A stretch of DNA of 64,000 nucleotides from Desulfocapsa sp. (GTDB lineage: Bacteria > Desulfobacterota > Desulfobulbia > Desulfobulbales > Desulfocapsaceae), in NCBI GenBank assembly GCA_030145625.1, contig JAQYVF010000016.1, positions 1-64,000 on the forward strand, given 5' to 3'. A program made the position numbers and the translations under genes. Numbering within the stretch: the first letter of the stretch is position 1; every line of letters starts with the position of its first letter. Below, in pieces: positions 1-64,000 of the stretch. Under the pieces are notes generated by a model. It did no database searches and had not been told where the DNA came from. It saw only the letters and a list, made by a program, of their open reading frames with translations.

Positions 1-130
1 ATCAAACGTTCACAACGATTACTGTCGGGTGCTTAACTGTGCCTTATCAATGCTTGAGCCCTGTGAGGTGAAAGTCTCACGCAGGGTTCTTAGGGGGGGA
101 TGGGATCGCAAGGTCCTGTCCCTACCCGAC
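1..130 (+). mobile_element. Group II intron, 3' end (domains V and VI)
   Basis: Bases 56-89 form a 34-nt hairpin that starts GAGCC, ends GGTTC and carries a GTGAAAGT tip, matching bacterial group II intron domain V. Bases 92-130 form a second hairpin ending in CTACCCGAC, typical of domain VI and the 3' splice site, so the intron should end near 130. The reverse transcriptase and 5' half lie outside the window. The domain V triad is AGC, whereas canonical group IIC introns are described as having CGC. Positions 1-55 are presumably domain III/IV sequence. The call rests on motif recognition and no fold was computed. Confidence 0.82.
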
Positions 131-156
131 ATGAACCGGTGATTTTCACGTTAGAC
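131..156 (+). other. Right half of an integron attC site, split by the intron
   Basis: Directly after the intron end lie GGTGATTTTCAC and then GTTAGAC (150-156). GTTAGAC matches the attC R' core GTTRRRY. The L'-like part resembles the same part of the intact attC at 860-941, where GTGATTTGCAAC precedes R'. The left half (R'', L'') would lie upstream of the intron, outside the window. Recombination would cut after G150, so the first cassette starts at 151. Confidence 0.65.
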
Positions 157-190
157 TCACAAACGATAGAATCTTGAGCTAGGAGGAAAA

Positions 191-865
191 GTGAATCTGC
201 TTGGCAGACTACTCTCACAAAGCGGAAGGCCTCGCGGATGGTTTGGCCGGATCCTTGTTCTTGGTATGAACTTAGGGCATTCTGGTCTAACGCGTTGGGG
301 TCTTTCTAAGGTGGAGATACCTGAACACGCGAACGTACTCGATATCGGGTGCGGTGGCGGTCGAACCCTCGAGTATCTCGCATCCCTAGTTAGACTTGGC
401 AAAGCAGTCGGCATTGACTACTCAGAGGACTCTGTTGCCGTCGCACGGAAAAGGAACCAAAAACTGATTGTCAGCGGTCGCGTTGAAGTTCTCCATGGGT
501 CGGTATCATCGATGCCATTCTCGGATGCAACATTTGACTGTGTTACAGCAGTGGAAACCTATTACTTCTGGCCTGATATTACCGCAGACCTTGCCGAAAT
601 ACGGCGAGTGATGAAGCCGAATGGTCAGTTGGTGATCATCGCTGGTATGTACCTTGGATCGAAGTTTGACAAGCGAAACATGAAGCTGATCAGAGTTGGT
701 GGCATGAAGTGCTTCTCTGTACAGGAGTTCGAAGACACCCTCCAGGATGCCGGATTCCCCAATGTAGCTGTCACTGTGGAGCCCCGAAAAGGATGGATTT
801 GTGTGATCTCGGAGTTGGGGCCTAAAGACAACACAAAGGAATGCGCAAAACGAGACACGGCCTAA
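191..865 (+). CDS. Class I SAM-dependent methyltransferase (integron cassette gene)
   Basis: This 224-aa protein shows methyltransferase motif I, VLDIGCGGG, at residues 49-57 and the acidic residue ending strand 2 in GIDYS (about 74-78). Later motifs such as FDCVTAVETYYFW and the RVMKPNGQL segment fit the UbiE/Methyltransf_11 fold. The family transfers a methyl group from S-adenosylmethionine; the substrate cannot be read from the sequence. The GTG start at 191 sits just after AGGAGG (181-186), a strong ribosome binding site. The gene lies between two attC cores, its TAA overlaps the R'' box of the downstream attC, and it has no neighbours of related function. All of this is typical of a mobile gene cassette. 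Confidence 0.85.
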   Translation: MNLLGRLLSQSGRPRGWFGRILVLGMNLGHSGLTRWGLSKVEIPEHANVLDIGCGGGRTLEYLASLVRLGKAVGIDYSEDSVAVARKRNQKLIVSGRVEVLHGSVSSMPFSDATFDCVTAVETYYFWPDITADLAEIRRVMKPNGQLVIIAGMYLGSKFDKRNMKLIRVGGMKCFSVQEFEDTLQDAGFPNVAVTVEPRKGWICVISELGPKDNTKECAKRDTA

Positions 866-941
866 CGTTGCAAATGCACTCGAACGGCAAAAAGCGCCCC
901 TTCGCTCTGCTTTTTGTCGCCTGTGATTTGCAACGTTCGAC
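860..941 (+). other. Integron attC recombination site
   Basis: R'' is GCCTAAC (860-866, fits RYYYAAC) and R' is GTTCGAC (935-941, one mismatch to GTTRRRY). AACGTTGCAAAT (864-875) is perfectly complementary to 926-937. The pairing CAAAT-G-CA with TGATTTG leaves G876 unpaired, the extrahelical base expected in the L'' arm of attC. In the excised circle R' would be G935 plus bases 151-156, giving GTTAGAC, which pairs better with R''. An integrase gene is not in the window. Confidence 0.75.
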
Positions 942-953
942 GAGAGGATGAGA

Positions 954-1343
954 ATGAAAAAACGAGTTCTAAAGGTTGTCGTCGGAATCGTTGCCGTAGG
1001 CATCCTGCTCTGCGCTGTGGGGTTCAGCGCCATCATGTGGCACATTCACCAGTCTGTTCAAGGAAACTGCCAGAGTGCACAACATGCGCATCCACACCCC
1101 GGAGACGATGTCGCCGCCCTCATCGACTTTATGAACTCAGAATCCCATTCTCTTTGGGATCGCACCCATCGTGGAATCTGGACATTGGGACAACTGAGAG
1201 AACCAAGAGCGCTCGTCGCTCTAGAGTCTGCATACACAGGCGAGTCGTGTGACCACGACAAGAACTTGTGTCAATATGAATTAGAGAAAGCAATCAAGTT
1301 GTGTGGCGGAACTCCAACTCCTCCACAAAAGAAAAAACACTGA
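954..1343 (+). CDS. Small membrane-anchored HEAT-like protein (second cassette)
   Basis: A protein of about 129 aa with an N-terminal membrane helix (about residues 5-28, after MKKR). A soluble region follows whose core (GIWTLGQLREPRALVALESAY) reads like one HEAT/PBS-type helical repeat. Four cysteines follow the helix (GNCQ, ESCDHDKNLC, KLCGG), so an oxidised periplasmic domain is plausible. ATG 954 is preferred over ATG 948 because GAGAGG (942-947) is correctly spaced from it. The gene begins 13 bases after the attC core, as expected for the next cassette, but no convincing attC is visible downstream. Function unknown. Confidence 0.65.
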   Translation: MKKRVLKVVVGIVAVGILLCAVGFSAIMWHIHQSVQGNCQSAQHAHPHPGDDVAALIDFMNSESHSLWDRTHRGIWTLGQLREPRALVALESAYTGESCDHDKNLCQYELEKAIKLCGGTPTPPQKKKH

Positions 1344-1850
1344 ATCGATGAACAAAGAACATTCTACGGATTAAATTGCAGATGTTCAGGAATTCAGGGG
1401 GCAGCTTACTTGTAGTGGTCCATACTTGACCTAACAGCCACAAAAACGTAACCCGACCAAATCTGACATTCACAGTGGTAGTATCCAACCTCGGGCAGTT
1501 TACGTAGCGACCAAAAACCGAAAATCGTGATTTGTCCTTTAGTTACTCCCCTATTTACTAAAAGATTAACCACTTGTCCTACAGAGAAAATCAGGTTGAG
1601 CATTGGTAATTTAGTTAGAGTTTGATACAATATTGCAACCATACATCTAGATTGAAGGATAATCACAATTCAGATCCTCATATTGCAGATATATTTTGAA
1701 CGGATAGCCAAGGAGGCAATGAGCATACTGAGACAACGAAAACACCTCTATTTCATGTCCGGTATCTTTGTTTGTCCCCTGATTTATAGGAGCGGCTTCA
1801 GCCGCGAGCAATATTGAGTTTGGTGAATCCGATAGTCTTTTGGGGAAAAC
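1344..1850. other. Gene-poor stretch with one REP-like palindrome
   Basis: About 500 bases without a convincing gene. At 1786-1807 lies TATAGGAGCGGCTTCAGCCGC followed by GAG, containing the perfect palindrome GCGGCT-TC-AGCCGC (1792-1805). It resembles REP elements of other proteobacteria and may also form a hairpin downstream of the leftward gene's 3' end. Short minus-strand reading frames here (for example 1406-1666) lack a ribosome binding site or a recognisable domain. Confidence 0.4.
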
Positions 1851-4400
1851 CTATTTTAGCTCTATGGTGCTTGTTGGCACTATCCACCGGCTTTCAGGAA
1901 TAGAGTCTGGTCTGTACAATACACCTGCACTGTCTGCAATAATTTGCGCTTCACTAACATGAGAAGCGATGCTCTTGTTGTCACTGTAATTCAGGCTGAT
2001 AGGGTAGCTGATACCATTGTCATCCGTGTAGGGGCAAATATCAAAAAAGATAGCATACTGCCAGTAGTTGGTGTCATAGTTAATATCCCCGTACGTTCTG
2101 CAGCCTCCATGATCCGCCCCGTAACTAATCAAAGTATTGAGGATGGGATCCAACCCGTATTGAATATAAAACGGATCATGTTTGGACACAGTTTTACCAA
2201 AAAACACATTACCAATGGGATTGTTGTACATTACATTGTTTCTGACATTGATAAAACGTGACATGCCATCCGAATAGACGGTATTACCTGCCCTGTCAGG
2301 GTTTCTGTCTGAAAAGACGTTGCCTTCGATCAGCAGACCATTGTCGGCTGAGCTTCCCTGATAGCCGGTAGTATATACGGCACCCGCATCCCAGACCTGC
2401 TTCACTGTTTTATAAATGCGATTATTGGTAATTTCATTGAAACTGTTGGGTGTATACTCGGTATGTGGCCCCCACATGCCTGCTGTAGCACCGTCAAGTC
2501 CGAGATTTTCGCCAGGATCGAGCAATCCCCATCCCCACCCCATGGCAATACCCGACCAATTGGTATGGGCAATCGTGTTGTGATCAATGCGTGTATGGGT
2601 CGAAAAACCGACAAAAATTGCTGCGGCATCATAATAATCCTGTGCCGTATAACGGATCAGGTTGTTACGAATCGTATTGTTTTTGGTCAGCTGGAGGTCA
2701 TTGGGGGCGTAATCCTTTTCTGAAACACCACCTAAGTTGATTGCGGCAGAAGCAATATCCTCAAACAGGTTGTCTGCTATGACACAGTTCTGGGTGCCGG
2801 TGCCAAAATTCAGTGCCACAGCACCCAGATGTTCAAAGATATTCCCCCTGAATTCAATGTGGTTGACATATTGCAGGCTTATATTCCCAGGGGTTCCCGT
2901 CACCTTCTGCACATGTCCGACGGTGTTGTATTCATTATCTATCCCCGTTATCAGGTAGCCACTTTGATCAGTGACATAGCCTGTGCCGCTGCTGGGGTCT
3001 GTCCAGGTCGCATAGGCAAAGGTCAGGTTTTCAAAGTGAACGTTCTCGGCGCCATTGACCTCAAGCAGGGTTTCAAGCTTCGGCAGTTCAACGACTGCTG
3101 TTGACATAGTTTCACCTGTTCTCGGCTTGTAATAAAGCATCTTGTTTTTCTTATCCAGATACCATTCACCTGGTTCATCCAAAAACTGCAATGCATTTTC
3201 AAAATAGGCGACACGGGTAAACCCCCAAACCTGAGAGGTATATTTTCCTTCCAAATCCGTAGTGTAAGACAGATTTGCATTTTTCCATCCCGGGTCCTGC
3301 AACGTGATCAGGCCGGTCTGATTTGGGTCAATTGTAATCGTTGTAGGAAAATGTAGTATATCGAAATACTCTGTTGCAGAGACGTAATGGGCGTCGAGAT
3401 CCTGACAACGAATACCAGTAGTGCAATCCGGATAGTGTATCAATTGATCAAGTCGTACTCTCAGCATTCTCCACTGGGGCAAGGCCACAGCCTCAATTTC
3501 TTGAAAAGTGTCATTGTCCCAGGTTGATGGATCTATCCAGCTGGGGTCTGTTGCGCCATCATTGTCCAACACAGGCATAAACATGATACCGACAGGATCG
3601 CTGTTCGTGATCTCTGTCTTGTCGTAATGATAATACGGCATAATACCGCCAGGATAATCATCAGTCTTGGCGCGGACGGCTCGTTGGTGATTGACATACA
3701 GCTGCCGGGACTTCAAGACCCTCGAATCCTTATCGCTGATGTCGGCACAGTAGATGGAAGAGTCATGTCCACAAGGGGCCCATTTTGATGAATTGATTTC
3801 TTCTGAGCCGTATAAACGGGTTGTACCGCCTCCGGCACCCCTGTAGGTGATGGTGTGACCGTTTTTCCCGGAGTCCCTTGCATCAAGTATTAATTCGTTT
3901 TTGAGTCGATACGTTCCTGCTTCGATGTTGACAACGATATTTCCATGATAATCCGTGTCGTTTTTTCTGATCGCTTCACGCGCAGCATCAGGTGTTCTAA
4001 AGGGTGCTTCCTGGCTTCCGTTATTGTCATTATCGCCGGTCGTTGATACCCAATAGTTTTTGGTCTGCCTTAACAGCAGGAAGGTTGAAGAGAGTATTTT
4101 ACTGTCTTGCCCCCCCGCCCCTGTCGTTGTGTTCTCACCTGGATTTAAAGAACTATCTGTAATGACGTTTTCTATACGATTTTGGGGCAGTAGAATAGAT
4201 TCATCATCAACTGAAAACGTAACTGTTGCACTATTCTCATTTAATGTGTCAAAATTTGTCGTTATGATACTGGAAGATTCCAGTTCAATTGTTGCATTGG
4301 TACTAGATGAAGTTATCCCATATGAGCTTGAACTTCCACCACATACTGCAAGAAATGCTATAGTCAGCACACTGTAAAACATCACTTTAGAAAGTGTCAT
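1851..4400 (-). CDS. Secreted right-handed beta-helix protein
   Basis: 849 aa. The N-terminus is a hydrophobic export signal (about 4-22) ending near a cysteine (FLAVCGG), so it could be a lipoprotein, although valine before the cysteine is unusual. A Ser/Thr-rich linker follows to about residue 110. Then comes the pectate-lyase-like start motif YWVSTTGDNDNNGSQEAPFR, typical of DUF1565/beta-helix proteins. The central and C-terminal parts contain repeated N-rich rungs (NNTIRNNLIRYTAQDYYDAA, RIDHNTIAHTNWSGIAMG, ITNNRIYKT), as in polysaccharide lyases and epimerases. It probably acts on or binds an extracellular polysaccharide; the catalytic type cannot be assigned. It lies alone in the accessory region, facing away from the gene at 4568. 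Confidence 0.8.
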   Translation of the reverse strand: MTLSKVMFYSVLTIAFLAVCGGSSSSYGITSSSTNATIELESSSIITTNFDTLNENSATVTFSVDDESILLPQNRIENVITDSSLNPGENTTTGAGGQDSKILSSTFLLLRQTKNYWVSTTGDNDNNGSQEAPFRTPDAAREAIRKNDTDYHGNIVVNIEAGTYRLKNELILDARDSGKNGHTITYRGAGGGTTRLYGSEEINSSKWAPCGHDSSIYCADISDKDSRVLKSRQLYVNHQRAVRAKTDDYPGGIMPYYHYDKTEITNSDPVGIMFMPVLDNDGATDPSWIDPSTWDNDTFQEIEAVALPQWRMLRVRLDQLIHYPDCTTGIRCQDLDAHYVSATEYFDILHFPTTITIDPNQTGLITLQDPGWKNANLSYTTDLEGKYTSQVWGFTRVAYFENALQFLDEPGEWYLDKKNKMLYYKPRTGETMSTAVVELPKLETLLEVNGAENVHFENLTFAYATWTDPSSGTGYVTDQSGYLITGIDNEYNTVGHVQKVTGTPGNISLQYVNHIEFRGNIFEHLGAVALNFGTGTQNCVIADNLFEDIASAAINLGGVSEKDYAPNDLQLTKNNTIRNNLIRYTAQDYYDAAAIFVGFSTHTRIDHNTIAHTNWSGIAMGWGWGLLDPGENLGLDGATAGMWGPHTEYTPNSFNEITNNRIYKTVKQVWDAGAVYTTGYQGSSADNGLLIEGNVFSDRNPDRAGNTVYSDGMSRFINVRNNVMYNNPIGNVFFGKTVSKHDPFYIQYGLDPILNTLISYGADHGGCRTYGDINYDTNYWQYAIFFDICPYTDDNGISYPISLNYSDNKSIASHVSEAQIIADSAGVLYRPDSIPESRWIVPTSTIELK

Positions 4401-4567
4401 AATTTTTCCTTAACTAATAGTAGTAACTATAGACAACTTCATCTTATCAATTTCATACAAAACAGGGCTCTTTGTCATCTTTGCAGAAAATAATCAGGGA
4501 GTTACTGGATGAAATACATTCCGTATCAAGTAGTTACCACACTAATCTTGAAACGGAGAAGTCAATC

Positions 4568-4882
4568 ATGTCCAACAACCCCTCATTGCGCCCATTATAT
4601 AACTTTCCTAGGTGGATTATCCAGGGAATAAAACTCATTTCTAATATAACAGTCATCACGCTTCATCGAGATAGACGATTAATCCTTCGTTGTTCTCATT
4701 GTGAGTCAAAGGCTGGTGAAAATCGAAAGCTGATTCAAGCGGCTTATGATCTGCCTCTTGGGCCAGCCAAGCTTGTTCAAGTTCACTACGAAGCGATCCA
4801 GGGTTTCTGCAATAGGCAAAAGTGGGGAAAAGCGTCCAATGAATACTTTATGTTTTACATTATTAAATCGACAAGCTACTGA
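4568..4882 (+). pseudogene. ISL3-family transposase remnant (N-terminal zinc-finger part)
   Basis: The 104-aa frame from ATG 4568 has the order seen at the N-terminus of ISL3 transposases: a hydrophobic opening, then RCSHCES, then a DLPLG...KLVQVHYEAIQGFC segment. The family continues for about 300 more residues with a DDE catalytic core, which is absent here. The second zinc-finger pair is also incomplete (only one Cys after the DLPLG segment). GGAG lies upstream of the ATG. The call rests on pattern memory and is moderate; a short unrelated hypothetical protein is the alternative. Confidence 0.5.
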
Positions 4883-4916
4883 AAATAAAAAACCCCATAA
4901 AGTAGCTACAATTTCC

Positions 4917-4963
4917 TGGGGGGGGGCAAGTGGTTGGAGGTTCGAATCTTCTCGTTCCGACCA
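4917..4963 (+). other. 3' half of a tRNA-Pro gene (island attachment-site scar)
   Basis: From TGGGG (anticodon-loop-like, 4917) through GCAAGTGG, the T-arm GGAGG-TTCGAAT-CTTCT (4936-4952), the acceptor strand CGTTCCG (4953-4959), A and CCA (4961-4963), this matches the 3' half of bacterial tRNA-Pro. The 5' half is absent: the acceptor partner CGGAACG and a D-arm are not found in the 80 bases upstream. Integrases of the tyrosine family often use the segment from anticodon loop to 3' end as att, so this is read as the distal att of an island lying to the left. Confidence 0.7.
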
Positions 4964-4970
4964 GCAATAG

Positions 4971-5012
4971 ACAAAGGCCGTAACGGCAAAAACAAGCTGT
5001 TACGGCCTTTGT
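4971..5012 (+). terminator. Rho-independent terminator behind the tRNA-Pro fragment
   Basis: ACAAAGGCCGTAAC (4971-4984) pairs perfectly over 14 bases with 4999-5012, around a 14-base loop. A T-rich run (TTTT at 5021-5024) lies a little downstream. Its position 8 bases after CCA is as expected for the original tRNA terminator, which supports the view that sequence to the right is native chromosome. Confidence 0.7.
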
Positions 5013-5022
5013 TAATTGGGTT

Positions 5023-5052
5023 TTGACAAATTGGACCGACAGATACTATAAT
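5023..5052 (+). promoter_or_regulatory. Sigma-70 promoter for the gene at 5157
   Basis: TTGACA (5023-5028), 18-base spacer, TATAAT (5047-5052). Both boxes match consensus exactly. Transcription should start near 5059, giving a leader of about 98 bases. Confidence 0.7.
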
Positions 5053-5089
5053 CGACAGAGAAACTTGGAAAACGCACAATTGATCCGAA

Positions 5090-5123
5090 TTGAGATAAAT
5101 TTGTCCCCACAAATTTATCTCAA
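5090..5123 (+). promoter_or_regulatory. 15-bp perfect hairpin in the leader of the gene at 5157
   Basis: TTGAGATAAATTTGT (5090-5104) is fully complementary to 5109-5123 around a CCCC loop. It is followed by A-rich sequence rather than a T-run, so it is not a terminator for the rightward gene. It lies between the promoter and the ATG and could stabilise the mRNA or be a protein-binding palindrome. Confidence 0.6.
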
Positions 5124-5156
5124 AAAAAATGCACAATTTTTCTTATGTGAGAAGCC

Positions 5157-5432
5157 ATGAAAACTCTCGTAGCCATTCTTCTGGTAACAATTGCTGCCAC
5201 TGCACATGCAGAACCCAACTGGGAATTAGGCAGAGGTTGGAATAAAAATATGTTGAAACGACTCACCAAGGATTGTGTGTCTGCCAAGCTTCCCGATGTT
5301 CAAACAGAATACGCCGCTCAAATGCTGGAAGAATCTTGTTTCCAAGAAGTACTGGCAGGAACCTGGACCAAGAAGAGCCGAAAGAAATACGAAGAAGATA
5401 AAAGAAAGTTACTGATTGAGAAAAGCAAGTAA
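5157..5432 (+). CDS. Small exported protein of unknown function
   Basis: 91 aa with a clear signal peptide (MKTLVAILLVTIAATAHA, cut before EPN). The mature part is about 73 residues, charged and mostly helical in composition, with two cysteines (KDCVS, ESCFQ) that could form one disulfide, and a strongly basic tail (KKSRKKYEEDKRKLLIEKSK). No family is recognised. It has its own consensus promoter and a hairpin leader, so it is probably monocistronic and expressed. The ribosome binding site is weak (GAGAAG). Confidence 0.7.
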   Translation: MKTLVAILLVTIAATAHAEPNWELGRGWNKNMLKRLTKDCVSAKLPDVQTEYAAQMLEESCFQEVLAGTWTKKSRKKYEEDKRKLLIEKSK

Positions 5433-5650
5433 CAAGGTAATATACGAACTCCTTTCTCGCAACAGGAGGAAGGAGATCCAGCAAGCCAGGTGCACCGGGC
5501 CATGGTCGCACCTCTCTCTGCTCAAATTCTCACAGGAGAATTTTTAAAGAACAATCACTCATTACAATCAGAAAAAAGGCAGCGGTTCAGCTTTCCTACC
5601 ACTTGATGCCCTTCTACCAATTGGAACACCCATCAGCCGGATCTGTAACT

Positions 5651-6214
5651 CTACAAGGTCCCCCAACATGAACTATTTCCAGAAGGATATTCGGTAAAAT
5701 AGAGATTGCTCTTGTTTCGCCCATTACACTCACCAACCTTTCTGTCACATATAGAATGCACCATAGTCCCCATCCAGCAGTTTGGCATTCCCCCATCTAT
5801 ACCTTTAGCATGGGCAGTAGCTCTGAGGTAATCCCATGACCCAAGGGTAAACGTTTTTCCATTATCATCGGACCAGACAGCAGCAATCATTCCAGTCATA
5901 TAATTGGGAAAGACGGGATAGGGAAGTTGATAAGGAATGGTTTCCCACGACATGGAAGTTGGCGTGAAGTTGACATTATTAAGATACACTTCCTGACCTT
6001 CCGGGTTCAGAAGATCTTCGGGATCATTAGGCCAATCACCGCCCCACTGCGTAATATCAACACTGTTGAAGGCAAATTCCGTTACATGAACAACGGTTAA
6101 CGATGTGGAAGCCGTAAGAGCTGCAGCAATTGAACTCTTTGCCATCACACACGACACCAACAAGGCCATACAAAATACTGAAAAAATTTTTCTTACTCTA
6201 CTTTTCTTATTCAA
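5651..6214 (-). CDS. Exported protein of unknown function
   Basis: 187 aa. The N-terminus MNKKSRVRKIFSVFCMALLV is followed by a small-residue stretch that should be cut near SIAAA, giving a secreted or periplasmic protein of about 155 residues. The mature part is rich in W, Y, N and P (WGGDWPNDPEDLLNPEGQ, WSDDNGKTFTLGSWDYLRAT), has three cysteines near the C-terminus, and looks like a compact beta domain. No catalytic motif is recognised. The start is TTG at 6214, six bases after AGGAGT on the minus strand. It stands alone, separated from gspB by a MITE-like repeat. Confidence 0.65.
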   Translation of the reverse strand: MNKKSRVRKIFSVFCMALLVSCVMAKSSIAAALTASTSLTVVHVTEFAFNSVDITQWGGDWPNDPEDLLNPEGQEVYLNNVNFTPTSMSWETIPYQLPYPVFPNYMTGMIAAVWSDDNGKTFTLGSWDYLRATAHAKGIDGGMPNCWMGTMVHSICDRKVGECNGRNKSNLYFTEYPSGNSSCWGTL

Positions 6215-6351
6215 AAAACAACTCCTTTTAGCGCTCTATAAAAATCATTACGATATGATTTTCCTTTTTAACTGATCCTCTCCTGCTACTGACCTGTCCG
6301 ATAGAAAAAGGAAAACATTTCAAAACAGCAAGAAGAACTCCACCCACTACA

Positions 6352-6493
6352 GGCTACCTTGCAAAATTGCTTTTCCCCCCAAACTCTTCGTTATAAGAAA
6401 AATATTATCCTCGGAATATCAAATATATTTCCTGCGGTAAAATTTCCCTCATGCCTCGATTTTGAACGAAAATTCTAATTTTTCAAGGTACCC
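6352..6493 (-). repeat. MITE-like intergenic repeat, copy A (142 bp)
   Basis: Bounded by imperfect terminal inverted repeats (GGCTACCTTGCAAAATTGC at the left; the reverse complement of the right end reads GGGTACCTTGAAAAATTAG) and flanked by TACA on both sides (6348-6351, 6494-6497). Its reverse complement aligns along its whole length with copy C (24373-24513). The remaining bases of the gap 6215-6707 show nothing recognisable. Confidence 0.8.
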
Positions 6494-6707
6494 TACAGTT
6501 TTCCCGGTTGACATAAGATGGCCGCAGCCGAATAGCAAAGCAGGATCTTCCAGAGTATCACATCGTGGCATGTTTTGCAACCTAGAATTAGGCAGTTAAG
6601 AACAAGCACCTGTAGAGAAAAGAGAGAGAGTTACAAATCCCCGGGCATGGCAGAGTAAAATAACAGTTCGCCTGGCAACACGACTTACCGATGAAAACCA
6701 GGTACAA

Positions 6708-7457
6708 TCAAAACAACTTCACCCGAAAGACAAAAGATTCATAGCGTACGATCACACCATCATAGGTAATCTCCTGCAGGAAAAGCCCTTTGCTTACCAA
6801 ATCACCTTCACGGACGATTCGATTATTAATCATAATCAATCGTTTTTCTGCGTTATCAGCATAGACATGACCGGCAAAGGAGAGTTCAGGGATCTTTTTC
6901 CTGAGCTCAGCCGGTAACTCATCCAGTAGAGGAAAGACGGAATCCGGATTATCCTGAACCACTGACTCGGCTACAGGAAGCTCAAGCTCTTCTTTCACTT
7001 GCGGAATTGTATCAGGTTCGATATCAGCAGCACCTTCAGAAGATATCAGCCTGTTCTGTACCCTGACCTCTGACACCTCCTGCTTTTTCTCCAGTGGGAT
7101 CTGTGCCATATTATCCTGTAAAAGGTCGACAGGATCTTGAGAGGCAGCAGATACCTCGGGGACTGCAGTCGATACCTTGGGTGCCTGAGATATTTCGGGA
7201 GAGGCTGGAAGAGGAGGAGGCGAGTGAAGCTGCAACTCCTCTGCAGGCTGAGGCAAATCCCTTTGCTGTCCCTGCCACCAAAACCAGCCGCCTCCACCGA
7301 GAAAAAGCAAAATCACACTGCCCGCCAGCCATGCAGCAGGCGGTTTACGTTCCGGTGTGAAAGGACGAGGTGAAGAATGATCAGCCTGGAGATCGGGTAC
7401 TCCCTCCTTCTTTCGTTCTTTCTCGGACTTTTTCAGTGCTTCCAGAATATAGGACAT
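6708..7457 (-). CDS. gspB: Type II secretion system assembly protein GspB
   Basis: 249 aa from the ATG at 7457. That start gives the family N-terminus MSYILEALKKSEKER; a longer frame exists but adds unrelated residues. Residues 41-61 form one membrane helix, followed by a Pro/Glu-rich periplasmic linker and a C-terminal T2SSB domain (LPELSFAGHVY-type segment, then RLIMINNRIVREGD and a final YESFVFRVKL). GspB works with the ATPase GspA to insert the GspD secretin through peptidoglycan in Aeromonas-type systems. It lies downstream of gspA on the same strand, with a MITE-like repeat between them. Confidence 0.85.
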   Translation of the reverse strand: MSYILEALKKSEKERKKEGVPDLQADHSSPRPFTPERKPPAAWLAGSVILLFLGGGGWFWWQGQQRDLPQPAEELQLHSPPPLPASPEISQAPKVSTAVPEVSAASQDPVDLLQDNMAQIPLEKKQEVSEVRVQNRLISSEGAADIEPDTIPQVKEELELPVAESVVQDNPDSVFPLLDELPAELRKKIPELSFAGHVYADNAEKRLIMINNRIVREGDLVSKGLFLQEITYDGVIVRYESFVFRVKLF

Positions 7458-7615
7458 AACGTATTTTTTCCCGGAATCTTTTTCCTGTAAAATTCGCTCA
7501 TCTCTCTTGAAACTCAGCAAAAAGTCTCAAAAGAGCCGCACCTCCACCTCAGGTTGTGCTTTCACTGGTGGCGCTGTTTTGGGCTGTTATATCCTCAGAC
7601 CGCTCCAAGTTACTA

Positions 7616-7756
7616 GGAGCCTGTCAGAGAATGCCCTTTCTCCCCAACTCTTCAGAATTCTCAAAATATAATGCTCGCGATATCAAACATATGGCTGTGC
7701 TTATTTTTTGAGAATTCCTCGATTTGAAAAGAAATCCCTATCCTCGGACAAGCTCC
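7616..7756 (-). repeat. MITE-like repeat, diverged copy E (141 bp) at the end of gspA
   Basis: The reverse complement shares the core order of copies A and C: AAATCGAGG near one end, CATATGTTTGATATCGCGAG in the middle, then GAAGAGTTGGGGAGAAAGGGCA. Its termini differ from theirs (GGAGCCTGTCAGAGA and, reverse-complemented, GGAGCTTGTCCGAGG) but still match each other. The element overlaps the last 18 or so codons of gspA. No clear target duplication is visible. Confidence 0.6.
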
Positions 7757-8819
7757 TGGTTCTTTTTTCTATGCCACACCAAGACCAGGATGAAGCAGAG
7801 AAATAAGAGGAGGCAGCAAAGCCAGTTAGCTCTTTCAATTTATGCTTCATTCTTTCCACCTGCCCCCCTTGGGATGAGTTCACAGATTCGGAAGGAACTT
7901 GCCTGGACATATAGAACGTGGCCACACCAACGCCAAGGATAAAAAGAAGCAAAGCCAGCAAAACAGTGCGCAACAGATGTTTGTTTTCTCTTCTTCCTCC
8001 CCGCTCTCCCACATTGCCCAGCACTTCCCTGGCAGCCTGCTCAACGATATTTTCATTGACGAGATACTTACCTTCCACATAGGCCCCGAGCAGTGCGCGA
8101 TCACAGACAACATTGGTCAGGCGGGGAATACCATTGGTCAATTCGTAGATCCTGATCAGCGCTGATTCGGAAAAGATCTTTTTTCTCTCCCCGGCCACCG
8201 CCAGACGGTGACGAACGTAGGCAAAAACGTCGTCCCGCTCCAGAGGCAACAGGTGATAGCGGGAGGTGATACGCTGACTGATCTGATCGGCTCCTGAATT
8301 TTCCAGCAGCTGCCTCAATTCACTCTGCCCCAGCAGGACGATCTTCAAGAGTTTCTTCTTGTGCGTCTCAAGGTTAGTCAGAAGACGAAGCAGCTCCAGG
8401 AGATCAAGACTTAGATTCTGCGCCTCATCAATGAGCAGAGCCGTATTTCTTCCTCTGGCATGGGCATTGAGGAGATAACGATTGAGATTGTCGATATAAA
8501 ACTTCGCACTTCTCTCACCATCACCCATGGGAATCTCCAATTCATCACAGATGGTTTCCAGGAGTTCGAGATCCGTCAGGCGAGGATTGACAATCAGGGC
8601 GACATCGGTGTTGTCCGGAAGCTGTTCCAGAAGACAGCGACACACCGTGGTCTTACCGGTACCGACATCTCCGGTCAAAAGAATGAAACAGCCGTCACTG
8701 CTGATTCCATAGAGGAGATGGGCCAAGGCCTCCCGATGCAACTCACTCATATACAGATAGCGAGGGTCCGGGGCAATGGAGAAAGGTTTTTCTTTAAATC
8801 CAAAGTACGTTGTATACAT
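7701..8819 (-). CDS. gspA: AAA ATPase GspA/ExeA of the type II secretion system
   Basis: 372 aa from ATG 8819 (family start MYTTYFGFKEKPFSIAPDPR). A TTG three codons upstream is the alternative. Walker A is GDVGTGKT (50-57) and Walker B ALLIDEAQ (about 127-134), with the ExeA-type tail GIPRLTNVVCDRALL. A membrane helix lies near 283-305. The family often continues with a periplasmic peptidoglycan-binding domain. Here only about 65 residues follow the helix, and the last 18 or so are encoded by repeat copy E, so the C-terminus appears truncated or replaced. It uses ATP to help localise the secretin, with GspB. Divergent from gspF. Confidence 0.85.
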   Translation of the reverse strand: MYTTYFGFKEKPFSIAPDPRYLYMSELHREALAHLLYGISSDGCFILLTGDVGTGKTTVCRCLLEQLPDNTDVALIVNPRLTDLELLETICDELEIPMGDGERSAKFYIDNLNRYLLNAHARGRNTALLIDEAQNLSLDLLELLRLLTNLETHKKKLLKIVLLGQSELRQLLENSGADQISQRITSRYHLLPLERDDVFAYVRHRLAVAGERKKIFSESALIRIYELTNGIPRLTNVVCDRALLGAYVEGKYLVNENIVEQAAREVLGNVGERGGRRENKHLLRTVLLALLLFILGVGVATFYMSRQVPSESVNSSQGGQVERMKHKLKELTGFAASSYFSASSWSWCGIEKRTRSLSEDRDFFSNRGILKK

Positions 8820-9025
8820 CGCTATCAAGGTAAAAGAATCGACAGGGAAGCAGATGACCTTGCAGTAAATTTTTCAAAAATTGCTGGTAACCGGTGTCCA
8901 TACTTAAGACGAATCTGATCCGTCTGTTTTTTTCCTATTTCATGTTGATATTATTTACAGTATTACTACCATAGAAAAGAAATGGGACAAAGTTTTTTCA
9001 ATTTTTTGCCAAAAAGCAGCAAAAT

Positions 9026-10249
9026 ATGCCGGTATACGAGTACAAAGCTCTGGACCAGAAAGGAAAGTCCTGCAAAGGACTTATTGACGCGGACAGTGAA
9101 AGCAATGCCCGCAGCAAACTGAGGGGTGCAGGTAAATATCCAGTCAGTGTGCGAGAGAGCCTGAACAAGGGAGAAAAAGGCAAAAAACAGTTTTTTGCCA
9201 ACGGATTCGTCTTTGATCGAATCAAATCAGAAGAGACCTATGTTTTCACCAGACAACTTGCCACCCTCCTGGGTGCAGGCATCCCTCTCATTAACGCCCT
9301 GGCCTCTATCATTGAGCAGAGCAGCAATCCTGCCCTGAAACGAGTCCTGGCCCAGATCAGGGATTCGGTAAACGAAGGCTCCACCCTGACCAATGCCCTG
9401 GCCCGGCACCCCAAACTTTTCTCAAATATTTATACCAATATGGTTCGTTCCGGTGAGGCCTCCGGTTCCCTGGATATTGTCCTGGAACGATTGGCCGACT
9501 TTGGAGAAAAACAGAAGGCCTTACAGGGCAGACTGAAAGCAGCCTTGATCTATCCGATCTTTATGGCAGTTATCGGAACCGGTATTCTCTTCTTTCTTAT
9601 CAGTTATATCGTGCCTAACATCACCCGCGTTTTTACCGATATGGAACGGGTATTGCCCCTGCCCACACGAATGCTCATTTTTATCAGCGATGCCCTGCTG
9701 AATTACTGGTGGCTGGGTATACTGGTGCTCTTTGTTTTCATTTTTTGCATTCGTCTTTTCCTGGCACAAGAACAAGGCCGCAGAATATGGGACAGAATCA
9801 AACTCTCCCTCCCTATTACCGGACCGGTAACCAGAAAGATCATTCTGACCCGCTTTGCCTCCACCCTTGGCAGTCTCCTCAACAGCGGTGTTCCCCTCAT
9901 CACCTCTCTGCAGATCGTCAACAGTATTGTCAATAACCGACCGATCGGCGAGGTCATTGAAGAGGCCATGGAGCAGATCAAAAAAGGCAAAAGTATGAGC
10001 GGCGCCCTTGAGTCCTCTCCCTGGTTCCCTCCTATTTTTATTCAGATGATAGGGGTCGGCGAACAAAGCGGCCAACTCGAATCTATGCTGGAGAAGGTTG
10101 CCCAGACCTATGAACGAGAAGTAGAGACCGCAATCCTGGGAATGACTTCTCTCATCGAACCGGTCATGATCACTGCCATGGGTGCAGCCGTAGGGTTTGT
10201 GGTACTCTCTATTCTCCTCCCTATCTTCGAAATGAACCAGATGATATAG
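9026..10249 (+). CDS. gspF: Type II secretion inner-membrane protein GspF
   Basis: 407 aa, the usual length. Residues 1-60 give the N-terminal MPVYEYKALDQKGKSCKGLI segment, followed by two T2SSF domains (first with TRQLATLLGAGIPL, second with TRFASTLGSLLNSGVPL) and three membrane helices (about 170-192, 220-242, 372-395). GspF is the polytopic platform protein that couples the GspE ATPase to pseudopilus assembly. It is the first gene of the rightward secretion cluster, whereas gspF usually follows gspE; here gspE is the last gene, about 13 kb downstream. Confidence 0.95.
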   Translation: MPVYEYKALDQKGKSCKGLIDADSESNARSKLRGAGKYPVSVRESLNKGEKGKKQFFANGFVFDRIKSEETYVFTRQLATLLGAGIPLINALASIIEQSSNPALKRVLAQIRDSVNEGSTLTNALARHPKLFSNIYTNMVRSGEASGSLDIVLERLADFGEKQKALQGRLKAALIYPIFMAVIGTGILFFLISYIVPNITRVFTDMERVLPLPTRMLIFISDALLNYWWLGILVLFVFIFCIRLFLAQEQGRRIWDRIKLSLPITGPVTRKIILTRFASTLGSLLNSGVPLITSLQIVNSIVNNRPIGEVIEEAMEQIKKGKSMSGALESSPWFPPIFIQMIGVGEQSGQLESMLEKVAQTYEREVETAILGMTSLIEPVMITAMGAAVGFVVLSILLPIFEMNQMI

Positions 10250-10334
10250 AAAATGCCTTTAAATATAAACACATTACGCAGAAAAACAGTCTCCCTCACG
10301 CCTTTACCTAAACACTTGAACAGCCATTATTAAT

Positions 10335-10363
10335 TTGATATACTTAAAAACTATATATTAAAT
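10335..10363 (+). promoter_or_regulatory. Possible sigma-70 promoter before the CFI-box protein
   Basis: TTGATA (10335-10340), 17-base spacer, TTAAAT (10358-10363), in an AT-rich gap 30 bases before the ATG. The -10 box has two mismatches. If real, it would let the CFI-box gene and the downstream gsp genes be transcribed independently of gspF. Confidence 0.35.
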
Positions 10364-10392
10364 CTTCAATCCATCACCCCAGGATCCCAGCT

Positions 10393-12528
10393 ATGAAATT
10401 ATTCTTACGAACTTTTTCTCTGCTTCTTCTCACCATGGCTATCCCTGCTCTTTCTTCAGCCCAGGAAAGCCTTGATCCAAATTTCGGCAACAATGGACAG
10501 CTAACAACAGACTTCTCTATTTATGACGATGAAGCCTACGCCATCGCTGTGCAAAGCGACGGCAAAATCCTGGTGGCCGGGCAGAGTGAAAATGGTGCAG
10601 ATACGGACATTGCCCTTGCTCGTTACCATGCCGACGGCACTCTGGACACCGACTTTAACACAAATGGTCAGGTAACCGTGGCAGTGGGATCCGGGAATGA
10701 CAGAGGATTGGCCCTGACTGTCCAGGAAGACGGCAAGATCCTGGTGGCCGGCACAACAGACAATGGGAATGACATGGACATTGCCGTGGTCCGTCTAACA
10801 GCTGATGGCCTACCCGACATGGATTTTGACCAGGATGGGCAGATAAGCATCCCCCTGCCCGACACCAATGACACCACCCATGCCATATTCCTGCAAAAAG
10901 ATGGTAAAATTGTCCTTGCTGGTAACAGTGAAGGAAGCGATGCGACACACCTCTTTTTGGCCCGCCTGAATAGTAACGGTTCTCCGGACACTACCTTCAA
11001 CAACACTGGCATAGTCACAGATACAAACAAGAACGACTCCGCAGCCTACGCTGCGGTCTTACAGGATGATGGCCGCATTCTCCTTGCCGGTTCAGGAAAA
11101 AGCGATGGTGAGAAGCAGGCGGCACTCTTTTCTTTTCAGAGTAATGGACAAATTGACCAGGAATTTGGCGATCAGGGCATCGGCCTCTTAGGTTCAGAAA
11201 ACACAAACTCCGTATTTTATGACCTCGCCCTCATTGAAGATGGGAATATTCTGGCAGCAGGTGCAATTCAAGAGGAGTCTTATCGATCAATCCTGCTCGC
11301 CCGTTTCAGCTCCGCCGGCATCGTGGACCAGGACTTCAACGCTGGAGGTACAGTCCAAGCCGATATGAATACGGACAGTGTGGCATACAGTCTTGCCGTA
11401 GCCGAAGATAACAGCATCTATCTTTCTGGATCCAGCAGCAGTAGGCAGGATATGGATTTCATCCTCCTGCACTATACCGCCTCCGGGCAACCGGTAATCG
11501 ACATCACAGAAGAACAAAAGCAGAGTGCAACAACAAAATCATCCAGCGGCGAAACCGTTGCCATCTCCTCCCTGCTTGTCATTGACAGCAGCGAAGAAGT
11601 TGATTCAGCAGTCCCCCCGACCTTTATCCTCACCGACTTTGAGCAATATAACGATATTGCCCGCGCCATTTCCATCCAGAAAAACGGCAACATCCTCCTT
11701 GCCGGATCAGTAGAAAACGGCAAAGATACGGATTTCGGCCTGCTCAGTTTCAGCACCGCAGACCTTTCCAAGCAGCGTGTGGCAAACGGCCTTGACACCT
11801 CAGAAGGATACTACATCGCCACGACCCCGCCAACGCGCGTAACCCGCAACAGTGCCGCCAGCGGTGGTTTTCTTGACAGTATCGCAGCAAATCCCCTGCC
11901 CATCACTGCACGAGGAGTCTGCTATGGCATAACTCCTGCTCCCGGTCTTAAAAATTTTGGCGATGGAAGCGTTACAATAGGTGGAGACAATGATAATGTA
12001 CAAACGCTACTGCCTATCACTGTAAAAACAGTTCACGAAGGATGTACCTCAGACGGTTCCGGAATGGGCCAGTTTCGCAGCGACATCCTGGATATTACCC
12101 CAGACACCCTTTACTACATCAGGGCCTATGCAAAACTCTCTGAAGGTACTGTGATCTACGGCAATGAACTCCAGTTTACGACCAAGGATGCTTGCTTCAT
12201 CGCCACGGCAGCCTATGGCAGCCCAGATAACAACCATGTTCTCATCCTCCGTCAATTCCGCGACACCTATCTAAAATCGTCATCACTGGGAAGAAGACTG
12301 ATTAGTAACTACTACTTACTTTCTCCCCCTCTTGCACAACTAATTTCTGAGTACCCAGCCGCACAAGCAGCCGTCCGTCTGGCCATTGCCCCGGTGACAA
12401 CGGTCAGCTACCTGAGCCTGCACCCTGTTTTTGCTGCACAACTTTTTGGTCTACTCTTTCTGGTCCTCGGACTGCTCCAGTTTGTTGCCGGCAGACGGAA
12501 ACAAACAGCTGCAACTGCAGGAAACTGA
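10393..12528 (+). CDS. Delta-60 repeat protein with C-terminal CFI-box domain
   Basis: 711 aa with a signal peptide (cut near SSAQE, about residue 24). Residues 30-470 hold six or more delta-60 repeats, each with a DGKILVAG-type core followed by ARYHADGTLDTDF-type residues, expected to form a beta-propeller-like fold. A fibronectin-like region follows (about 475-595). The C-terminus carries CFIATAAYGS (about 599) and a helical hydrophobic segment (about 680-700) ending in RRKQ, the pattern of CFI-box-CTERM proteins. It is embedded between gspF and gspG and reads in the same direction, so it is likely a surface protein handled by, or helping, this secretion system. That role is inferred from position only. 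Confidence 0.8.
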   Translation: MKLFLRTFSLLLLTMAIPALSSAQESLDPNFGNNGQLTTDFSIYDDEAYAIAVQSDGKILVAGQSENGADTDIALARYHADGTLDTDFNTNGQVTVAVGSGNDRGLALTVQEDGKILVAGTTDNGNDMDIAVVRLTADGLPDMDFDQDGQISIPLPDTNDTTHAIFLQKDGKIVLAGNSEGSDATHLFLARLNSNGSPDTTFNNTGIVTDTNKNDSAAYAAVLQDDGRILLAGSGKSDGEKQAALFSFQSNGQIDQEFGDQGIGLLGSENTNSVFYDLALIEDGNILAAGAIQEESYRSILLARFSSAGIVDQDFNAGGTVQADMNTDSVAYSLAVAEDNSIYLSGSSSSRQDMDFILLHYTASGQPVIDITEEQKQSATTKSSSGETVAISSLLVIDSSEEVDSAVPPTFILTDFEQYNDIARAISIQKNGNILLAGSVENGKDTDFGLLSFSTADLSKQRVANGLDTSEGYYIATTPPTRVTRNSAASGGFLDSIAANPLPITARGVCYGITPAPGLKNFGDGSVTIGGDNDNVQTLLPITVKTVHEGCTSDGSGMGQFRSDILDITPDTLYYIRAYAKLSEGTVIYGNELQFTTKDACFIATAAYGSPDNNHVLILRQFRDTYLKSSSLGRRLISNYYLLSPPLAQLISEYPAAQAAVRLAIAPVTTVSYLSLHPVFAAQLFGLLFLVLGLLQFVAGRRKQTAATAGN

Positions 12529-12632
12529 CTCCTGGGTATGGCTCTGCGGTCAAATGGATTCAAATTCAATCCTGCTTTCCATGCGCGTACCATTTTTTTT
12601 AATAACAGATTTATAAAAGGTCAAATTTTATC

Positions 12633-13100
12633 ATGCAACAGCGAAGTATTATTTCAAAAGAAGTTTCATCACTCACAGAAAAGGGATTCACCCTCATCGA
12701 ACTGCTGGTCGTTCTCGTCATCATCGGTATCCTTGCTGGATATGTAGGGCCCCGCATCATGGGCCATCCTGAAGAGGCCAAACGAACCATGGCTGCAGCG
12801 CAGATCAGCGGCCTTGAAACAGCCCTTGAGACCTACAGACTCGACAATGGCAGCTACCCTAGTACTGAACAGGGATTGCAGGCCCTAATCGAAGCACCAG
12901 CTGCAGGAAAACTTCCCCCCAAATGGCGCGAGGGCGGATACATGAAAAAAGGAAAGGTTCCCAAAGATCCCTGGGGAAACGAGTATATCTACCTCAGTCC
13001 AGGCAGCCACACTGATTTTGACATCATCTCTTATGGTGGTGACGGGGAATCGGGTGGTGAAGGTGCCGATGCGGATGTCAACAACTGGGAAATAGAATAA
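12633..13100 (+). CDS. gspG: Type II secretion major pseudopilin GspG
   Basis: 155 aa. A 17-residue leader ends in K before G18, with the prepilin cleavage motif G-FTLIE (F19 becomes residue 1, E23 is Glu5), and a hydrophobic helix continues to about 40. The C-terminal domain has the GspG hallmarks: LDNGSYPSTEQGLQAL, the DPWGNEYIY loop and the acidic calcium-binding tail SYGGDGESGGEGADAD. GspG forms the pseudopilus shaft in the periplasm. It starts the run of pseudopilin genes gspG-H-I-J-K. Confidence 0.96.
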   Translation: MQQRSIISKEVSSLTEKGFTLIELLVVLVIIGILAGYVGPRIMGHPEEAKRTMAAAQISGLETALETYRLDNGSYPSTEQGLQALIEAPAAGKLPPKWREGGYMKKGKVPKDPWGNEYIYLSPGSHTDFDIISYGGDGESGGEGADADVNNWEIE

Positions 13101-13103
13101 TCC

Positions 13104-13628
13104 TTGCAGGACAGACCGTTGCATAGTGTTGTTAGGCGACAGGGCTTTACCCTCCTGGAACTCCTCATGGTCTGCTTCCTGATTTCCATCAGTCTTGCCC
13201 TGGCCATTCCCGCTATTCGAAATACCCTGGTAACGGATCAACTGGCAACTGGATCACGAAAGGTTATCTCGCTGATCAAAAGTGCTCGCAGCAAGGCAGT
13301 GATGACCCAGCAGCCCTACCTGATTTTCCATAATCCTGCAGAGCAGAAACTCTGGTACCAGGAGGCATCGGCAGAACGTGAAGAATCAACCGATGTAAAA
13401 CGTCACTCTATCACCCTTCCTGCCGATGTTCATATTCTGGACATCAAACAGGCAGGCGGCGCCAACGATCAGAATCCTGCCAAGGATGGGTTATGGATCA
13501 CTAAACAAGGATATATGGACAAAACCGCCATTCATATCAGTGATGGGAGCAACAGAAGTGTCAGTTTGCTCATATCTCCCTTCCTCCATACCATCCAGGT
13601 CCTTGACGAGCCGGTGCAGTTTGAATGA
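13104..13628 (+). CDS. gspH: Type II secretion minor pseudopilin GspH
   Basis: 174 aa starting with TTG at 13104; no ATG lies before the prepilin motif. G14-FTLLE (E19 is Glu5) is followed by a hydrophobic helix (MVCFLISISLALAIPAI). The C-terminal part (SIKSARS-like region after the helix, then SITLPADVHI and a KQGYMDKTAIHISDG segment) matches the GspH/FimT domain. It is a minor pseudopilin near the pilus tip. It starts 3 bases after the gspG stop. Confidence 0.88.
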   Translation: MQDRPLHSVVRRQGFTLLELLMVCFLISISLALAIPAIRNTLVTDQLATGSRKVISLIKSARSKAVMTQQPYLIFHNPAEQKLWYQEASAEREESTDVKRHSITLPADVHILDIKQAGGANDQNPAKDGLWITKQGYMDKTAIHISDGSNRSVSLLISPFLHTIQVLDEPVQFE

Positions 13629-13643
13629 GGCAGCCCTTACCCT

Positions 13644-14051
13644 ATGAATCTTCCAACTAGGCCTCCCTCCACCAATGCATCAGGCTTCACCCTGCTGGAA
13701 GTCATGATTGCAGTGGCTATTTTAGCCATAGCCCTGACCAGTCTCTTTGGTTCCCAGTCCAAAAGTGTCGCCCTGGCCACCGAGACCCGTTTCAACACCC
13801 AGGCACCTCTCCTGGCTCAACTGCAACTGACGGAAATCCTAGCCAACGAAGAGATCGTTCCCGGAGAAGGCGATTTCGGCGATGAGTTTCCCGGGTTCCG
13901 CTGGGAATTGAGCGTTGAAGATGCCACCTTCGGAGAATCCGAGATCCTACAAGAGCTTGATGGTGAGCTGCAACACCTCAGCCTGGTAGTCTCCTGGGGA
14001 GACAGTGTCTACAGTTATCGTCTTGACAGTTATCAAGCGAGTAAGCCATGA
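13644..14051 (+). CDS. gspI: Type II secretion minor pseudopilin GspI
   Basis: 135 aa with the prepilin motif G14-FTLLE (E19 is Glu5) and the hydrophobic helix VMIAVAILAIALTSLFG. The C-terminal domain is short and acidic (VPGEGDFGDEFPGFRWELSV), typical of GspI, which forms a tip trimer with GspJ and GspK. The TGA stop overlaps the gspJ ATG (ATGA), implying translational coupling. Confidence 0.9.
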   Translation: MNLPTRPPSTNASGFTLLEVMIAVAILAIALTSLFGSQSKSVALATETRFNTQAPLLAQLQLTEILANEEIVPGEGDFGDEFPGFRWELSVEDATFGESEILQELDGELQHLSLVVSWGDSVYSYRLDSYQASKP

Positions 14052-14725
14052 ATCCCAGGTGTAACAGCCACTTTTCAAACCAGGGTTTCACCCTGCTCGA
14101 AATCCTGATGGCCATTGCCATTTTTGCTCTTGTCATCAGCCTGGCTTACGGCTCCTACAATGCCACCTTTCACATTATCAATGGAGCCGGTGCCCAGGCG
14201 GAAATCTACTCTAAAGCCAGAACTACCATGGTAAGAATCCAGGAAGATCTGGAATCCTTTTTCCCTGGAGAAGGCATGATATTCACAGGAACAAGTGAGT
14301 CAACAGGGAAATACCGAGCCGACACCCTGCAGTTCACCTCCACTGCCCATGTACGCCTGCATGCCGACCAAGCGCCCATTGGCCATACCATCATCCACTA
14401 TCAGGTTCAGACAGACCCTGAGACAAACACTCTCCTCCTCTACCGCTCGGAGATTCCTGCCCTGCCGGGTACTAGCGACACGGAGGAAGACGACGATAAT
14501 CCGGGACTCCTGCTCTGCGACCAGTTACTTGAAGTAGCCTTTGACTATCAGAATGCAGATGGTGAGAATGTGGAAGAGTGGGGGGATACTGATGAAACGA
14601 CAGCGCCCTCCTCCCTGCCGGAGCAGATTAGCATCACCCTCCGTTTTTCAGATGGCCAGGAAGAGACAAATGGAACCCTGTTCAAGACCGCTCTGATTCT
14701 TCCCGGAGTCAAAAAGATCGAATGA
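14048..14725 (+). CDS. gspJ: Type II secretion minor pseudopilin GspJ
   Basis: 225 aa. Prepilin motif G13-FTLLE (E18 is Glu5), helix ILMAIAIFALVISLAYG, then a large beta-rich domain with RIQEDLESFFPGEGM, a short TLLLYRSEIPALPG segment and ISITLRFSDG, matching GspJ. It belongs to the pseudopilus tip complex. It overlaps gspI by 4 bases and gspK by 4 bases, so the three tip subunits are coupled. Confidence 0.92.
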   Translation: MNPRCNSHFSNQGFTLLEILMAIAIFALVISLAYGSYNATFHIINGAGAQAEIYSKARTTMVRIQEDLESFFPGEGMIFTGTSESTGKYRADTLQFTSTAHVRLHADQAPIGHTIIHYQVQTDPETNTLLLYRSEIPALPGTSDTEEDDDNPGLLLCDQLLEVAFDYQNADGENVEEWGDTDETTAPSSLPEQISITLRFSDGQEETNGTLFKTALILPGVKKIE

Positions 14726-15774
14726 AACAGATCCTTTGCAACAATAGAGGCATGGCCCTGCTCCTTGTGATCAGTCTGGTGAGCGTGCTGGCCATTATCA
14801 CCTTACAATTCAACAGAGAGATGCGGCAGGAGTATGTTGTCTCTGCCAGTCTGCGCAACAGTGTCAAGCTCGGTGCGATTACCAGATCCGGCGTCACCCT
14901 TGCTGAAATGATTCTCCTCAAAGACCAGGAAGAGAATAATTTTGATTCCCTCCACGACTCCTGGGCCCTTCTCAGTGAAGAAGACCTTTCTCTGCTCTTC
15001 GACCAGGAAACTCTGGAGCTGGCAATTATCGATGAAGGCGGAAAATTCCAGATAAATGCTATGGTCACTCGCAAAAAAGAGGGTCGGGTCGCAAACAGCA
15101 ATGACAGGGACAAGGAAAAGGAGAATGAAAAGCAACAGATACAGCATGAGATTGATGTGCGCAACATCCTCTGGCGACTGCTACGGGCAGAACCCTACCT
15201 TGTTGAAGACGGCGATGCCAGAGCCATCATCGATGCCCTGATAGACTGGATGGACAGTGGAGATGGAGACGGAGAAGAAGAATATGGCGCAGAAGACAGC
15301 TATTATCGGTCTCTGGACCCTCCCTATTCCTGTAAAAACGGTGCGGTAGAATCCATTGCTGAACTCCTTCTGGTCAAGGGCATCACCCCCGAACTCCTCT
15401 ACGGCACAGAAGAACGCCCCCCCTTGGCCCCCCTCCTCACGGCCTGGGAAAGTGATGGGAAAATCAATATCAATAGCGCAGACCCTCTTCTTCTCCAATC
15501 ACTGCACCGAGGTATGGACAAGGAAACGGCAGAGGCCATGCTCGCCTATCGGGAAGATGAAAACAACAGGGATTTACTTGCCAACACAGGGTGGTATAAA
15601 AATGTCCCTTCTTTTCCAGGTGATATTGAGTTACAAAAGGATCTGATTAAAATTGGAAGTAATTTTTTCAGAATCGAGGCCACAGCCGGGCTTGGCACAC
15701 AGAAAAAAAAGGTTTCAGCAATAGTTGAGCGTCAAGATAAGGCAATCTTTCTCCTAAGATGGGACACTATTTAA
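14722..15774 (+). CDS. gspK: Type II secretion minor pseudopilin GspK
   Basis: 350 aa. The leader is NNRG followed by MALLLVISLVSVLAIITL. As usual for GspK, residue 5 is not Glu, consistent with tip placement. The large globular domain includes IIDEGGKFQINAM, a helix-hairpin region (ALIDWMDSGDGDGEEEYGAEDSYY split by acidic calcium-site-like residues) and KININSADPLLLQSLHRGM, all typical T2SSK segments. It caps the pseudopilus with GspI and GspJ. Confidence 0.92.
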   Translation: MKQILCNNRGMALLLVISLVSVLAIITLQFNREMRQEYVVSASLRNSVKLGAITRSGVTLAEMILLKDQEENNFDSLHDSWALLSEEDLSLLFDQETLELAIIDEGGKFQINAMVTRKKEGRVANSNDRDKEKENEKQQIQHEIDVRNILWRLLRAEPYLVEDGDARAIIDALIDWMDSGDGDGEEEYGAEDSYYRSLDPPYSCKNGAVESIAELLLVKGITPELLYGTEERPPLAPLLTAWESDGKININSADPLLLQSLHRGMDKETAEAMLAYREDENNRDLLANTGWYKNVPSFPGDIELQKDLIKIGSNFFRIEATAGLGTQKKKVSAIVERQDKAIFLLRWDTI

Positions 15775-15778
15775 CGTC

Positions 15779-17278
15779 ATGGCACATCAAATCCTTTCCA
15801 TAGACCGGCAGAGTGATCTGCTAACAGCGGTAATTCTGGACGATGAAAGAAGTCAGGAAATCCTCGCCTCTGTTGTTGTGGACACAACAAACAAACTCCC
15901 CGAGGAGATAGTCGGAGAATTCGCGACAAAACTGGACTGCACTGATTGTCGATGTTTCCTCTCGCTGGGAGCCTCGTTCTTCTCTTTTAGAAATCTCAAC
16001 CTGCCCTTTTCCGACCGCAAGTCCATCAACAAGATACTTCCCTTTGAACTTGAAGAGTCCACGGCAAACTCCATTGCCACCATGCTCATTGATTCCATGA
16101 TCAACAGCACGGAGGGAGAAGAAGCGGAAATTATTGCCGCCATGATCGAACGGAAATTCCTGGCCGAATGGTATGCGGCACTGCAACATGCAGGGATTTC
16201 TCCCGAGTTCATCACACTATCCGGCCTTCCCACGATTTCCAGTATACAGGAAAACGGTAAACCTCCCGAGGAATTCATCTTCCTTGACATAAGAACGGAA
16301 AACGCAGCACTTTTCCTGATCTCCTCGGACAGACTGCAACTGGTAAGACCCCTGGTCTTTGATGCCGGACGAAAAGCAGGCTTCACCTTTGACGAAGAAA
16401 GCGGAGAAATCCATATTCAGAGACCTGAACATGGAGCCGAGGCGTTTGACGAACTCGCCCTGGCCACAAAACAGACCCTTATGCCGCTTTCCCTTTCTAC
16501 GCCAAAGGAGACCCTTCCCATATACATAGACGGCTGTGCAGGATTGGCACAATCGGCAACCTCATGGCTGGAAGCAGCCTTTAACAGACCCTGCCTCATC
16601 TGCGGCCGTGCAGGACTGCTCCCTCTCCCTTCCCCTCTTCCCGCACAGAGCGACCAACACGCCCGTCTGCTCACCTCCTGCCTCAGCTTAGGCATGCAGG
16701 GAGGAAAATCAAAAACCGGCTTTAATTTCAGCAAGGAAGAGTTTGCCCCTCACAAAGGATTTACCAGCGATCGCAATCTACAGAGATTGATCGCCTTTCC
16801 GCTCATTGCTTTCCTGCTCCTTGGTTTTGGTTACCTCTGGTACAGTACCGGCGTCCTCAAAAAAGAGCAGGCTGCTCTGGTGGCAGAAATTCGGGAAGTC
16901 TTCACAGAGACCTTACCGGGAGTAAGCCGGGTGGTAGACCCCCTGCAACAGCTCCAGGTTGCCATCAACAAATCCAGACTCTCTTCCACAGAAGGTGAAG
17001 GAACCACTCTCCCATACACTGTCCTCAATGTCCTCTACGAGATCTCCACACGAATCCCAGCATCTTTGGACGTCCGCCTCACCCGCATGGTCTACGAAAG
17101 CAAAGGCTTACGCCTCATGGGCATCACCGACACCTTTAATACCGTGGACAATCTCAAGAAAAATCTGGAACAATCTCCAAATTTTACCGGCGTAACCATC
17201 AGCTCCGCCAACCTGGCCTCCAAGAACAACAAGATTCGTTTTGAGCTGAAAATCGAATGTGGAGACACCACACCATGA
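15779..17278 (+). CDS. gspL: Type II secretion inner-membrane protein GspL (PilM/PilN-like fusion)
   Basis: 499 aa. The first 330 or so residues form an actin-like cytoplasmic domain (LSIDRQSDLLTAVIL, FFSFRNLNLPFSDRKSINKI, FIFLDIRTENAALFLIS), close to PilM. A single membrane helix follows (about 340-357, FPLIAFLLLGFGYLWYST). The periplasmic part (DPLQQLQVAINKSRL, LNVLYEISTRIPASLDVRLT, RLMGITDTFNTVDNLKKNLE) resembles PilN. GspL recruits GspE to the membrane and pairs with GspM. The gene begins 4 bases after gspK and its stop overlaps the gspM start. Confidence 0.88.
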   Translation: MAHQILSIDRQSDLLTAVILDDERSQEILASVVVDTTNKLPEEIVGEFATKLDCTDCRCFLSLGASFFSFRNLNLPFSDRKSINKILPFELEESTANSIATMLIDSMINSTEGEEAEIIAAMIERKFLAEWYAALQHAGISPEFITLSGLPTISSIQENGKPPEEFIFLDIRTENAALFLISSDRLQLVRPLVFDAGRKAGFTFDEESGEIHIQRPEHGAEAFDELALATKQTLMPLSLSTPKETLPIYIDGCAGLAQSATSWLEAAFNRPCLICGRAGLLPLPSPLPAQSDQHARLLTSCLSLGMQGGKSKTGFNFSKEEFAPHKGFTSDRNLQRLIAFPLIAFLLLGFGYLWYSTGVLKKEQAALVAEIREVFTETLPGVSRVVDPLQQLQVAINKSRLSSTEGEGTTLPYTVLNVLYEISTRIPASLDVRLTRMVYESKGLRLMGITDTFNTVDNLKKNLEQSPNFTGVTISSANLASKNNKIRFELKIECGDTTP

Positions 17279-17853
17279 CCCCATCTTCTCTTCCCACTCT
17301 CATCGAGCCTCTGATCGAAAAAACAGGGTGGAACCGCATGGCAAAACGCGAAAAGCTCATGATTGGAGCTCTGCTTGTCTTTACCGGGTCTATTTTCCTC
17401 TTTCATTTTCTTTTTTCTCCCCTCCTCGATTCCAGACAGCGACTACATAAATCATTGAGCAATAAGAAAGTGGAACTCCAGGACATTCGTAACCTGCAAA
17501 AAGAATATCAATCCCTTCAACATCAAACAGGAAACATTCAAGAACGAATAACAAAAAGACCCAAGACCTTCACCCTCTTTTCCTTTATTGAGCAACAGGC
17601 AGCTGCCGCCAAAATAAAAGAGCAAATCAGCTATCTCAAACCCAGTGAGATAGAAGGAGATGGTCCGCTGAACGAATCAAGGGTGGATATGAAACTGCAG
17701 AGGATCAATCTTCGTGATCTTGTCAATTTCCTCAAAGGACTTGAGTCACCAAAGGATGTGGTCTTCATCAACCGGATCTCTATCCAGGAACATGGTAAGG
17801 ACGAGGGATACGTGAATGCCGTGATCCAAATCATCACCTTTAGGGAAGCATGA
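17275..17853 (+). CDS. gspM: Type II secretion protein GspM (PilO-like)
   Basis: 192 aa from ATG 17275, chosen because ATGA overlaps the gspL stop; a frame start at 17257 is less likely. A short cytoplasmic N-terminus ends in KREK, then a membrane helix (LMIGALLVFTGSIFLFHFLF). A coiled-coil stretch follows (RQRLHKSLSNKKVELQDIRN and onward) and then a small ferredoxin-like periplasmic domain. The order matches GspM, the partner of GspL. Its stop overlaps the gspN start. Confidence 0.85.
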   Translation: MTPSSLPTLIEPLIEKTGWNRMAKREKLMIGALLVFTGSIFLFHFLFSPLLDSRQRLHKSLSNKKVELQDIRNLQKEYQSLQHQTGNIQERITKRPKTFTLFSFIEQQAAAAKIKEQISYLKPSEIEGDGPLNESRVDMKLQRINLRDLVNFLKGLESPKDVVFINRISIQEHGKDEGYVNAVIQIITFREA

Positions 17854-18743
17854 TGAACTTTTTCAGCAACAGACTTGTTCTCTTTATCAGCCTGATCATT
17901 TACACCCTGCTCCTGTCAGCGACCCTGCTCTACTTTCGTTTTCCTGCAGAAAAGCTGAAGCTCTCCTGTCAATACGGACTGGAACAGCTGCTGTCCGTCA
18001 AGCATTGCTCCATTGGCCAGCTCAGCTACCGCTTCCCCTTCAGTATGGCAGCCAGCGAGGTAACATTCAGCAACAGGGAAGGAGAAGGCAAACAACTCTT
18101 CACCATAGATCAGGCAACTCTTACCCCAACCCTGACAGCCCCGACTTCACGTTTTCTGGTCACCCTCAATGCATGTGGGGGCAAACACGATTTCACACTG
18201 CTCCTGAACCGTACTGATAAAAAATTCACCCTCAAAGATATTCACCTGACGGATCTCGACCTGTCCCAACTCCCCTTTCTCCGACAGTCCACAACAAGGG
18301 AAATCAGTGGAAAGCTTGAAGGAAATGGGAGCTACCATGGTAGCTGGGATGAAGGTAAATACGTGGCCGAAGGCCAGGGGACAATAGTATTGAGTAAAGG
18401 GAGCTTCGGTCTCCTCTATCCCATTCTCTCTCTAAAAAAGATCGATCTCCAGCACCTTGCAGCCGATCTCTCTTTTCAAGAGAACAGTCTGGAATTCAAA
18501 AAAGGAACCTTTAACGGACAGGAACTGAAAGGAGATTTTTCCGGTATGCTGGGACTACAGTCAGCATTCAAAACTTCCACCCTCTCCTTTCGAGGAAAAC
18601 TTGACCCTCTGCCGCCCCTGTTAAAAAAGAGCAAGCATGCGAAAAACATGGTAAATCAACTTAAAAAACGACATAATCAAAATGGTCTGCCCTTTCGTCT
18701 GAATGGGGTAGTACAGAAACCGAGCTTCCGTTTTGACTCCTGA
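17850..18743 (+). CDS. gspN: Type II secretion protein GspN
   Basis: 297 aa with an N-terminal membrane anchor (VLFISLIIYTLLLSATLLYF) and a long periplasmic AsmA-like beta domain (KLSCQYGLEQLLSVKHCSIG, then LEGNGSYHGSWDEGKYVAEG and a repeated FKKGTFNGQELKGDFSG-type strand). It matches the GspN form found in deltaproteobacteria and Leptospira rather than the short enterobacterial one. Its exact role is unsettled; it may bridge to the outer membrane. It lies between gspM and gspC in a tight run. Confidence 0.8.
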   Translation: MMNFFSNRLVLFISLIIYTLLLSATLLYFRFPAEKLKLSCQYGLEQLLSVKHCSIGQLSYRFPFSMAASEVTFSNREGEGKQLFTIDQATLTPTLTAPTSRFLVTLNACGGKHDFTLLLNRTDKKFTLKDIHLTDLDLSQLPFLRQSTTREISGKLEGNGSYHGSWDEGKYVAEGQGTIVLSKGSFGLLYPILSLKKIDLQHLAADLSFQENSLEFKKGTFNGQELKGDFSGMLGLQSAFKTSTLSFRGKLDPLPPLLKKSKHAKNMVNQLKKRHNQNGLPFRLNGVVQKPSFRFDS

Positions 18744-18757
18744 TTCATTCAAATAGC

Positions 18758-19528
18758 ATGACTAACCGTCTCTCTATCATAGGTCTCTTTGTCCTGGCAA
18801 CCCTTCTGGCCACAGGTGGTGTCGAGCTGTTTTGTCGATTTCTCGACCAGACCCTTATCGTTGAGCCCCTGCCATCAGTAACGAAGGCCTCGGGTCCTGC
18901 CTGGACAAATACCGGTGCAAAACCTCCGGCTCCCGGCATGGCCTCAAGACCAGGAACTGCCGGCAAAGATTACTCAATCATCATCAAACGAAGCCTCTTT
19001 GGCAAGGCCCAGAAAAAGGTGACCAACGAGGCCGCTCCTGCACCAACCCCTGTCCTGGAAGCGACCTCTCTGGATCTCATTCTTCTTGGAACCATCAGTG
19101 GCGGCGCTAACAATCAACGTGCAATCATCCAGGACAAAAGAAAAAAAACACAGGACATCTATTACAAAGGTGATGCCATAGGACCGGCCTTGATCAAGGA
19201 AATACTCCGTGGCAAGGTCATCCTCACCGTGAGAGGCAAGGATGAAGTCCTGCTCATGAAAGAACCAAAGAGTTCTCCCTCAAGAAGAAATGCAACTCGT
19301 ACACCGCTTCTTGTTAATGAGTTTGTGGTGGAAGAGCCAGAACCCATCACTGAAGAAGTCATCGATTCTGAAGACATCGTAGATATGATGGATCCCGAGA
19401 CACCTCCCCCTGCTGTCAGAGATGATGTCAATGGCAGACCCGGAGGACGAAATCAAGGCCCCAATCGCTCTGCCCCTCCGCGAAAAGTCTCTTTTAAAAA
19501 GAAAAACAATCAGGTAGCTGAACCATGA
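18758..19528 (+). CDS. gspC: Type II secretion protein GspC
   Basis: 256 aa. An N-terminal membrane helix (IIGLFVLATLLATGGVELF) is followed by a Pro/Ala linker and the homology-region domain (KRSLFGK, LDLILLGTISGGANNQRAII, YYKGDAIGPALIKEI, KVILTVRGKDEVLL). This domain contacts the periplasmic N-domains of the GspD secretin. The C-terminal 70 residues are disordered, acidic then basic, with no PDZ domain. It overlaps gspD by 4 bases, consistent with coupled production of the two partners. Confidence 0.88.
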   Translation: MTNRLSIIGLFVLATLLATGGVELFCRFLDQTLIVEPLPSVTKASGPAWTNTGAKPPAPGMASRPGTAGKDYSIIIKRSLFGKAQKKVTNEAAPAPTPVLEATSLDLILLGTISGGANNQRAIIQDKRKKTQDIYYKGDAIGPALIKEILRGKVILTVRGKDEVLLMKEPKSSPSRRNATRTPLLVNEFVVEEPEPITEEVIDSEDIVDMMDPETPPPAVRDDVNGRPGGRNQGPNRSAPPRKVSFKKKNNQVAEP

Positions 19529-21822
19529 TCTATATAGCCAGCAAAACTCTTTCCCAGAGAATCAGGCCCCTGTCCCTGTTTCTTCTCTATTTTACCCTGA
19601 CCCTCATCCCCTGTATGGCAAGCAGTGCACAGCAGGACATTTCCATACCCAAGCCACAGGCCGAATCCCAGCGTTTTATCACCATAGACTTCGATAATGT
19701 GGATATCCTCCTCTTTATTAAATATATCAGTGAACTCACGGGGAAAAACTTTATCATCGACAAAACGGTGAAAGGAACCGTTTCCATCATCTCCCCCACC
19801 AAGATTTCCGAGGAAGAGGCCTACCGGGTCTTTGAATCGGTACTCGCCGTCAACGGCTTTACCACGGTCAAGGCCGGTTCCATGGTCAAAATCATGCCTT
19901 CGGTCAGAGCCCGTACCGAAAACATCGATACCCTGAGCCATGGTCTCCCTTCAGACCCGGAAGACAGGATTGTTACCCAGCTCATCCCTCTCACCCACAT
20001 CACTCCAGGCGAGATGAAAAAGGTGTTGGCCCCCCTGGTTTCCAAGACCTCGGTGGTCATCGCCCATACCCAGTCCGGCATGCTAATTGTCACTGACACC
20101 CTCTCCAATATCCAGAAACTGCTGTCCATCATTGAGACCATAGACGTCGCTTACAGCAGCGATGAGCTGGAAGTTGTGACCCTGGAAAATGCCACTGCCA
20201 CCACCCTGGCCACCACCATCAACGCCATCTTCCAACGCTCAAGTATACCAAAAAAAGGGGGCAGCACCTCCTCCGGGATTAAAGTGGTTCCTTATGACCG
20301 GATCAATGCCCTGATTATTCTGGCAGGCCCAGGTGACATCATTCGCGTTAAACGACTGATTACCTTGCTCGACCCGGAGCCTGAAAGAAACGAGGGCAAT
20401 ATCCAGGTGGTCTATCTCCAGCACGCAACAGCCAAGGAGTTGGCTGCTGTCCTCAACAACCTTCCGGGCCAACAGAGTGATCCTAAAGCCCCTCAAAAGG
20501 CACCGACTATCTCCAAAAATGTCAAAATCATGCCGGACGAGGAGACCAACTCTCTCATCATCACCGCCTCCCGTTCCGAATTCAAGGTCCTGGAAAACGT
20601 GATCAAGAAGCTGGATATCCCCCGCCGCATGGTCTACATTGAGGCACTCATTTTAGAGGTCAATACAGACACCAGCTTCGATGTAGGGGTCAATTGGCTC
20701 GGCGCAGGGGCCTTTGCCGATAACACCGGAGCCTTGGTCGGCGGCTGGGGAGGAAGTGACGGATTTTCCATGGACGGGGCCATCTCCACCAATACGGCCG
20801 GTGCCGTCTCCGTTGGCACCGGTTTTACCCTGGGAGTCCTGAAACAGGGAATAGAGATCGGAGGAATCACCTTCCCCAATATCGCCGCAATTTTGAAGGC
20901 CTATAAAAGCGATTCCAATTTCAACATTATTTCCACCCCGCAAATGCTGACCACGGATAACAAAAAGGCCGAGATCAGCGTCGGTGAAAACCGCCCTTAC
21001 CTCACCAGGACTTCCGAGGCAGACAGCGGTACAGGATATCAGAATTATGAATATAAGGATATCGCCACCAAGCTGATCATCACTCCCCAGATCAATCAGG
21101 CCGACACCCTGCGCCTGGAAATCTCTACCGAGGTCAGTAAACTCAATACTGCTGACTCCGAGACTGACCGCCCGGTCACCTTCAAGCGAACGACCGAGAC
21201 CACAGTCCTGGTCCAGGATAACGACACCATTGTTATCGGAGGAATCATCGGCCACGATGCCACGGAAGCCGAGTGGAAGATTCCCCTGCTCGGCGATATC
21301 CCCTTCCTGGGCTGGCTGTTCAAGACCCACAGCACCAAACATTTGAAGACCAATATGTTTATCTTCATCACCCCCCATATCATCAAAAATCCTGCTGATA
21401 TTGCCCGGGTGACCCTGACCAAGGAGGAACAGCTCGACAAGGTCATGCCTGATGTCAGGGAGCAACTGCATCGACAAGTCAACCTCGACCATGCCATGGG
21501 CCTCTCTGATATCGGCTTTCAGAGGATGCAGGCTGAGCGCTATGAGGAAGCGAAAAACTTTTTCCAAGAGGCCCTGGATATCAATCCCAAGTATCCATAT
21601 GCCCTGCTGAATCTTGGTGTCATTTGCGAGAAGGAGGGGAACCCCACAGATGCCATTAAATACTACCAACAGGTTATTGATAATGGCGTGGACGAGAAGA
21701 CAGGTAAAACTCTAGGTGCAGGGCCCACCACAATGAATTTACTCAAACTCTGTCGGGAAAACATTGATCGGCTCTTAAAAAAGCAAGACAGCTGGCCCTA
21801 TCCGGAAAATAATGACATGTAA
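19525..21822 (+). CDS. gspD: Type II secretion secretin GspD with C-terminal TPR
   Basis: 765 aa with a signal peptide (cut near ASSAQQD, about residue 34). The N0 domain (ITIDFDNVDILLFIKYISEL) and three N1-N3 repeats (for example NIQVVYLQHATAKELAAVL) are followed by the secretin core with VEALILEVNTDTSFDVGVNW, the gate region and the closing VLVQDNDTIVIGGIIG and PLLGDIPFLGWLFK segments. It forms the outer-membrane channel. After the core, residues about 655-755 form two TPR-like repeats (RMQAERYEEAKNFFQEALDI, YALLNLGVICEKEGN), which standard GspD lacks. A MITE-like repeat lies just after the stop. Confidence 0.95.
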   Translation: MIYIASKTLSQRIRPLSLFLLYFTLTLIPCMASSAQQDISIPKPQAESQRFITIDFDNVDILLFIKYISELTGKNFIIDKTVKGTVSIISPTKISEEEAYRVFESVLAVNGFTTVKAGSMVKIMPSVRARTENIDTLSHGLPSDPEDRIVTQLIPLTHITPGEMKKVLAPLVSKTSVVIAHTQSGMLIVTDTLSNIQKLLSIIETIDVAYSSDELEVVTLENATATTLATTINAIFQRSSIPKKGGSTSSGIKVVPYDRINALIILAGPGDIIRVKRLITLLDPEPERNEGNIQVVYLQHATAKELAAVLNNLPGQQSDPKAPQKAPTISKNVKIMPDEETNSLIITASRSEFKVLENVIKKLDIPRRMVYIEALILEVNTDTSFDVGVNWLGAGAFADNTGALVGGWGGSDGFSMDGAISTNTAGAVSVGTGFTLGVLKQGIEIGGITFPNIAAILKAYKSDSNFNIISTPQMLTTDNKKAEISVGENRPYLTRTSEADSGTGYQNYEYKDIATKLIITPQINQADTLRLEISTEVSKLNTADSETDRPVTFKRTTETTVLVQDNDTIVIGGIIGHDATEAEWKIPLLGDIPFLGWLFKTHSTKHLKTNMFIFITPHIIKNPADIARVTLTKEEQLDKVMPDVREQLHRQVNLDHAMGLSDIGFQRMQAERYEEAKNFFQEALDINPKYPYALLNLGVICEKEGNPTDAIKYYQQVIDNGVDEKTGKTLGAGPTTMNLLKLCRENIDRLLKKQDSWPYPENNDM

Positions 21823-21827
21823 CCACA

Positions 21828-22016
21828 GGGTACCTTGAAAAATTAGAATTTTCGTTCAAAATCGAGGCATGAGAAAAGATTTACCTCAGGTGCCCTGCAA
21901 GAATCACCCTAACTACGGGTACAAGTACCCTTGGGGTGCATCCACCTGATATTCCGAGGATAAGATTTATTTCATAACGAAGAGTTTGGGCGAAAAGGCA
22001 ATTTCGCAAGGTGGCC
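21828..22016 (+). repeat. MITE-like repeat, copy B (189 bp)
   Basis: Starts GGGTACCTTGAAAAATTAG, ends GCAAGGTGGCC and is flanked by CACA on both sides (21824-21827, 22017-22020). Both outer parts match copies A and C, but about 48 extra or different bases occupy the middle (around 21890-21940). It separates gspD from gspE. Confidence 0.85.
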
Positions 22017-22043
22017 CACAGCCATTAACTACAAATTAATATC

Positions 22044-23729
22044 ATGCAACACGCAACAGACTTTTTCATAAAGCAGCTGGGTATCCCCAGCGAAGCTGTC
22101 CATCAGGCACTGGAACTCCAAAAGGAAAAGGGAGGGACACTGGTACGCACACTGGTGCGCCAGAATATGGTGGATGAAATCGAACTACTACAGAAACTTG
22201 GCAAAGAAATGGGGATGGAGCAGACCACCTCCCTGCCACCAGAGATCAACACCGACTTTACCGCTTCCATCCCCATTGCCTTTTTAAAAAAACATGTCAT
22301 GGTGCCGTTGGCTATTGGTGATGACGCCTTTATCGCCATCAATGACCCCTTCAACTTCCAGGCCTTGGATGATCTTCGCCGCCTCCTGGGCTGGGTAGGA
22401 GTACGTCCTGTACTCTGTCCCCAAGCCGCCATTGTCTCGGCCATCAATTTCGCCTATGACATGACCCAGACCACGGCAGAGGAGGTCATGCAGGACATTG
22501 ACGAAGAAGATCCGGAGGCACTGTTCTCCGAAATCCAAGAAACCGGTGACCTGCTCGATGACACCAGCGACTCCCCGGTTATTCGCCTGGTCAATCTCAT
22601 GTTTTCTCAGTCCGTACGAGACAATGCCTCGGATATCCATATCGAACCCTACCAGAACTCACTGAAGATCAGACAACGACTGGACGGCATTCTCTATGAC
22701 ATGCTTAACCCACCCAAACATGTGCAGTCGGCATTGATCTCCAGGATCAAAATTATGGCAAATCTCAACATTGCTGAGAAACGTCTTCCACAGGATGGCC
22801 GAATCGAACTCAAAGTTGCCAACAAGGATGTGGACATCCGTGTTTCCACTCTGCCTACTGCCTTTGGTGAACGGGTGGTGCTTCGCCTTCTCGACAAGTC
22901 TTCGGTCCTTATCTCCCTTACCGATCTCGGCATGCCGGATGATCGTTTCATCCCCTTCTCAGAACAGATCAGAGCAGCCAACGGAATCGTCCTGGTCACT
23001 GGTCCTACGGGAAGCGGAAAGACCACCACTCTCTATGCAGCACTCACCTCCATCAATAATACCGACATCAATATCATCACGGTGGAAGACCCCATTGAAT
23101 ACCGAATTAGCGGTATCGGTCAGGTCCAGGTCAACCCCAAGATTGAGCTCACTTTTGCCTCCGGCCTGCGTTCCATCGTCCGTCAGGATCCGGATGTGAT
23201 CCTGGTAGGAGAAATTCGTGACACCGAGACCGCCAAAATTGCCATACAATCAGCCCTTACCGGTCACCTGGTCTTTTCCACCCTGCATACCAACGATGCA
23301 TCCAGCGCCATCACCCGTCTCATTGACATGGATATCGAACCCTTCCTTATATCCTCCTCCATCAATGCCATCCTGGCCCAGCGTTTGGTGCGCATTATCT
23401 GTCCCCACTGCAAAGAAGGATACGTACCGGATCCGATGGCCATCAAAAAACTCGGCCTCACACCGGAAGAAATGGAAGGAAAACAGGTGTACCGTGGGAA
23501 GGGGTGCAGCAAATGTCATCACACCGGCTTCAAGGGACGCTGCGGTATTTTTGAACTCCTGCTCATGGATCAGACCATGAAACATCTGGTTCTGAACACA
23601 GCCAATGCCAATGATATCAAAGACCAGGCAGTCAAAAATGGGATGATCACCCTTCGTCGCGACGGCGCCAACAAAGTCCTGCAAGGTATCACCACCATCG
23701 AAGAAGTATTCCGTGTTTCTCAGGAATAG
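22044..23729 (+). CDS. gspE: Type II secretion ATPase GspE
   Basis: 561 aa. The N1 domain (ALELQKEKGGTLVRTLVRQN) is followed by the T2SSE core with Walker A GPTGSGKT (320-327), Asp box region, Walker B ILVGEIRDTETA and a His box (FSTLHTNDA). A zinc-binding four-cysteine loop is present (CPHC at 453-456, CSKC at about 488-491). GspE is the cytoplasmic hexameric motor that drives pseudopilus assembly through GspL and GspF. It is the last gene of the cluster, separated from gspD by a repeat. Confidence 0.96.
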   Translation: MQHATDFFIKQLGIPSEAVHQALELQKEKGGTLVRTLVRQNMVDEIELLQKLGKEMGMEQTTSLPPEINTDFTASIPIAFLKKHVMVPLAIGDDAFIAINDPFNFQALDDLRRLLGWVGVRPVLCPQAAIVSAINFAYDMTQTTAEEVMQDIDEEDPEALFSEIQETGDLLDDTSDSPVIRLVNLMFSQSVRDNASDIHIEPYQNSLKIRQRLDGILYDMLNPPKHVQSALISRIKIMANLNIAEKRLPQDGRIELKVANKDVDIRVSTLPTAFGERVVLRLLDKSSVLISLTDLGMPDDRFIPFSEQIRAANGIVLVTGPTGSGKTTTLYAALTSINNTDINIITVEDPIEYRISGIGQVQVNPKIELTFASGLRSIVRQDPDVILVGEIRDTETAKIAIQSALTGHLVFSTLHTNDASSAITRLIDMDIEPFLISSSINAILAQRLVRIICPHCKEGYVPDPMAIKKLGLTPEEMEGKQVYRGKGCSKCHHTGFKGRCGIFELLLMDQTMKHLVLNTANANDIKDQAVKNGMITLRRDGANKVLQGITTIEEVFRVSQE

Positions 23730-23822
23730 GAGAAGAGTGAAGATCTAAGTGCTCTTTACGCACTCAGAAAACTACATCTTTTCAAGACCATCAGGCCTAG
23801 ACATTAGCGACATCTAAAATTA

Positions 23823-24371
23823 ATGCGTCTCTTTACCGCCATAGACCTGCCCAGAGAGCAGAGAAACTTTCTGCACAGACTGACAAAGGAACTCTCCGGG
23901 ATACGTGTCACGCCGCAGGCACAGCTGCACCTGACTCTGAACTTTATCGGCGAAGTAAATGCCATGCACTTCCGTAAGCTGTGTGAAGAATGCATGGCCG
24001 TCACAACAACTCCCTTTTCTATACAACTCCAGGGGATAGGAACCTTCCCACCCAAGGGTCCCCCACGTATTCTCTGGGTCGGAGTGCCCCCCTGCCTACC
24101 ATTGCTGCAACTCCAGCAACTTCTCAAGAAAAAACTCTTAACTACAGGCATCAGACAGGAAGAAAGAAAGTTTCGTCCCCATATCACCTTGGCCAGAATC
24201 AAACACTGTTCTCAAAAGGATCTATCCACCTTTTGCAAGGCCCATGCAGAGCTGACCTTCCCTCCGTTTACGGTAACAACCTACCATCTCTACTCCAGTA
24301 GACTTTCCAGAGCAGGTGCTGCACATACTCTGGAGCAGAGTTTTGAACTACAGAAGGACACGAAAAACTAA
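23823..24371 (+). CDS. thpR: RNA 2',3'-cyclic phosphodiesterase ThpR (2H family)
   Basis: 182 aa, the usual size. It has the two HxTx motifs of the 2H phosphoesterase fold: HLTL (36-39) and HITL (120-123), with the N-terminus MRLFTAIDLPREQRNFL typical of ThpR/LigT. The enzyme opens 2',3'-cyclic phosphates at RNA ends in the cytoplasm and was first described as a 2'-5' RNA ligase. It begins 93 bases after gspE with no clear promoter, so it may be cotranscribed. Copy C of the repeat begins 2 bases after its stop. Confidence 0.9.
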   Translation: MRLFTAIDLPREQRNFLHRLTKELSGIRVTPQAQLHLTLNFIGEVNAMHFRKLCEECMAVTTTPFSIQLQGIGTFPPKGPPRILWVGVPPCLPLLQLQQLLKKKLLTTGIRQEERKFRPHITLARIKHCSQKDLSTFCKAHAELTFPPFTVTTYHLYSSRLSRAGAAHTLEQSFELQKDTKN

Positions 24372-24372
24372 A

Positions 24373-24513
24373 GGGTACCTTGAAAAATTAGACCTTTCGT
24401 TCAAAATAGAGGCATGAGAAAAAATTTACCGCAGGCATATATTTGATATTCCGAGGATACAGTTTTTCTTATAACGAAGAGATTGGGCGAAAAGGCAATT
24501 TTGCAAGGTGGCC
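24373..24513 (+). repeat. MITE-like repeat, copy C (141 bp)
   Basis: Starts GGGTACCTTGAAAAATTAG, ends TTTTGCAAGGTGGCC. The flanks TAAA (24369-24372) and TCAA (24514-24517) agree at 3 of 4 bases. It matches the reverse complement of copy A over its whole length. Confidence 0.85.
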
Positions 24514-24573
24514 TCAAGCCTGTTCCCACTCACAGCTGCAAATACATTTCCCTGCAAAACCAGAAGAATCCAG

Positions 24574-26847
24574 CTACGCTTGGTTCTTCTTCTCTCGCTT
24601 TGCCTGATACATTCGCAAATCTGCCCGGTTCATCAACTGCTCCAGGCTCTCTTTTTCCCCTAACCTGGCAATTCCAAAACTGATAGACATTGTAAAAGAC
24701 AATTCCCCTGTCTCATTTATCTTCTCAACCGCCTCAACCATGCGCCTGGCAATTGCTTCTTTACTGTTTGTCCCAGACCGACAACAAGTGAATACGGCAA
24801 ATTCATCACCACCCAAACGAGCTACCACATCAGGCTGGCGAAACATTCGTTTTAACAATTGGGCAGTCGATCGTATGGCCAAGTCTCCCACTTTATGCCC
24901 CTGCAGGTCATTGATTGTCTTAAGATCATCAATATCAATATAGGTGACAAAGGCATCCTGGTCATTACGCCGGACAGCGGCAAGCTGTTTTTCAGCAAAG
25001 AGTAGAAATCCACGGCGATTATAAATAGTTGTCAGCTTATCAGTAATCGCCATATCCCTGAGCTTTTGCTCCATTCTTCTGAAAAGAGTAATATCCTGAA
25101 AATCCTCGACAACCCCGATAAAGTCACCATTTTTGTCACAGAGAGAAGATGCAGTTACAATACAATCAATATCTCTGTCAGAGATCATTTTTTTCTGCAT
25201 TTCCGTTTTGAAATGGCCGGGAGCGGAAGCGAGACGATCCAAAGGACAATTCTTGGTACCACAGTTTTGACCCGGCAGAATTTCATAACATTTTTTCCCG
25301 ACAATCTCTTCAGAACTTGTGCCCACCATGTCGCAAAAGGCCTTGTTGACCCTCAGAACAACATGATTGACGTCAACAATACGCATACCGTTGGCTGCCG
25401 TATTAAAGACCTGATCCAATTTCATATGAGATTCAAACAGGAGGTCTTCTCCTTCTTTTCTCTCTGTAATATCAAAGGCTGATCCGACCAGAAAAAGTAC
25501 CCTGTCCTTAGCATCAAGCAGGGGAGCTTTATGAACTATCAGAGTATGAGGACTCCCGTCTGCAAAATCAAAGGTCACCACCTGTTTGACCAACTCCTTT
25601 TTTTCCAGAACTTCTTCATCCATCTGCTGCTCAACGACAGACTGTTCTCTCAAAATTGCAGATTCTTTCCCTTGGCCTATCTCGTCTCTTTCCAAACCAA
25701 CCATCTCACTAAAGGCCGTGTTACAGCCGGAGAGTTTACCTTCCGGAGTTTTAAACCAGACTGGTGAAGGAATAGTCTCCATCAGCTGTTGCTGAAAATG
25801 AATCAGTTCAGTTTTCCGTTTATTAGCCATGAAATGAAGGCCAAAAGACAGACAAAGAATAATACCGAGAACGAAATGGATCATATTCCCTTTTTGACGA
25901 ATAGTCTGAATAACGGTGTCACGTCCATAACTGATGAGATAGCCAACTTCTGCGCCACTAATATCGTTGAGTATCATGAAGGTGACAAGATAGTCTTTGC
26001 CGGACAACTTGACTGGCACAGCAAAGCTTTGTTGTTGCGTAATTTTCTCATCAATACTGCCAGATAACAGTCCGTTAATCCTTACGAGTTCAGAAAAATC
26101 TAAATGCCCTTCATGGTCGCGCTTATTGAGAATCAAATCATCCTGTTCATGAAGGTAGTCTTCAAGCAGGAGACTGTGCATAGCATGGTCAGATGATACA
26201 GTTTTGATTTTTTTGTGCAGGGCGTCTTTCCTTAACAGAAGATAATATTCGAGGTTAATGACCTCTTGCAGAACATTTTCGATGGAATAAAAGGGAACAC
26301 TGGTTTCCACTGTTCCGAGATGAACACCGCCTTGTGTTAAAGGAAAGACATAGCGAAAACCCTGATAGTTTTGTCCGATTTCAAAGCCTTCAACATATCG
26401 TTCTTCGACATTTGCCAAACGAACCGATTCACGGACAGGAAAGAGTTGATCTCCAAAATTTTCAGGGAGATGAAGACGTAAAAAACTGATCCCGTCCGAG
26501 AAGTGAAAGTGAACCTGCTTAAATCCAAGGGAAAGCAATCTTTGGTAAGCAGGTAAAAGACGTTTATAAAGCAGCCCCCTTAGTTCATCTCGCCGGTTAG
26601 GATTATTGCTGGCTTCTGCAAAAAGGCTTACAACCTCCTCTACACCAAAAACCTCATTGACAACAAATTCCGCCTGCCGGGCAAAAGAGCTGAGAACAAA
26701 CCTGAATTCCTTTTCTTGACTGACCAGATGCTGCTGGATATAAAAATCCACATCCTGTTTTTTTCCACTGTTGACCATGAAAAAGAGAATGGCCTGGAAG
26801 AGGATAAAAATTCCACCGTAAATAAGGCCTGATCGCAATTTTCCCAT
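24574..26847 (-). CDS. Membrane sensor diguanylate cyclase (Cache-like, PAS-PAS-GGDEF)
   Basis: 757 aa from ATG 26847, which has GGAAGG four bases upstream; an in-frame TTG four codons earlier is less likely. A first membrane helix (about 6-24), a periplasmic double-Cache-like domain (about 30-315) and a second helix (about 325-345) are followed by two PAS domains. The second PAS has a cysteine set (CYEILPGQNCGTKNCPL) that may bind a metal or sense redox. The C-terminal GGDEF domain has an intact LGGDEFAVF signature, so it should make cyclic di-GMP. No EAL domain is present. It points leftward, away from ffh. Confidence 0.9.
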   Translation of the reverse strand: MGKLRSGLIYGGIFILFQAILFFMVNSGKKQDVDFYIQQHLVSQEKEFRFVLSSFARQAEFVVNEVFGVEEVVSLFAEASNNPNRRDELRGLLYKRLLPAYQRLLSLGFKQVHFHFSDGISFLRLHLPENFGDQLFPVRESVRLANVEERYVEGFEIGQNYQGFRYVFPLTQGGVHLGTVETSVPFYSIENVLQEVINLEYYLLLRKDALHKKIKTVSSDHAMHSLLLEDYLHEQDDLILNKRDHEGHLDFSELVRINGLLSGSIDEKITQQQSFAVPVKLSGKDYLVTFMILNDISGAEVGYLISYGRDTVIQTIRQKGNMIHFVLGIILCLSFGLHFMANKRKTELIHFQQQLMETIPSPVWFKTPEGKLSGCNTAFSEMVGLERDEIGQGKESAILREQSVVEQQMDEEVLEKKELVKQVVTFDFADGSPHTLIVHKAPLLDAKDRVLFLVGSAFDITERKEGEDLLFESHMKLDQVFNTAANGMRIVDVNHVVLRVNKAFCDMVGTSSEEIVGKKCYEILPGQNCGTKNCPLDRLASAPGHFKTEMQKKMISDRDIDCIVTASSLCDKNGDFIGVVEDFQDITLFRRMEQKLRDMAITDKLTTIYNRRGFLLFAEKQLAAVRRNDQDAFVTYIDIDDLKTINDLQGHKVGDLAIRSTAQLLKRMFRQPDVVARLGGDEFAVFTCCRSGTNSKEAIARRMVEAVEKINETGELSFTMSISFGIARLGEKESLEQLMNRADLRMYQAKREKKNQA

Positions 26848-27318
26848 AAAACCTTCCAAACTTTTTAAAATTCAGCATTTTAACCTGCGACACGTGCCCA
26901 CTGCATTATCTCAGTGTAGTGTAGCATCAACCTATTTGAATCAGAAAGAAAAAATCCACCAAGACCATCAACCACGTATCTTTTTTTTAAAAAATATTCA
27001 TATTTGTCTACAGTCACTCCTGAACGCATAAGGACTAAACTGGTTTTCCAGGTACCTGAAATGAAAAGAAGCCCCTGCTTTCCGGGCAAAAACTTTATTC
27101 ACCTTCCCCAGATTCTTTTCCACTTTTTTTATCTCATCGACGTTCGTTGCTTGACAGAATATTTTTTTTTAAGTATTTTTAATGATTTTTCGACAATATT
27201 TTTTCTGCTTTGGCCTAAATAATCTAAACTCAACTGCCAAACAGAAAGAAATAAATATTTTTATCAACTAAAATTCAAAGAGTTACCTCCAATTCGGTAA
27301 CAATGGCGATCACCTGAT
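26848..27318. other. Intergenic region between divergent genes
   Basis: About 470 bases with no gene. It contains the ffh promoter at 27151-27179 and a small inverted repeat, GTTACC-N8-GGTAAC (27281-27300), just before the ffh start. Long T- and A-runs are common. No promoter for the leftward cyclase gene stands out. Confidence 0.4.
27151..27179 (+). promoter_or_regulatory. Sigma-70 promoter for the ffh operon
   Basis: TTGACA (27151-27156), 17-base T-rich spacer, TATTTT (27174-27179). The -35 box is perfect and the -10 box has two mismatches. The leader to the ffh ATG would be about 130 bases. Confidence 0.55.
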
Positions 27319-28671
27319 ATGTTTGACAATCTGACAGACCGGCTGGAAGAAGTATTCAAGAAACTTCGTGGCACCGGAAAACTAACCGAAGAGAATATCC
27401 AGGAATCCATGCGCGAAGTTCGCATGGCCCTTCTCGAGGCAGATGTCAACTTCCAGGTCGTCAAGCAGTTCATCGCCAATATAACAGAAAAATCAGTTGG
27501 ACTTGAGGTAGGCAAAGCCCTTTCACCAGGACAGCAGATCATCAAAGTGGTTCACGATGAACTCGTTGAACTCCTCGGTGGAAACACTGAACAGATTCGC
27601 CTTGATGGACGCCAACCGGTAACAATCATGATGGCAGGACTCCAGGGATCTGGTAAGACTACCACCTCCGGTAAGCTTGCAAAAATGCTGAAAGCTAAAG
27701 GGAGAAAACCCTACCTGGTCCCTGCAGATGTCTATCGTCCTGCAGCCATTGAACAGCTTCAGGTACTTGGAGATCAACTGGGAATTCCAGTTCATCCTTC
27801 TACCACGGATATCAAACCGGTGGTAATCTGTCGTCAGGCCATGGAAGCAGCCGACAAAAACGGCTATGACACCCTGATCTTTGATACAGCCGGCCGGCTG
27901 CACGTAGATGAAGAGCTCATGAGCGAACTCAAAGACATACAGAGTTCCATTCAGCTCTCAGAGGTCCTCTTTGTAGCCGACTCCATGACCGGACAAGATG
28001 CGGTCACGGTGGCGGACAAATTTAACAAAGATCTTGAAATCAGTGGTGTGATCCTCACCAAGATGGAAGGTGATGCCAGGGGCGGCGCAGCACTCTCTAT
28101 CAAGAATGTAACAGGTAAACCCATCAAATTTGTGGGTATCGGTGAAGGCCTTGACGCTCTGGAAGTATTCCACCCCGACCGTATGGCCTCCAGAATTCTC
28201 GGTATGGGTGACGTTCTCACCCTTATCGAAAAGGCAGAAGCGGTCGTTGACAAACAAGAGGCCGACAAACTCGCCAAAAAACTGAGACAGTCCACTTTTA
28301 CCTTAGAAGATTTTCTGGGGCAGATCCAACAGATCAAAAAGATGGGCTCTCTGGACCAGATTCTCGGTATGATTCCTGGAATCAACAAACTCAAACAGCT
28401 TAAAGACGCTCCTAAACCTGACGAAAAGGAACTGGCCAAGACAGAGGCCATCATCCGCTCCATGACCAGGAAGGAACGACAGAACCACAAGATCATCAAC
28501 GGAAGCCGGAGACAGCGTATCGCTGCCGGCTCCGGAACCTCGGTCTCGGATGTGAACCGCGTTATCAAGAGTTACGCGGCCATGCTCAAGATGATGAAAA
28601 AGATGCGAGGAAAACCCGGTCTCGTCACCGGTAAAAAACGACGTAAAATGCCTAAGGGCATGAGAAGATAA
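27319..28671 (+). CDS. ffh: Signal recognition particle protein Ffh
   Basis: 450 aa. The N domain (MFDNLTDRLEEVFKKLRGTG, with ALLEADVNF) is followed by the G domain with P-loop GLQGSGKTT (about 106-114), DTAGR (about 190) and TKMEGDARGG, and by the methionine-rich M domain ending in MKKMRGK. Ffh binds signal sequences and SRP RNA and delivers ribosomes to FtsY at the membrane. It heads the classic ribosome/tRNA operon ffh-rpsP-khpA-rimM-trmD-rplS. Confidence 0.97.
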   Translation: MFDNLTDRLEEVFKKLRGTGKLTEENIQESMREVRMALLEADVNFQVVKQFIANITEKSVGLEVGKALSPGQQIIKVVHDELVELLGGNTEQIRLDGRQPVTIMMAGLQGSGKTTTSGKLAKMLKAKGRKPYLVPADVYRPAAIEQLQVLGDQLGIPVHPSTTDIKPVVICRQAMEAADKNGYDTLIFDTAGRLHVDEELMSELKDIQSSIQLSEVLFVADSMTGQDAVTVADKFNKDLEISGVILTKMEGDARGGAALSIKNVTGKPIKFVGIGEGLDALEVFHPDRMASRILGMGDVLTLIEKAEAVVDKQEADKLAKKLRQSTFTLEDFLGQIQQIKKMGSLDQILGMIPGINKLKQLKDAPKPDEKELAKTEAIIRSMTRKERQNHKIINGSRRQRIAAGSGTSVSDVNRVIKSYAAMLKMMKKMRGKPGLVTGKKRRKMPKGMRR

Positions 28672-28677
28672 TAATAA

Positions 28678-28702
28678 TTTTCCAGTCCTGATGACTGGAA
28701 AA
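28678..28702 (+). promoter_or_regulatory. Hairpin between ffh and rpsP
   Basis: TTTTCCAGTC (28678-28687) pairs perfectly with GACTGGAAAA (28693-28702) around a 5-base loop. It is not followed by a T-run, so it is more likely an RNA processing or attenuation site than a full terminator. Confidence 0.45.
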
Positions 28703-28768
28703 GTTGGCATAAAGCCTGATTCACAGGACTCAAAATAAGGTCCTTATAACCCGGAGGATTTATCTGGA

Positions 28769-29014
28769 ATGGCAGTTCGAATTCGTTTAACCAGACTTGG
28801 CAGGAAGAAAAAACCATTCTATCGTATCGTTGTTGCTGACAGTCAGTGCAAGCGTGATGGTAAATTTCTAGACGTAGTCGGCACTTACGATCCTCTTCAG
28901 GATCCAGTCGTTGTTGTTATTAATGACGAAAAACTCCAGGATTGGCTGGGAAGAGGTGCCCTGCCTACTACAACGGTGAAGAGCATTTTGAAAAAAGCTC
29001 CGGTTACCGAGTAA
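28769..29014 (+). CDS. rpsP: 30S ribosomal protein S16
   Basis: 81 aa. The N-terminus MAVRIRLTRLGRKKKPFYRI and the segment FLDVVGTYDPL are diagnostic for bS16, which helps fold the 5' domain of 16S rRNA. CGGAGG lies upstream of the ATG. It is followed after 6 bases by khpA, as in most bacteria that keep this operon. Confidence 0.98.
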   Translation: MAVRIRLTRLGRKKKPFYRIVVADSQCKRDGKFLDVVGTYDPLQDPVVVVINDEKLQDWLGRGALPTTTVKSILKKAPVTE

Positions 29015-29020
29015 TAGACT

Positions 29021-29251
29021 ATGCAGGAACTGATCACTTTTATTGCCCGATCACTGGTTGACAATCCTGATGGTGTGCAGGTAACTGTCACTGAAGAAGA
29101 TGATACTGTAATTGTTGACTTGGCTGTCGACAAGGATGACCTTGGAAAAGTGATCGGAAAGCAGGGCAGAACAGCACGGGCCATGCGGTCCCTTCTCTCT
29201 GCTACTGCCGGAAAGGATAACAAAAAGTCTCGTCTCAATATCTTGGAATAA
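29021..29251 (+). CDS. khpA: KH-domain RNA-binding protein KhpA
   Basis: 76 aa, a single KH domain with the GKVIGKQGRTARAMRSLL loop-helix motif that contacts RNA. The ordering rpsP-khpA-rimM is conserved widely. KhpA is a small RNA chaperone of ribosome and sRNA biology, often paired with KhpB (not in the window). Confidence 0.93.
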   Translation: MQELITFIARSLVDNPDGVQVTVTEEDDTVIVDLAVDKDDLGKVIGKQGRTARAMRSLLSATAGKDNKKSRLNILE

Positions 29252-29262
29252 GATTCAGAAAA

Positions 29263-29814
29263 ATGACAGACAGATTTTCCTTTCCGACAGATAAATATGT
29301 ACTGATCGGAAAAATCACCAAAGCCCATGGATTAAAGGGTGAAGTGAAGATTTCGAGCTTTTCCGGTCAGCCGCAAAATATTAAACAGTACAGGCAGCTT
29401 GTTCTGATCTCAGAACAGGGGGAAATAACGGCACCTTTCACCGTCGCAAGTTCACGGGCTGGAAACAAGGAGGCCATTGTCGTTATTGAGGGTATTACTG
29501 ACCGCAACCATGCAGAGGATCTCTGCGGATATGGTGTCCTTGTACGTAAAGACGAACTTCCGCAGCTCCATGGAGATGAATTCTATCTCCATGAACTGGA
29601 AGGACTGCGTGTCACCTGTGAAGACGGGCATTATCTGGGCAGAGTCCACTCCTTTCTCGACAATGGAGCTCAGGACATTCTTGTTGTCAGGGAAGGAAAA
29701 AACGAGTTTTTGATCCCTCTCATTCCCAGCATGATTGTTGAGCGTAATAAAGAAGGGATGATAATTGCACCGCCGCCTGGATTAATTGACATGAACAGTG
29801 GCGAGAAGGGATAG
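29263..29814 (+). CDS. rimM: 16S rRNA maturation factor RimM
   Basis: 183 aa. The N-terminal RimM domain ([18 protein letters not shown]) and the C-terminal PRC-barrel ([13 protein letters not shown], then [10 protein letters not shown]) are in the family order. RimM binds ribosomal protein S19 and helps mature the 30S head. It lies between khpA and trmD as expected. Confidence 0.96.
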
Positions 29815-29828
29815 GAACAGATTACCCT

Positions 29829-30587
29829 GTGATTTTTGACATACTGACCATCTTCCCTGATTTGCTTGAGTCACCTTTGAATGAATCCATCATTCGCCGG
29901 GCGAGACAAGCGGGACAGGTTCGGATAGAGGTTACCAATATCCGTGATTTTGCTGAAGATAAGCACTCCATGACCGACGACAGGCCTTTTGGAGGTGGTG
30001 AGGGAATGGTCATGAAGCCGGAACCGCTGACTGCAGCATTGCAATCGGTCAGAGCAGAAAACGGCGTCGGCCGCGTAATCCTGCTGAGTCCCCAGGGACG
30101 GCAATACAGTCAGGAAGTTGCTAGAGAGCTGAGCAAAGAAGAGCACCTCATTTTTGTCTGCGGACGCTATGAGGGAGTAGACGAAAGATTTAGAGCAGCC
30201 GAAGTGGAAGACGAAATATCAATTGGCGACTACATTCTCACTGGTGGAGAACTGGCAGCCATGGTCATCATCGATTCCATCACCAGACTGTTGCCAGGAG
30301 TTCTCGGATGTGCTGACTCTGCTGAAAAAGATACATTCAGCAGACAGCTGCTTAAACATCCGCAGTACACCAGGCCGAGAGAATTTGCAGGCCAGGAGGT
30401 TCCGGAGATACTGCTTTCCGGAGACCACGAACGAATCGATCAATATCGTTTTCTTGAGTCTGTTTGCAGAACCATGGAGCGCCGTCCAGACCTCCTGCAA
30501 AAAGAGTTGTTCAGCAAGACTGAGATTAAATTTCTCAAAAAACATCAACTCTACGACAAGATAAAAATGTTGCAGAAGGAACAATGA
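29829..30587 (+). CDS. trmD: tRNA (guanine37-N1)-methyltransferase TrmD
   Basis: 252 aa starting with GTG at 29829 ([20 protein letters not shown]). The trefoil-knot SAM site is visible as [13 protein letters not shown] and [14 protein letters not shown]. The enzyme methylates G37 of tRNAs reading codons that start with C and prevents frameshifting. Its stop overlaps the start of the next gene by 4 bases. Confidence 0.96.
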
Positions 30588-31162
30588 GCTTGAGCAAGAG
30601 TGGTATAGACATTGTTCTTGTTCACCACCCGGTGATCAATAAAGTTGGAGAGACTATCGGCTCAGCCGTCACTAATCTTGATCTCCATGATATTGCCCGG
30701 GCTGCAAAGACTTTTGGTATCGACAACTACTACATTGTCACACCATACACAGACCAGCAGGGACTGGTCGATGAAATACTGGAACATTGGAAAAACGGTC
30801 ATGGGGCAAGCTACAACCCTGCCCGAAAAGAGGCGCTGGAACTGGTAAGCGTAGCAGACAGCCTGGAAACTGTCATCGACAGGATCACTACCAGGCGCGG
30901 AAGCAAACCTCTGCTGCTTACTACCAGTGCCCAGAAACAAAATAAAAGCTTGAGTTACGAGGAAGTCCGAGGCAAAATCAAGGAAAGAGAAGCAATTCTT
31001 CTCCTCTTTGGTACAGCACACGGCATGGCCCCGCAGGTCATGGAAATGGCAGATTACACCCTGCCGCCTGTGGGAGGCAACACAGGATATAATCATCTCT
31101 CCGTACGCTCAGCCGTTTCGATCATACTTGATCGACTGCTAGGCAACCGGGAAGAAATTTAA
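30584..31162 (+). CDS. SAM-dependent RNA methyltransferase (PF09936 type)
   Basis: 192 aa. The N-terminus [20 protein letters not shown], the middle [15 protein letters not shown] and the C-terminal [15 protein letters not shown] with [19 protein letters not shown] match the SPOUT-like Methyltrn_RNA_4 family, which usually follows trmD or is fused to it. The RNA target is not established. The ATG overlaps the trmD stop, so the two are translationally coupled. Confidence 0.88.
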
Positions 31163-31309
31163 TTTAAATAAGTAAAAGAATAACCAGGTCGTTAACGACT
31201 TAAAATCTCAGTTGGTTTAATAAAACGCTCCACCTGCAAGCAGATGACGTGTTTTACAACACCATCAGGAATAAATAAGCACCATAACCGACAAACAACG
31301 GAAAATACC

Positions 31310-31663
31310 ATGAGCACAATTATCGACAGAATAGAAATGGAACAGATGCGTCAGGATCATCCGGATTTTCGCCCGGGTGACTCCGTAAAGGTTTACATTC
31401 GTATCATTGAGGGAAGTAAAGAACGTGTCCAGATTTTTCAGGGCGTGGTTATCAAACGCAAAAAAGGTCTAATGGGCGCTTCTTATAGCGTTCGTAAAAT
31501 TTCCCATGGCGTTGGCGTAGAAAAGACCTTTGCCCTGCACAATCCACGTATTGAGAAGATCGAGGTCATCAGTCGCGGTCGAGTCCGTCGCTCACGCCTC
31601 TACTACCTGCGCGACAGACGTGGTAAAGCTGCACGTATCCGCGAGCGCGGTCTTGTCCGCTGA
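31310..31663 (+). CDS. rplS: 50S ribosomal protein L19
   Basis: 117 aa from ATG 31310, which gives the standard [14 protein letters not shown] start; upstream in-frame residues do not fit the family. [20 protein letters not shown] and [10 protein letters not shown] are diagnostic. The 148-base gap before it contains the palindrome GTCGTTAACGAC (31190-31201) and the complementary pairs AAAACG/TGTTTT and CTGC/GCAG (about 31221-31256), which could form a leader structure controlling L19. The leader idea is inference. Confidence 0.97.
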
Positions 31664-32342
31664 TCAACAGCACACTGCTTTATCCCAGGCACGGATAGAA
31701 GAAATTCTCTCCGTGCCTGCCTCTTCTCAAGAAGACAATTTTGAGCTTGAACGTAACCTGAAGCAACAGGCATACTCTGTTGTTGCAGGTCTCGACGAAG
31801 TTGGCAGAGGACCTCTAGCCGGGCCTGTGGTTGCTGCCGCCGTCATCCTGCCCGAAGAATGCCAGCACTCCCTTTTTCTCGACTCAAAGAAACTCTCTGC
31901 CAAAAAGAGAGAACTACTCTTTACCCACCTCCACGAAATACCGGCCCGTATTGGCATTGGCTCAGTCTCCCATCAGACCATAGACAGGATTAATATCCTT
32001 CAGGCCTCACTATTGGCCATGCAACGTGCTGTTGAGGACTTGATAGAACAATGTTATCCTCCTGACTTCCTTCTGGTAGACGGGAAATTTCCTATCCCGT
32101 CAGTAATCCCACAACAGCCGATGATAAAAGGAGAAAACCGTTCTGCATCCATTGCCGCAGCCTCCATTGTTGCCAAGGTAACCCGAGATCGCCTGATGGC
32201 TGATCTCCATGAACAATTTCCCTGCTATAATTTTAAATGCAACAAAGGCTACCCGACCAAGGAGCATCGACAGGCCGTGAAAGATCATGGAATTTGTCCC
32301 CATCATCGCCTGAGCTTTAAAGGGGTGAAAGAGTTTGTCTGA
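31653..32342 (+). CDS. rnhB: Ribonuclease HII
   Basis: About 229 aa. The catalytic core is clear: [20 protein letters not shown] (first acidic pair), [22 protein letters not shown] and [19 protein letters not shown]. The enzyme cuts RNA in RNA-DNA hybrids and removes single ribonucleotides. The start is uncertain: TTG 31653 overlaps the rplS stop by 11 bases and follows GAGCGCGG; GTG 31713 is the alternative. The reading frame extends upstream inside rplS, but that part is not homologous. Confidence 0.92.
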
Positions 32343-32712
32343 TGCACGCATCAATCTGGGTAAACAGGGTGAAGATCTTGCGGCCCAGCATCTCAAGAAA
32401 ATGGGTCTTACTATCCTTGCACGAAATTACAGGCAAAAAACAGGAGAAATTGATATCATAGCTCGTGATAAAAATTGCCTTGTCTTTGTCGAGGTTAAAA
32501 CACGGAAGAGCCTGCGCTTTGGTCAACCTTTTGAGGCGGTAACTCAAAAAAAACAGGCCCAGCTCTCAAAGGTGGCCCTTGACTACCTCAGTCGCAATAA
32601 ACTCCTTGACCAGTCAGCCCGTTTTGATGTTATTTCCATACTGCTTCCGGATAACGGCAAAGTTGCCATTGAACATCTCCCCAACTGTTTTGAACCTGTC
32701 TCCTACTTTTAA
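32335..32712 (+). CDS. yraN: YraN-family (UPF0102) putative nuclease
   Basis: 125 aa starting with TTG at 32335, overlapping the rnhB stop by 8 bases. LGKQGEDLAAQHLKKMGLTI, the GEIDIIARD strand and LVFVEVKTRKSLRFGQP give the PD-(D/E)XK-like nuclease fold (E-ID..EVK). It is usually found next to rnhB, as here. The cellular substrate is not known. Confidence 0.92.
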   Translation: MSDARINLGKQGEDLAAQHLKKMGLTILARNYRQKTGEIDIIARDKNCLVFVEVKTRKSLRFGQPFEAVTQKKQAQLSKVALDYLSRNKLLDQSARFDVISILLPDNGKVAIEHLPNCFEPVSYF

Positions 32713-32890
32713 TGGTTCTAATAACGTCAGGTTTTGACTAAAAAAACATAAAAACGACAAATGGATATCGGAAAATGTTCTTCAATTATATGTAGGTGCA
32801 CTCATGATTCATTTCTTCATCGTAGAGTGAAACGTAAAGTCTTCACGTCCCTGAACGCTCGTTCTTCCATGTCCACCTTGTAAACAAATA

Positions 32891-33919
<1,029 letters not shown>

Positions 33920-33928
33920 GGATTTCAC

Positions 33929-34543
33929 ATGCCAGCAAACAGAACAGGCCTGCTCATCGTCTTTGAAGGAACTGATGGAACTGGTAAGTCCACCCAGCTC
34001 CAACTTCTGGCCAAGGCGCTCAAAGAAAAAGGTCTACCTGTGGTGACCACCCGGGAACCCACCGAAGGCGAATACGGCCAAAAGATTCGACAGCTCTATG
34101 CCCATCGCCACACAGTCAGCCTTGAGAAAGAACTCGACCTTTTTCTTGCAGATCGAAAAGAACATGTGGAGCAACTCCTTTCCCCCGCTCTGGAGAGCGG
34201 AAAGGTCATACTCTGTGACCGTTATTATCTTTCCACCGTTGCCTACCAGGGTGCTGCCGGACTCGATCCGCAACTCATCCTCACCCGTAATGACTTTGCC
34301 CCGGAACCGGATCTTGCCCTGCTCTTTCATGCTCCCATTCAAACCGGTGTCAATCGTATTACCCAGGGACGCGGAGAAGAACTAAATGACTTTGAAAAAG
34401 AGGACTATCTCCACCAGGTAGCCTCAATGTTTGCACAAATGAAACTTCCCTTCATTCGTAGAATCGATGCGGCTCGTACTATCGAGGCCATTCACTCTGA
34501 TGTCCTTGGTCTTGTTCAACCTCTTCTTGAGAAACTGCAATGA
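33929..34543 (+). CDS. tmk: Thymidylate kinase
   Basis: 204 aa. P-loop EGTDGTGKS (13-21), the DR(Y/H) motif as CDRYYLSTVAYQGAA and the substrate segment TREPTEG are all present. It phosphorylates dTMP to dTDP with ATP. The TGA overlaps the ATG of the TPR lipoprotein gene (ATGA). Confidence 0.96.
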   Translation: MPANRTGLLIVFEGTDGTGKSTQLQLLAKALKEKGLPVVTTREPTEGEYGQKIRQLYAHRHTVSLEKELDLFLADRKEHVEQLLSPALESGKVILCDRYYLSTVAYQGAAGLDPQLILTRNDFAPEPDLALLFHAPIQTGVNRITQGRGEELNDFEKEDYLHQVASMFAQMKLPFIRRIDAARTIEAIHSDVLGLVQPLLEKLQ

Positions 34544-36291
34544 CATCAGTATCTCGCCTTATCAGCTCCTTACTTTTCCTTCCCTGCGCCCTGCTCCTAC
34601 TCTTCACAGGATGTACCACTCATCCTCTGCCCACCCAATCAATCCAGCAGAACATTATCCTTGATGATGAGGAAACAGGAACCGGGGAAGAACAGATAGA
34701 TATATCCTGTTCCTATTTCTATTTTCTCTGGGCGAGCCATGCCGAAAACAACAAACAGTACAGTGAAGCCCAGGAAGCGTATGAAAAGGCACTGATCTGC
34801 GACCCTGACTCTCGCTACGTCCTGCGTAAGCTTCCTCTTCTGCTCATCAAGATGGGAAAATACAAGGGTGCTGCCCAGTGGCTGCGTAAGATAATTGAAG
34901 ACAATCCTGATGACATTACAGACAGACTGCTTCTCGCCCGAATTGATTTGCGCAACGGCGAAATCGAAGAAGCTGCTCAACTCTATAAAGATGTACTTCG
35001 ATTAAATCCTGAAGATGAAACCGTTCTCCTGCGCCTGGGATTTCTTTACTCACAACAAAATCGCTATAGTGATGCCGAAAAAACCTTCAAGCAGGCCCTG
35101 TCCCTGAATCAGGACTCCCTCTTTGCTCATCTTTATCTGGCACGCCTTGCTACCCAGACAGGAGATTATACAGAGGCGGCGACATGGTACGAAAAGGCAC
35201 TGGATCTCAACTGGTCTTCCGAACTGGCCCTCGAACTTGCCGAATTTTATGGAGTACTTAAAAAATATGACCACGTGGAATCCCTGTATCGATCTGTTCT
35301 GGAGATAACCCCCAATGACGAACAGGCCAGCCTTGGTTTGGTCCACACCCTGCTCCTTCAGGAACGTGAAGAAGAAGCCCTTGAGGAATTGCGACGACTA
35401 CGGGAACTCAGTGAAGAGCCGGAACAGATAGACATGCTCACCAGCCGTATCTTTCTGCGCGCCGGAAGACTTGACGAGGCAGCCAAGATCCTGGAAACCA
35501 TTGTCCAGAATGAAGAATCATCTGAAGCGGCCTATATGCTCGCTGTCATTCGTTATGAGGAAAAATCCTTTCAGGAAGCCTTGGACATTCTTGGCAAAAT
35601 AGTTCCTGATTCAGGCCCTTATCAAGACAGTGTCTCCCTGCAAGTACGTATTTTTATGGAGAAAAAACAGGAGCATCAAGCCATTGCGCTGCTCGAACAG
35701 GTATTGAGTAATGAGATAGGCAACACCCCAGCCCTTTATGCCCTTCTGGCCTCTCTCTACATGGAGCAAAACCTGATGAAAGAAGGCTACGAGATCCTGC
35801 AGAACGCTCTTGAGAGATATCCGGATAACGAACAACTCTACTTTGAATATGGCCTCCTTCTCGAACAGGACGGCAAACAGCAGCAGGCAATAGTCAGTAT
35901 GGAAAAAGTCCTGGAACTGCAGCCTAATCATGCAGAGGCCCTGAATTATATCGGATACACCTGGGCAGACAATAATATCAATCTGAAAAAGGCCCTGGAA
36001 TATATTCAAAAATCTATTGCCTTGAAACCTGACAATGGATATATCCGTGACAGCCTGGGCTGGGTCTATTTTCGTTTAGGAAAACTGGACAAGGCCATTG
36101 AAGAAATTCTTGGTGCTCTGGAGCTGGAACCGGATGACCCCCATATTTTTGAACACCTTGGTGATATCTATCGAGAACAGGGCAAAAACAACAAGGCCGG
36201 GGAAGCTTACCTGCGAGCTGCAGAACTCTTCGATACTCAAGATAAAAAAATCCGCGTGCAGGAAAAAATCAATGGACTCCAGGAAAACTAA
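34540..36291 (+). CDS. TPR-repeat lipoprotein
   Basis: 583 aa. A lipoprotein signal ends in LLLFTGC (Cys at about 25), so it is exported and lipidated. At least ten tetratricopeptide repeats follow from residue 60 to the end (for example AENNKQYSEAQEAYEKALIC, ERYPDNEQLYFEYGLLLEQD, IRDSLGWVYFRLGKLDKAIE). It is expected to be a periplasmic scaffold on the outer or inner membrane. The partner is unknown. It overlaps tmk by 4 bases and the next lipoprotein gene by 20 bases, suggesting that the two lipoproteins act together. Confidence 0.85.
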   Translation: MTSVSRLISSLLFLPCALLLLFTGCTTHPLPTQSIQQNIILDDEETGTGEEQIDISCSYFYFLWASHAENNKQYSEAQEAYEKALICDPDSRYVLRKLPLLLIKMGKYKGAAQWLRKIIEDNPDDITDRLLLARIDLRNGEIEEAAQLYKDVLRLNPEDETVLLRLGFLYSQQNRYSDAEKTFKQALSLNQDSLFAHLYLARLATQTGDYTEAATWYEKALDLNWSSELALELAEFYGVLKKYDHVESLYRSVLEITPNDEQASLGLVHTLLLQEREEEALEELRRLRELSEEPEQIDMLTSRIFLRAGRLDEAAKILETIVQNEESSEAAYMLAVIRYEEKSFQEALDILGKIVPDSGPYQDSVSLQVRIFMEKKQEHQAIALLEQVLSNEIGNTPALYALLASLYMEQNLMKEGYEILQNALERYPDNEQLYFEYGLLLEQDGKQQQAIVSMEKVLELQPNHAEALNYIGYTWADNNINLKKALEYIQKSIALKPDNGYIRDSLGWVYFRLGKLDKAIEEILGALELEPDDPHIFEHLGDIYREQGKNNKAGEAYLRAAELFDTQDKKIRVQEKINGLQEN

Positions 36292-37111
36292 AAGAGGACG
36301 GAGCAGAGCATCTCTTCTTTTAGCAGCCGTTCTTCTCAGTCTATTTTTTGGAGGGTGCGCCAGACAGCCTTGGAGCGAAAGACTTGAGGAAGAAGAGATC
36401 GTAGAGGTAGAAAAAATCGTCCATTTCATGCAGGAAGAAAGCAGATCCTGCTCCAACAGTCTTGACGCAAATGTCCTGATCTTCTGGAAGGGTCCGCTTG
36501 AAGAGTTCGCTATTGAAGGCTACCTGCAACTGCTTTCTCCCTCTTTTTTTAAATTCGTAATCAATAACCCCCTGGGTCAACCCCTTTATGCCATTTCCAG
36601 TAACGGAAAGACATTCCAATCTCTTCATATAGCGCAACAAAAACATATTCGAGGTAATATGCGCTCCCTTGTCCTCCGAAATGATTTGCCGCCCGTTCTT
36701 GTAGGTGACAACTGGTTTGCTTATCTTACCGGACGCCTTCCCGAGCGATCTGTGGAGATAGTGGAGGTAAATCGAGATTCAAGCAGTGAAACCATCTGGC
36801 TGCATCTCCCCAACCCTACTTCCTCAAGTGAAGCAGAGAAGGTCTATGTCCATCTTGACCCGGTAAAGAGACAGATCCTGGGATATTTATTGCTTGATTC
36901 AAAAGGTGAAACCCTTGCTGAAATCTCCTATGCGAAGCAGGGAGACAAGAGTGATCTTTGTACCCCCCGGAAAGAGCTAAGCATCACCGGTCTCTCCTGG
37001 GGAGCGGAGCTCAGAATTGAACTCAGGGAAATCAGAACCGACACCCAGTTTCAGGAAGATGATTTTTCTTTACCAATTCCTTCCGGGTATGCAACTCAGC
37101 TCCAACCCTGA
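36272..37111 (+). CDS. LolB-like outer-membrane lipoprotein
   Basis: 279 aa from ATG 36272 (AGGAAAA seven bases upstream); a longer frame from 36098 runs inside the TPR gene and is not used. The signal ends in LFFGGC, a good lipobox. The mature protein has a beta-rich LolB/DUF4292-like pattern (ANVLIFWKGPLEEFAIEGYL, FKFVINNPLGQPLYAISSNG, VYVHLDPVKRQILGYLL). LolB inserts lipoproteins in the outer membrane, but this protein is longer and could serve another lipid-handling role. Its stop abuts the stop of the convergent AMIN gene with no base between. Confidence 0.7.
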   Translation: MDSRKTKRGRSRASLLLAAVLLSLFFGGCARQPWSERLEEEEIVEVEKIVHFMQEESRSCSNSLDANVLIFWKGPLEEFAIEGYLQLLSPSFFKFVINNPLGQPLYAISSNGKTFQSLHIAQQKHIRGNMRSLVLRNDLPPVLVGDNWFAYLTGRLPERSVEIVEVNRDSSSETIWLHLPNPTSSSEAEKVYVHLDPVKRQILGYLLLDSKGETLAEISYAKQGDKSDLCTPRKELSITGLSWGAELRIELREIRTDTQFQEDDFSLPIPSGYATQLQP

Positions 37112-38137
37112 TTAATTTTGAGGTGTGGTGGGTTGACTGGAGTCAAGGGCATCATATGAGTTGACGATTATAACAAAGAGGTTGTTTTCTTTAAAAAAGA
37201 CCTGTTGCAGATCATAATTTTTATTGGGAACAAGCTCCAGGATTACCTGTATCCGGTCAGGATCAGAAAACTGCTTCACCCGGACACGATCCACGTAGTT
37301 GCCATGGCTGACCAGGTCTTTCACCACCTTATCACCCAGTCTTGTACCGGGAAAATCGCATATAACCCGAGGTACCCCGTCCTCTTTTCCAGAAACCGTG
37401 GGAGGATAAAAACCATTGAGTTTAAAGAGGACCATTTCCCCATTATTGGATGTATTCTCAAATGAGACATCGCTCAATAGTGGGTCAGGAGCAGGTTTAC
37501 CTACTTCCTCAACCACTGGACTCTCTTCTCCAACCGGTACATTAAGTAGAGGAGGAGCAGACTCTTGTCCTTCTGGTGCAGCGTCCTCGTTTGCAGTCTG
37601 ATCTCCTTCCGTCACTGCCTCCTTGGCCACGGATTCAGACTCAACCTGCTCTCTCGGGGCAACAAACTGGGGCGGCTCTTCTTTTTCCGGAGGCGTAGCG
37701 GCAACCGGATCCGCCTGCTGCGGAGGAAGATCTGCCGGAAAGAGGGTAATGGTCAGAATATTTTCATCTTTATCAAACTTCTGATCAAAATGATATTCTC
37801 CAGGAGAAGCAAGATCGATCACCACTCTGGTCTTATCAGGATGAACCCCCATGCGTATTTTTCGCACCATGCTGCCGTCGGCAAGAATGTTTGCCGGAAC
37901 ACTCCTGATCGGTCGTGTTTCCACAAAGTCAAAAACAACACGGGGATTATCGCCCTTCAGGGCAAAGGCCTTGGGAAGATGCGGACCATTGAGATGAAAA
38001 ATTACTGATGCACTGCTTCCATCCTTTTCCTGGTAAATCACCTTCTCAATCAGGGCATCAGCACCTTGTGCCGGTCCGGGAATGAAAGAAAGCAGAAAAA
38101 GAACAACCAGAGAAAAAACAGTATTCCGACTCTTCAT
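37112..38137 (-). CDS. AMIN-domain periplasmic protein
   Basis: 341 aa from ATG 38137; upstream in-frame residues precede the signal peptide and are not used. Signal peptide MKSRNTVFSLVVLFLLSFIP, cut near AQGAD. Two AMIN domains (about 25-125, with VVFDFVETRPI and HPDKTRVVIDLASPG; about 230-330, with FSDPDRIQVILELVPNKNYD) are joined by a long acidic Pro/Glu linker. AMIN domains target proteins to the cell wall or to secretins. No amidase domain follows. Confidence 0.8.
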   Translation of the reverse strand: MKSRNTVFSLVVLFLLSFIPGPAQGADALIEKVIYQEKDGSSASVIFHLNGPHLPKAFALKGDNPRVVFDFVETRPIRSVPANILADGSMVRKIRMGVHPDKTRVVIDLASPGEYHFDQKFDKDENILTITLFPADLPPQQADPVAATPPEKEEPPQFVAPREQVESESVAKEAVTEGDQTANEDAAPEGQESAPPLLNVPVGEESPVVEEVGKPAPDPLLSDVSFENTSNNGEMVLFKLNGFYPPTVSGKEDGVPRVICDFPGTRLGDKVVKDLVSHGNYVDRVRVKQFSDPDRIQVILELVPNKNYDLQQVFFKENNLFVIIVNSYDALDSSQPTTPQN

Positions 38138-38361
38138 AAAAGATAAACTCGTTAAAAGTTGATGACATCGTAACAATGAGACCTTAGTGAAACATAACAT
38201 GTTATTTTTTCAGGAACAAATCAGATACTTTTCTGAATACATCATCCTGTCTTGTAAAGTCAACCTATTTTCAGTAAATGAATATGGCTACACTTTCAAC
38301 AAAACCGGGCAATTCCCACTGAAGAAAGCTCTTCAACAGTGATAAGGCCCTTACAAAAACC

Positions 38362-40950
38362 ATGAGACCAACTCATATGACACGTAACATCAAGCAAAGA
38401 GAAATTTTACCTTTTGTTAACAAACCGGGACGTTACTTAGGGCTAGAGTACAACGCTAAAAATAAGAAGTGGGAAAAAAGTTCCCTCACCTGCGCCCTCA
38501 TCTTCCCCGATCTCTATGAAATAGGCATGTCCCATCAGGGATTACAGATCCTCTACCATCTCCTCAACGAGCATGAAGGAATCCTGGCCGATCGCTGCTA
38601 CTGCCCGGATAAGGATATGGAAGCACTTCTTCGCGAAAAAGACCTTCCTCTCTGCTCCCTGGAAAGCGGTCATTCCCTCCTTGAGTTCGACCTCCTGGGT
38701 ATCACCCTGCCCTATGAGCTCTGCTATACCAACATTCTTACCATCCTTGATCTTGCCAACATCCCACTCCGTGCTGAACTGCGAAGCGAAGGGATGCCTA
38801 TTGTCCTGGGTGGAGGTTCCTGCGGCTTAAATCCTGAACCGGTTGCCGATTTCTTTGACGCCATCCTCCTGGGAGATGGTGAAGAGGCCATTGTCGAGAT
38901 TGCAAAATGTATCCGCCTCTGCAAAAAAGAGCAATTGTCCCGCCCCCAAACCCTGGAGCAGCTTGCCGCAATCCCGGGAGTCTACATCCCCTCCCTGTAC
39001 CACCCCGTCTATAAGGATGATGGTACAATCGCTGAAATCACCCCGTTAAACCCTGCATTCCCCACTGTTCGCAGAAGGGTACTGGCAGACCTGTCCCAGG
39101 TTGATCACCTCCTCCACCCCCTTGTTCCCAACGGCAAAATTGTTCATGACCGCCTGGGCGTTGAAATCGCCAGGGGCTGCACCCGAGGGTGTCGTTTCTG
39201 TCAGGCAGGAATCATTTACCGACCGGTGCGTGAACGGAGCCCGGAACAGATCTTTGATATCGCCAGGCAGGGCATCGAGAACTCAGGCTTTAACGAGCTT
39301 GCACTCCTCTCACTCTCCACCGGAGATTACTCCTGCCTGTCTACACTCCTCCCTCAGCTCATGGATCGCTTTGCCTCACGGGTGGTCTCCGTCTCCATGC
39401 CCTCCATGCGCGTGGGCACTCTGACCCAGGAGGTTATGGATCAGATCAAACGAGTAAGAAAGACAGGGTTTACCCTTGCTCCGGAAGCAGGCAGTGAACG
39501 TCTGCGCAGGGTTATCAATAAGGGGATCACCGAAGAAGACCTACTCACCACCTGCCGTGATGCCTTTGGCCTGGGCTGGAAGGTCATGAAACTCTACTTC
39601 ATGATCGGATTACCCGGTGAAACACCAGAAGACGTAGATGCCATTGCAGAACTGGCCAAGATGACCAAACAGGTCGGCGCCCAAACCGGAAAAGGGCGTC
39701 TGCAGATCAACGTCAGTGTCGGAACCTTTGTCCCCAAACCCCACACCCCATTCCAATGGGAAAAACAGATCAGTATGGCAGAGAGCCGGGAAAAAATCGC
39801 TCGTTTAAGGGCCATCCTGCCAAAGAAGGGTATGAAGCTGAAATGGCATGATCCGGAACAGAGTCTTCTTGAAGGAGTATTTTCCCGCGGTGACAGAAGG
39901 CTGGCAAACCTCCTGGAAACTGCCTGGAAGAAAGGAGCCCGGCTTGACGCCTGGTCTGATTATTTTGATCTCACCCTCTGGGAAGAGTCGGCCCTGGAAT
40001 GTAACCTCTCCCTTGATGCTTTTCTGCGCGCCAGAGCGCATGACGAAATCCTGCCCTGGCAGCACCTGGACAGTGGCGTCGATACTGGTTTTCTTCTGGA
40101 CGAGCTTGAAAAAGCACACACGGAGGCCTATACCCCCGACTGCCGTTACCACGGCTGTCAACAATGTGGCCTCTGCGATTTCAAAGAGATCAAACCCATA
40201 GTCCAGAAAGAGAAAAGTGATCAGGAAGCAACTGATATCCCGAAGAAAAGCGTCAGCCTGCAATCTCCGGAAATCAATTCCCTTTCTGAAGAAGATAAGC
40301 ACTTTCGCTACACCGTTAGCTACTCACGAACAGGAGATATCTGCTACCTTGGTCACCTGGAAATCCTGCAGCTCATCTTTCGTGCCCTGCGACGAGCAAA
40401 AATCCGCACCAATTTTTCCAAGGGATTCAACCCTTCTCCCAAGGTCTCTTTTGGTCCCGCCTTACCTGTCGGTACCCAGAGCCTGGCTGAATTTTTTATC
40501 ATGGACCTACCTGAACCCCTGACCGACCTGCAAGCAACTCAAGTGCACCTGAACGATCAACTGATCGGCGGCCTGCATGTAGAAGAGATCACCCTCAGTG
40601 ACGGTTCCGTGCCGCAGCAACTTATTACCAGCTACCGTATCTGTTTAGAGCAACCGCTGACTGAAGAGGAGAAAAATCGAATCAAACACTTTTTGACCTT
40701 AGACGCGTTTTCCATTGAACGCAGACGCAAGGGGAAAATCAAAGAGATCAACCTCCGGCCTCTGGTGCTCAAACTTCAGATCGAAGAAAAAAACACCCTC
40801 TATCTGGATATGATCAGCAGGGCCACCGAGGCAGGAGTAAAACCTCTGGAGGCCCTGGCTGCAATCTTGATAAAAGATCAAAAGCAACTGCTCAGCTCAG
40901 AGCTTATAAAAACAGGATGGAAAGAATTGACAGAAGACAAACTAAAATAA
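38362..40950 (+). CDS. Radical SAM protein fused to a DUF2344 domain (TIGR03960-like)
   Basis: 862 aa. The N-terminal part contains a cobalamin-binding-like region (ALIFPDLYEIGMSHQGLQIL, LDLLGITLPYELCYTNIL with LGGGSCGLNPEP). The radical SAM core has the cluster motif CTRGCRFC (273-280) and the SAM-binding segments GFTLAPEAGSERLRRVINKG and KLYFMIGLPGE. A cysteine set near 595-607 (CRYHGCQQCGLC) may bind a further cluster. The C-terminal 220 residues are DUF2344 (VSYSRTGDICYLGHLEILQL, NFSKGFNPSPKVSFGPALPV). The two halves are separate genes in some bacteria. The reaction is not established; RNA or ribosome modification is often guessed. Start by family N-terminus; no good ribosome site. Confidence 0.88.
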   Translation: MRPTHMTRNIKQREILPFVNKPGRYLGLEYNAKNKKWEKSSLTCALIFPDLYEIGMSHQGLQILYHLLNEHEGILADRCYCPDKDMEALLREKDLPLCSLESGHSLLEFDLLGITLPYELCYTNILTILDLANIPLRAELRSEGMPIVLGGGSCGLNPEPVADFFDAILLGDGEEAIVEIAKCIRLCKKEQLSRPQTLEQLAAIPGVYIPSLYHPVYKDDGTIAEITPLNPAFPTVRRRVLADLSQVDHLLHPLVPNGKIVHDRLGVEIARGCTRGCRFCQAGIIYRPVRERSPEQIFDIARQGIENSGFNELALLSLSTGDYSCLSTLLPQLMDRFASRVVSVSMPSMRVGTLTQEVMDQIKRVRKTGFTLAPEAGSERLRRVINKGITEEDLLTTCRDAFGLGWKVMKLYFMIGLPGETPEDVDAIAELAKMTKQVGAQTGKGRLQINVSVGTFVPKPHTPFQWEKQISMAESREKIARLRAILPKKGMKLKWHDPEQSLLEGVFSRGDRRLANLLETAWKKGARLDAWSDYFDLTLWEESALECNLSLDAFLRARAHDEILPWQHLDSGVDTGFLLDELEKAHTEAYTPDCRYHGCQQCGLCDFKEIKPIVQKEKSDQEATDIPKKSVSLQSPEINSLSEEDKHFRYTVSYSRTGDICYLGHLEILQLIFRALRRAKIRTNFSKGFNPSPKVSFGPALPVGTQSLAEFFIMDLPEPLTDLQATQVHLNDQLIGGLHVEEITLSDGSVPQQLITSYRICLEQPLTEEEKNRIKHFLTLDAFSIERRRKGKIKEINLRPLVLKLQIEEKNTLYLDMISRATEAGVKPLEALAAILIKDQKQLLSSELIKTGWKELTEDKLK

Positions 40951-41266
40951 CTGTCGCAAGGTTTCCTCGCTTTGCTCTGGAAATCCTGTTGCCTCTACCT
41001 CTCTCTCTATGGTAGAAATATAGAACTATTCAAGTTGAAGGTACCTTGAGTAACTGAGGGCGAAACAATGCAATTGAGCCGAATTAATCTGCCGGGATAA
41101 ATAGCAACAATTATTTCATCGAAATCATGCTATCTTTCCTTCAACCTACGGCCTCTTCACTGAGCACTTAACGAGTAACGAAATATATTTACAAACTTGA
41201 ACCTGTATCTGTCCACCTTCTGTGTGATAACAGATATGCATACTTAGATTTTAAAAGGAGCCCCCC
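40951..41266. other. Intergenic region before trpB
   Basis: 316 bases with no gene. AAAGGAGCC just before the trpB ATG is a good ribosome site. A 12-base match to the repeat ends (GAAGGTACCTTGAG at 41039) is not followed by the rest of the element. No clear terminator or promoter is seen. Confidence 0.35.
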
Positions 41267-42613
41267 ATGACGACGAAGAAAATCGTCCTTCGCGATGACG
41301 AGATGCCAACCCAATGGTACAATGTAGCGCCGGACATCCCAAATGGACTGCTGCCGCCCCTGGATCCGGAAACCTTAGAACCCATGGGACCTGAAAAACT
41401 TGGTGCCATCTTTCCTATGTCTCTGCTTGAACAGGAAATGTCCGGTGAACGCTTTATTGATATTCCGGAAGAAGTTCTGGATGTCCTGAAGATATGGCGT
41501 CCCTCCCCTTTGGTTCGCGCCAGAAATCTGGAGCAGGCCCTGGGCACCAAGGCCAAGATCTACTTCAAGAATGAGGGTGTCTCTCCGGTTGGATCACACA
41601 AACCGAACTCTGCTGTGCCTCAGGCTTACTACAATGCCAAAGAAGGCATCAAACGTCTTGCCACTGAGACAGGTGCCGGTCAGTGGGGCTGTGCCCTTTC
41701 CTTTGCCACTCAAAAGTTTGGGATTGACTGCAAGGTATACATGGTACGCGTCTCCTTTGACCAAAAGCCCTACAGAAAATCAATGATGCAAACCTTTGGT
41801 GCCGATATCGTATCAAGCCCCAGTGAAGACACCAATATCGGTCGCCAGATCCGAAAGGAGTATCCTGACACTGCTGGCTCACTCGGCATTGCCATATCCG
41901 AGGCCATCGAAGATGCCGCCAGCCGCGAAGATACCAACTATGCTTTGGGATCTGTTCTCAACCATGTTATTCTGCATCAATCCATCATCGGTCTTGAGGC
42001 CAAGAAACAGATGGAAATCGCAGGTGACTACCCCGATGTCATTATCGGCTGCTGTGGCGGTGGTTCAAATTTTGCCGGCCTGGCCGTCCCTTATGTCCCC
42101 GACTACCTGGATGGAAAAAAGATTCGTTTTGTAGGGGTAGAGCCAGCCTCCTGCCCCTCACTCACCATGGGTAAACTGGCTTACGACTTCGGCGACGTGG
42201 CTCAGACCACTCCTCTGCTCAATATGTTCACCCTGGGACACGACTTCATTCCTCCGGGAATCCATGCCGGTGGCCTCCGTTATCACGGTATGGCTCCCAT
42301 TGTATCAGCAATGGTACGGGAAAATATCATTGACCCAATCAAAGTTCACCAACTCGAATGTTTTGAGGCTGGTGTCCTTTTTGCGAGAACAGAAGGAATC
42401 ATCCCGGCACCTGAAACCTGCCATGCCATCCGCGGTGCCATTATCGAAGCCACCCGTGACAAGGATGAACCCAAAACCATCCTCTTCAACTTCTCCGGTC
42501 ACGGTCTTATTGACATGGCCTCCTACGACAAATACTTTTCCGGGGATCTCCACAACTATGATTACCCGAAAGAGGCCATTGAGGCATCCATGGCCAAGCT
42601 ACCGAAGATTTGA
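41267..42613 (+). CDS. trpB: Tryptophan synthase beta-like protein (TrpB2 type)
   Basis: 448 aa, about 50 longer than the TrpB1 form and with the N-terminal extension of TrpB2 ([20 protein letters not shown]). The PLP lysine is K112 in GSHKPNSA and the phosphate-binding loop is [10 protein letters not shown]. The PLP enzyme joins indole and serine to give tryptophan. TrpB2 works without close TrpA contact, and no trpA or other trp gene is nearby, which suggests an indole-salvage role. It stands between a 316-base gap and the dacB-type gene, whose start lies in a hairpin after the trpB stop. Confidence 0.92.
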
Positions 42614-42634
42614 TATCTTCTTTCCACTACTGTG

Positions 42635-42673
42635 CTCATTGGTTTCTCCCATATCCTGGAAGAAACCAATGAG
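42635..42673 (+). promoter_or_regulatory. 13-bp hairpin overlapping the start codon of the dacB-type gene
   Basis: CTCATTGGTTTCT (42635-42647) pairs perfectly with 42661-42673 around a 13-base loop. The ATG (42669-42671) lies in the 3' arm and part of the Shine-Dalgarno (GGAAG, 42658-42662) in the loop and arm. No T-run follows, so it is more likely a translational control element than the trpB terminator. Confidence 0.55.
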
Positions 42674-43895
42674 ATCACAGCGAATGCTTCAGGGACATCC
42701 TTCCACACTTGGAGCAATCCTTCTCATCTTTCTCTTCAGCCTCCTTCCACTCTCCGGCCAGGCCAAAGAACACTCCGACCTGCAAAAGCATGTCATTCAC
42801 GGCGGTTATGCCCTGAGCAAAAACGGCCACATTACTATCTCAAAGGATCAAGAGAAAACCTTTATCCCTGCCTCCACCATTAAACTCATCACCAGTCTGG
42901 CCGCCTTGAAGATTCTTGGCCCGGATTATCGTTTCACCACTAGTATTTTTCTTGATGAAGAGCAAAATCTCTATATTCTCGGCTCCGGAGATCCCTTTCT
43001 GGTCTCTGAAAAAGTCACCTCCATTGCCAAATCAGTGGCAGATTTGGGGATAACTGAGATAGGAGATATTATTCTCGACGATTCACACTTCACCCTGGAA
43101 GGTGACGCTGATGGTTCCGCAAATTCAAAAAACCCTTATGACGCCAACTGTTCCGCTCTGGGAGTCAACTTTAACACCCTGCCCCTGCTTGTTACCCGCA
43201 ACGCAAAAGTGAGATCCCCGGAACCCCAAACCCCCTTCCTGCCACTTATGGGAAGAATCGGTAAAACTCTGAAGAGTGGTCGTCACCGAGTAAATATCAA
43301 TGCCTTCCCTGACCAAGGCGCACTCTCCAATACACTTCGCTATTGTGGTGAACTCTTCCAGGTGACACTCCAGCAGCAAGGTGTTAAAATGACAGGTATA
43401 ATCAGACAGGGTAAAATTCCTCCCGAAACACCCTTACTCTTACAATATGTTGCTCAGGAAACGGTTACCGACCTGGTGCGTTCCTGCCTGCTCTCTTCCA
43501 ACAATTTCATGGCCAACCAGCTCTACCTTGCTATTGGTATTGCTAAATACGGCGTCCCTGCAACCTGGGAAAAAAGTCAGAAGGCGGTCAATGCTTTTAT
43601 CCGTAACCAGTTACATCTCCAAGAAATGCAAGTCACCATGGTCGAAGGATCAGGCTTATCTCAAAAAAATCGCATCAGTCCGGAGGCCATGATCCAGGTC
43701 CTTGAAAACTTCAAACCCTATGCATCTCTTCTCCCAAAAAAATACGGGGTCCGCATGAAATCCGGAACCCTAACCGATGTGTACTGTTATGCCGGTTATT
43801 TCAAAAGGGGGCAAACCTTGAATCCTTTCGTTATCCTTCTTAACCAAAAAACAAATCAGAGAGATCGAGTATTAAACACCCTTTACCGCTTGTAA
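42669..43895 (+). CDS. dacB: D-alanyl-D-alanine carboxypeptidase/endopeptidase (PBP4 type)
   Basis: 408 aa from ATG 42669; a longer frame runs back into trpB but is not homologous. Signal peptide ends near LSGQAKEH. The three active-site motifs are present: S69-TIK (SxxK), S277-NN (SxN) and K364-SG (KTG equivalent). The family cleaves D-Ala-D-Ala ends or cross-links of peptidoglycan in the periplasm. It is somewhat shorter than E. coli DacB, with a reduced insert between SxxK and SxN. It lies 56 bases after trpB. Confidence 0.85.
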   Translation: MRSQRMLQGHPSTLGAILLIFLFSLLPLSGQAKEHSDLQKHVIHGGYALSKNGHITISKDQEKTFIPASTIKLITSLAALKILGPDYRFTTSIFLDEEQNLYILGSGDPFLVSEKVTSIAKSVADLGITEIGDIILDDSHFTLEGDADGSANSKNPYDANCSALGVNFNTLPLLVTRNAKVRSPEPQTPFLPLMGRIGKTLKSGRHRVNINAFPDQGALSNTLRYCGELFQVTLQQQGVKMTGIIRQGKIPPETPLLLQYVAQETVTDLVRSCLLSSNNFMANQLYLAIGIAKYGVPATWEKSQKAVNAFIRNQLHLQEMQVTMVEGSGLSQKNRISPEAMIQVLENFKPYASLLPKKYGVRMKSGTLTDVYCYAGYFKRGQTLNPFVILLNQKTNQRDRVLNTLYRL

Positions 43896-44306
43896 CTGGC
43901 CTCTTAAAGAAAAACAGTTGCAAATTTTATTGACAAGCAAAGAATTTTTCTTCCAACTACATGGATGATTCTTCTTCTCTTTTTCATTTAAGCGACAGGA
44001 AAACACCTCCCCTTCTTCCACCTAACCAATTGAATTAAATGCAATTAAAGGATAAAATGTTATACTGCCACATTGTTGTTTTCATTTTAGATTATCTTTT
44101 TTGAGGAAAGGTATGCTATAATTTTTTTGCACCACATGATTGATAACACTATTTCAATTCCCCATACAAATTCAAGGATCTACCAAAACTCATTATTGCT
44201 GGCATAGATCATGCTAACAAAACAGACATATGCTCTGTTGGCCTGCAAAAGTGCTATCGGACAACGTTATCCAAAGACAATTTTTTAGATCTAGAGGAGA
44301 GTAAGT
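43896..44306. other. Intergenic region with putative promoter of the rhodanese gene
   Basis: 410 AT-rich bases. TGCTATAAT (44114-44122) is an extended -10 box; a second possible promoter is TTGAAT (44032) with TAAAAT 17 bases later. The leader would be about 180 bases. CTAGAGGAG at 44290-44298 is a good ribosome site for the ATG at 44307. No gene is seen. Confidence 0.4.
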
Positions 44307-45644
44307 ATGAAGAGAACCATGACCCGATTCATTCCTTTTATCATCATGGCATCATTCTTGGTGACGGGATGTAATCATAATACCAAATCAACCACGAGTG
44401 CTGCCAAGCCTGCAGTAAGCACCGAGGCTAAAAAACCTAAAGGACCGGTATATAAAGGGAAAGTCGTAGGAAAGTCAAACAAAGCCAAGCAAATTTCCAT
44501 TGCTGTGGGTAAAGGCAAAAAAGCCAAAACCGTCATGGTCAGTTTCGACGACAAAACCAAGGGTCTCGAACATGCTGCCAAAGGACATGGCGCCATTATA
44601 GCCTACGAGATGCGTGATGGTGTTCCTTTTGCCACCGTAATCAAACCCAAACTTGCCAAACTGCCTCCCGGTGTCACAGTTATCCCTCCGGCCGAGGTAA
44701 ATACTCTGATCAACAGCGACAAAGACTTTCTGCTGGTTGATTCACGTCCAGGCAGCCGATACTCCGCCTCCCACCTTCCCGGTGCTGTTTCAATCCCTGT
44801 TTGTGAGATGCAGGAACTCCTGCAAAATCTGCCAAAAGACAAAGATAAGCTCCTCATCTTTTACTGTGGAGGGCCCACATGAGGCATGAGCCCCAAGTCC
44901 GCCGGTCAGGCGGTCAAAGCTGGTTATAAAAATATTCGTGTTATGCTTTCAGGCGAGCCTGCCTGGATCAAGGCAGGGTATCCGACCTATGCAAACTATG
45001 GTTGGGTCTGCCGCGGAAATATCGTTCTCATTGATCTGCGCTCCGCTGAAAAAGATGCCGCATCCCGTATTCCTCGATCGGTAAGCATTCCTTTTGCCGA
45101 ATTTGCAGACAACTACGATGACATTCCCATCAAGGCACCTGTGGTCCTCTACTCTGACAATGACAAAGAGACCGCTGCCGCTCAGAAGATCCTCTTAGAT
45201 AATGGCTACAAAAAAGTTTCTAGGGTAGAGGGTGGTTTCCTCGGTTGGAAACGGCTCGGTGGCAATTTAACAAAAGGACCGGTAGTCACCGATGTCCGCT
45301 GGAAAAGAATCCTCGCCGAGGGTGAAGTCTCTGTGGCAGAGTTTGAAAAAGCCCTGGCTGATCCAAAAGAGGCGACCATTCTCGATGTCAGGACCAGAGC
45401 TGAAGTCGCCGAAGGAAAATTTCCGAATTCTCAGCATATTCCTCTCGACGAACTCTGTAAGGACATGGACCAGTTCGTCTGTAAAATCCAAGATTTACAA
45501 AAAGATGAGAAGATTTACATCCATTGCACTACTGGTGCCAGAGCGGAGATGGCCTACAACGAACTGAAAAAGCGCGATTTCAATGCCTTTTTTCTGGTGG
45601 CCGAAGTGGAATGCGAAGGTGATGATTGCACCATAGAAGAATAA
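44307..45644 (+). CDS. Triple-rhodanese lipoprotein, predicted selenoprotein (Sec192)
   Basis: 445 residues if TGA 44880-44882 is read as selenocysteine; otherwise two frames (44307-44882 and 44886-45644) in the same phase. The N-terminus is a lipoprotein signal (SFLVTGC), followed by a Lys-rich linker and three rhodanese domains. Domain 1 (about 125-220) has the active loop C187-GGPT-U192-GMSPKSA; the strand before (LLVDSRPGSRYSASHLPGAV) and the helix after (AGQAVKAGYKNIRVMLSGEP) show that homology runs across the TGA. Domain 2 (about 235-315) lacks a catalytic Cys (LYSDNDKE). Domain 3 (about 350-435) has CTTGAR at 407-412. It probably handles sulfur or selenium sulfane groups in the periplasm. 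A nonsense mutation or sequencing error is the alternative, but the SECIS-like hairpin argues for Sec. Confidence 0.8.
44880..44913 (+). promoter_or_regulatory. In-frame UGA with SECIS-like hairpin
   Basis: TGA at 44880-44882 is followed after 16 bases by CCGCC (44899-44903), loop GGTCA (44904-44908) and GGCGG (44909-44913). The loop begins with GG, as required for SelB binding in known bacterial SECIS elements, and closely resembles the GGUCU loop of E. coli fdhF. The loop starts 21 bases after the UGA, within the usual range. Confidence 0.7.
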
Positions 45645-45981
45645 TTTTCCCTCCTTCCTGAGTTTTCTCAAGGAGAGGAACTTCCTCAAGTGGAAGAGCT
45701 GTGCAACCACACATCTCTTCCACTTTTTTTTACCCTTTTTTACTTCTACACATACACGCCGCAATCCCCCCGCGCTCTTTTTTCAATTTCACCACACCTA
45801 GCCAAGAATACTCATTCTTCTTTACTTATCACAACGATGTGGATACCATTACAAGACTCCAATGCGTAGTAGGTTAGCAGCTGAACTCATCAATACCATC
45901 AATTTCTCAAAATAGAGGAACAGCTAACGGCAACTCACGTATAAGTATCAGTATAACCAAAGTACAAGACAGGACAAATAC
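45645..45981. other. Intergenic region after the rhodanese gene
   Basis: 337 bases. It holds the terminator at 45688-45731. The rest, up to the DUF342 gene, shows no gene and no clear promoter. Confidence 0.4.
45688..45731 (+). terminator. Rho-independent terminator of the rhodanese gene
   Basis: AAGTGGAAGAG (45688-45698) pairs with CTCTTCCACTT, followed by a run of eight T. It lies 44 bases after the TAA at 45644, which supports the second frame being the true gene end. Confidence 0.85.
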
Positions 45982-47733
45982 ATGGAAAAGGGCAACGAAG
46001 AGCCAGCAAAGGGGAAAAAATATTTAGAGCCCACTCTTCATTTTATTAGAAAGCGGCTACTTATTGGTGAAGGTGACACCGCAGAAAAAATTATCATTTC
46101 AGAACTGGTCAAGAAAGATCAGGCTCTCCTCTCCTTTGCGGATTTCGAGGAATATGCAGAAAAGGGATTTGAAAAAAGCCCGGTCAGATCAGGCAGCAAC
46201 ACCCATTTTTCAGATGATGAGAACACACTGTTTGCCGACATCATTGGCTACCCCAGGATAGATATCATGGATCCGGAAGAGGGCGATGAACCAATCCTTT
46301 TGGTTTCACTTATTCCCCTGGTCAGGGTTTCACTCGATAAAATGCAGGCCACCCTTATCCTTCACCCTCCAATCCCAGACTGTTTTTCTACCCAAAGCGT
46401 ACCACTTCCAGAGTTACTCCAGGAAGCAGGCATCCTTTATGGCATCGACCAATCATCTCTTAATCATGCGCAGAAGATTATTCAAGAAGGTTATAACGAT
46501 TTTCTTGACCTTCCCATAGCACTTGGCATACCGTCTGGACCAGGTTCCGATGCCTATCTCCGCTTTGAGCTCGAAATAGGTCCCATTGCCGGACGTATCC
46601 TGGACGACGACACTATTGATTTCCGAGAGCGGAGAATCATGATCGGTGTACGCGAAGGCCAGCTCCTGGCCACCAAAATACCAGCAGTATCCGGAACTCC
46701 CGGAGTCAATGTTCTGGGTCAGGAAATTGAGCCGGAGGGTGGAAAAGACATCAAGGTCAAGGTAGCAAATGATGCTGTCTTTTCTGAAGAAAGCGGAGAG
46801 GCAAGAGCCACAAAAGACGGCATTCTCACAGTAGTCAAAGATTCTGTTATCAAGGTCTCTTCCAAACATGAGGTTCCCGGAGATGTGGATTTCAAGACTG
46901 GTCATATCAATTCCCCAAACTGTGTGACTATCCGTGGTTCAGTACAGCCAGGTTTTACAGTGAGCACCGGAGGTGACCTTGCAATTGGAAAAGAGGTGAT
47001 GTCCGCTACTATCTCCTCCGAGGGAAACATGGTGATCAAAGGTGGCATTACCGGAAAAAAAACCACGATCAAGGCCCTTGGAGATATAGATATCAACTTC
47101 ATCGAACATGGAAAAATCGATTCTGGAGGAACTGTTGTCATACGAAAACAGACCTATTACAGCAATGTCTCAGCAGCAGGCGATATCCGCTGTCGACCAG
47201 GAACAAATGTCGTTGGAGGCAGCCTGGTGGCCGGTGGACAACTGAGTGTGGCAAACGTGGGATCAGAAAACTGCGAGCCCGCCCTCCTTGCCGCAGGCGT
47301 TGATATCGAGCGACTTAACTTGTTGGAAGAATTAAAACAGAGCATTCAACAGCAGCAAGATGATATTATCCAGTGGCTACAGCGTTATGGGGGCAACAGC
47401 CGCTCTAAGAAAATTCGAAAAATGGAAGCCAAAGTGGATGAAACCAAAATGAAACGGCTCAAACTGAACCTCATCCCGGGAACAGGACTTTTATCCCGTG
47501 TCGGCCCCTCCACAGAAGCTCCGACAGTCGAAAATGATGATCAAGAGGTTGGAACAAGGGCACTCAGCATCGACAAAATCCATATTGACGTCTCAGGGAC
47601 TATTTTCGCGGGAACAGAGGTCAGAATCGGGAACCGCAGTCTGGTGTTAACCAAAAATGTCAGCAATCGACGCTTTAAACTGAAACAGAACCTCAAACAG
47701 ATCATTGCCGCACCCTTAAAAGGAAAACACTGA
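45982..47733 (+). CDS. DUF342/FapA-family protein
   Basis: 583 aa. The centre and C-terminal half match FapA (DUF342): ISVREGQLLATKIPAVSG-type segment (IGVREGQLLATKIPA), PGVNVLGQEI, then a beta-helix stack (VTIRGSVQPGFTVSTGGDLA, GNMVIKGGITGKK, ALGDIDINFIEHGKI) and a coiled coil (about 455-500). The N-terminal 190 residues are less typical. FapA-like proteins are cytoplasmic scaffolds with poorly known function, linked to polymer and cell-envelope regulation in other bacteria. No operon partner is evident. Confidence 0.8.
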   Translation: MEKGNEEPAKGKKYLEPTLHFIRKRLLIGEGDTAEKIIISELVKKDQALLSFADFEEYAEKGFEKSPVRSGSNTHFSDDENTLFADIIGYPRIDIMDPEEGDEPILLVSLIPLVRVSLDKMQATLILHPPIPDCFSTQSVPLPELLQEAGILYGIDQSSLNHAQKIIQEGYNDFLDLPIALGIPSGPGSDAYLRFELEIGPIAGRILDDDTIDFRERRIMIGVREGQLLATKIPAVSGTPGVNVLGQEIEPEGGKDIKVKVANDAVFSEESGEARATKDGILTVVKDSVIKVSSKHEVPGDVDFKTGHINSPNCVTIRGSVQPGFTVSTGGDLAIGKEVMSATISSEGNMVIKGGITGKKTTIKALGDIDINFIEHGKIDSGGTVVIRKQTYYSNVSAAGDIRCRPGTNVVGGSLVAGGQLSVANVGSENCEPALLAAGVDIERLNLLEELKQSIQQQQDDIIQWLQRYGGNSRSKKIRKMEAKVDETKMKRLKLNLIPGTGLLSRVGPSTEAPTVENDDQEVGTRALSIDKIHIDVSGTIFAGTEVRIGNRSLVLTKNVSNRRFKLKQNLKQIIAAPLKGKH

Positions 47734-47911
47734 TTATTTGATAAAATCCCTCAAGCCCCCCACCGTTATATGATCAGCCTGTCTCACATAGAGTGCCAAC
47801 AATTCAGCACCCCGTGCACTCGCCCCCCGAACGAAGCACCACTTTGATAACTCTCCGGCACTGAAATACTTTTACAGTGCAAAGGGTTCTGCAACATGGT
47901 AATCCCTCTAG

Positions 47912-47960
47912 GGGTACCTTGAAAAATTAGAACTTTCGTTCATTTTTTTGCAAGGTGGCC
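47912..47960 (+). repeat. MITE-like repeat, short copy D (49 bp)
   Basis: Keeps about 30 bases of the left end (GGGTACCTTGAAAAATTAG and onward) joined to the right end (TTTTTTGCAAGGTGGCC), so it is an internal deletion of the 141-bp form. Flanks CTAG and TTAG agree at 3 of 4 bases. It lies 40 bases before sbcD. Confidence 0.8.
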
Positions 47961-48000
47961 TTAGGTTCATTGGTACCATTCTTTTCCTGAACAAACGTCA

Positions 48001-49227
48001 ATGAAGATCCTTCACACCTCAGACTGGCATCTAGGCCATAAGCTTTACGGAAAACAGCGCTATCAGGAATTTTCCCTTTTCCTTGATTGGCTGGCAATGG
48101 TTATTGAAGAGCAAGGGATTGAAGCTCTGCTCATAGCCGGTGATATCTTTGACAGCCAGACGCCTTCCAATCGTGTTCTGGAGCTCTATTATCGATTCCT
48201 CTCCCGGATTTCACATTCTTCGTGTCGCCATGTGATCATTATCGGAGGCAACCACGATTCCCCTACCCTGCTCAATGCTCCCCGAGAACTCCTCCGGTTT
48301 CTCGACATTCATGTTATTGGCAGGGTACCTGAGAACATCGAAAAGGAGATCATTGTCTTACGAAATGAAGACAACAGGCCCGAACTTATGGTCCTTGCCG
48401 TGCCCTACCTTCGTGACAGGGATCTCAGATCCGCAACGGCTGGGGAAAGCCTATACGACAAGGAAAAGAAACTCCTGGCAGGCATACAAGATCATTATGC
48501 CAAAGTGTATGAACTGGCCCAAACAAAACGAAAAACCCTGGACACCTCTCTCCCCATTGTGGCCATGGGCCATCTCTTCTGTCAAGGCGGCACGACCAGT
48601 CAGGGAGACGGGATTCGGGAACTCTACGTAGGTTCCCTGGTGCATGTTGGTCTTGATACTTTTCCTGCCAAGATTGATTATCTCGCCTTGGGACACCTTC
48701 ACCTTCCGCAAAAAGTCAGCGGCCAGGTCAACAGAAGATATTCCGGCGCACCATTCGCCATGAGTTTTAATGAGGCAGACAAACAAAAATGTGTCATTGC
48801 AGTCACTCTTGCTCCAACACTTGTGGTGGATGAAATCCCGGTTCCCTGCTTTCAAGCGCTTCAAACCATCACTGGAGATCTTGTCCAGATCCTTGAAACA
48901 ATCAACCACCTGAAAGAGAAGAATCAATCCATTCTGCTTGAAATCAACTACTCCGGCAAGACCCTCCTTGATGACCTGCAGGAGCAGATCTATAGAGCTG
49001 TTGGTGACAGCCCTCTTGAAGTCCTGCGTATCAGCAACAAAAGGATCTATGACCACGTCCTGCAGCAAACTTTAGAGATCAAAACCCTGGAAGAGCTCAC
49101 CCCCCTCCAGGTATTTCAGCAATGCCTCGACATGCATGAAATAGACCATGACCAGCAACAGGAAATGGAACTGACCTTTAAAACAGCCCTTGCAGCCCTG
49201 CAAAATGAAGACAGCTCCCTGGAATAG
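48001..49227 (+). CDS. sbcD: DNA double-strand-break nuclease subunit SbcD (Mre11-like)
   Basis: 408 aa. The metallophosphoesterase motifs are in order: TSDWHLGH (7-13), AGDIFDSQTPSN, GGNHDSP and the later MGHLFCQGG and LALGHLHLPQ histidines. With SbcC it forms an ATP-dependent nuclease that opens hairpins and trims DNA ends, often at replication forks. sbcC starts 6 bases after its stop. Confidence 0.96.
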   Translation: MKILHTSDWHLGHKLYGKQRYQEFSLFLDWLAMVIEEQGIEALLIAGDIFDSQTPSNRVLELYYRFLSRISHSSCRHVIIIGGNHDSPTLLNAPRELLRFLDIHVIGRVPENIEKEIIVLRNEDNRPELMVLAVPYLRDRDLRSATAGESLYDKEKKLLAGIQDHYAKVYELAQTKRKTLDTSLPIVAMGHLFCQGGTTSQGDGIRELYVGSLVHVGLDTFPAKIDYLALGHLHLPQKVSGQVNRRYSGAPFAMSFNEADKQKCVIAVTLAPTLVVDEIPVPCFQALQTITGDLVQILETINHLKEKNQSILLEINYSGKTLLDDLQEQIYRAVGDSPLEVLRISNKRIYDHVLQQTLEIKTLEELTPLQVFQQCLDMHEIDHDQQQEMELTFKTALAALQNEDSSLE

Positions 49228-49233
49228 TCGGTC

Positions 49234-52200
49234 ATGAAAATCCTGCAAATCCGTTTTCAAAATCTCAACTCCCTGACCGGAACCTGGCACATCGACTTCA
49301 CCGATCCAGCCTATGGCGAGAACAGTCTTTTTGCTATCACCGGCCCCACGGGTTCCGGCAAGTCCACTCTCCTTGATGCTGTCTGCCTGGCACTGTATGG
49401 GCGTACCCCCCGGCTGTCCAGAATAAGCAAGACATCTAATGAGATCATGAGCAGACACACCGGTATCTGTTTTGCCGAGGTGGAATTTGAGACTGTCAAA
49501 GGGCACTTTCGCTGCCACTGGTCCCAGCACCGTTCAAGACAGCAGGCAGGGGGAGACCTGCAACAGCCCAAACATGAAATCGCCGATGCCGCAAGCAGTA
49601 CCATTCTTGAAAGCCGAATACGCAATGTAGCAATCAGAGTGGAAGAGGTTACAGGAATGGATTTTGATCGTTTTACCCGTTCCACCCTCCTCGCCCAAGG
49701 TGGATTTGCCACCTTTCTTCAGGCCTCACCGGACAATCGAGCTCCCCTCCTGGAACAGATTACGGGGACTGAAATCTATTCCAGTCTTTCCATCAAGGTC
49801 CACGAACTTCGAACAGAGGAACAGGCCAAACTGCAGGAACTTAAACAAACACTTGCCCACATCAACCTCCTGAGCTCTGAAGAAGAACAAGAACTTCATA
49901 AAATCATCCGTGACAGAGAACATCAGAGTGAATTGCAGAAGAAAGAGAGTGCAGTAACAAGAAGTAAACTGGACTGGCTCAACATGCTGGCAGAACTCAG
50001 GAACGAGATCAAAAAACAGAGCAGGCAACTTCAGGTCATCAGAGCAGAAGAAAAGGAACGCGCAACGGAACTCAAGCAACTCCCGCTAGGCCTGGCAGCC
50101 CGGGAGCTGGAACCTGTCTACCTCGAACACAAATCACTTGTCACCAAGCAAGGCAACGACATAACTGAAATCAAGCGTCTTACTGCCAACCTGGACGATT
50201 TTCTTCGCTTGCAGAAAATTGCCGACAAGGCTTGCCAGGAAGGTGAGCAAAAACTGCAGCGGACAGAAAGAGAAAGGAACAGCGGCCAGCAACTGATCAA
50301 ACAAGTACAGGAGTTGGACCTTCGCCTCCAGACAGCAAAAGAACAACTCCTGGAACACGACAACATCCTGAAAAACCTTTCTCATAAAAAAACAGCAGGA
50401 GAGGCTACCCTCAAGACAATCCTGCAGAAACTTGATTTGGAGGAAAACAGGAAAAAGAAACTGCATATCTTTTTTAAGCAGCAGGCTGGGGACGAAAAGC
50501 TTGGAGAAGAATTTTCCGCCCTGCAGATGGAAATCAATTCCATCCTGCCCCTTCAAGATCAAGGTGCTGTCTCTTCTCAAACAAGAAAAAACGCAGAACA
50601 GGAGACACTGAAAAAAAAGCAGACTGTGACCCTGCTTGTAAAAGATGAAACGGCCCTACAAAAAAAAGCTTCCGACATCGCTCAGATTCTCAACAGGCTG
50701 AAACAGGAAAGCAATCAGCTCCTCCAGGGAAAAAGCGCCGAAACACTGCAGCAGGACCTTTTCTTAATGCAAACCAGAGAAAAGGCAATACAGGATCTCC
50801 TCCTCCTTGTCGAGGAACAGGCTGTCCAAACACAAGAGACGGACACACTTCACAAACAGATTCTCAAGGATGCAGAAGAAGAAACAAAACTCAAGACAGC
50901 ACTGAACGGTATCCGCCAGGAGATCACTACTCGACAGCAAGAAGTCGAACTCCTGGAAAAAAACATGCTCCTGCTCGCACGAATTCAGAGCCTGGAAGCA
51001 GAACGTCATCGTCTCCGGGACGGCAGGCCCTGCCCCCTCTGCGGTGCTACCACGCACCCCTACAGCCGAGAAATCATTCCTGCAATTTCTGATGAAGAAC
51101 TCAGGCTGCAAGAGGCAAAAAAAGAACTGACTATTCTTGAAAGAAAGAACATTGAACTGACACGACAAGAAATAATCAGCCGCGAGCAGCAGAACACTAG
51201 CATCCAACGCATCAACACCTGTAAAGAAGAGCTTGCCAAAAAAGAAAAGACATTGGAACAACTGCTCTCAAGCCTCGAATTTCCACCCTTTAGACAAATT
51301 GATATCGAGGCAATAAAAGATGAAGAAGAGAAGCTGATTCGACAAAAAAAGTCTCTGCAGCAACGTAGTGAAGATCTGAAAGAACAACACAATAAACTCG
51401 CGGCTGCTGAAGAAAAAGAAAAAGAGTTAAACCAGGCACAACAAAATATTACAAAAAGCCTCCTTACTGCCAGCCACCAAGTCTCCTCTGCCGAGCAGGA
51501 GCAGCAGAGGCTCTTGCGGGAAGAGCAAATTCTTTTCACAGAGCTTAAAGAAAGAACAAATGCTCTCTTTTCTAAACTGGCCTCCTACAATATCGATTCT
51601 CCTTCCCCCAATAAGCTCCCTGCTATCCTGAAAGAACTTGCTAGGAGGACACAAGAGTGGAAAGATAAAAAAGAAGAAGAGCGGCTGGTCGCTACCCACA
51701 TTCTGACCTTGAGTTCTGAAATCAATCACCACCAGGAACTTCTTGCGAAATTGACCACAGATTCAGCCGAAAAAGAAGTACAACGTAAAAATACTCATGT
51801 ATCTCTCAACACCTTTGCACAGACCAGGGGCGAGATTTTTGGCAGTAAAAATACAGATGAAGAGGCAAAGCGTCTGCAATCAGCAATAAACGAGGCTCGT
51901 AAGAAACTGGAGAAACGAAACAAGGAACATACTGCTATCACAGATAAAATCACAGTTACCAGCACACTGCTGAAGAATATGGAATCTGTGAGCCATAAGC
52001 GTTTACAGGAAATCCAGGAAAAAAAGCAAAAATTGGACCAGATCCTGACGTCTTCCCCTTTTTCAGACTTGAATCAATTTCTTAGCGCAAGACTCAAGCC
52101 TCAAATGCTGACAAAACTTCTGGAACTGCAAAATGTTCTGCAGACGAGGAAGATAAAAGCTCAAACTCTCCTGGAAGACAAAGAAAAAACTCTTCACCAA

Positions 52201-52908
52201 GAAGAGAGAAAGCAGCTATGCCAAGAAAAGGACGAAGAGTTAAAACAGAAGCTTGTTGAGCAGGAAAATCAAATAGTACAGCTTCTAGAACAAGCTGGGG
52301 CCGCACGGGAAAAACTCAAAAAAAATGACACTGACAGGGAAAAGGCATCAGAAAGACAGGCCATTATCGAAACTCAAAAGAAAGTAACTGGACGCTGGAA
52401 CCGACTTCACATACTCATCGGTTCGGCTGACGGCAAAAAATTCCGGAACTTTGCCCAAGGTCTCACTTTTGAAATGATGATCAGCCACGCAAACGATGCG
52501 TTGAACCGCATGAACAACCGATATATACTCCTCCGAGATCGCAACGTACCTCTGGACCTCAACGTCATCGACACCTATCAGGCAGGTGAAGTGCGATCCA
52601 CCAAAAACCTCTCAGGCGGAGAAGCTTTTCTTGTAAGTCTCTCTCTGGCTATGGGACTCTCCCACATGGCCAGTAATAATGTGCGGATAGACTCCCTCTT
52701 CCTGGACGAAGGATTTGGCACCCTGGACGAAGAGACTCTGGAATCTGCCCTTGACGCCCTCTCTCAACTTCGTGAGGACAACAAGCTTATCGGTGTTATC
52801 TCCCATGTGGGTGCACTCAAGGAACGAATTCCCCTGCAAATCGAAATTACTCCCGGCATCGGCGGCAGAAGTACAGCCAAAGGCCCTGGAGTGAGAAGGG
52901 AAAACTGA
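49234..52908 (+). CDS. sbcC: DNA double-strand-break nuclease subunit SbcC (Rad50-like)
   Basis: 1224 aa. Walker A GPTGSGKST (38-46) near the N-terminus, two long coiled coils (about 170-590 and 610-1050), a zinc hook with CPLC (600-603), and at the C-terminus the signature NLSGGEAFLVSLSLAM and Walker B DSLFLDEGFGTLDEE. It is the SMC-like ATPase of the SbcCD complex and tethers DNA ends through the hook. The stop overlaps the start of the small membrane gene by one base (TGATG). Confidence 0.97.
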   Translation: MKILQIRFQNLNSLTGTWHIDFTDPAYGENSLFAITGPTGSGKSTLLDAVCLALYGRTPRLSRISKTSNEIMSRHTGICFAEVEFETVKGHFRCHWSQHRSRQQAGGDLQQPKHEIADAASSTILESRIRNVAIRVEEVTGMDFDRFTRSTLLAQGGFATFLQASPDNRAPLLEQITGTEIYSSLSIKVHELRTEEQAKLQELKQTLAHINLLSSEEEQELHKIIRDREHQSELQKKESAVTRSKLDWLNMLAELRNEIKKQSRQLQVIRAEEKERATELKQLPLGLAARELEPVYLEHKSLVTKQGNDITEIKRLTANLDDFLRLQKIADKACQEGEQKLQRTERERNSGQQLIKQVQELDLRLQTAKEQLLEHDNILKNLSHKKTAGEATLKTILQKLDLEENRKKKLHIFFKQQAGDEKLGEEFSALQMEINSILPLQDQGAVSSQTRKNAEQETLKKKQTVTLLVKDETALQKKASDIAQILNRLKQESNQLLQGKSAETLQQDLFLMQTREKAIQDLLLLVEEQAVQTQETDTLHKQILKDAEEETKLKTALNGIRQEITTRQQEVELLEKNMLLLARIQSLEAERHRLRDGRPCPLCGATTHPYSREIIPAISDEELRLQEAKKELTILERKNIELTRQEIISREQQNTSIQRINTCKEELAKKEKTLEQLLSSLEFPPFRQIDIEAIKDEEEKLIRQKKSLQQRSEDLKEQHNKLAAAEEKEKELNQAQQNITKSLLTASHQVSSAEQEQQRLLREEQILFTELKERTNALFSKLASYNIDSPSPNKLPAILKELARRTQEWKDKKEEERLVATHILTLSSEINHHQELLAKLTTDSAEKEVQRKNTHVSLNTFAQTRGEIFGSKNTDEEAKRLQSAINEARKKLEKRNKEHTAITDKITVTSTLLKNMESVSHKRLQEIQEKKQKLDQILTSSPFSDLNQFLSARLKPQMLTKLLELQNVLQTRKIKAQTLLEDKEKTLHQEERKQLCQEKDEELKQKLVEQENQIVQLLEQAGAAREKLKKNDTDREKASERQAIIETQKKVTGRWNRLHILIGSADGKKFRNFAQGLTFEMMISHANDALNRMNNRYILLRDRNVPLDLNVIDTYQAGEVRSTKNLSGGEAFLVSLSLAMGLSHMASNNVRIDSLFLDEGFGTLDEETLESALDALSQLREDNKLIGVISHVGALKERIPLQIEITPGIGGRSTAKGPGVRREN

Positions 52909-53189
52909 TGAACTGCTGTCGGAAACTATTCCACCGTTTTTCTTCCCACAATCGAGCTGTCATTTGCTTCAAATGGATTAGACCCATACGCATCTTGGTG
53001 ATAGGCAGCCTCTTCTGTCACCTACTCTATAAAATTCTCTATCCCCCTCCACCATTTGCAGGCATCGTGACCATTATCCACATTTTTCTCGCCCTTCTCC
53101 TCCTGGCCGAGTGCCGTCGAAGCGTCCGTTACCACAATAGTGTTAAAGAATGGGAGGCCTTGGAGGCCAGAAGAAAATCGCTTCTCTGA
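52908..53189 (+). CDS. Small two-helix membrane protein
   Basis: 93 aa. Two hydrophobic stretches (IRILVIGSLFCHLLYKILY and IVTIIHIFLALLLLA) are separated by PPPPFAG, then a charged C-terminus (CRRSVRYHNSVKEWEALEAR). The ATG overlaps the sbcC stop by one base, so it is probably translated by reinitiation. No family is recognised and a role in DNA repair is not implied. A terminator follows at 53281. Confidence 0.55.
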   Translation: MNCCRKLFHRFSSHNRAVICFKWIRPIRILVIGSLFCHLLYKILYPPPPFAGIVTIIHIFLALLLLAECRRSVRYHNSVKEWEALEARRKSLL

Positions 53190-53280
53190 GTCATCGTTTT
53201 TAACTCCAAGCGTCAAATATGTTCAGAATAACCTGAACATGGCTATCTCACTCTATTTGCTCAAAAACAAAGAGAACATA

Positions 53281-53306
53281 TCCCTTATGAAAGGGAATAT
53301 TTTTTT
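53281..53306 (+). terminator. Terminator after the sbcDC operon
   Basis: TCCCTT (53281-53286) pairs with AAGGGA (53291-53296), followed by ATATTTTTTT. A smaller hairpin, GTTCAG-N6-CTGAAC (53221-53238), lies before it. Confidence 0.65.
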
Positions 53307-53418
53307 GTAACTACTTTATTTGTGTTGCATAATTACTGTTTCAATGTGATACAATGCGGTAGTCAGGCATTCCACGCAATCATCCTTCAATTCAATTCTG
53401 AGGCTGCAAGCACTCAAT

Positions 53419-54573
53419 ATGAACATGAAAACACACGATAACATATGCTGTTCTTCCGAAGAAGCCACTGGCCGTGACTGCTGCAATCCAAATAAAAGAT
53501 GTCATACCGGCACCTGGGAACAGTTGTTTAACGCAATACAGGATCCTGTTCTAGTGGTACGCCCGAATGGAATTATAATTGAAGCCAACGATGCCACCCT
53601 GCAGGCAGCCCAAAAAAGCAGAAATGAAGTTGTTGGACAGGGAATCTGCAAGATTGTTCATGGCGGCAAGTGGCCGCATATCAAATGTCCTTTGGAGGAA
53701 TTTCTCAAGACCTGTAGTCCGAAAGTCGAAGAAACACGACTCCCCGGACTTTTTGGTGAATATTCCTTTACCATTCTTCCTATCAAAGAGATGGATGGCA
53801 GAATAGACAAGATCATGCTACTCGCCAGAGAACTTAGCAGAGATGAGCTTCAAAAAGTAGATTCCATTCGCACCGCGAAACTCGCCGCTATTGGTGAGCT
53901 TGCTGCTGGCGTTGCCCATGAGGTCAACAACCCGATTACCGGGATTATCAACTTTGCCCAAATCCTTCTGGACAATTACGAGCTCGACCCTGTAGGTGTC
54001 AATATTGTGCAAAAAATCATCGCTGAGGGCGATAGAATAGCCTCTATTACCCACAACTTACTCTCTTTCGCACGGGCAGACAGCTGCGAACGGGAACCCA
54101 TCAATCCTGTAGAAATAATCAAGGAGTGTCTTTCACTCGTTCAGCACCAGCTGAAGATGGACGGAATCATGGTAATGACTGAATTCCCAAAAAATGATTC
54201 CCTCATTATTGCTAATTTCAACCAGTTACAGCAGGTACTGTTAAATCTAATCAGTAATAGCCGTTACGCCTTAAACGAAAGATTCCCTGGTTCCAATCCC
54301 CTCAAAATTATTGAAATTTCCTGTCTTAAAAAACAAGACAACGAACACCCTGTTTATCAAATAAGTGTGAAGGACTTCGGAACGGGCTTTCCCCAATCGC
54401 TCCTGGAACGTATTTTTGAGCCTTTTTTTACCACTAAACCTGCTGGTGAAGGTACAGGACTCGGGCTTAGTATCAGTTATGGTATTATAAAAGACCATGG
54501 AGGCCACCTGCACGTTAACTCAATTCTGGATAAATACACTGAAATGATCATTGAAATTCCAACACAAGTATAA
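53419..54573 (+). CDS. PAS-domain histidine kinase (soluble)
   Basis: 384 aa with no membrane helix. Residues 9-29 are cysteine-rich (CCSSEEATGRDCCNPNKRC), followed by a PAS domain (about 33-145) with another set of cysteines (CKIVHGGKWPHIKCPL, KTC). The HisKA box is GVAHEVNNPITGIINFAQ, phosphorylated on H167. The HATPase domain has N-box NLISNSRYALNE, G1 DFGTGF and G2 GEGTGLGLSISYGI. It should phosphorylate the sigma-54 activator encoded directly downstream (gap 4 bases). The cysteines suggest a cytoplasmic redox or metal signal; that is inference. Confidence 0.92.
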   Translation: MNMKTHDNICCSSEEATGRDCCNPNKRCHTGTWEQLFNAIQDPVLVVRPNGIIIEANDATLQAAQKSRNEVVGQGICKIVHGGKWPHIKCPLEEFLKTCSPKVEETRLPGLFGEYSFTILPIKEMDGRIDKIMLLARELSRDELQKVDSIRTAKLAAIGELAAGVAHEVNNPITGIINFAQILLDNYELDPVGVNIVQKIIAEGDRIASITHNLLSFARADSCEREPINPVEIIKECLSLVQHQLKMDGIMVMTEFPKNDSLIIANFNQLQQVLLNLISNSRYALNERFPGSNPLKIIEISCLKKQDNEHPVYQISVKDFGTGFPQSLLERIFEPFFTTKPAGEGTGLGLSISYGIIKDHGGHLHVNSILDKYTEMIIEIPTQV

Positions 54574-54577
54574 GGCT

Positions 54578-56362
54578 ATGGAAAAAGATTTATATTCTGC
54601 AAATATTCTCATTGTTGATGATGAAGAATCCATCAGACAAACATTTGAGATATTTCTGACGTCTGCAGGCTATCAATTTGTAAAAACCGTAGCAACTTTT
54701 GACGAGGCCATAGAAGCAATGGCCCAGACATCATACGATTTAATTATCAGCGACATTGTTCTGATAGGTCCATGCGGAACTGACCTTCTTCGTAAAACCA
54801 GGGAATCCGGAGTTAAGTGTCCTGTTGTGATGATCACAGGGTTTCCCAATCTTGAGTCTGCAGCCGAGTCAGTCAGACATGGCGCCTTTGATTATATATC
54901 AAAGCCAGTGAACAAGGAGGCCCTTCTGCGTTTTACCAGACAGGCACTCCAACACTGGTACCTCGAAAATAAAGCCTGGCGCCTGCAGCGGGAAAATGAA
55001 AAGTACCGCCGATACCTGGAAACAATTTTTCGCTCTGTCAGCGATGCCATTATTACTGTTGACGCAAACATGCAGATTGTTCAGCTCAATGAGACAGCAG
55101 AACAATGGCTGAAGGAAAAGGGAATATCAAACGTCTCTGATCTTGAGCATCTCCCTTTTGAGGCAAGTTTTGCCTGTCTTGACGATGTACGCAAGGTTTT
55201 ACAGCATGGAACCGAGGTACGAAAACATCTAATAGAATGCCGTACTGATGATAACAAAACAAAGATGTTCAGCGTCAACGCCTCTCCTTTACGCGGTGAA
55301 GACGAGGAATTTCAGGGTGTTGTAATCGTTGCCAGAAATATGAGCATTGACGAACCTCAAGAAATCAATGAAAATCGCAACCGCTTCCATGGCTACGTGG
55401 GTGCCAGCCCTGCCATGCAAGAGGTGTATAAGCTGATCGAAAACATCGGCAAAGTTGATACTGCCGTTCTCATCACAGGTGAGTCCGGAACAGGCAAAGA
55501 ACTGGCCGCAGAGGCTCTCCACGCCGAGAGTTCACGGCGCGACAAGCCACTTATCAAGATGGATTGCGTCTCTGTTGCCGAAAACCTTCTGGAAAGTGAG
55601 CTCTTTGGTCATCGCAAAGGGGCCTTTACCGGTGCAGACAAAGACAGGCCCGGCAGATTGCTGCAAGCCGACGGTGGGACACTTTTTCTTGATGAAATTG
55701 GAGATATTTCACCTCGAACACAACTTCTTCTTTTACGTTTTTTACAGGAAAAAACCTTTACACCGGTTGGCCAGGATGAACCGATACATGTCGATGTCCG
55801 AGTCATAGCCGCCACCAACGCCAACTTCCAGAAAATGGTAAAAAAAGGTCAATTCCGGGAAGATCTCTATTATCGTCTTAAAGTAATTGAAGTTAAACTC
55901 CCTCCCCTGCGAGAGCGAGTTGTTGGTATCCCATTGCTTGCCAACCATTTTCTGGAACTTTTTCGTAAACAGCTTGGCAAAAAGATTGCCACAATCTCAG
56001 ACCAGGCCCTTGAATGTATGTCTCATTATTCCTGGCCAGGCAATGTTCGAGAATTGAGACATGTCATGGAAAGAGCCTGTGTCCTCTGTAATGGTCCCGT
56101 ACTGCTGCTAAAACACTTCCCTGAAGAAATACGGAAACCAATCACCAAAGAGGTCCAACCAACATCTGTTTCCCCACCTCCTATTCCCACAGGCACCTCA
56201 ACAGCAACTTTTTCCACAAATCTGGAGCATCTGCCGGACGATGAAAAGATTATTGAGGCCCTCAGACAAGTAAAAGGCAATAAGGCGAAGGCTGCCAAAC
56301 TTCTGGGAGTGGCCCGTTCCACCCTTTATAGGCAGATGCAACGGTATCATCTAGAAGATTAG
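54578..56362 (+). CDS. Sigma-54-dependent response regulator (REC-PAS-AAA-Fis)
   Basis: 594 aa from ATG 54578; a frame start at 54551 lies inside the kinase gene. The receiver domain has the acidic pair D14-D15, phospho-site D59 (LIISDIVLIG) and K109. A PAS domain (about 145-260) follows, then the sigma-54 AAA+ domain with Walker A GESGTGKE (about 302), GAFTGA (about 348, sigma-54 contact) and Walker B GGTLFLDEIGD. The Fis-type helix-turn-helix (NKAKAAKLLGVARSTLYRQM) closes the protein. It likely activates the sigma-54 promoter at 56769, perhaps through the repeats at 56595-56645. Confidence 0.95.
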   Translation: MEKDLYSANILIVDDEESIRQTFEIFLTSAGYQFVKTVATFDEAIEAMAQTSYDLIISDIVLIGPCGTDLLRKTRESGVKCPVVMITGFPNLESAAESVRHGAFDYISKPVNKEALLRFTRQALQHWYLENKAWRLQRENEKYRRYLETIFRSVSDAIITVDANMQIVQLNETAEQWLKEKGISNVSDLEHLPFEASFACLDDVRKVLQHGTEVRKHLIECRTDDNKTKMFSVNASPLRGEDEEFQGVVIVARNMSIDEPQEINENRNRFHGYVGASPAMQEVYKLIENIGKVDTAVLITGESGTGKELAAEALHAESSRRDKPLIKMDCVSVAENLLESELFGHRKGAFTGADKDRPGRLLQADGGTLFLDEIGDISPRTQLLLLRFLQEKTFTPVGQDEPIHVDVRVIAATNANFQKMVKKGQFREDLYYRLKVIEVKLPPLRERVVGIPLLANHFLELFRKQLGKKIATISDQALECMSHYSWPGNVRELRHVMERACVLCNGPVLLLKHFPEEIRKPITKEVQPTSVSPPPIPTGTSTATFSTNLEHLPDDEKIIEALRQVKGNKAKAAKLLGVARSTLYRQMQRYHLED

Positions 56363-56393
56363 CCAATTATGGATAGATTCCCCCTTCCCGATG

Positions 56394-56421
56394 CCTGCAA
56401 CCTGCAACCTGCAACCTGCAA
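56394..56421. repeat. Four tandem 7-bp repeats (CCTGCAA)
   Basis: Four perfect copies of CCTGCAA in a row followed by one more C, beginning 32 bases after the activator gene stop. No role is known; slippage is possible. Confidence 0.85.
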
Positions 56422-56594
56422 CAAGGATAATCAAGACACCGCCCCCCTCAAACAGCTGAATCCTGAACACCTCATGTTCCTGTTCCCTTAGCAATCCCCC
56501 CCTCACCATCTGTCACTCACTGCCAAAAAATAGACCTCAAATCAACACGTTAAAAAGATTGGTTCCTATTCTTATAACCGAAAAGTGTAGCCCC

Positions 56595-56645
56595 GGGACA
56601 CTTTTGGGACACTAGCGGGACACTAACGGGACACTAACGGGACAG
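56595..56645 (+). promoter_or_regulatory. Five 11-bp direct repeats (GGGACAC), putative activator sites
   Basis: GGGACAC at 56595, 56606, 56617 and 56628, and GGGACAG at 56639, spaced exactly 11 bases apart (consensus GGGACACTAAC). The array ends about 124 bases before the sigma-54 -24 box, a normal enhancer distance. The 11-base period places all sites on nearly the same face of the helix. Confidence 0.7.
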
Positions 56646-56768
56646 CTACCCCAGAGGTGCTACACTGTGGTGCACCAGCTACAGGCAACTCCAGTGTACA
56701 CTATTTACCACTTACAATACAGATAGTTAGAGACATTCACGAACATTCCCCACACTAAAATCTACACT

Positions 56769-56784
56769 TGGCACGCATAATGCA
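56769..56784 (+). promoter_or_regulatory. Sigma-54 promoter (-24/-12)
   Basis: TGGCACGCATAATGCA: GG at 56770-56771 and GC at 56782-56783 with exactly 10 bases between, as required for sigma-54. There is one mismatch in the -12 box (ATGC for TTGC). It lies about 60 bases before the ATG at 56845 and just downstream of a sigma-54 activator gene. Confidence 0.75.
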
Positions 56785-56844
56785 ACACCAAAGGCATGAA
56801 GCAAACAGCAACATAATCTCATCAACCAAAAAAAGGGAGCTGCC

Positions 56845-57069
56845 ATGAGTGAAACACTATTTACCAAACAGCAGAGCCAGGCCGGGATTCAAGAAAATAC
56901 CAAAACCACCGTTTCGACAGAAATTGACAAGGTAATAATCGGTAGCATTGCCGCCTTTGCCGGAATTGTCGGACTATGGAGTATTGCTTGTCTCGCCAGC
57001 GCTATGTTCCAGGCAGGTGGCCCCTTGCAGCTTGTTGCTGGTTATTTTAAGGCATTGGCCGGTATGTAA
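56845..57069 (+). CDS. Small membrane protein, twin 1
   Basis: 74 aa. A polar Gln/Thr-rich N-terminus (about 1-27) is followed by one hydrophobic helix (KVIIGSIAAFAGIVGLWSIA and onward, to about 52) and an amphipathic end (GGPLQLVAGYFKALAGM). It contains a single cysteine inside the helix (ACLASAMF). It is closely similar to the next gene over its whole length. No known family is recognised. It is the first gene after the sigma-54 promoter and so probably strongly induced. Confidence 0.75.
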   Translation: MSETLFTKQQSQAGIQENTKTTVSTEIDKVIIGSIAAFAGIVGLWSIACLASAMFQAGGPLQLVAGYFKALAGM

Positions 57070-57132
57070 TCACTGAAACAACCTTACAAGTAACCATCGT
57101 TGGACAAACCAATTCAAAAAGAGGAAAAAAAT

Positions 57133-57357
57133 ATGCAGGAAACAGTACTCAGCAAAGAGCAGAGTAAATCAACAGTCCAGGAAAACTCCACGACAACTGT
57201 TTCAAATGAGGTGGATAAGGTTATTATTGGAAGTATCGCAGCCTTCGCCGGTCTTGTAGGACTTTGGAGTCTGGCCTGCCTCGCCAGTGCCATGTTTCAG
57301 GCCGGCGGCCCGCTACAACTTGTAGGCGGCTGGTTTAAAGCTGTAAGTGGTATGTGA
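57133..57357 (+). CDS. Small membrane protein, twin 2
   Basis: 74 aa from ATG 57133, which has GAGGAAAAA upstream; an earlier in-frame ATG gives no matching sequence to twin 1. It shares the hydrophobic core (DKVIIGSIAAFAGLVGLWSL), the in-helix cysteine and the tail GGPLQLVGGWFKAVSGM with twin 1, including equal length. The pair arose by tandem duplication. A strong hairpin terminator follows. They could be small subunits or regulators of the membrane complex encoded downstream; that is inference from position. Confidence 0.75.
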   Translation: MQETVLSKEQSKSTVQENSTTTVSNEVDKVIIGSIAAFAGLVGLWSLACLASAMFQAGGPLQLVGGWFKAVSGM

Positions 57358-57402
57358 TATCTCAAGGGTCAGCATGGGAATAAAAGGGTAACAAAAAAAG
57401 TG

Positions 57403-57460
57403 AGAGTATATAAAAGAAGCTGGCAGGATTTGCATCCTCCCGGCTTCTTTTATATACTCT
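57403..57460 (+). terminator. Strong hairpin after the twin genes
   Basis: AGAGTATATAAAAGAAGC (57403-57420) pairs perfectly over 18 bases with 57443-57460. Inner bases AGGA/TCCT add to the stem. The T-rich stretch lies inside the 3' arm (TTCTTTTATAT). It should stop or strongly reduce readthrough to ftsH, and may instead protect the short mRNA. Confidence 0.65.
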
Positions 57461-57627
57461 ACACAGGGAGACTTGTTAAAATCCAAGTTCTGTAGTCAAC
57501 TGACTAACAAACACTTTGTCCATTTAGCAAAATTTCGCATTGTCCTCCCGGCCTATCAATGACACAACGATACTGCCAGTGACACCCTTTTTGACAACCC
57601 CTTTTCATTCCCGGAGACATAACCACA

Positions 57628-59508
57628 ATGGCCCTGCTTGCACGTAACCTCCTTGTCTGTTTTCTTTTTGCTGTTTTAGCCATGTTTATGGCTCTGCTCT
57701 GGTTTATGGAACATCGACACCCAACCCAGGACTATAGCGAAATCATCGAACACTTGAACAACAATCAGATCGTCAGGCTTGAATTTATCGGAAACAGAGT
57801 TGCTTTTACAGACCGAGAAGGGCACACCTTTGTGACAACAGTACCCGATGTCAGTAAATTTCTTGAAAGGGTTCAGGAAAAAAATATCCGTGTCACTGTC
57901 AAGGAAGACAGGTTCAACCTGATTTATATGACCATCATTTCAGGCTTCGTGGTCATGTTGATCATGGTGGCCTGGTGGTCTGTCCAGCGCAACAAAAAGG
58001 GGGAAAGCAAGTTCGCCAGTGATAAACTGGTCCGCCTGAGCGGGAAAGAGCTTGGTATCACCTTCAAAGATATTGCCGGAATTCCTGAGGCCAAAGAGGA
58101 ATTGATGGAAGTCGTCACCTTTCTCAAATACCCTGTCAATTTCAAGAAAGTTGGGGCAACCATCCCAAGAGGCATTCTACTTCAGGGCCCACCGGGAACC
58201 GGTAAAACTATGTTATCAAAAGCCGTAGCCGGGGAAGCAGGCGTACCTTTCTACAGCTTCAGTGGCTCAGATTTTGTTGAAATGTTTGTAGGAGTTGGCG
58301 CCTCACGAGTCAGGGATCTTTTCAAAGAAGCAAAGGAGAACACCCCCTGCATTGTCTTTATTGATGAAATAGACGCCGTTGGAGCCAGCAGAGCAACTGG
58401 TTCCTCTGCCGGAGGTCAGGAAGAAAGAGGCCAGACACTCAATGCACTGCTTGTTGAAATGGATGGATTTGACACAGAAGATACTATTGTTGTGCTGGCA
58501 GCCACAAACAGGCCTGATATCCTTGACTCAGCCCTGAAACGACCAGGCCGATTTGACCGACAGATCAACATATTGCCCCCTGATGTGAAAGGAAGAAAGC
58601 AAATTCTACAAGTACATGGCCAGAAAGTATCGCTGGCCCCTGAAATCGAGTTTGAAGACCTGGCCAAAGCGACTCCCGGTTTTACAGGTGCAGAACTTGC
58701 CAACCTCGTCAATGAAGCTGCTCTTATGGCTGCCAGAAGAGGAAAAGATCTAATCGTCAATGACGATTTTGAAAAGGCCCGTGATCGTATTCTCATGGGT
58801 GTAGAACGCAAAGGAATGGTGATGAATGAGAAAGATCGGGAGATACTTGCCTACCATGAAGCAGGTCATGGAATACTCGCCAACAAACTTCCGCACTCCG
58901 ATCCACTGCATAAAATCACCATTGTCCCCAGAGGCATGGCCCTTGGTCAAACCCAGCAATTACCGATCAGCGACCACCCTGCCTATTCAAAAGATTACCT
59001 GCGCAGCAAAATCATGGTTCTTATGGGAGGACGAGCAGCTGAAGAATTGATATTCAAACAGCAGACAACAGGGGCGCAAAGTGATCTTCGCACTGCAACG
59101 CAGATTGCCACTGACATGATCTGCAAATGGGGAATGAGTAAAACACTCGGTCCCCAGGCCTTCGCCATAGACAGCGGAGTTTTTATTGAAGGGGCAGCAG
59201 GACGCTTACCAATGGGTGAGGATACTGCTAAACTTATTGATCAGGAGATCAATGAGCTCTTGTCCAGCTGCTATAATGAAGCAATTCGTATTCTAAAATT
59301 GGAGCAGTGTCTTCTCAAAAATCTTGCTGAGATCTTACTGCAGGTAGAGACGCTCGATGGAGAGGAATTTGACATTATTGTTGAATGCAGCATTCAAAAA
59401 GAAGTAGCAGCCACGGAAGACCCTGAACAGAGCTGCAGCTCCTGTACCGTTAGAGAAAATTGCAGCGTTGCTCAGGCCATAGGGGAAGCAGATGCGATCA
59501 TTGCGTAA
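57628..59508 (+). CDS. ftsH: FtsH-type AAA metalloprotease with cysteine-rich tail
   Basis: 626 aa. Two N-terminal membrane helices (about 5-24 and 100-115) flank a small periplasmic domain. The AAA domain has Walker A GPPGTGKT (187-194), Walker [10 protein letters not shown] and the second region of homology RPGRFDRQI. The M41 protease has zinc site HEAGH (410-414) and third ligand Asp in [10 protein letters not shown]. It degrades membrane and cytoplasmic proteins with ATP. The end of the protein carries [10 protein letters not shown], which usual FtsH lacks. It heads an operon with a cytochrome, Fe-S protein and NrfD, so it is likely a dedicated second FtsH rather than the housekeeping one. 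Confidence 0.93.
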
Positions 59509-60421
59509 GTTAAGTGCAATAACCTTTCTTGGTACAGCCATCTTATTGGGAGCACTTGTTCTTACTGGTTTTCGCCAGAACATCCTGATGAGTGACTACA
59601 GTGAGATTGTAAAAGAAAGTGAAAGCACCATCTTTCTCTACGCAACTATACGTGAGCAAGTCACAGAAGGTCTTTTATCCCGTGATGCGACAAAGCTCTT
59701 GAGCGCAGCAAAGGAATTTCAGCAACTTCATGGCAGGTACACATCCATGCTGGACAACCATCTTATTCCCAGTCAATACAAACTCTCCTTTTTACAAGAG
59801 CTTGACCTGGAACAGGTTGTTATCGACCTGAGGAATCTGGCGGAGAATCCTGCCAATGAGAATTTAATTCTGAAGACGATCAGTCAGCTTCGCCAGATTA
59901 ACAAACAATTCCTGCAATTTGACAGAATCGTAGTCAATGAAATGAGAAATAAGGTGATGCAGTATCAGAAAAGAGGCCTTGTCTTGATGGGGCTGATTAT
60001 CCTTCTAACCTGTTCCACCTTGATCATACTATACCTAAAATCTGTCAACCCACTGATTAAGCTCGCCACACAAGCAGAAAAGGCCCTGCCGGACGGCCCC
60101 CCCCTTCAACTGGAAAATGAAAAAAAATACAGTGTTGAAGTGAAATCCCTGATCGCTTCTTTTAATCAATTACTCCAAAAACCCACAGAGACGAGTTCCG
60201 GCAGCCTGACACATTCCCGGAGAGAGGCGGAGTTTTCTGCAATTGTTAATGAAGTTACAAACAGGCTTAACGGTATCATCAACTACTCACAACTGCTGGC
60301 AGATTACTGCGAAACAGAAAAAGTTGCTGATGAGCAAAAGCAGATACTCTACAAAATAATTGAGAACGGAGAAAAGAGTGCCATAATTCTCCAAAAAGGT
60401 CTACATGGAGGAGATGTATGA
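59492..60421 (+). CDS. Membrane protein with degenerate histidine-kinase (DHp) domain
   Basis: 309 aa. Helices at about 8-26 and 160-182 enclose a helical periplasmic domain of about 130 residues. A HAMP-like stretch and a HisKA-like segment follow (EFSAIVNEVTNRLNGIINYS). The phosphoacceptor His position reads Asn (VNEV) and no ATPase domain follows, so it cannot act as a normal kinase. It could pass a periplasmic signal to the soluble kinase at 53419 by forming a complex. The gene overlaps ftsH by 17 bases and the cytochrome gene by 4, so it is part of the operon. AGGGGAAG precedes the ATG. Confidence 0.75.
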   Translation: MRSLRKLSAITFLGTAILLGALVLTGFRQNILMSDYSEIVKESESTIFLYATIREQVTEGLLSRDATKLLSAAKEFQQLHGRYTSMLDNHLIPSQYKLSFLQELDLEQVVIDLRNLAENPANENLILKTISQLRQINKQFLQFDRIVVNEMRNKVMQYQKRGLVLMGLIILLTCSTLIILYLKSVNPLIKLATQAEKALPDGPPLQLENEKKYSVEVKSLIASFNQLLQKPTETSSGSLTHSRREAEFSAIVNEVTNRLNGIINYSQLLADYCETEKVADEQKQILYKIIENGEKSAIILQKGLHGGDV

Positions 60422-61881
60422 CGGATTCAGAACCGAAAGAAGGAGATGTGAAAGAAACAGATATTCAACAGACTGAAGAGGGTAAAGAGCACGGCACCTG
60501 GGAAAGATTGCTAGGGTGTACGTGGAAGACACCACTCGGTTTTTTTGGAGTTGGTCTGACCACCATTTCCATCACCTTAATCGTTCTCGGTCTCATTGGA
60601 CACCTCTCCGGTTTAATCGCTAACCATTATTTTGCAATTTTCACCTTTCTATTTCTACCGGCAGTAATGATGTTCGGCCTGTGTCTCATCCCGATGTCCT
60701 GTTATTTTCGACGAAAAAAGTGGTTTAAGGATAGCCTGATCAATTCCGAACATTTGAAAATTGATCTTGCTGACAAACATCATAGAAAAGGGATCGTGTT
60801 GTTTCTGGTCCTCTCGGTTATCAACGTTACAGTTCTCATTCTTGTGGTCTATGAAGGATACCATTTCACAGACTCTTCCTATTTTTGCGGAGTAGTTTGT
60901 CATGAGGTTATGGATCCTGAGTATACTGCTTACCAAAGATCACCGCATGCGAAGGTTTCCTGTGTAGCATGTCACATAGGACCTGGCGCCAGTTGGTACG
61001 TCCAGGCAAAACTCTCTGGTTTGCGCCAGGTCAAAGCTGTAATCGACGGGAACTTCAGTCGCCCCATCCCTGCACCAGTGGAGCACCTGAGACCAGCAAG
61101 GGATACCTGTGAGTCCTGTCATTGGCCTGAAAAATTTCATGGAAAAAAAATAAAAGAATTTATCAGTTTCAGCAATGGCAATCAGTCTGATCCTGAAATT
61201 CAAGAAGTCGCCTTGCGTATTGGCGGTCGTAATCCGGTCACGGACGAATTTGAAGGAATTCACTGGCATGTAAGCCGTGACATCAAAGTCGAGTATCAGG
61301 CCCTTGATGAAAAACGCACAAAAATAGGCAATGTCAAAGTTACCAGGCCTGGAGGAATCACAGAAGAATACTCACTTGATGACAATACCCCTGAGGAAGG
61401 AGTAAGTCTGAAATGGCGAACCATGGACTGTATCGATTGTCACAATCGCCCTACCCATGTCTATGACGAGCTTGAACAGATTATCGACTTTGGACTCTAT
61501 TCCAAAAAACTTACTCCCGAGATAGAGGGCATGCGAGAGGACAGCATAACTCTCTTGAAAAGAGAGTACACAAGCAGAGATGAAGCCACAGAAAAAATAG
61601 TGGAGGATCTGCTGGAGATCATGGCCAAACGTCATGGGAATGACTTCGTGGCAGAGCACGAAAAAGAGATACTTGGATCAGGATCATTTCTTTTGGAAGC
61701 TTATCTGAACAATGTCTGGCCACGAATGAAAGTGACGTGGGGAACCTATCGTCAACACATTGGCCACCAAATTTCAGATGAAGGGTATGGATGTTTTCGC
61801 TGTCATGATGACGAACACGAAACAAAATTCGGCAAATTTATCAGACAAGATTGTGACATATGCCACGAAGAACCCGAATAG
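60418..61881 (+). CDS. Six-heme NapC/NirT-like membrane cytochrome c
   Basis: 487 aa. Three membrane helices in the first 165 residues (near 40-66, 72-95 and 123-148) are followed by a periplasmic heme domain. Heme motifs: CGVVCH (157, CX3CH), CVACH (182), CESCH (231), CIDCH (338), CFRCH (459) and CDICH (479). The start of the heme domain (CHEVMDPEYTAYQRSPHAKV) is of the NapC/NirT kind that takes electrons from menaquinol. It is followed by ferredoxin and NrfD genes, resembling Cbc-type quinone oxidoreductases of Geobacter. Likely role: electron exchange between the quinone pool and a periplasmic partner. Confidence 0.88.
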   Translation: MTDSEPKEGDVKETDIQQTEEGKEHGTWERLLGCTWKTPLGFFGVGLTTISITLIVLGLIGHLSGLIANHYFAIFTFLFLPAVMMFGLCLIPMSCYFRRKKWFKDSLINSEHLKIDLADKHHRKGIVLFLVLSVINVTVLILVVYEGYHFTDSSYFCGVVCHEVMDPEYTAYQRSPHAKVSCVACHIGPGASWYVQAKLSGLRQVKAVIDGNFSRPIPAPVEHLRPARDTCESCHWPEKFHGKKIKEFISFSNGNQSDPEIQEVALRIGGRNPVTDEFEGIHWHVSRDIKVEYQALDEKRTKIGNVKVTRPGGITEEYSLDDNTPEEGVSLKWRTMDCIDCHNRPTHVYDELEQIIDFGLYSKKLTPEIEGMREDSITLLKREYTSRDEATEKIVEDLLEIMAKRHGNDFVAEHEKEILGSGSFLLEAYLNNVWPRMKVTWGTYRQHIGHQISDEGYGCFRCHDDEHETKFGKFIRQDCDICHEEPE

Positions 61882-61889
61882 AAAGTAAA

Positions 61890-61940
61890 AGTTCACCAGT
61901 ACCGCACCTGTGTTTTAAACAGGTAGGGTGCTGGTGAACT
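61890..61940 (+). promoter_or_regulatory. Long hairpin between the cytochrome and ferredoxin genes
   Basis: AGTTCACCAG (61890-61899) pairs perfectly with CTGGTGAACT (61931-61940), and inner bases CACCTG pair with CAGGT-GGTG with small bulges. There is no T-run after it. It lies inside the operon and could be an RNA-processing site that sets different levels for the two halves. Confidence 0.5.
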
Positions 61941-62018
61941 CTTACAGCCTATTTTGGTGTGCTGTGCGTGGAAAAATAGCTCAAAAATCGGAAAGAGATG
62001 TTTTTTAGGGAGAATGGA

Positions 62019-62783
62019 ATGAAAATCAAAGATCTGGAAAAGCTAAACGATGAGGGTGTAGAGAGTCTTTCCTCAAAAGAACGCCGTCGTTTTCTACAAT
62101 TCGGCCTTTCCATAACAGGCGTGTTTTTAGGCGGGACGATTCTTTCTTTGACTTCTGCCCCCAAGGTACAAGGTGCCTTGAGTAGCGGCAATGTACCAAT
62201 GACCGATTTCCCCTATAGTCCTCATTATACAATGGTCATTCGTCAAAACCATTGTATTGATTGTGAGCGTTGTCTGGATGCATGCCGCAGTACCAATAAC
62301 GTCCCTGCCCATGGCTATCGGACAACCATATTGGAGCGCAGCGTCCCAATTGCCCAGAAGGAGCAGAGAGAACGCATTTTCATGCCTATCCTTTGCAATC
62401 ACTGTAATCGTCCGGCCTGTGTACGTGTCTGTCCTACCCGAGCCACCTATAAAGATACAACAACCGGTATTGTACTCATGAATCCTGACAAGTGCATTGG
62501 CTGCAAGACCTGTATGGCTGCCTGTCCGTACAATGCCAGATATTTTGATGAAGGGAAAAGGGCTATTGATAAGTGCAATTTCTGTTACGACACAAAGCTT
62601 AAAGAGAGTGGAGGGAAGATTACGGCCTGTGCTGCAGCCTGTCCTGCCAATGTCCGTATTTTTGGAGACCTCACCGATCCGGAGAGTGCCGCCTATAAGT
62701 TGATCCATGCTCCTGAAAAGGTGGTTTGGGTGCTTCGCCCGGAAACAGGTACCCTGCCAAATGTCTTTTATATGAATTCCTAA
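62019..62783 (+). CDS. Tat-exported 4Fe-4S ferredoxin subunit (NrfC/PhsB-like)
   Basis: 254 aa from ATG 62019, with AGGGAG (62007-62012) in place; ATG 61998 is the alternative. A twin-arginine-type signal (ERRRFLQFGLSITGVFLGG) leads to a protein with four cysteine clusters: CIDCERCLDAC, CNHCNRPACVRVC, CIGCKTCMAAC and CNFC with CAAAC. These give four 4Fe-4S centres as in NrfC, PhsB and HybA. It should pass electrons between the cytochrome and the NrfD subunit at the periplasmic face. Confidence 0.92.
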   Translation: MKIKDLEKLNDEGVESLSSKERRRFLQFGLSITGVFLGGTILSLTSAPKVQGALSSGNVPMTDFPYSPHYTMVIRQNHCIDCERCLDACRSTNNVPAHGYRTTILERSVPIAQKEQRERIFMPILCNHCNRPACVRVCPTRATYKDTTTGIVLMNPDKCIGCKTCMAACPYNARYFDEGKRAIDKCNFCYDTKLKESGGKITACAAACPANVRIFGDLTDPESAAYKLIHAPEKVVWVLRPETGTLPNVFYMNS

Positions 62784-62849
62784 AATCAACCATATGACAA
62801 GGACTTCGCAAAACGGAGCGGCTGAATCTAAAAAGTCAAAGGAAACGAC

Positions 62850-64000
62850 ATGATCTCTTATCTTAAAACAAACACATTCCCAACAATCTCCATGAACCAG
62901 GTGCTGATCGTTGTGGGACTGGCCCTATTCAGTGGAATTGGCCTCTCCTTCGGGATTCACTCACTGGTGGTGGGCCATGATCACACCTTTGGCACCAGTA
63001 GAGAGGTACCCTGGGGCATTCTCATCAGTCCCTATGTATTTTTTGCCTGTCTTTCCACCGGACTCTGCATTGTTTCTTCTCTGGGACAGGTCTTTGGTAT
63101 AGAAACATTTCAACCTATTATCCCGCGAACGGTCTTTCTTGCCCTGATCACCATGGCCACAGGACTCATGTGTATTACTCTCGAACTTGAGAGTCCATGG
63201 CGAGTTGGTTTTTACGCACTGTTGTCCCCACATCAATCATCAAATATCTGGTGGAAGACTACCATTTACAGCCTCTACCTGATCTTTATGCTGTTTAACT
63301 TTATGTCACTGGCATTGACAAAGAAAAAGATGGCAAAGATCTTTGCCATTATTGCCCTTGTCACAGTGACCATGGGGAATCTGAACATGAACTCAGATAT
63401 GGAGCTGCTTGGTGCCAGGGGATTCTGGAGTGAAAACTATATGCCGCTCTATTTCCTCTCACTCTCCACCTTGACTGGTTGTGCAGGAATCCTCTTGTTC
63501 AGCTGGCTGGGAAAAACCTTTAATGGCCAGACACCAAACATTGAGAATGACATGGCACTTAAGGCCACTGGAAAGCTGTTTACAGTGCTTCTTCTTGGCA
63601 TCCTTTATTTTACAGGTGTCAAGATAATGGGTGGTTTTTTTCCCCAATTCACCAAAAACCCTGAGGCAATGTCTCTTTTGGTGCAAGGAGGCTTTGCCCT
63701 TAACTTCTGGATCGGAGAGGTTGGCCTGGCGGTCCTGATCCCCCTGGCTCTCATCCTTGCCACAAAAGGAAAGAATGCAAATATCCTGGCCCTTGCCGGT
63801 GTCTCCTGTCTAATTGGTGCCTTTGTACTTTTCTATGATCTCGTTATTGTCGGCCAGCTGATTCCCCATTATTATCAATACAATGTTGTTGACCTGCCAC
63901 AATATTACACATACAGCCCCAGCCTACACGAAATCATGATTACCACCGGAGCCATATTCTTCTTTCTGGCATCATTTGTATTCGGTGAAATATTGTTTAA
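62850..64000 (+). CDS. NrfD/PsrC-type membrane quinone subunit (partial)
   Basis: The open frame from ATG 62850 runs to the window end (383 codons) without a stop, so the 3' end is missing. The conceptual product has about nine or ten hydrophobic helices. After the first helix comes REVPWGILISPYVFFACLST, a typical NrfD segment; MATGLMCITLELESPWR and an IPHYYQY region follow. NrfD proteins anchor Fe-S subunits and exchange electrons with quinones. GGAAACG lies before the ATG. With the cytochrome and ferredoxin genes it completes a three-subunit redox module. Confidence 0.9.
   Translation, partial: MISYLKTNTFPTISMNQVLIVVGLALFSGIGLSFGIHSLVVGHDHTFGTSREVPWGILISPYVFFACLSTGLCIVSSLGQVFGIETFQPIIPRTVFLALITMATGLMCITLELESPWRVGFYALLSPHQSSNIWWKTTIYSLYLIFMLFNFMSLALTKKKMAKIFAIIALVTVTMGNLNMNSDMELLGARGFWSENYMPLYFLSLSTLTGCAGILLFSWLGKTFNGQTPNIENDMALKATGKLFTVLLLGILYFTGVKIMGGFFPQFTKNPEAMSLLVQGGFALNFWIGEVGLAVLIPLALILATKGKNANILALAGVSCLIGAFVLFYDLVIVGQLIPHYYQYNVVDLPQYYTYSPSLHEIMITTGAIFFFLASFVFGEILF

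Follow-up and report, generated by a model that had tools for sequence, protein, structure and literature searches.

A gene at 44307..45644 of the window (the whole 64,000-nt stretch of Desulfocapsa sp. DNA under analysis) almost certainly encodes a selenoprotein. It reads as one frame of 445 residues, from the ATG at 44307 to the TAA that ends at 45644, with a single in-frame TGA (44880..44882, codon 192) read as selenocysteine (Sec) in the active-site loop of the first of three rhodanese domains of a predicted lipoprotein. The exchange between TGA and Cys codons at this position in relatives, a SECIS hairpin, the presence of the Sec machinery and the selection acting on the gene all agree on this assignment, and we regard Sec at codon 192 as being as well supported as sequence allows. 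All features described below lie on the + strand.

The gene and its flanking signals

The initial annotation had described two frames in the same phase, joined by TGA at the rhodanese active loop, and this is what we find. In the mechanical listing of open reading frames (ORFs) the gene appears as two ORFs, one of 191 and one of 252 aa; the translated frame runs FYC187GGPT-TGA-GMSPKSA through the loop. A Pfam search with the joined frame yields three rhodanese stretches (PF00581, 133.2 bits, cut-off 22.2). The likely ribosome-binding site, from reading the sequence, is AGAGGAG at 44293..44299, 7 nt upstream of the ATG. As had also been claimed, a terminator lies only after the second frame, where a strong rho-independent hairpin with a U run is found at 45688..45731 (−21.5 kcal/mol, fold z −7.2). 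A simple scan of the + strand from 43800 to 46100 returned no terminator-like sites, so this hairpin is missing from its output as well, probably owing to the loop-size limit of the scan. The promoter scan gave five sites, against 4.0 in shuffled sequences, and the five Rfam matches all fell under their respective gathering scores.

Codon 192 in related genes

A scan of named genome contigs detected 11 relatives (59–88% identity), and all 11 have TGA at codon 192. They align over nearly the whole gene, the shortest match covering query residues 30–445, which bears out the earlier observation that homology continues on both sides of the TGA. In a profile search of 257 genomes from the class of the window organism, a match with an E-value of 1e-40 or better was found in 168. 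These gave 149 distinct places (30 loci and 120 stretches, with one place present twice), a number that leaves out at least the second match in genome G112 and weaker, unlisted matches; codon 192 is TGA in 116 of them, TGC in 23 and TGT in 10. A search of 395 genomes of the phylum added 20 loci, 19 with TGA and one with TGT; 18 of the 19 share only the phylum with the window organism and one (L199) belongs to the same order. Over the 169 places thus defined (149 from the class and 20 from the phylum; loci L214–L251 are not among them, and L216–L250 serve only as examples), codon 192 is TGA in 135, TGC or TGT in 34 and nothing else. The initial annotation had proposed to look for Cys at position 192 in homologues and had named an assembly error or a strain-specific mutation as the way in which the reading could fail; Cys is present in all 34 non-TGA places, and a codon shared by 135 places is neither an error nor a strain-specific change. 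A paralogue in the same genome (L013) has a shorter loop, with a profile gap at position 192 and an adjoining Cys.

In comparison with the two closest named relatives, purifying selection is about as strong upstream of the TGA as downstream: dN/dS is 0.143 before the codon and 0.140 after it with L001, and 0.111 and 0.119 with L002. The nine other comparisons are partly saturated.

A tree was also built from an alignment of 168 rows (L013 plus 133 Sec and 34 Cys) stripped of the loop and SECIS columns. The method was a quick one, SH-aLRT is the sole measure of support, and long branches are flagged. At least 17 changes between Sec and Cys are required on this tree, 12 of which are forced by starred branches. 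The root was not inferred, so the tree gives no direction for these changes.

The SECIS hairpin

The SECIS-like hairpin that the initial annotation had placed after the TGA is present. In the window it is formed by CCGCC-GGUCA-GGCGG at 44899..44913 (stem 44899–44903/44909–44913, loop GGUCA), begins 16 nt past the TGA and carries a loop G at 44905. With the T of the TGA numbered 1, all 135 TGA places have the pairs 21–33, 22–32, 23–31 and 24–30, a five-base loop and G at position 26. Among the 34 Cys places the stem is found in seven, and the stem together with G26 in two.

Pairs 21–33 and 24–30 connect third codon positions and hence are not dictated by the protein alone. When codons were redrawn synonymously 1000 times according to the codon usage of the family itself, the randomised TGA places formed a mean of 14.9 and a maximum of 26 stems of 135 (135 observed). 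The randomised Cys places formed a mean of 2.7 and a maximum of eight stems of 34, so that the seven observed are also high; this excess fits the possibility that some Cys places carry decayed SECIS elements. Paired changes on both sides of the stem are seen at the wobble positions of the 135 Sec places: pair 21–33 is CG in 127, GC in five and AU, UA and UG in one each, and pair 24–30 is CG in 133 and AU in two.

The sequence CGCCGGTCNGGCG is present in 109 of the 116 TGA places of the class, compared with none of the 33 Cys places. A gene of the Cys form, listed as both L065 and L067, keeps CGCCGGTCAGGCAA, a decayed hairpin, and is sister to a TGA gene, L107 (SH-aLRT 99), a pattern that fits a recent change from Sec to Cys.

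By energy alone the window hairpin is modest. The 46-nt SECIS stretch folds with a z of −1.07 (matched by 32 of 200 shuffles) and the 19-nt hairpin with a z of −2.48 (matched by seven of 200). It is the comparison across relatives that gives the strong evidence.

Sec machinery

Genes selA, selB, selC and selD, which had been proposed as a check, are represented in the genome. It contains selB (374 bits, above the cut-off), selA (491 bits over positions 124–454 of 455, the match beginning at a contig end that cuts the gene), two selD genes above the cut-off and a tRNA-Sec (73.4 bits, anticodon tca). These two selD genes (L025 on contig C120 and L026 on contig C211), which differ from each other, each have an in-frame TGA in the motif GUAAK(L/I)GP, followed by a predicted hairpin. 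On contig C78 of the same genome, a second TGA-containing rhodanese was observed (L015:1501-1803), a small protein with the loop YCAUPNEATSAG, of the CxU type by motif; its 5-bp hairpin with the loop GGUCU lies at the same distance from the TGA as the window hairpin.

In a survey of 62 chosen genomes, SelB was detected above the cut-off in 59, namely in 30 of the 32 with the Sec form and in 29 of the 30 with the Cys form. It was not found in the Sec-form genomes G115 and G176 (rated 98 and 99% complete) or in the Cys-form genome G172 (55% complete). Cys forms thus occur in Sec-capable genomes, and the presence of SelB does not separate the two forms. In G070, one in-frame TGA was seen in three of 13 molybdopterin oxidoreductase matches on contig C1, which are possibly further selenoproteins.

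Other readings of the in-frame TGA

The TGA could be a real stop, with translation restarting at the ATG two codons on and yielding two half proteins. The sequence TGA GGC ATG does offer such a start, the ORF listing shows the corresponding 191 and 252 aa, and Met stands at position 194 in 117 of 133 Sec rows. We nevertheless hold restart to be very improbable: the split would fall inside the active-site loop, Met194 is missing in the other 16 Sec rows (Leu in 13, and Asn, Arg and Phe), it also appears in 13 of 34 Cys rows, where no restart is needed, and a hairpin that is kept at synonymous sites plays no known part in restart. For a recent nonsense mutation, a pseudogene or an assembly error one may cite the other inner stops of a few relatives (one TAG in G101 and one TAA each in G165 and G172, the two TAA codons lying outside the aligned part), but as TGA recurs at this codon in 135 places, including 18 from other classes, and purifying selection is similar on its two sides, the probability of this reading is negligible. 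Smaller still, in our estimate, is the chance that TGA is an ordinary sense codon throughout the organism. Nothing beyond the in-frame TGA speaks for it; of the window's 34 stop-to-stop frames that reach 250 codons, 12 close with TGA (a mechanical, uncurated count), the Sec apparatus is present, and the aligned non-TGA codon is Cys in 34 cases of 34. Sec at codon 192 is the reading that we adopt in what follows.

Domain architecture and active sites

The protein begins with a putative lipoprotein signal peptide (44307..44372) that has the lipobox LVTG-C22; Cys occupies this column in 102 of 167 Sec and Cys rows, and 30 rows have a gap there. An OB-like beta domain is predicted at about residues 45–118 (44439..44660; predicted strands 48–114), with a weak likeness in the structural model to CusF (2vb2, E-value 3.6e-3) and a sub-threshold Pfam match to BipA_C.

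Rhodanese domain 1 (44682..44990; best PF00581 stretch 129–222, and loop alignment) carries the loop Cys187-GGPT-Sec192. Cys187 (44865..44867), at the canonical catalytic position of rhodaneses, is conserved in 131 of 133 Sec rows and in all 34 Cys rows, and Ser195 of the UxxS motif (U-G-M-S) in 119 of 133 Sec rows. Domain 2 (45009..45275) is delimited by Pfam and by a solved-structure match at 235–323, and domain 3 (45315..45599), with the canonical loop HC407TTGAR412, by Pfam and solved-structure matches at 337–431. Of the Sec rows, 131 of 133 have Cys407, as do 33 of 34 Cys rows; Arg412 is invariant (167 of 167). Sec192 lies five residues past Cys187 and, counted from the Cys, takes the same place as the Arg in the domain 3 loop C407-TTGA-R412. 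In the initial annotation the protein was called a triple-rhodanese lipoprotein; the three domains and the lipobox are borne out, but domain 2 has no active-site Cys, since none is found in loop columns 279–292 in any of 168 rows. The protein is therefore likely, as far as conserved residues tell, to have two reactive centres, one Cys/Sec and one conventional.

Two relatives (L172 and L183) keep TGA at position 192 and have Gly in place of Cys187. This suggests that the canonical Cys is dispensable for the action of the chalcogen at 192 and argues against an obligatory Cys/Sec pair.

The AlphaFold model (pLDDT 65.3, pTM 0.43) is too poor for the geometry of Cys187 and Sec192. A fold search with it (Foldseek) gave domain-sized rhodanese matches, 1yt8 first and single-domain rhodaneses, including Sud, lower.

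A heme-type CxxCH motif was observed once in the first half, near the N-terminus, of the more distant Sec relatives L200, L210 and L212; L204 and L207, also with TGA, have CxxxxCH instead. CxxCH is seen as well in L239 and L240 (TGA), in L233–L235 (Cys), in L236 and in the paralogue L013. These motifs suggest, without proving it, that some relatives, perhaps a separate branch of the family, carry heme and trade in electrons in addition to sulfur.

Relation to known selenoproteins and rhodaneses

Selenocysteine-containing rhodaneses have been reported before, as had been stated at the outset: a 2026 review counts, in the passages available, 119 families or subfamilies of prokaryotic selenoproteins and distinguishes five forms of rhodanese among them (UxxS, UxxG, CxU, UxxG and UxxxxU; PMC13188914). 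The U-G-M-S of the window protein fits the motif of form 1 (PF00581, UxxS, WP_010941598.1; Table 1 of PMC13188914). By motif, form 1 could include the window family, whose member here combines a lipobox and an OB-like domain with its three rhodanese domains. Smaller CxxxxU rhodaneses, several of them UxxS, are found in several genomes of the phylum, and it is plausible that these are form 1. A selenoprotein family named ‘sulfurtransferase homologous to a rhodanese-like protein’ is also on record (PMC2398784, PMC5029168), and its line in a 2016 table gives 24 and 25, which we take as organisms and proteins (PMC5029168); the passages hold no sequences, and the likeness to the window protein is by family name only.

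Two of the forms can be compared through their NCBIfam models. The rhodanese region of TsoB (NF045694, form 5, UxxxxU) aligns to domain 1 with an E-value of 1.2e-15 and likewise has two chalcogens five residues apart. In TsoB, however, both are Sec and the protein is a DsbD-like fusion, whereas the window protein is CxxxxU and scores 56.7 bits against a cut-off of 805. The LYCAU rhodanese (NF041203, form 3, CxU) also has Sec in the rhodanese loop, and L015 of the window organism is CxU by motif; here Sec lies two residues past the Cys, not five, and the window protein scores 73.4 against a cut-off of 115. The window protein stays below the cut-off of every NCBIfam model (June 2026), with 21 weak matches. 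In another genome, the gene of a small rhodanese (L244, G113 C1:871052-871730) has two in-frame TGA codons; its YUMGYRU is a UxxxxU loop like that listed for TsoB, but in a short protein.

The best solved relative is 1yt8, a thiosulfate sulfurtransferase of Pseudomonas aeruginosa (4.9e-23 by sequence, 2.2e-10 in the fold search). It has several rhodanese domains in a row, and we know of no Sec or lipid anchor in it. A rhodanese part of the model also resembles Sud (1qxn), the polysulfide-sulfur transferase of Wolinella succinogenes (E-value 2.4e-3). Sud handles polysulfide in the periplasm and is a small homodimer with one rhodanese domain and no known Sec. We think that the window protein may work like Sud, in periplasmic polysulfide handling.

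Two Desulfosediminicola species are credited, in the part of the source available, with 43 and 40 known selenoprotein genes (PMC12013277). The genomes that we take to be these two species carry the gene (L133 and L139), which may already have been counted there under a general rhodanese name. In the literature searched (supplements and most subscription papers lie outside it) no description of a three-domain Sec-rhodanese lipoprotein was found, in keeping with the earlier suggestion that this form may be new. Rhodaneses with Sec were already on record; what did not turn up in that literature is the combination of three domains in a lipoprotein.

Possible mechanism and function

We propose that the gene gives one polypeptide, into which SelB and tRNA-Sec would insert Sec at the UGA, directed by the hairpin. 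The protein would be exported, lipidated on Cys22 and held at the membrane facing the periplasm. One residue of the Cys187/Sec192 pair in domain 1 would accept sulfane sulfur, the donor being a persulfide, polysulfide or thiosulfate. Attack by its partner would form a selenenylsulfide, and sulfide would be released or the sulfur passed on; a periplasmic thiol or cytochrome would then re-reduce the selenenylsulfide. Domain 3 would act as a conventional persulfide-carrying rhodanese and domain 2 would be structural. We consider this account of a Sec lipoprotein with Cys/Sec sulfane-sulfur chemistry, taken as a whole, to be quite probable. For the specific activity, in which sulfane sulfur would be transferred or reduced on the periplasmic side, we see about an even chance.

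The Sec assignment may be right and the protein still serve mainly in redox or thiol stress (disulfide, peroxide, selenite or metal) rather than in sulfur energy metabolism, which we regard as a substantial possibility that falls short of being the favoured one. It draws on the Cys/Sec pair, on the weakly CusF-like N-terminal domain and on the CxxCH of some relatives, and no sulfur-metabolism operon was recognised among the ORFs beside the gene at 31 chosen loci. A possible further parallel, by description, is ExtH, a 49-kDa rhodanese-like protein encoded in a Geobacter cluster whose porin, ExtI, is linked to selenite and tellurite reduction (PMC5877670). Against a stress role stand the two additional rhodanese domains, of which domain 3 has its catalytic loop complete, and the case of Desulfolithobacter dissulfuricans GF1. 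According to the passages available, its rhodanese GF1_13980 was detected only in thiosulfate disproportionation (PMC9751629). In G070, which we take to be this genome, the Sec rhodanese is at 1,559,692-1,561,002, and arithmetic places GF1_13980 at about 1.55–1.58 Mb (from 3,242 CDS over the genome, or from molybdopterin-gene anchors); the next rhodanese matches on either side are at 1,307,771 and 1,646,026. GF1_13980 should accordingly map close to the Sec rhodanese gene and, judging from its numbering, may be that gene, which would lend circumstantial support to a role in sulfane-sulfur transfer or reduction.

A bolder proposal is that the protein is a selenium-dependent periplasmic persulfide/polysulfide reductase or transferase that acts at the as yet unknown step by which thiosulfate or sulfur enters disproportionation in the class, missed because annotation splits the gene and mass spectrometry databases hold only the halves. 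We rate this as rather unlikely. A 2026 survey, as far as its text was available, finds no tie between SseA-type rhodaneses and disproportionation (PMC12998232), and this, together with the lack of a recognised sulfur operon, argues against a direct role. The available text on the D. sulfexigens genome lists two consecutive rhodaneses, UWK_03368 and UWK_03369 (PMC3739170). The rhodanese map of G113, which is no more than a close match to D. sulfexigens, follows the UWK numbers and has the split gene at 3.74 Mb, from which we infer that the two UWK entries belong to it.

The gene is probably annotated as two genes in sulfur disproportionators. Papers on disproportionation and on cable bacteria count rhodaneses and discuss their expression, and the rhodanese passages available from them contain no mention of selenium (PMC3739170, PMC9751629, PMC13047784, PMC12998232); in the main text of the cable-bacteria paper rhodanese occurs 19 times and no word begins with selen (PMC13047784). 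If a common lipoprotein rhodanese is a selenoprotein split in two, then functional models, proteomics and gene counts have to be revised, and the physiology of sulfur cycling gains selenium supply as a variable. The family is of interest because it is widespread in the class, is likely to be annotated as two proteins and offers a natural Sec/Cys series. With at least 12 forced Sec/Cys changes, SelB in 29 of 30 Cys-form genomes and a decayed SECIS beside a Sec sister, it forms a natural experiment in which the benefit of Sec in persulfide chemistry becomes directly testable.

Genomic neighbourhood

By reading, the ORFs flanking the window gene encode a D-Ala-D-Ala carboxypeptidase and a FapA-like protein. 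Close relatives show local synteny, with a carboxypeptidase-like ORF before the gene and a FapA-like or SbcCD-like ORF after it (also by reading, at the 31 chosen loci, of which two are paralogues). Multiheme cytochrome-like ORFs adjoin the gene in L060 (eight CxxCH) and L195 (four CxxCH), with no repeated pattern. Elsewhere in the window, at 60418-62783, the ORF list reads as a gene for a multiheme cytochrome-like protein and, after it, one for a ferredoxin-like iron-sulfur protein.
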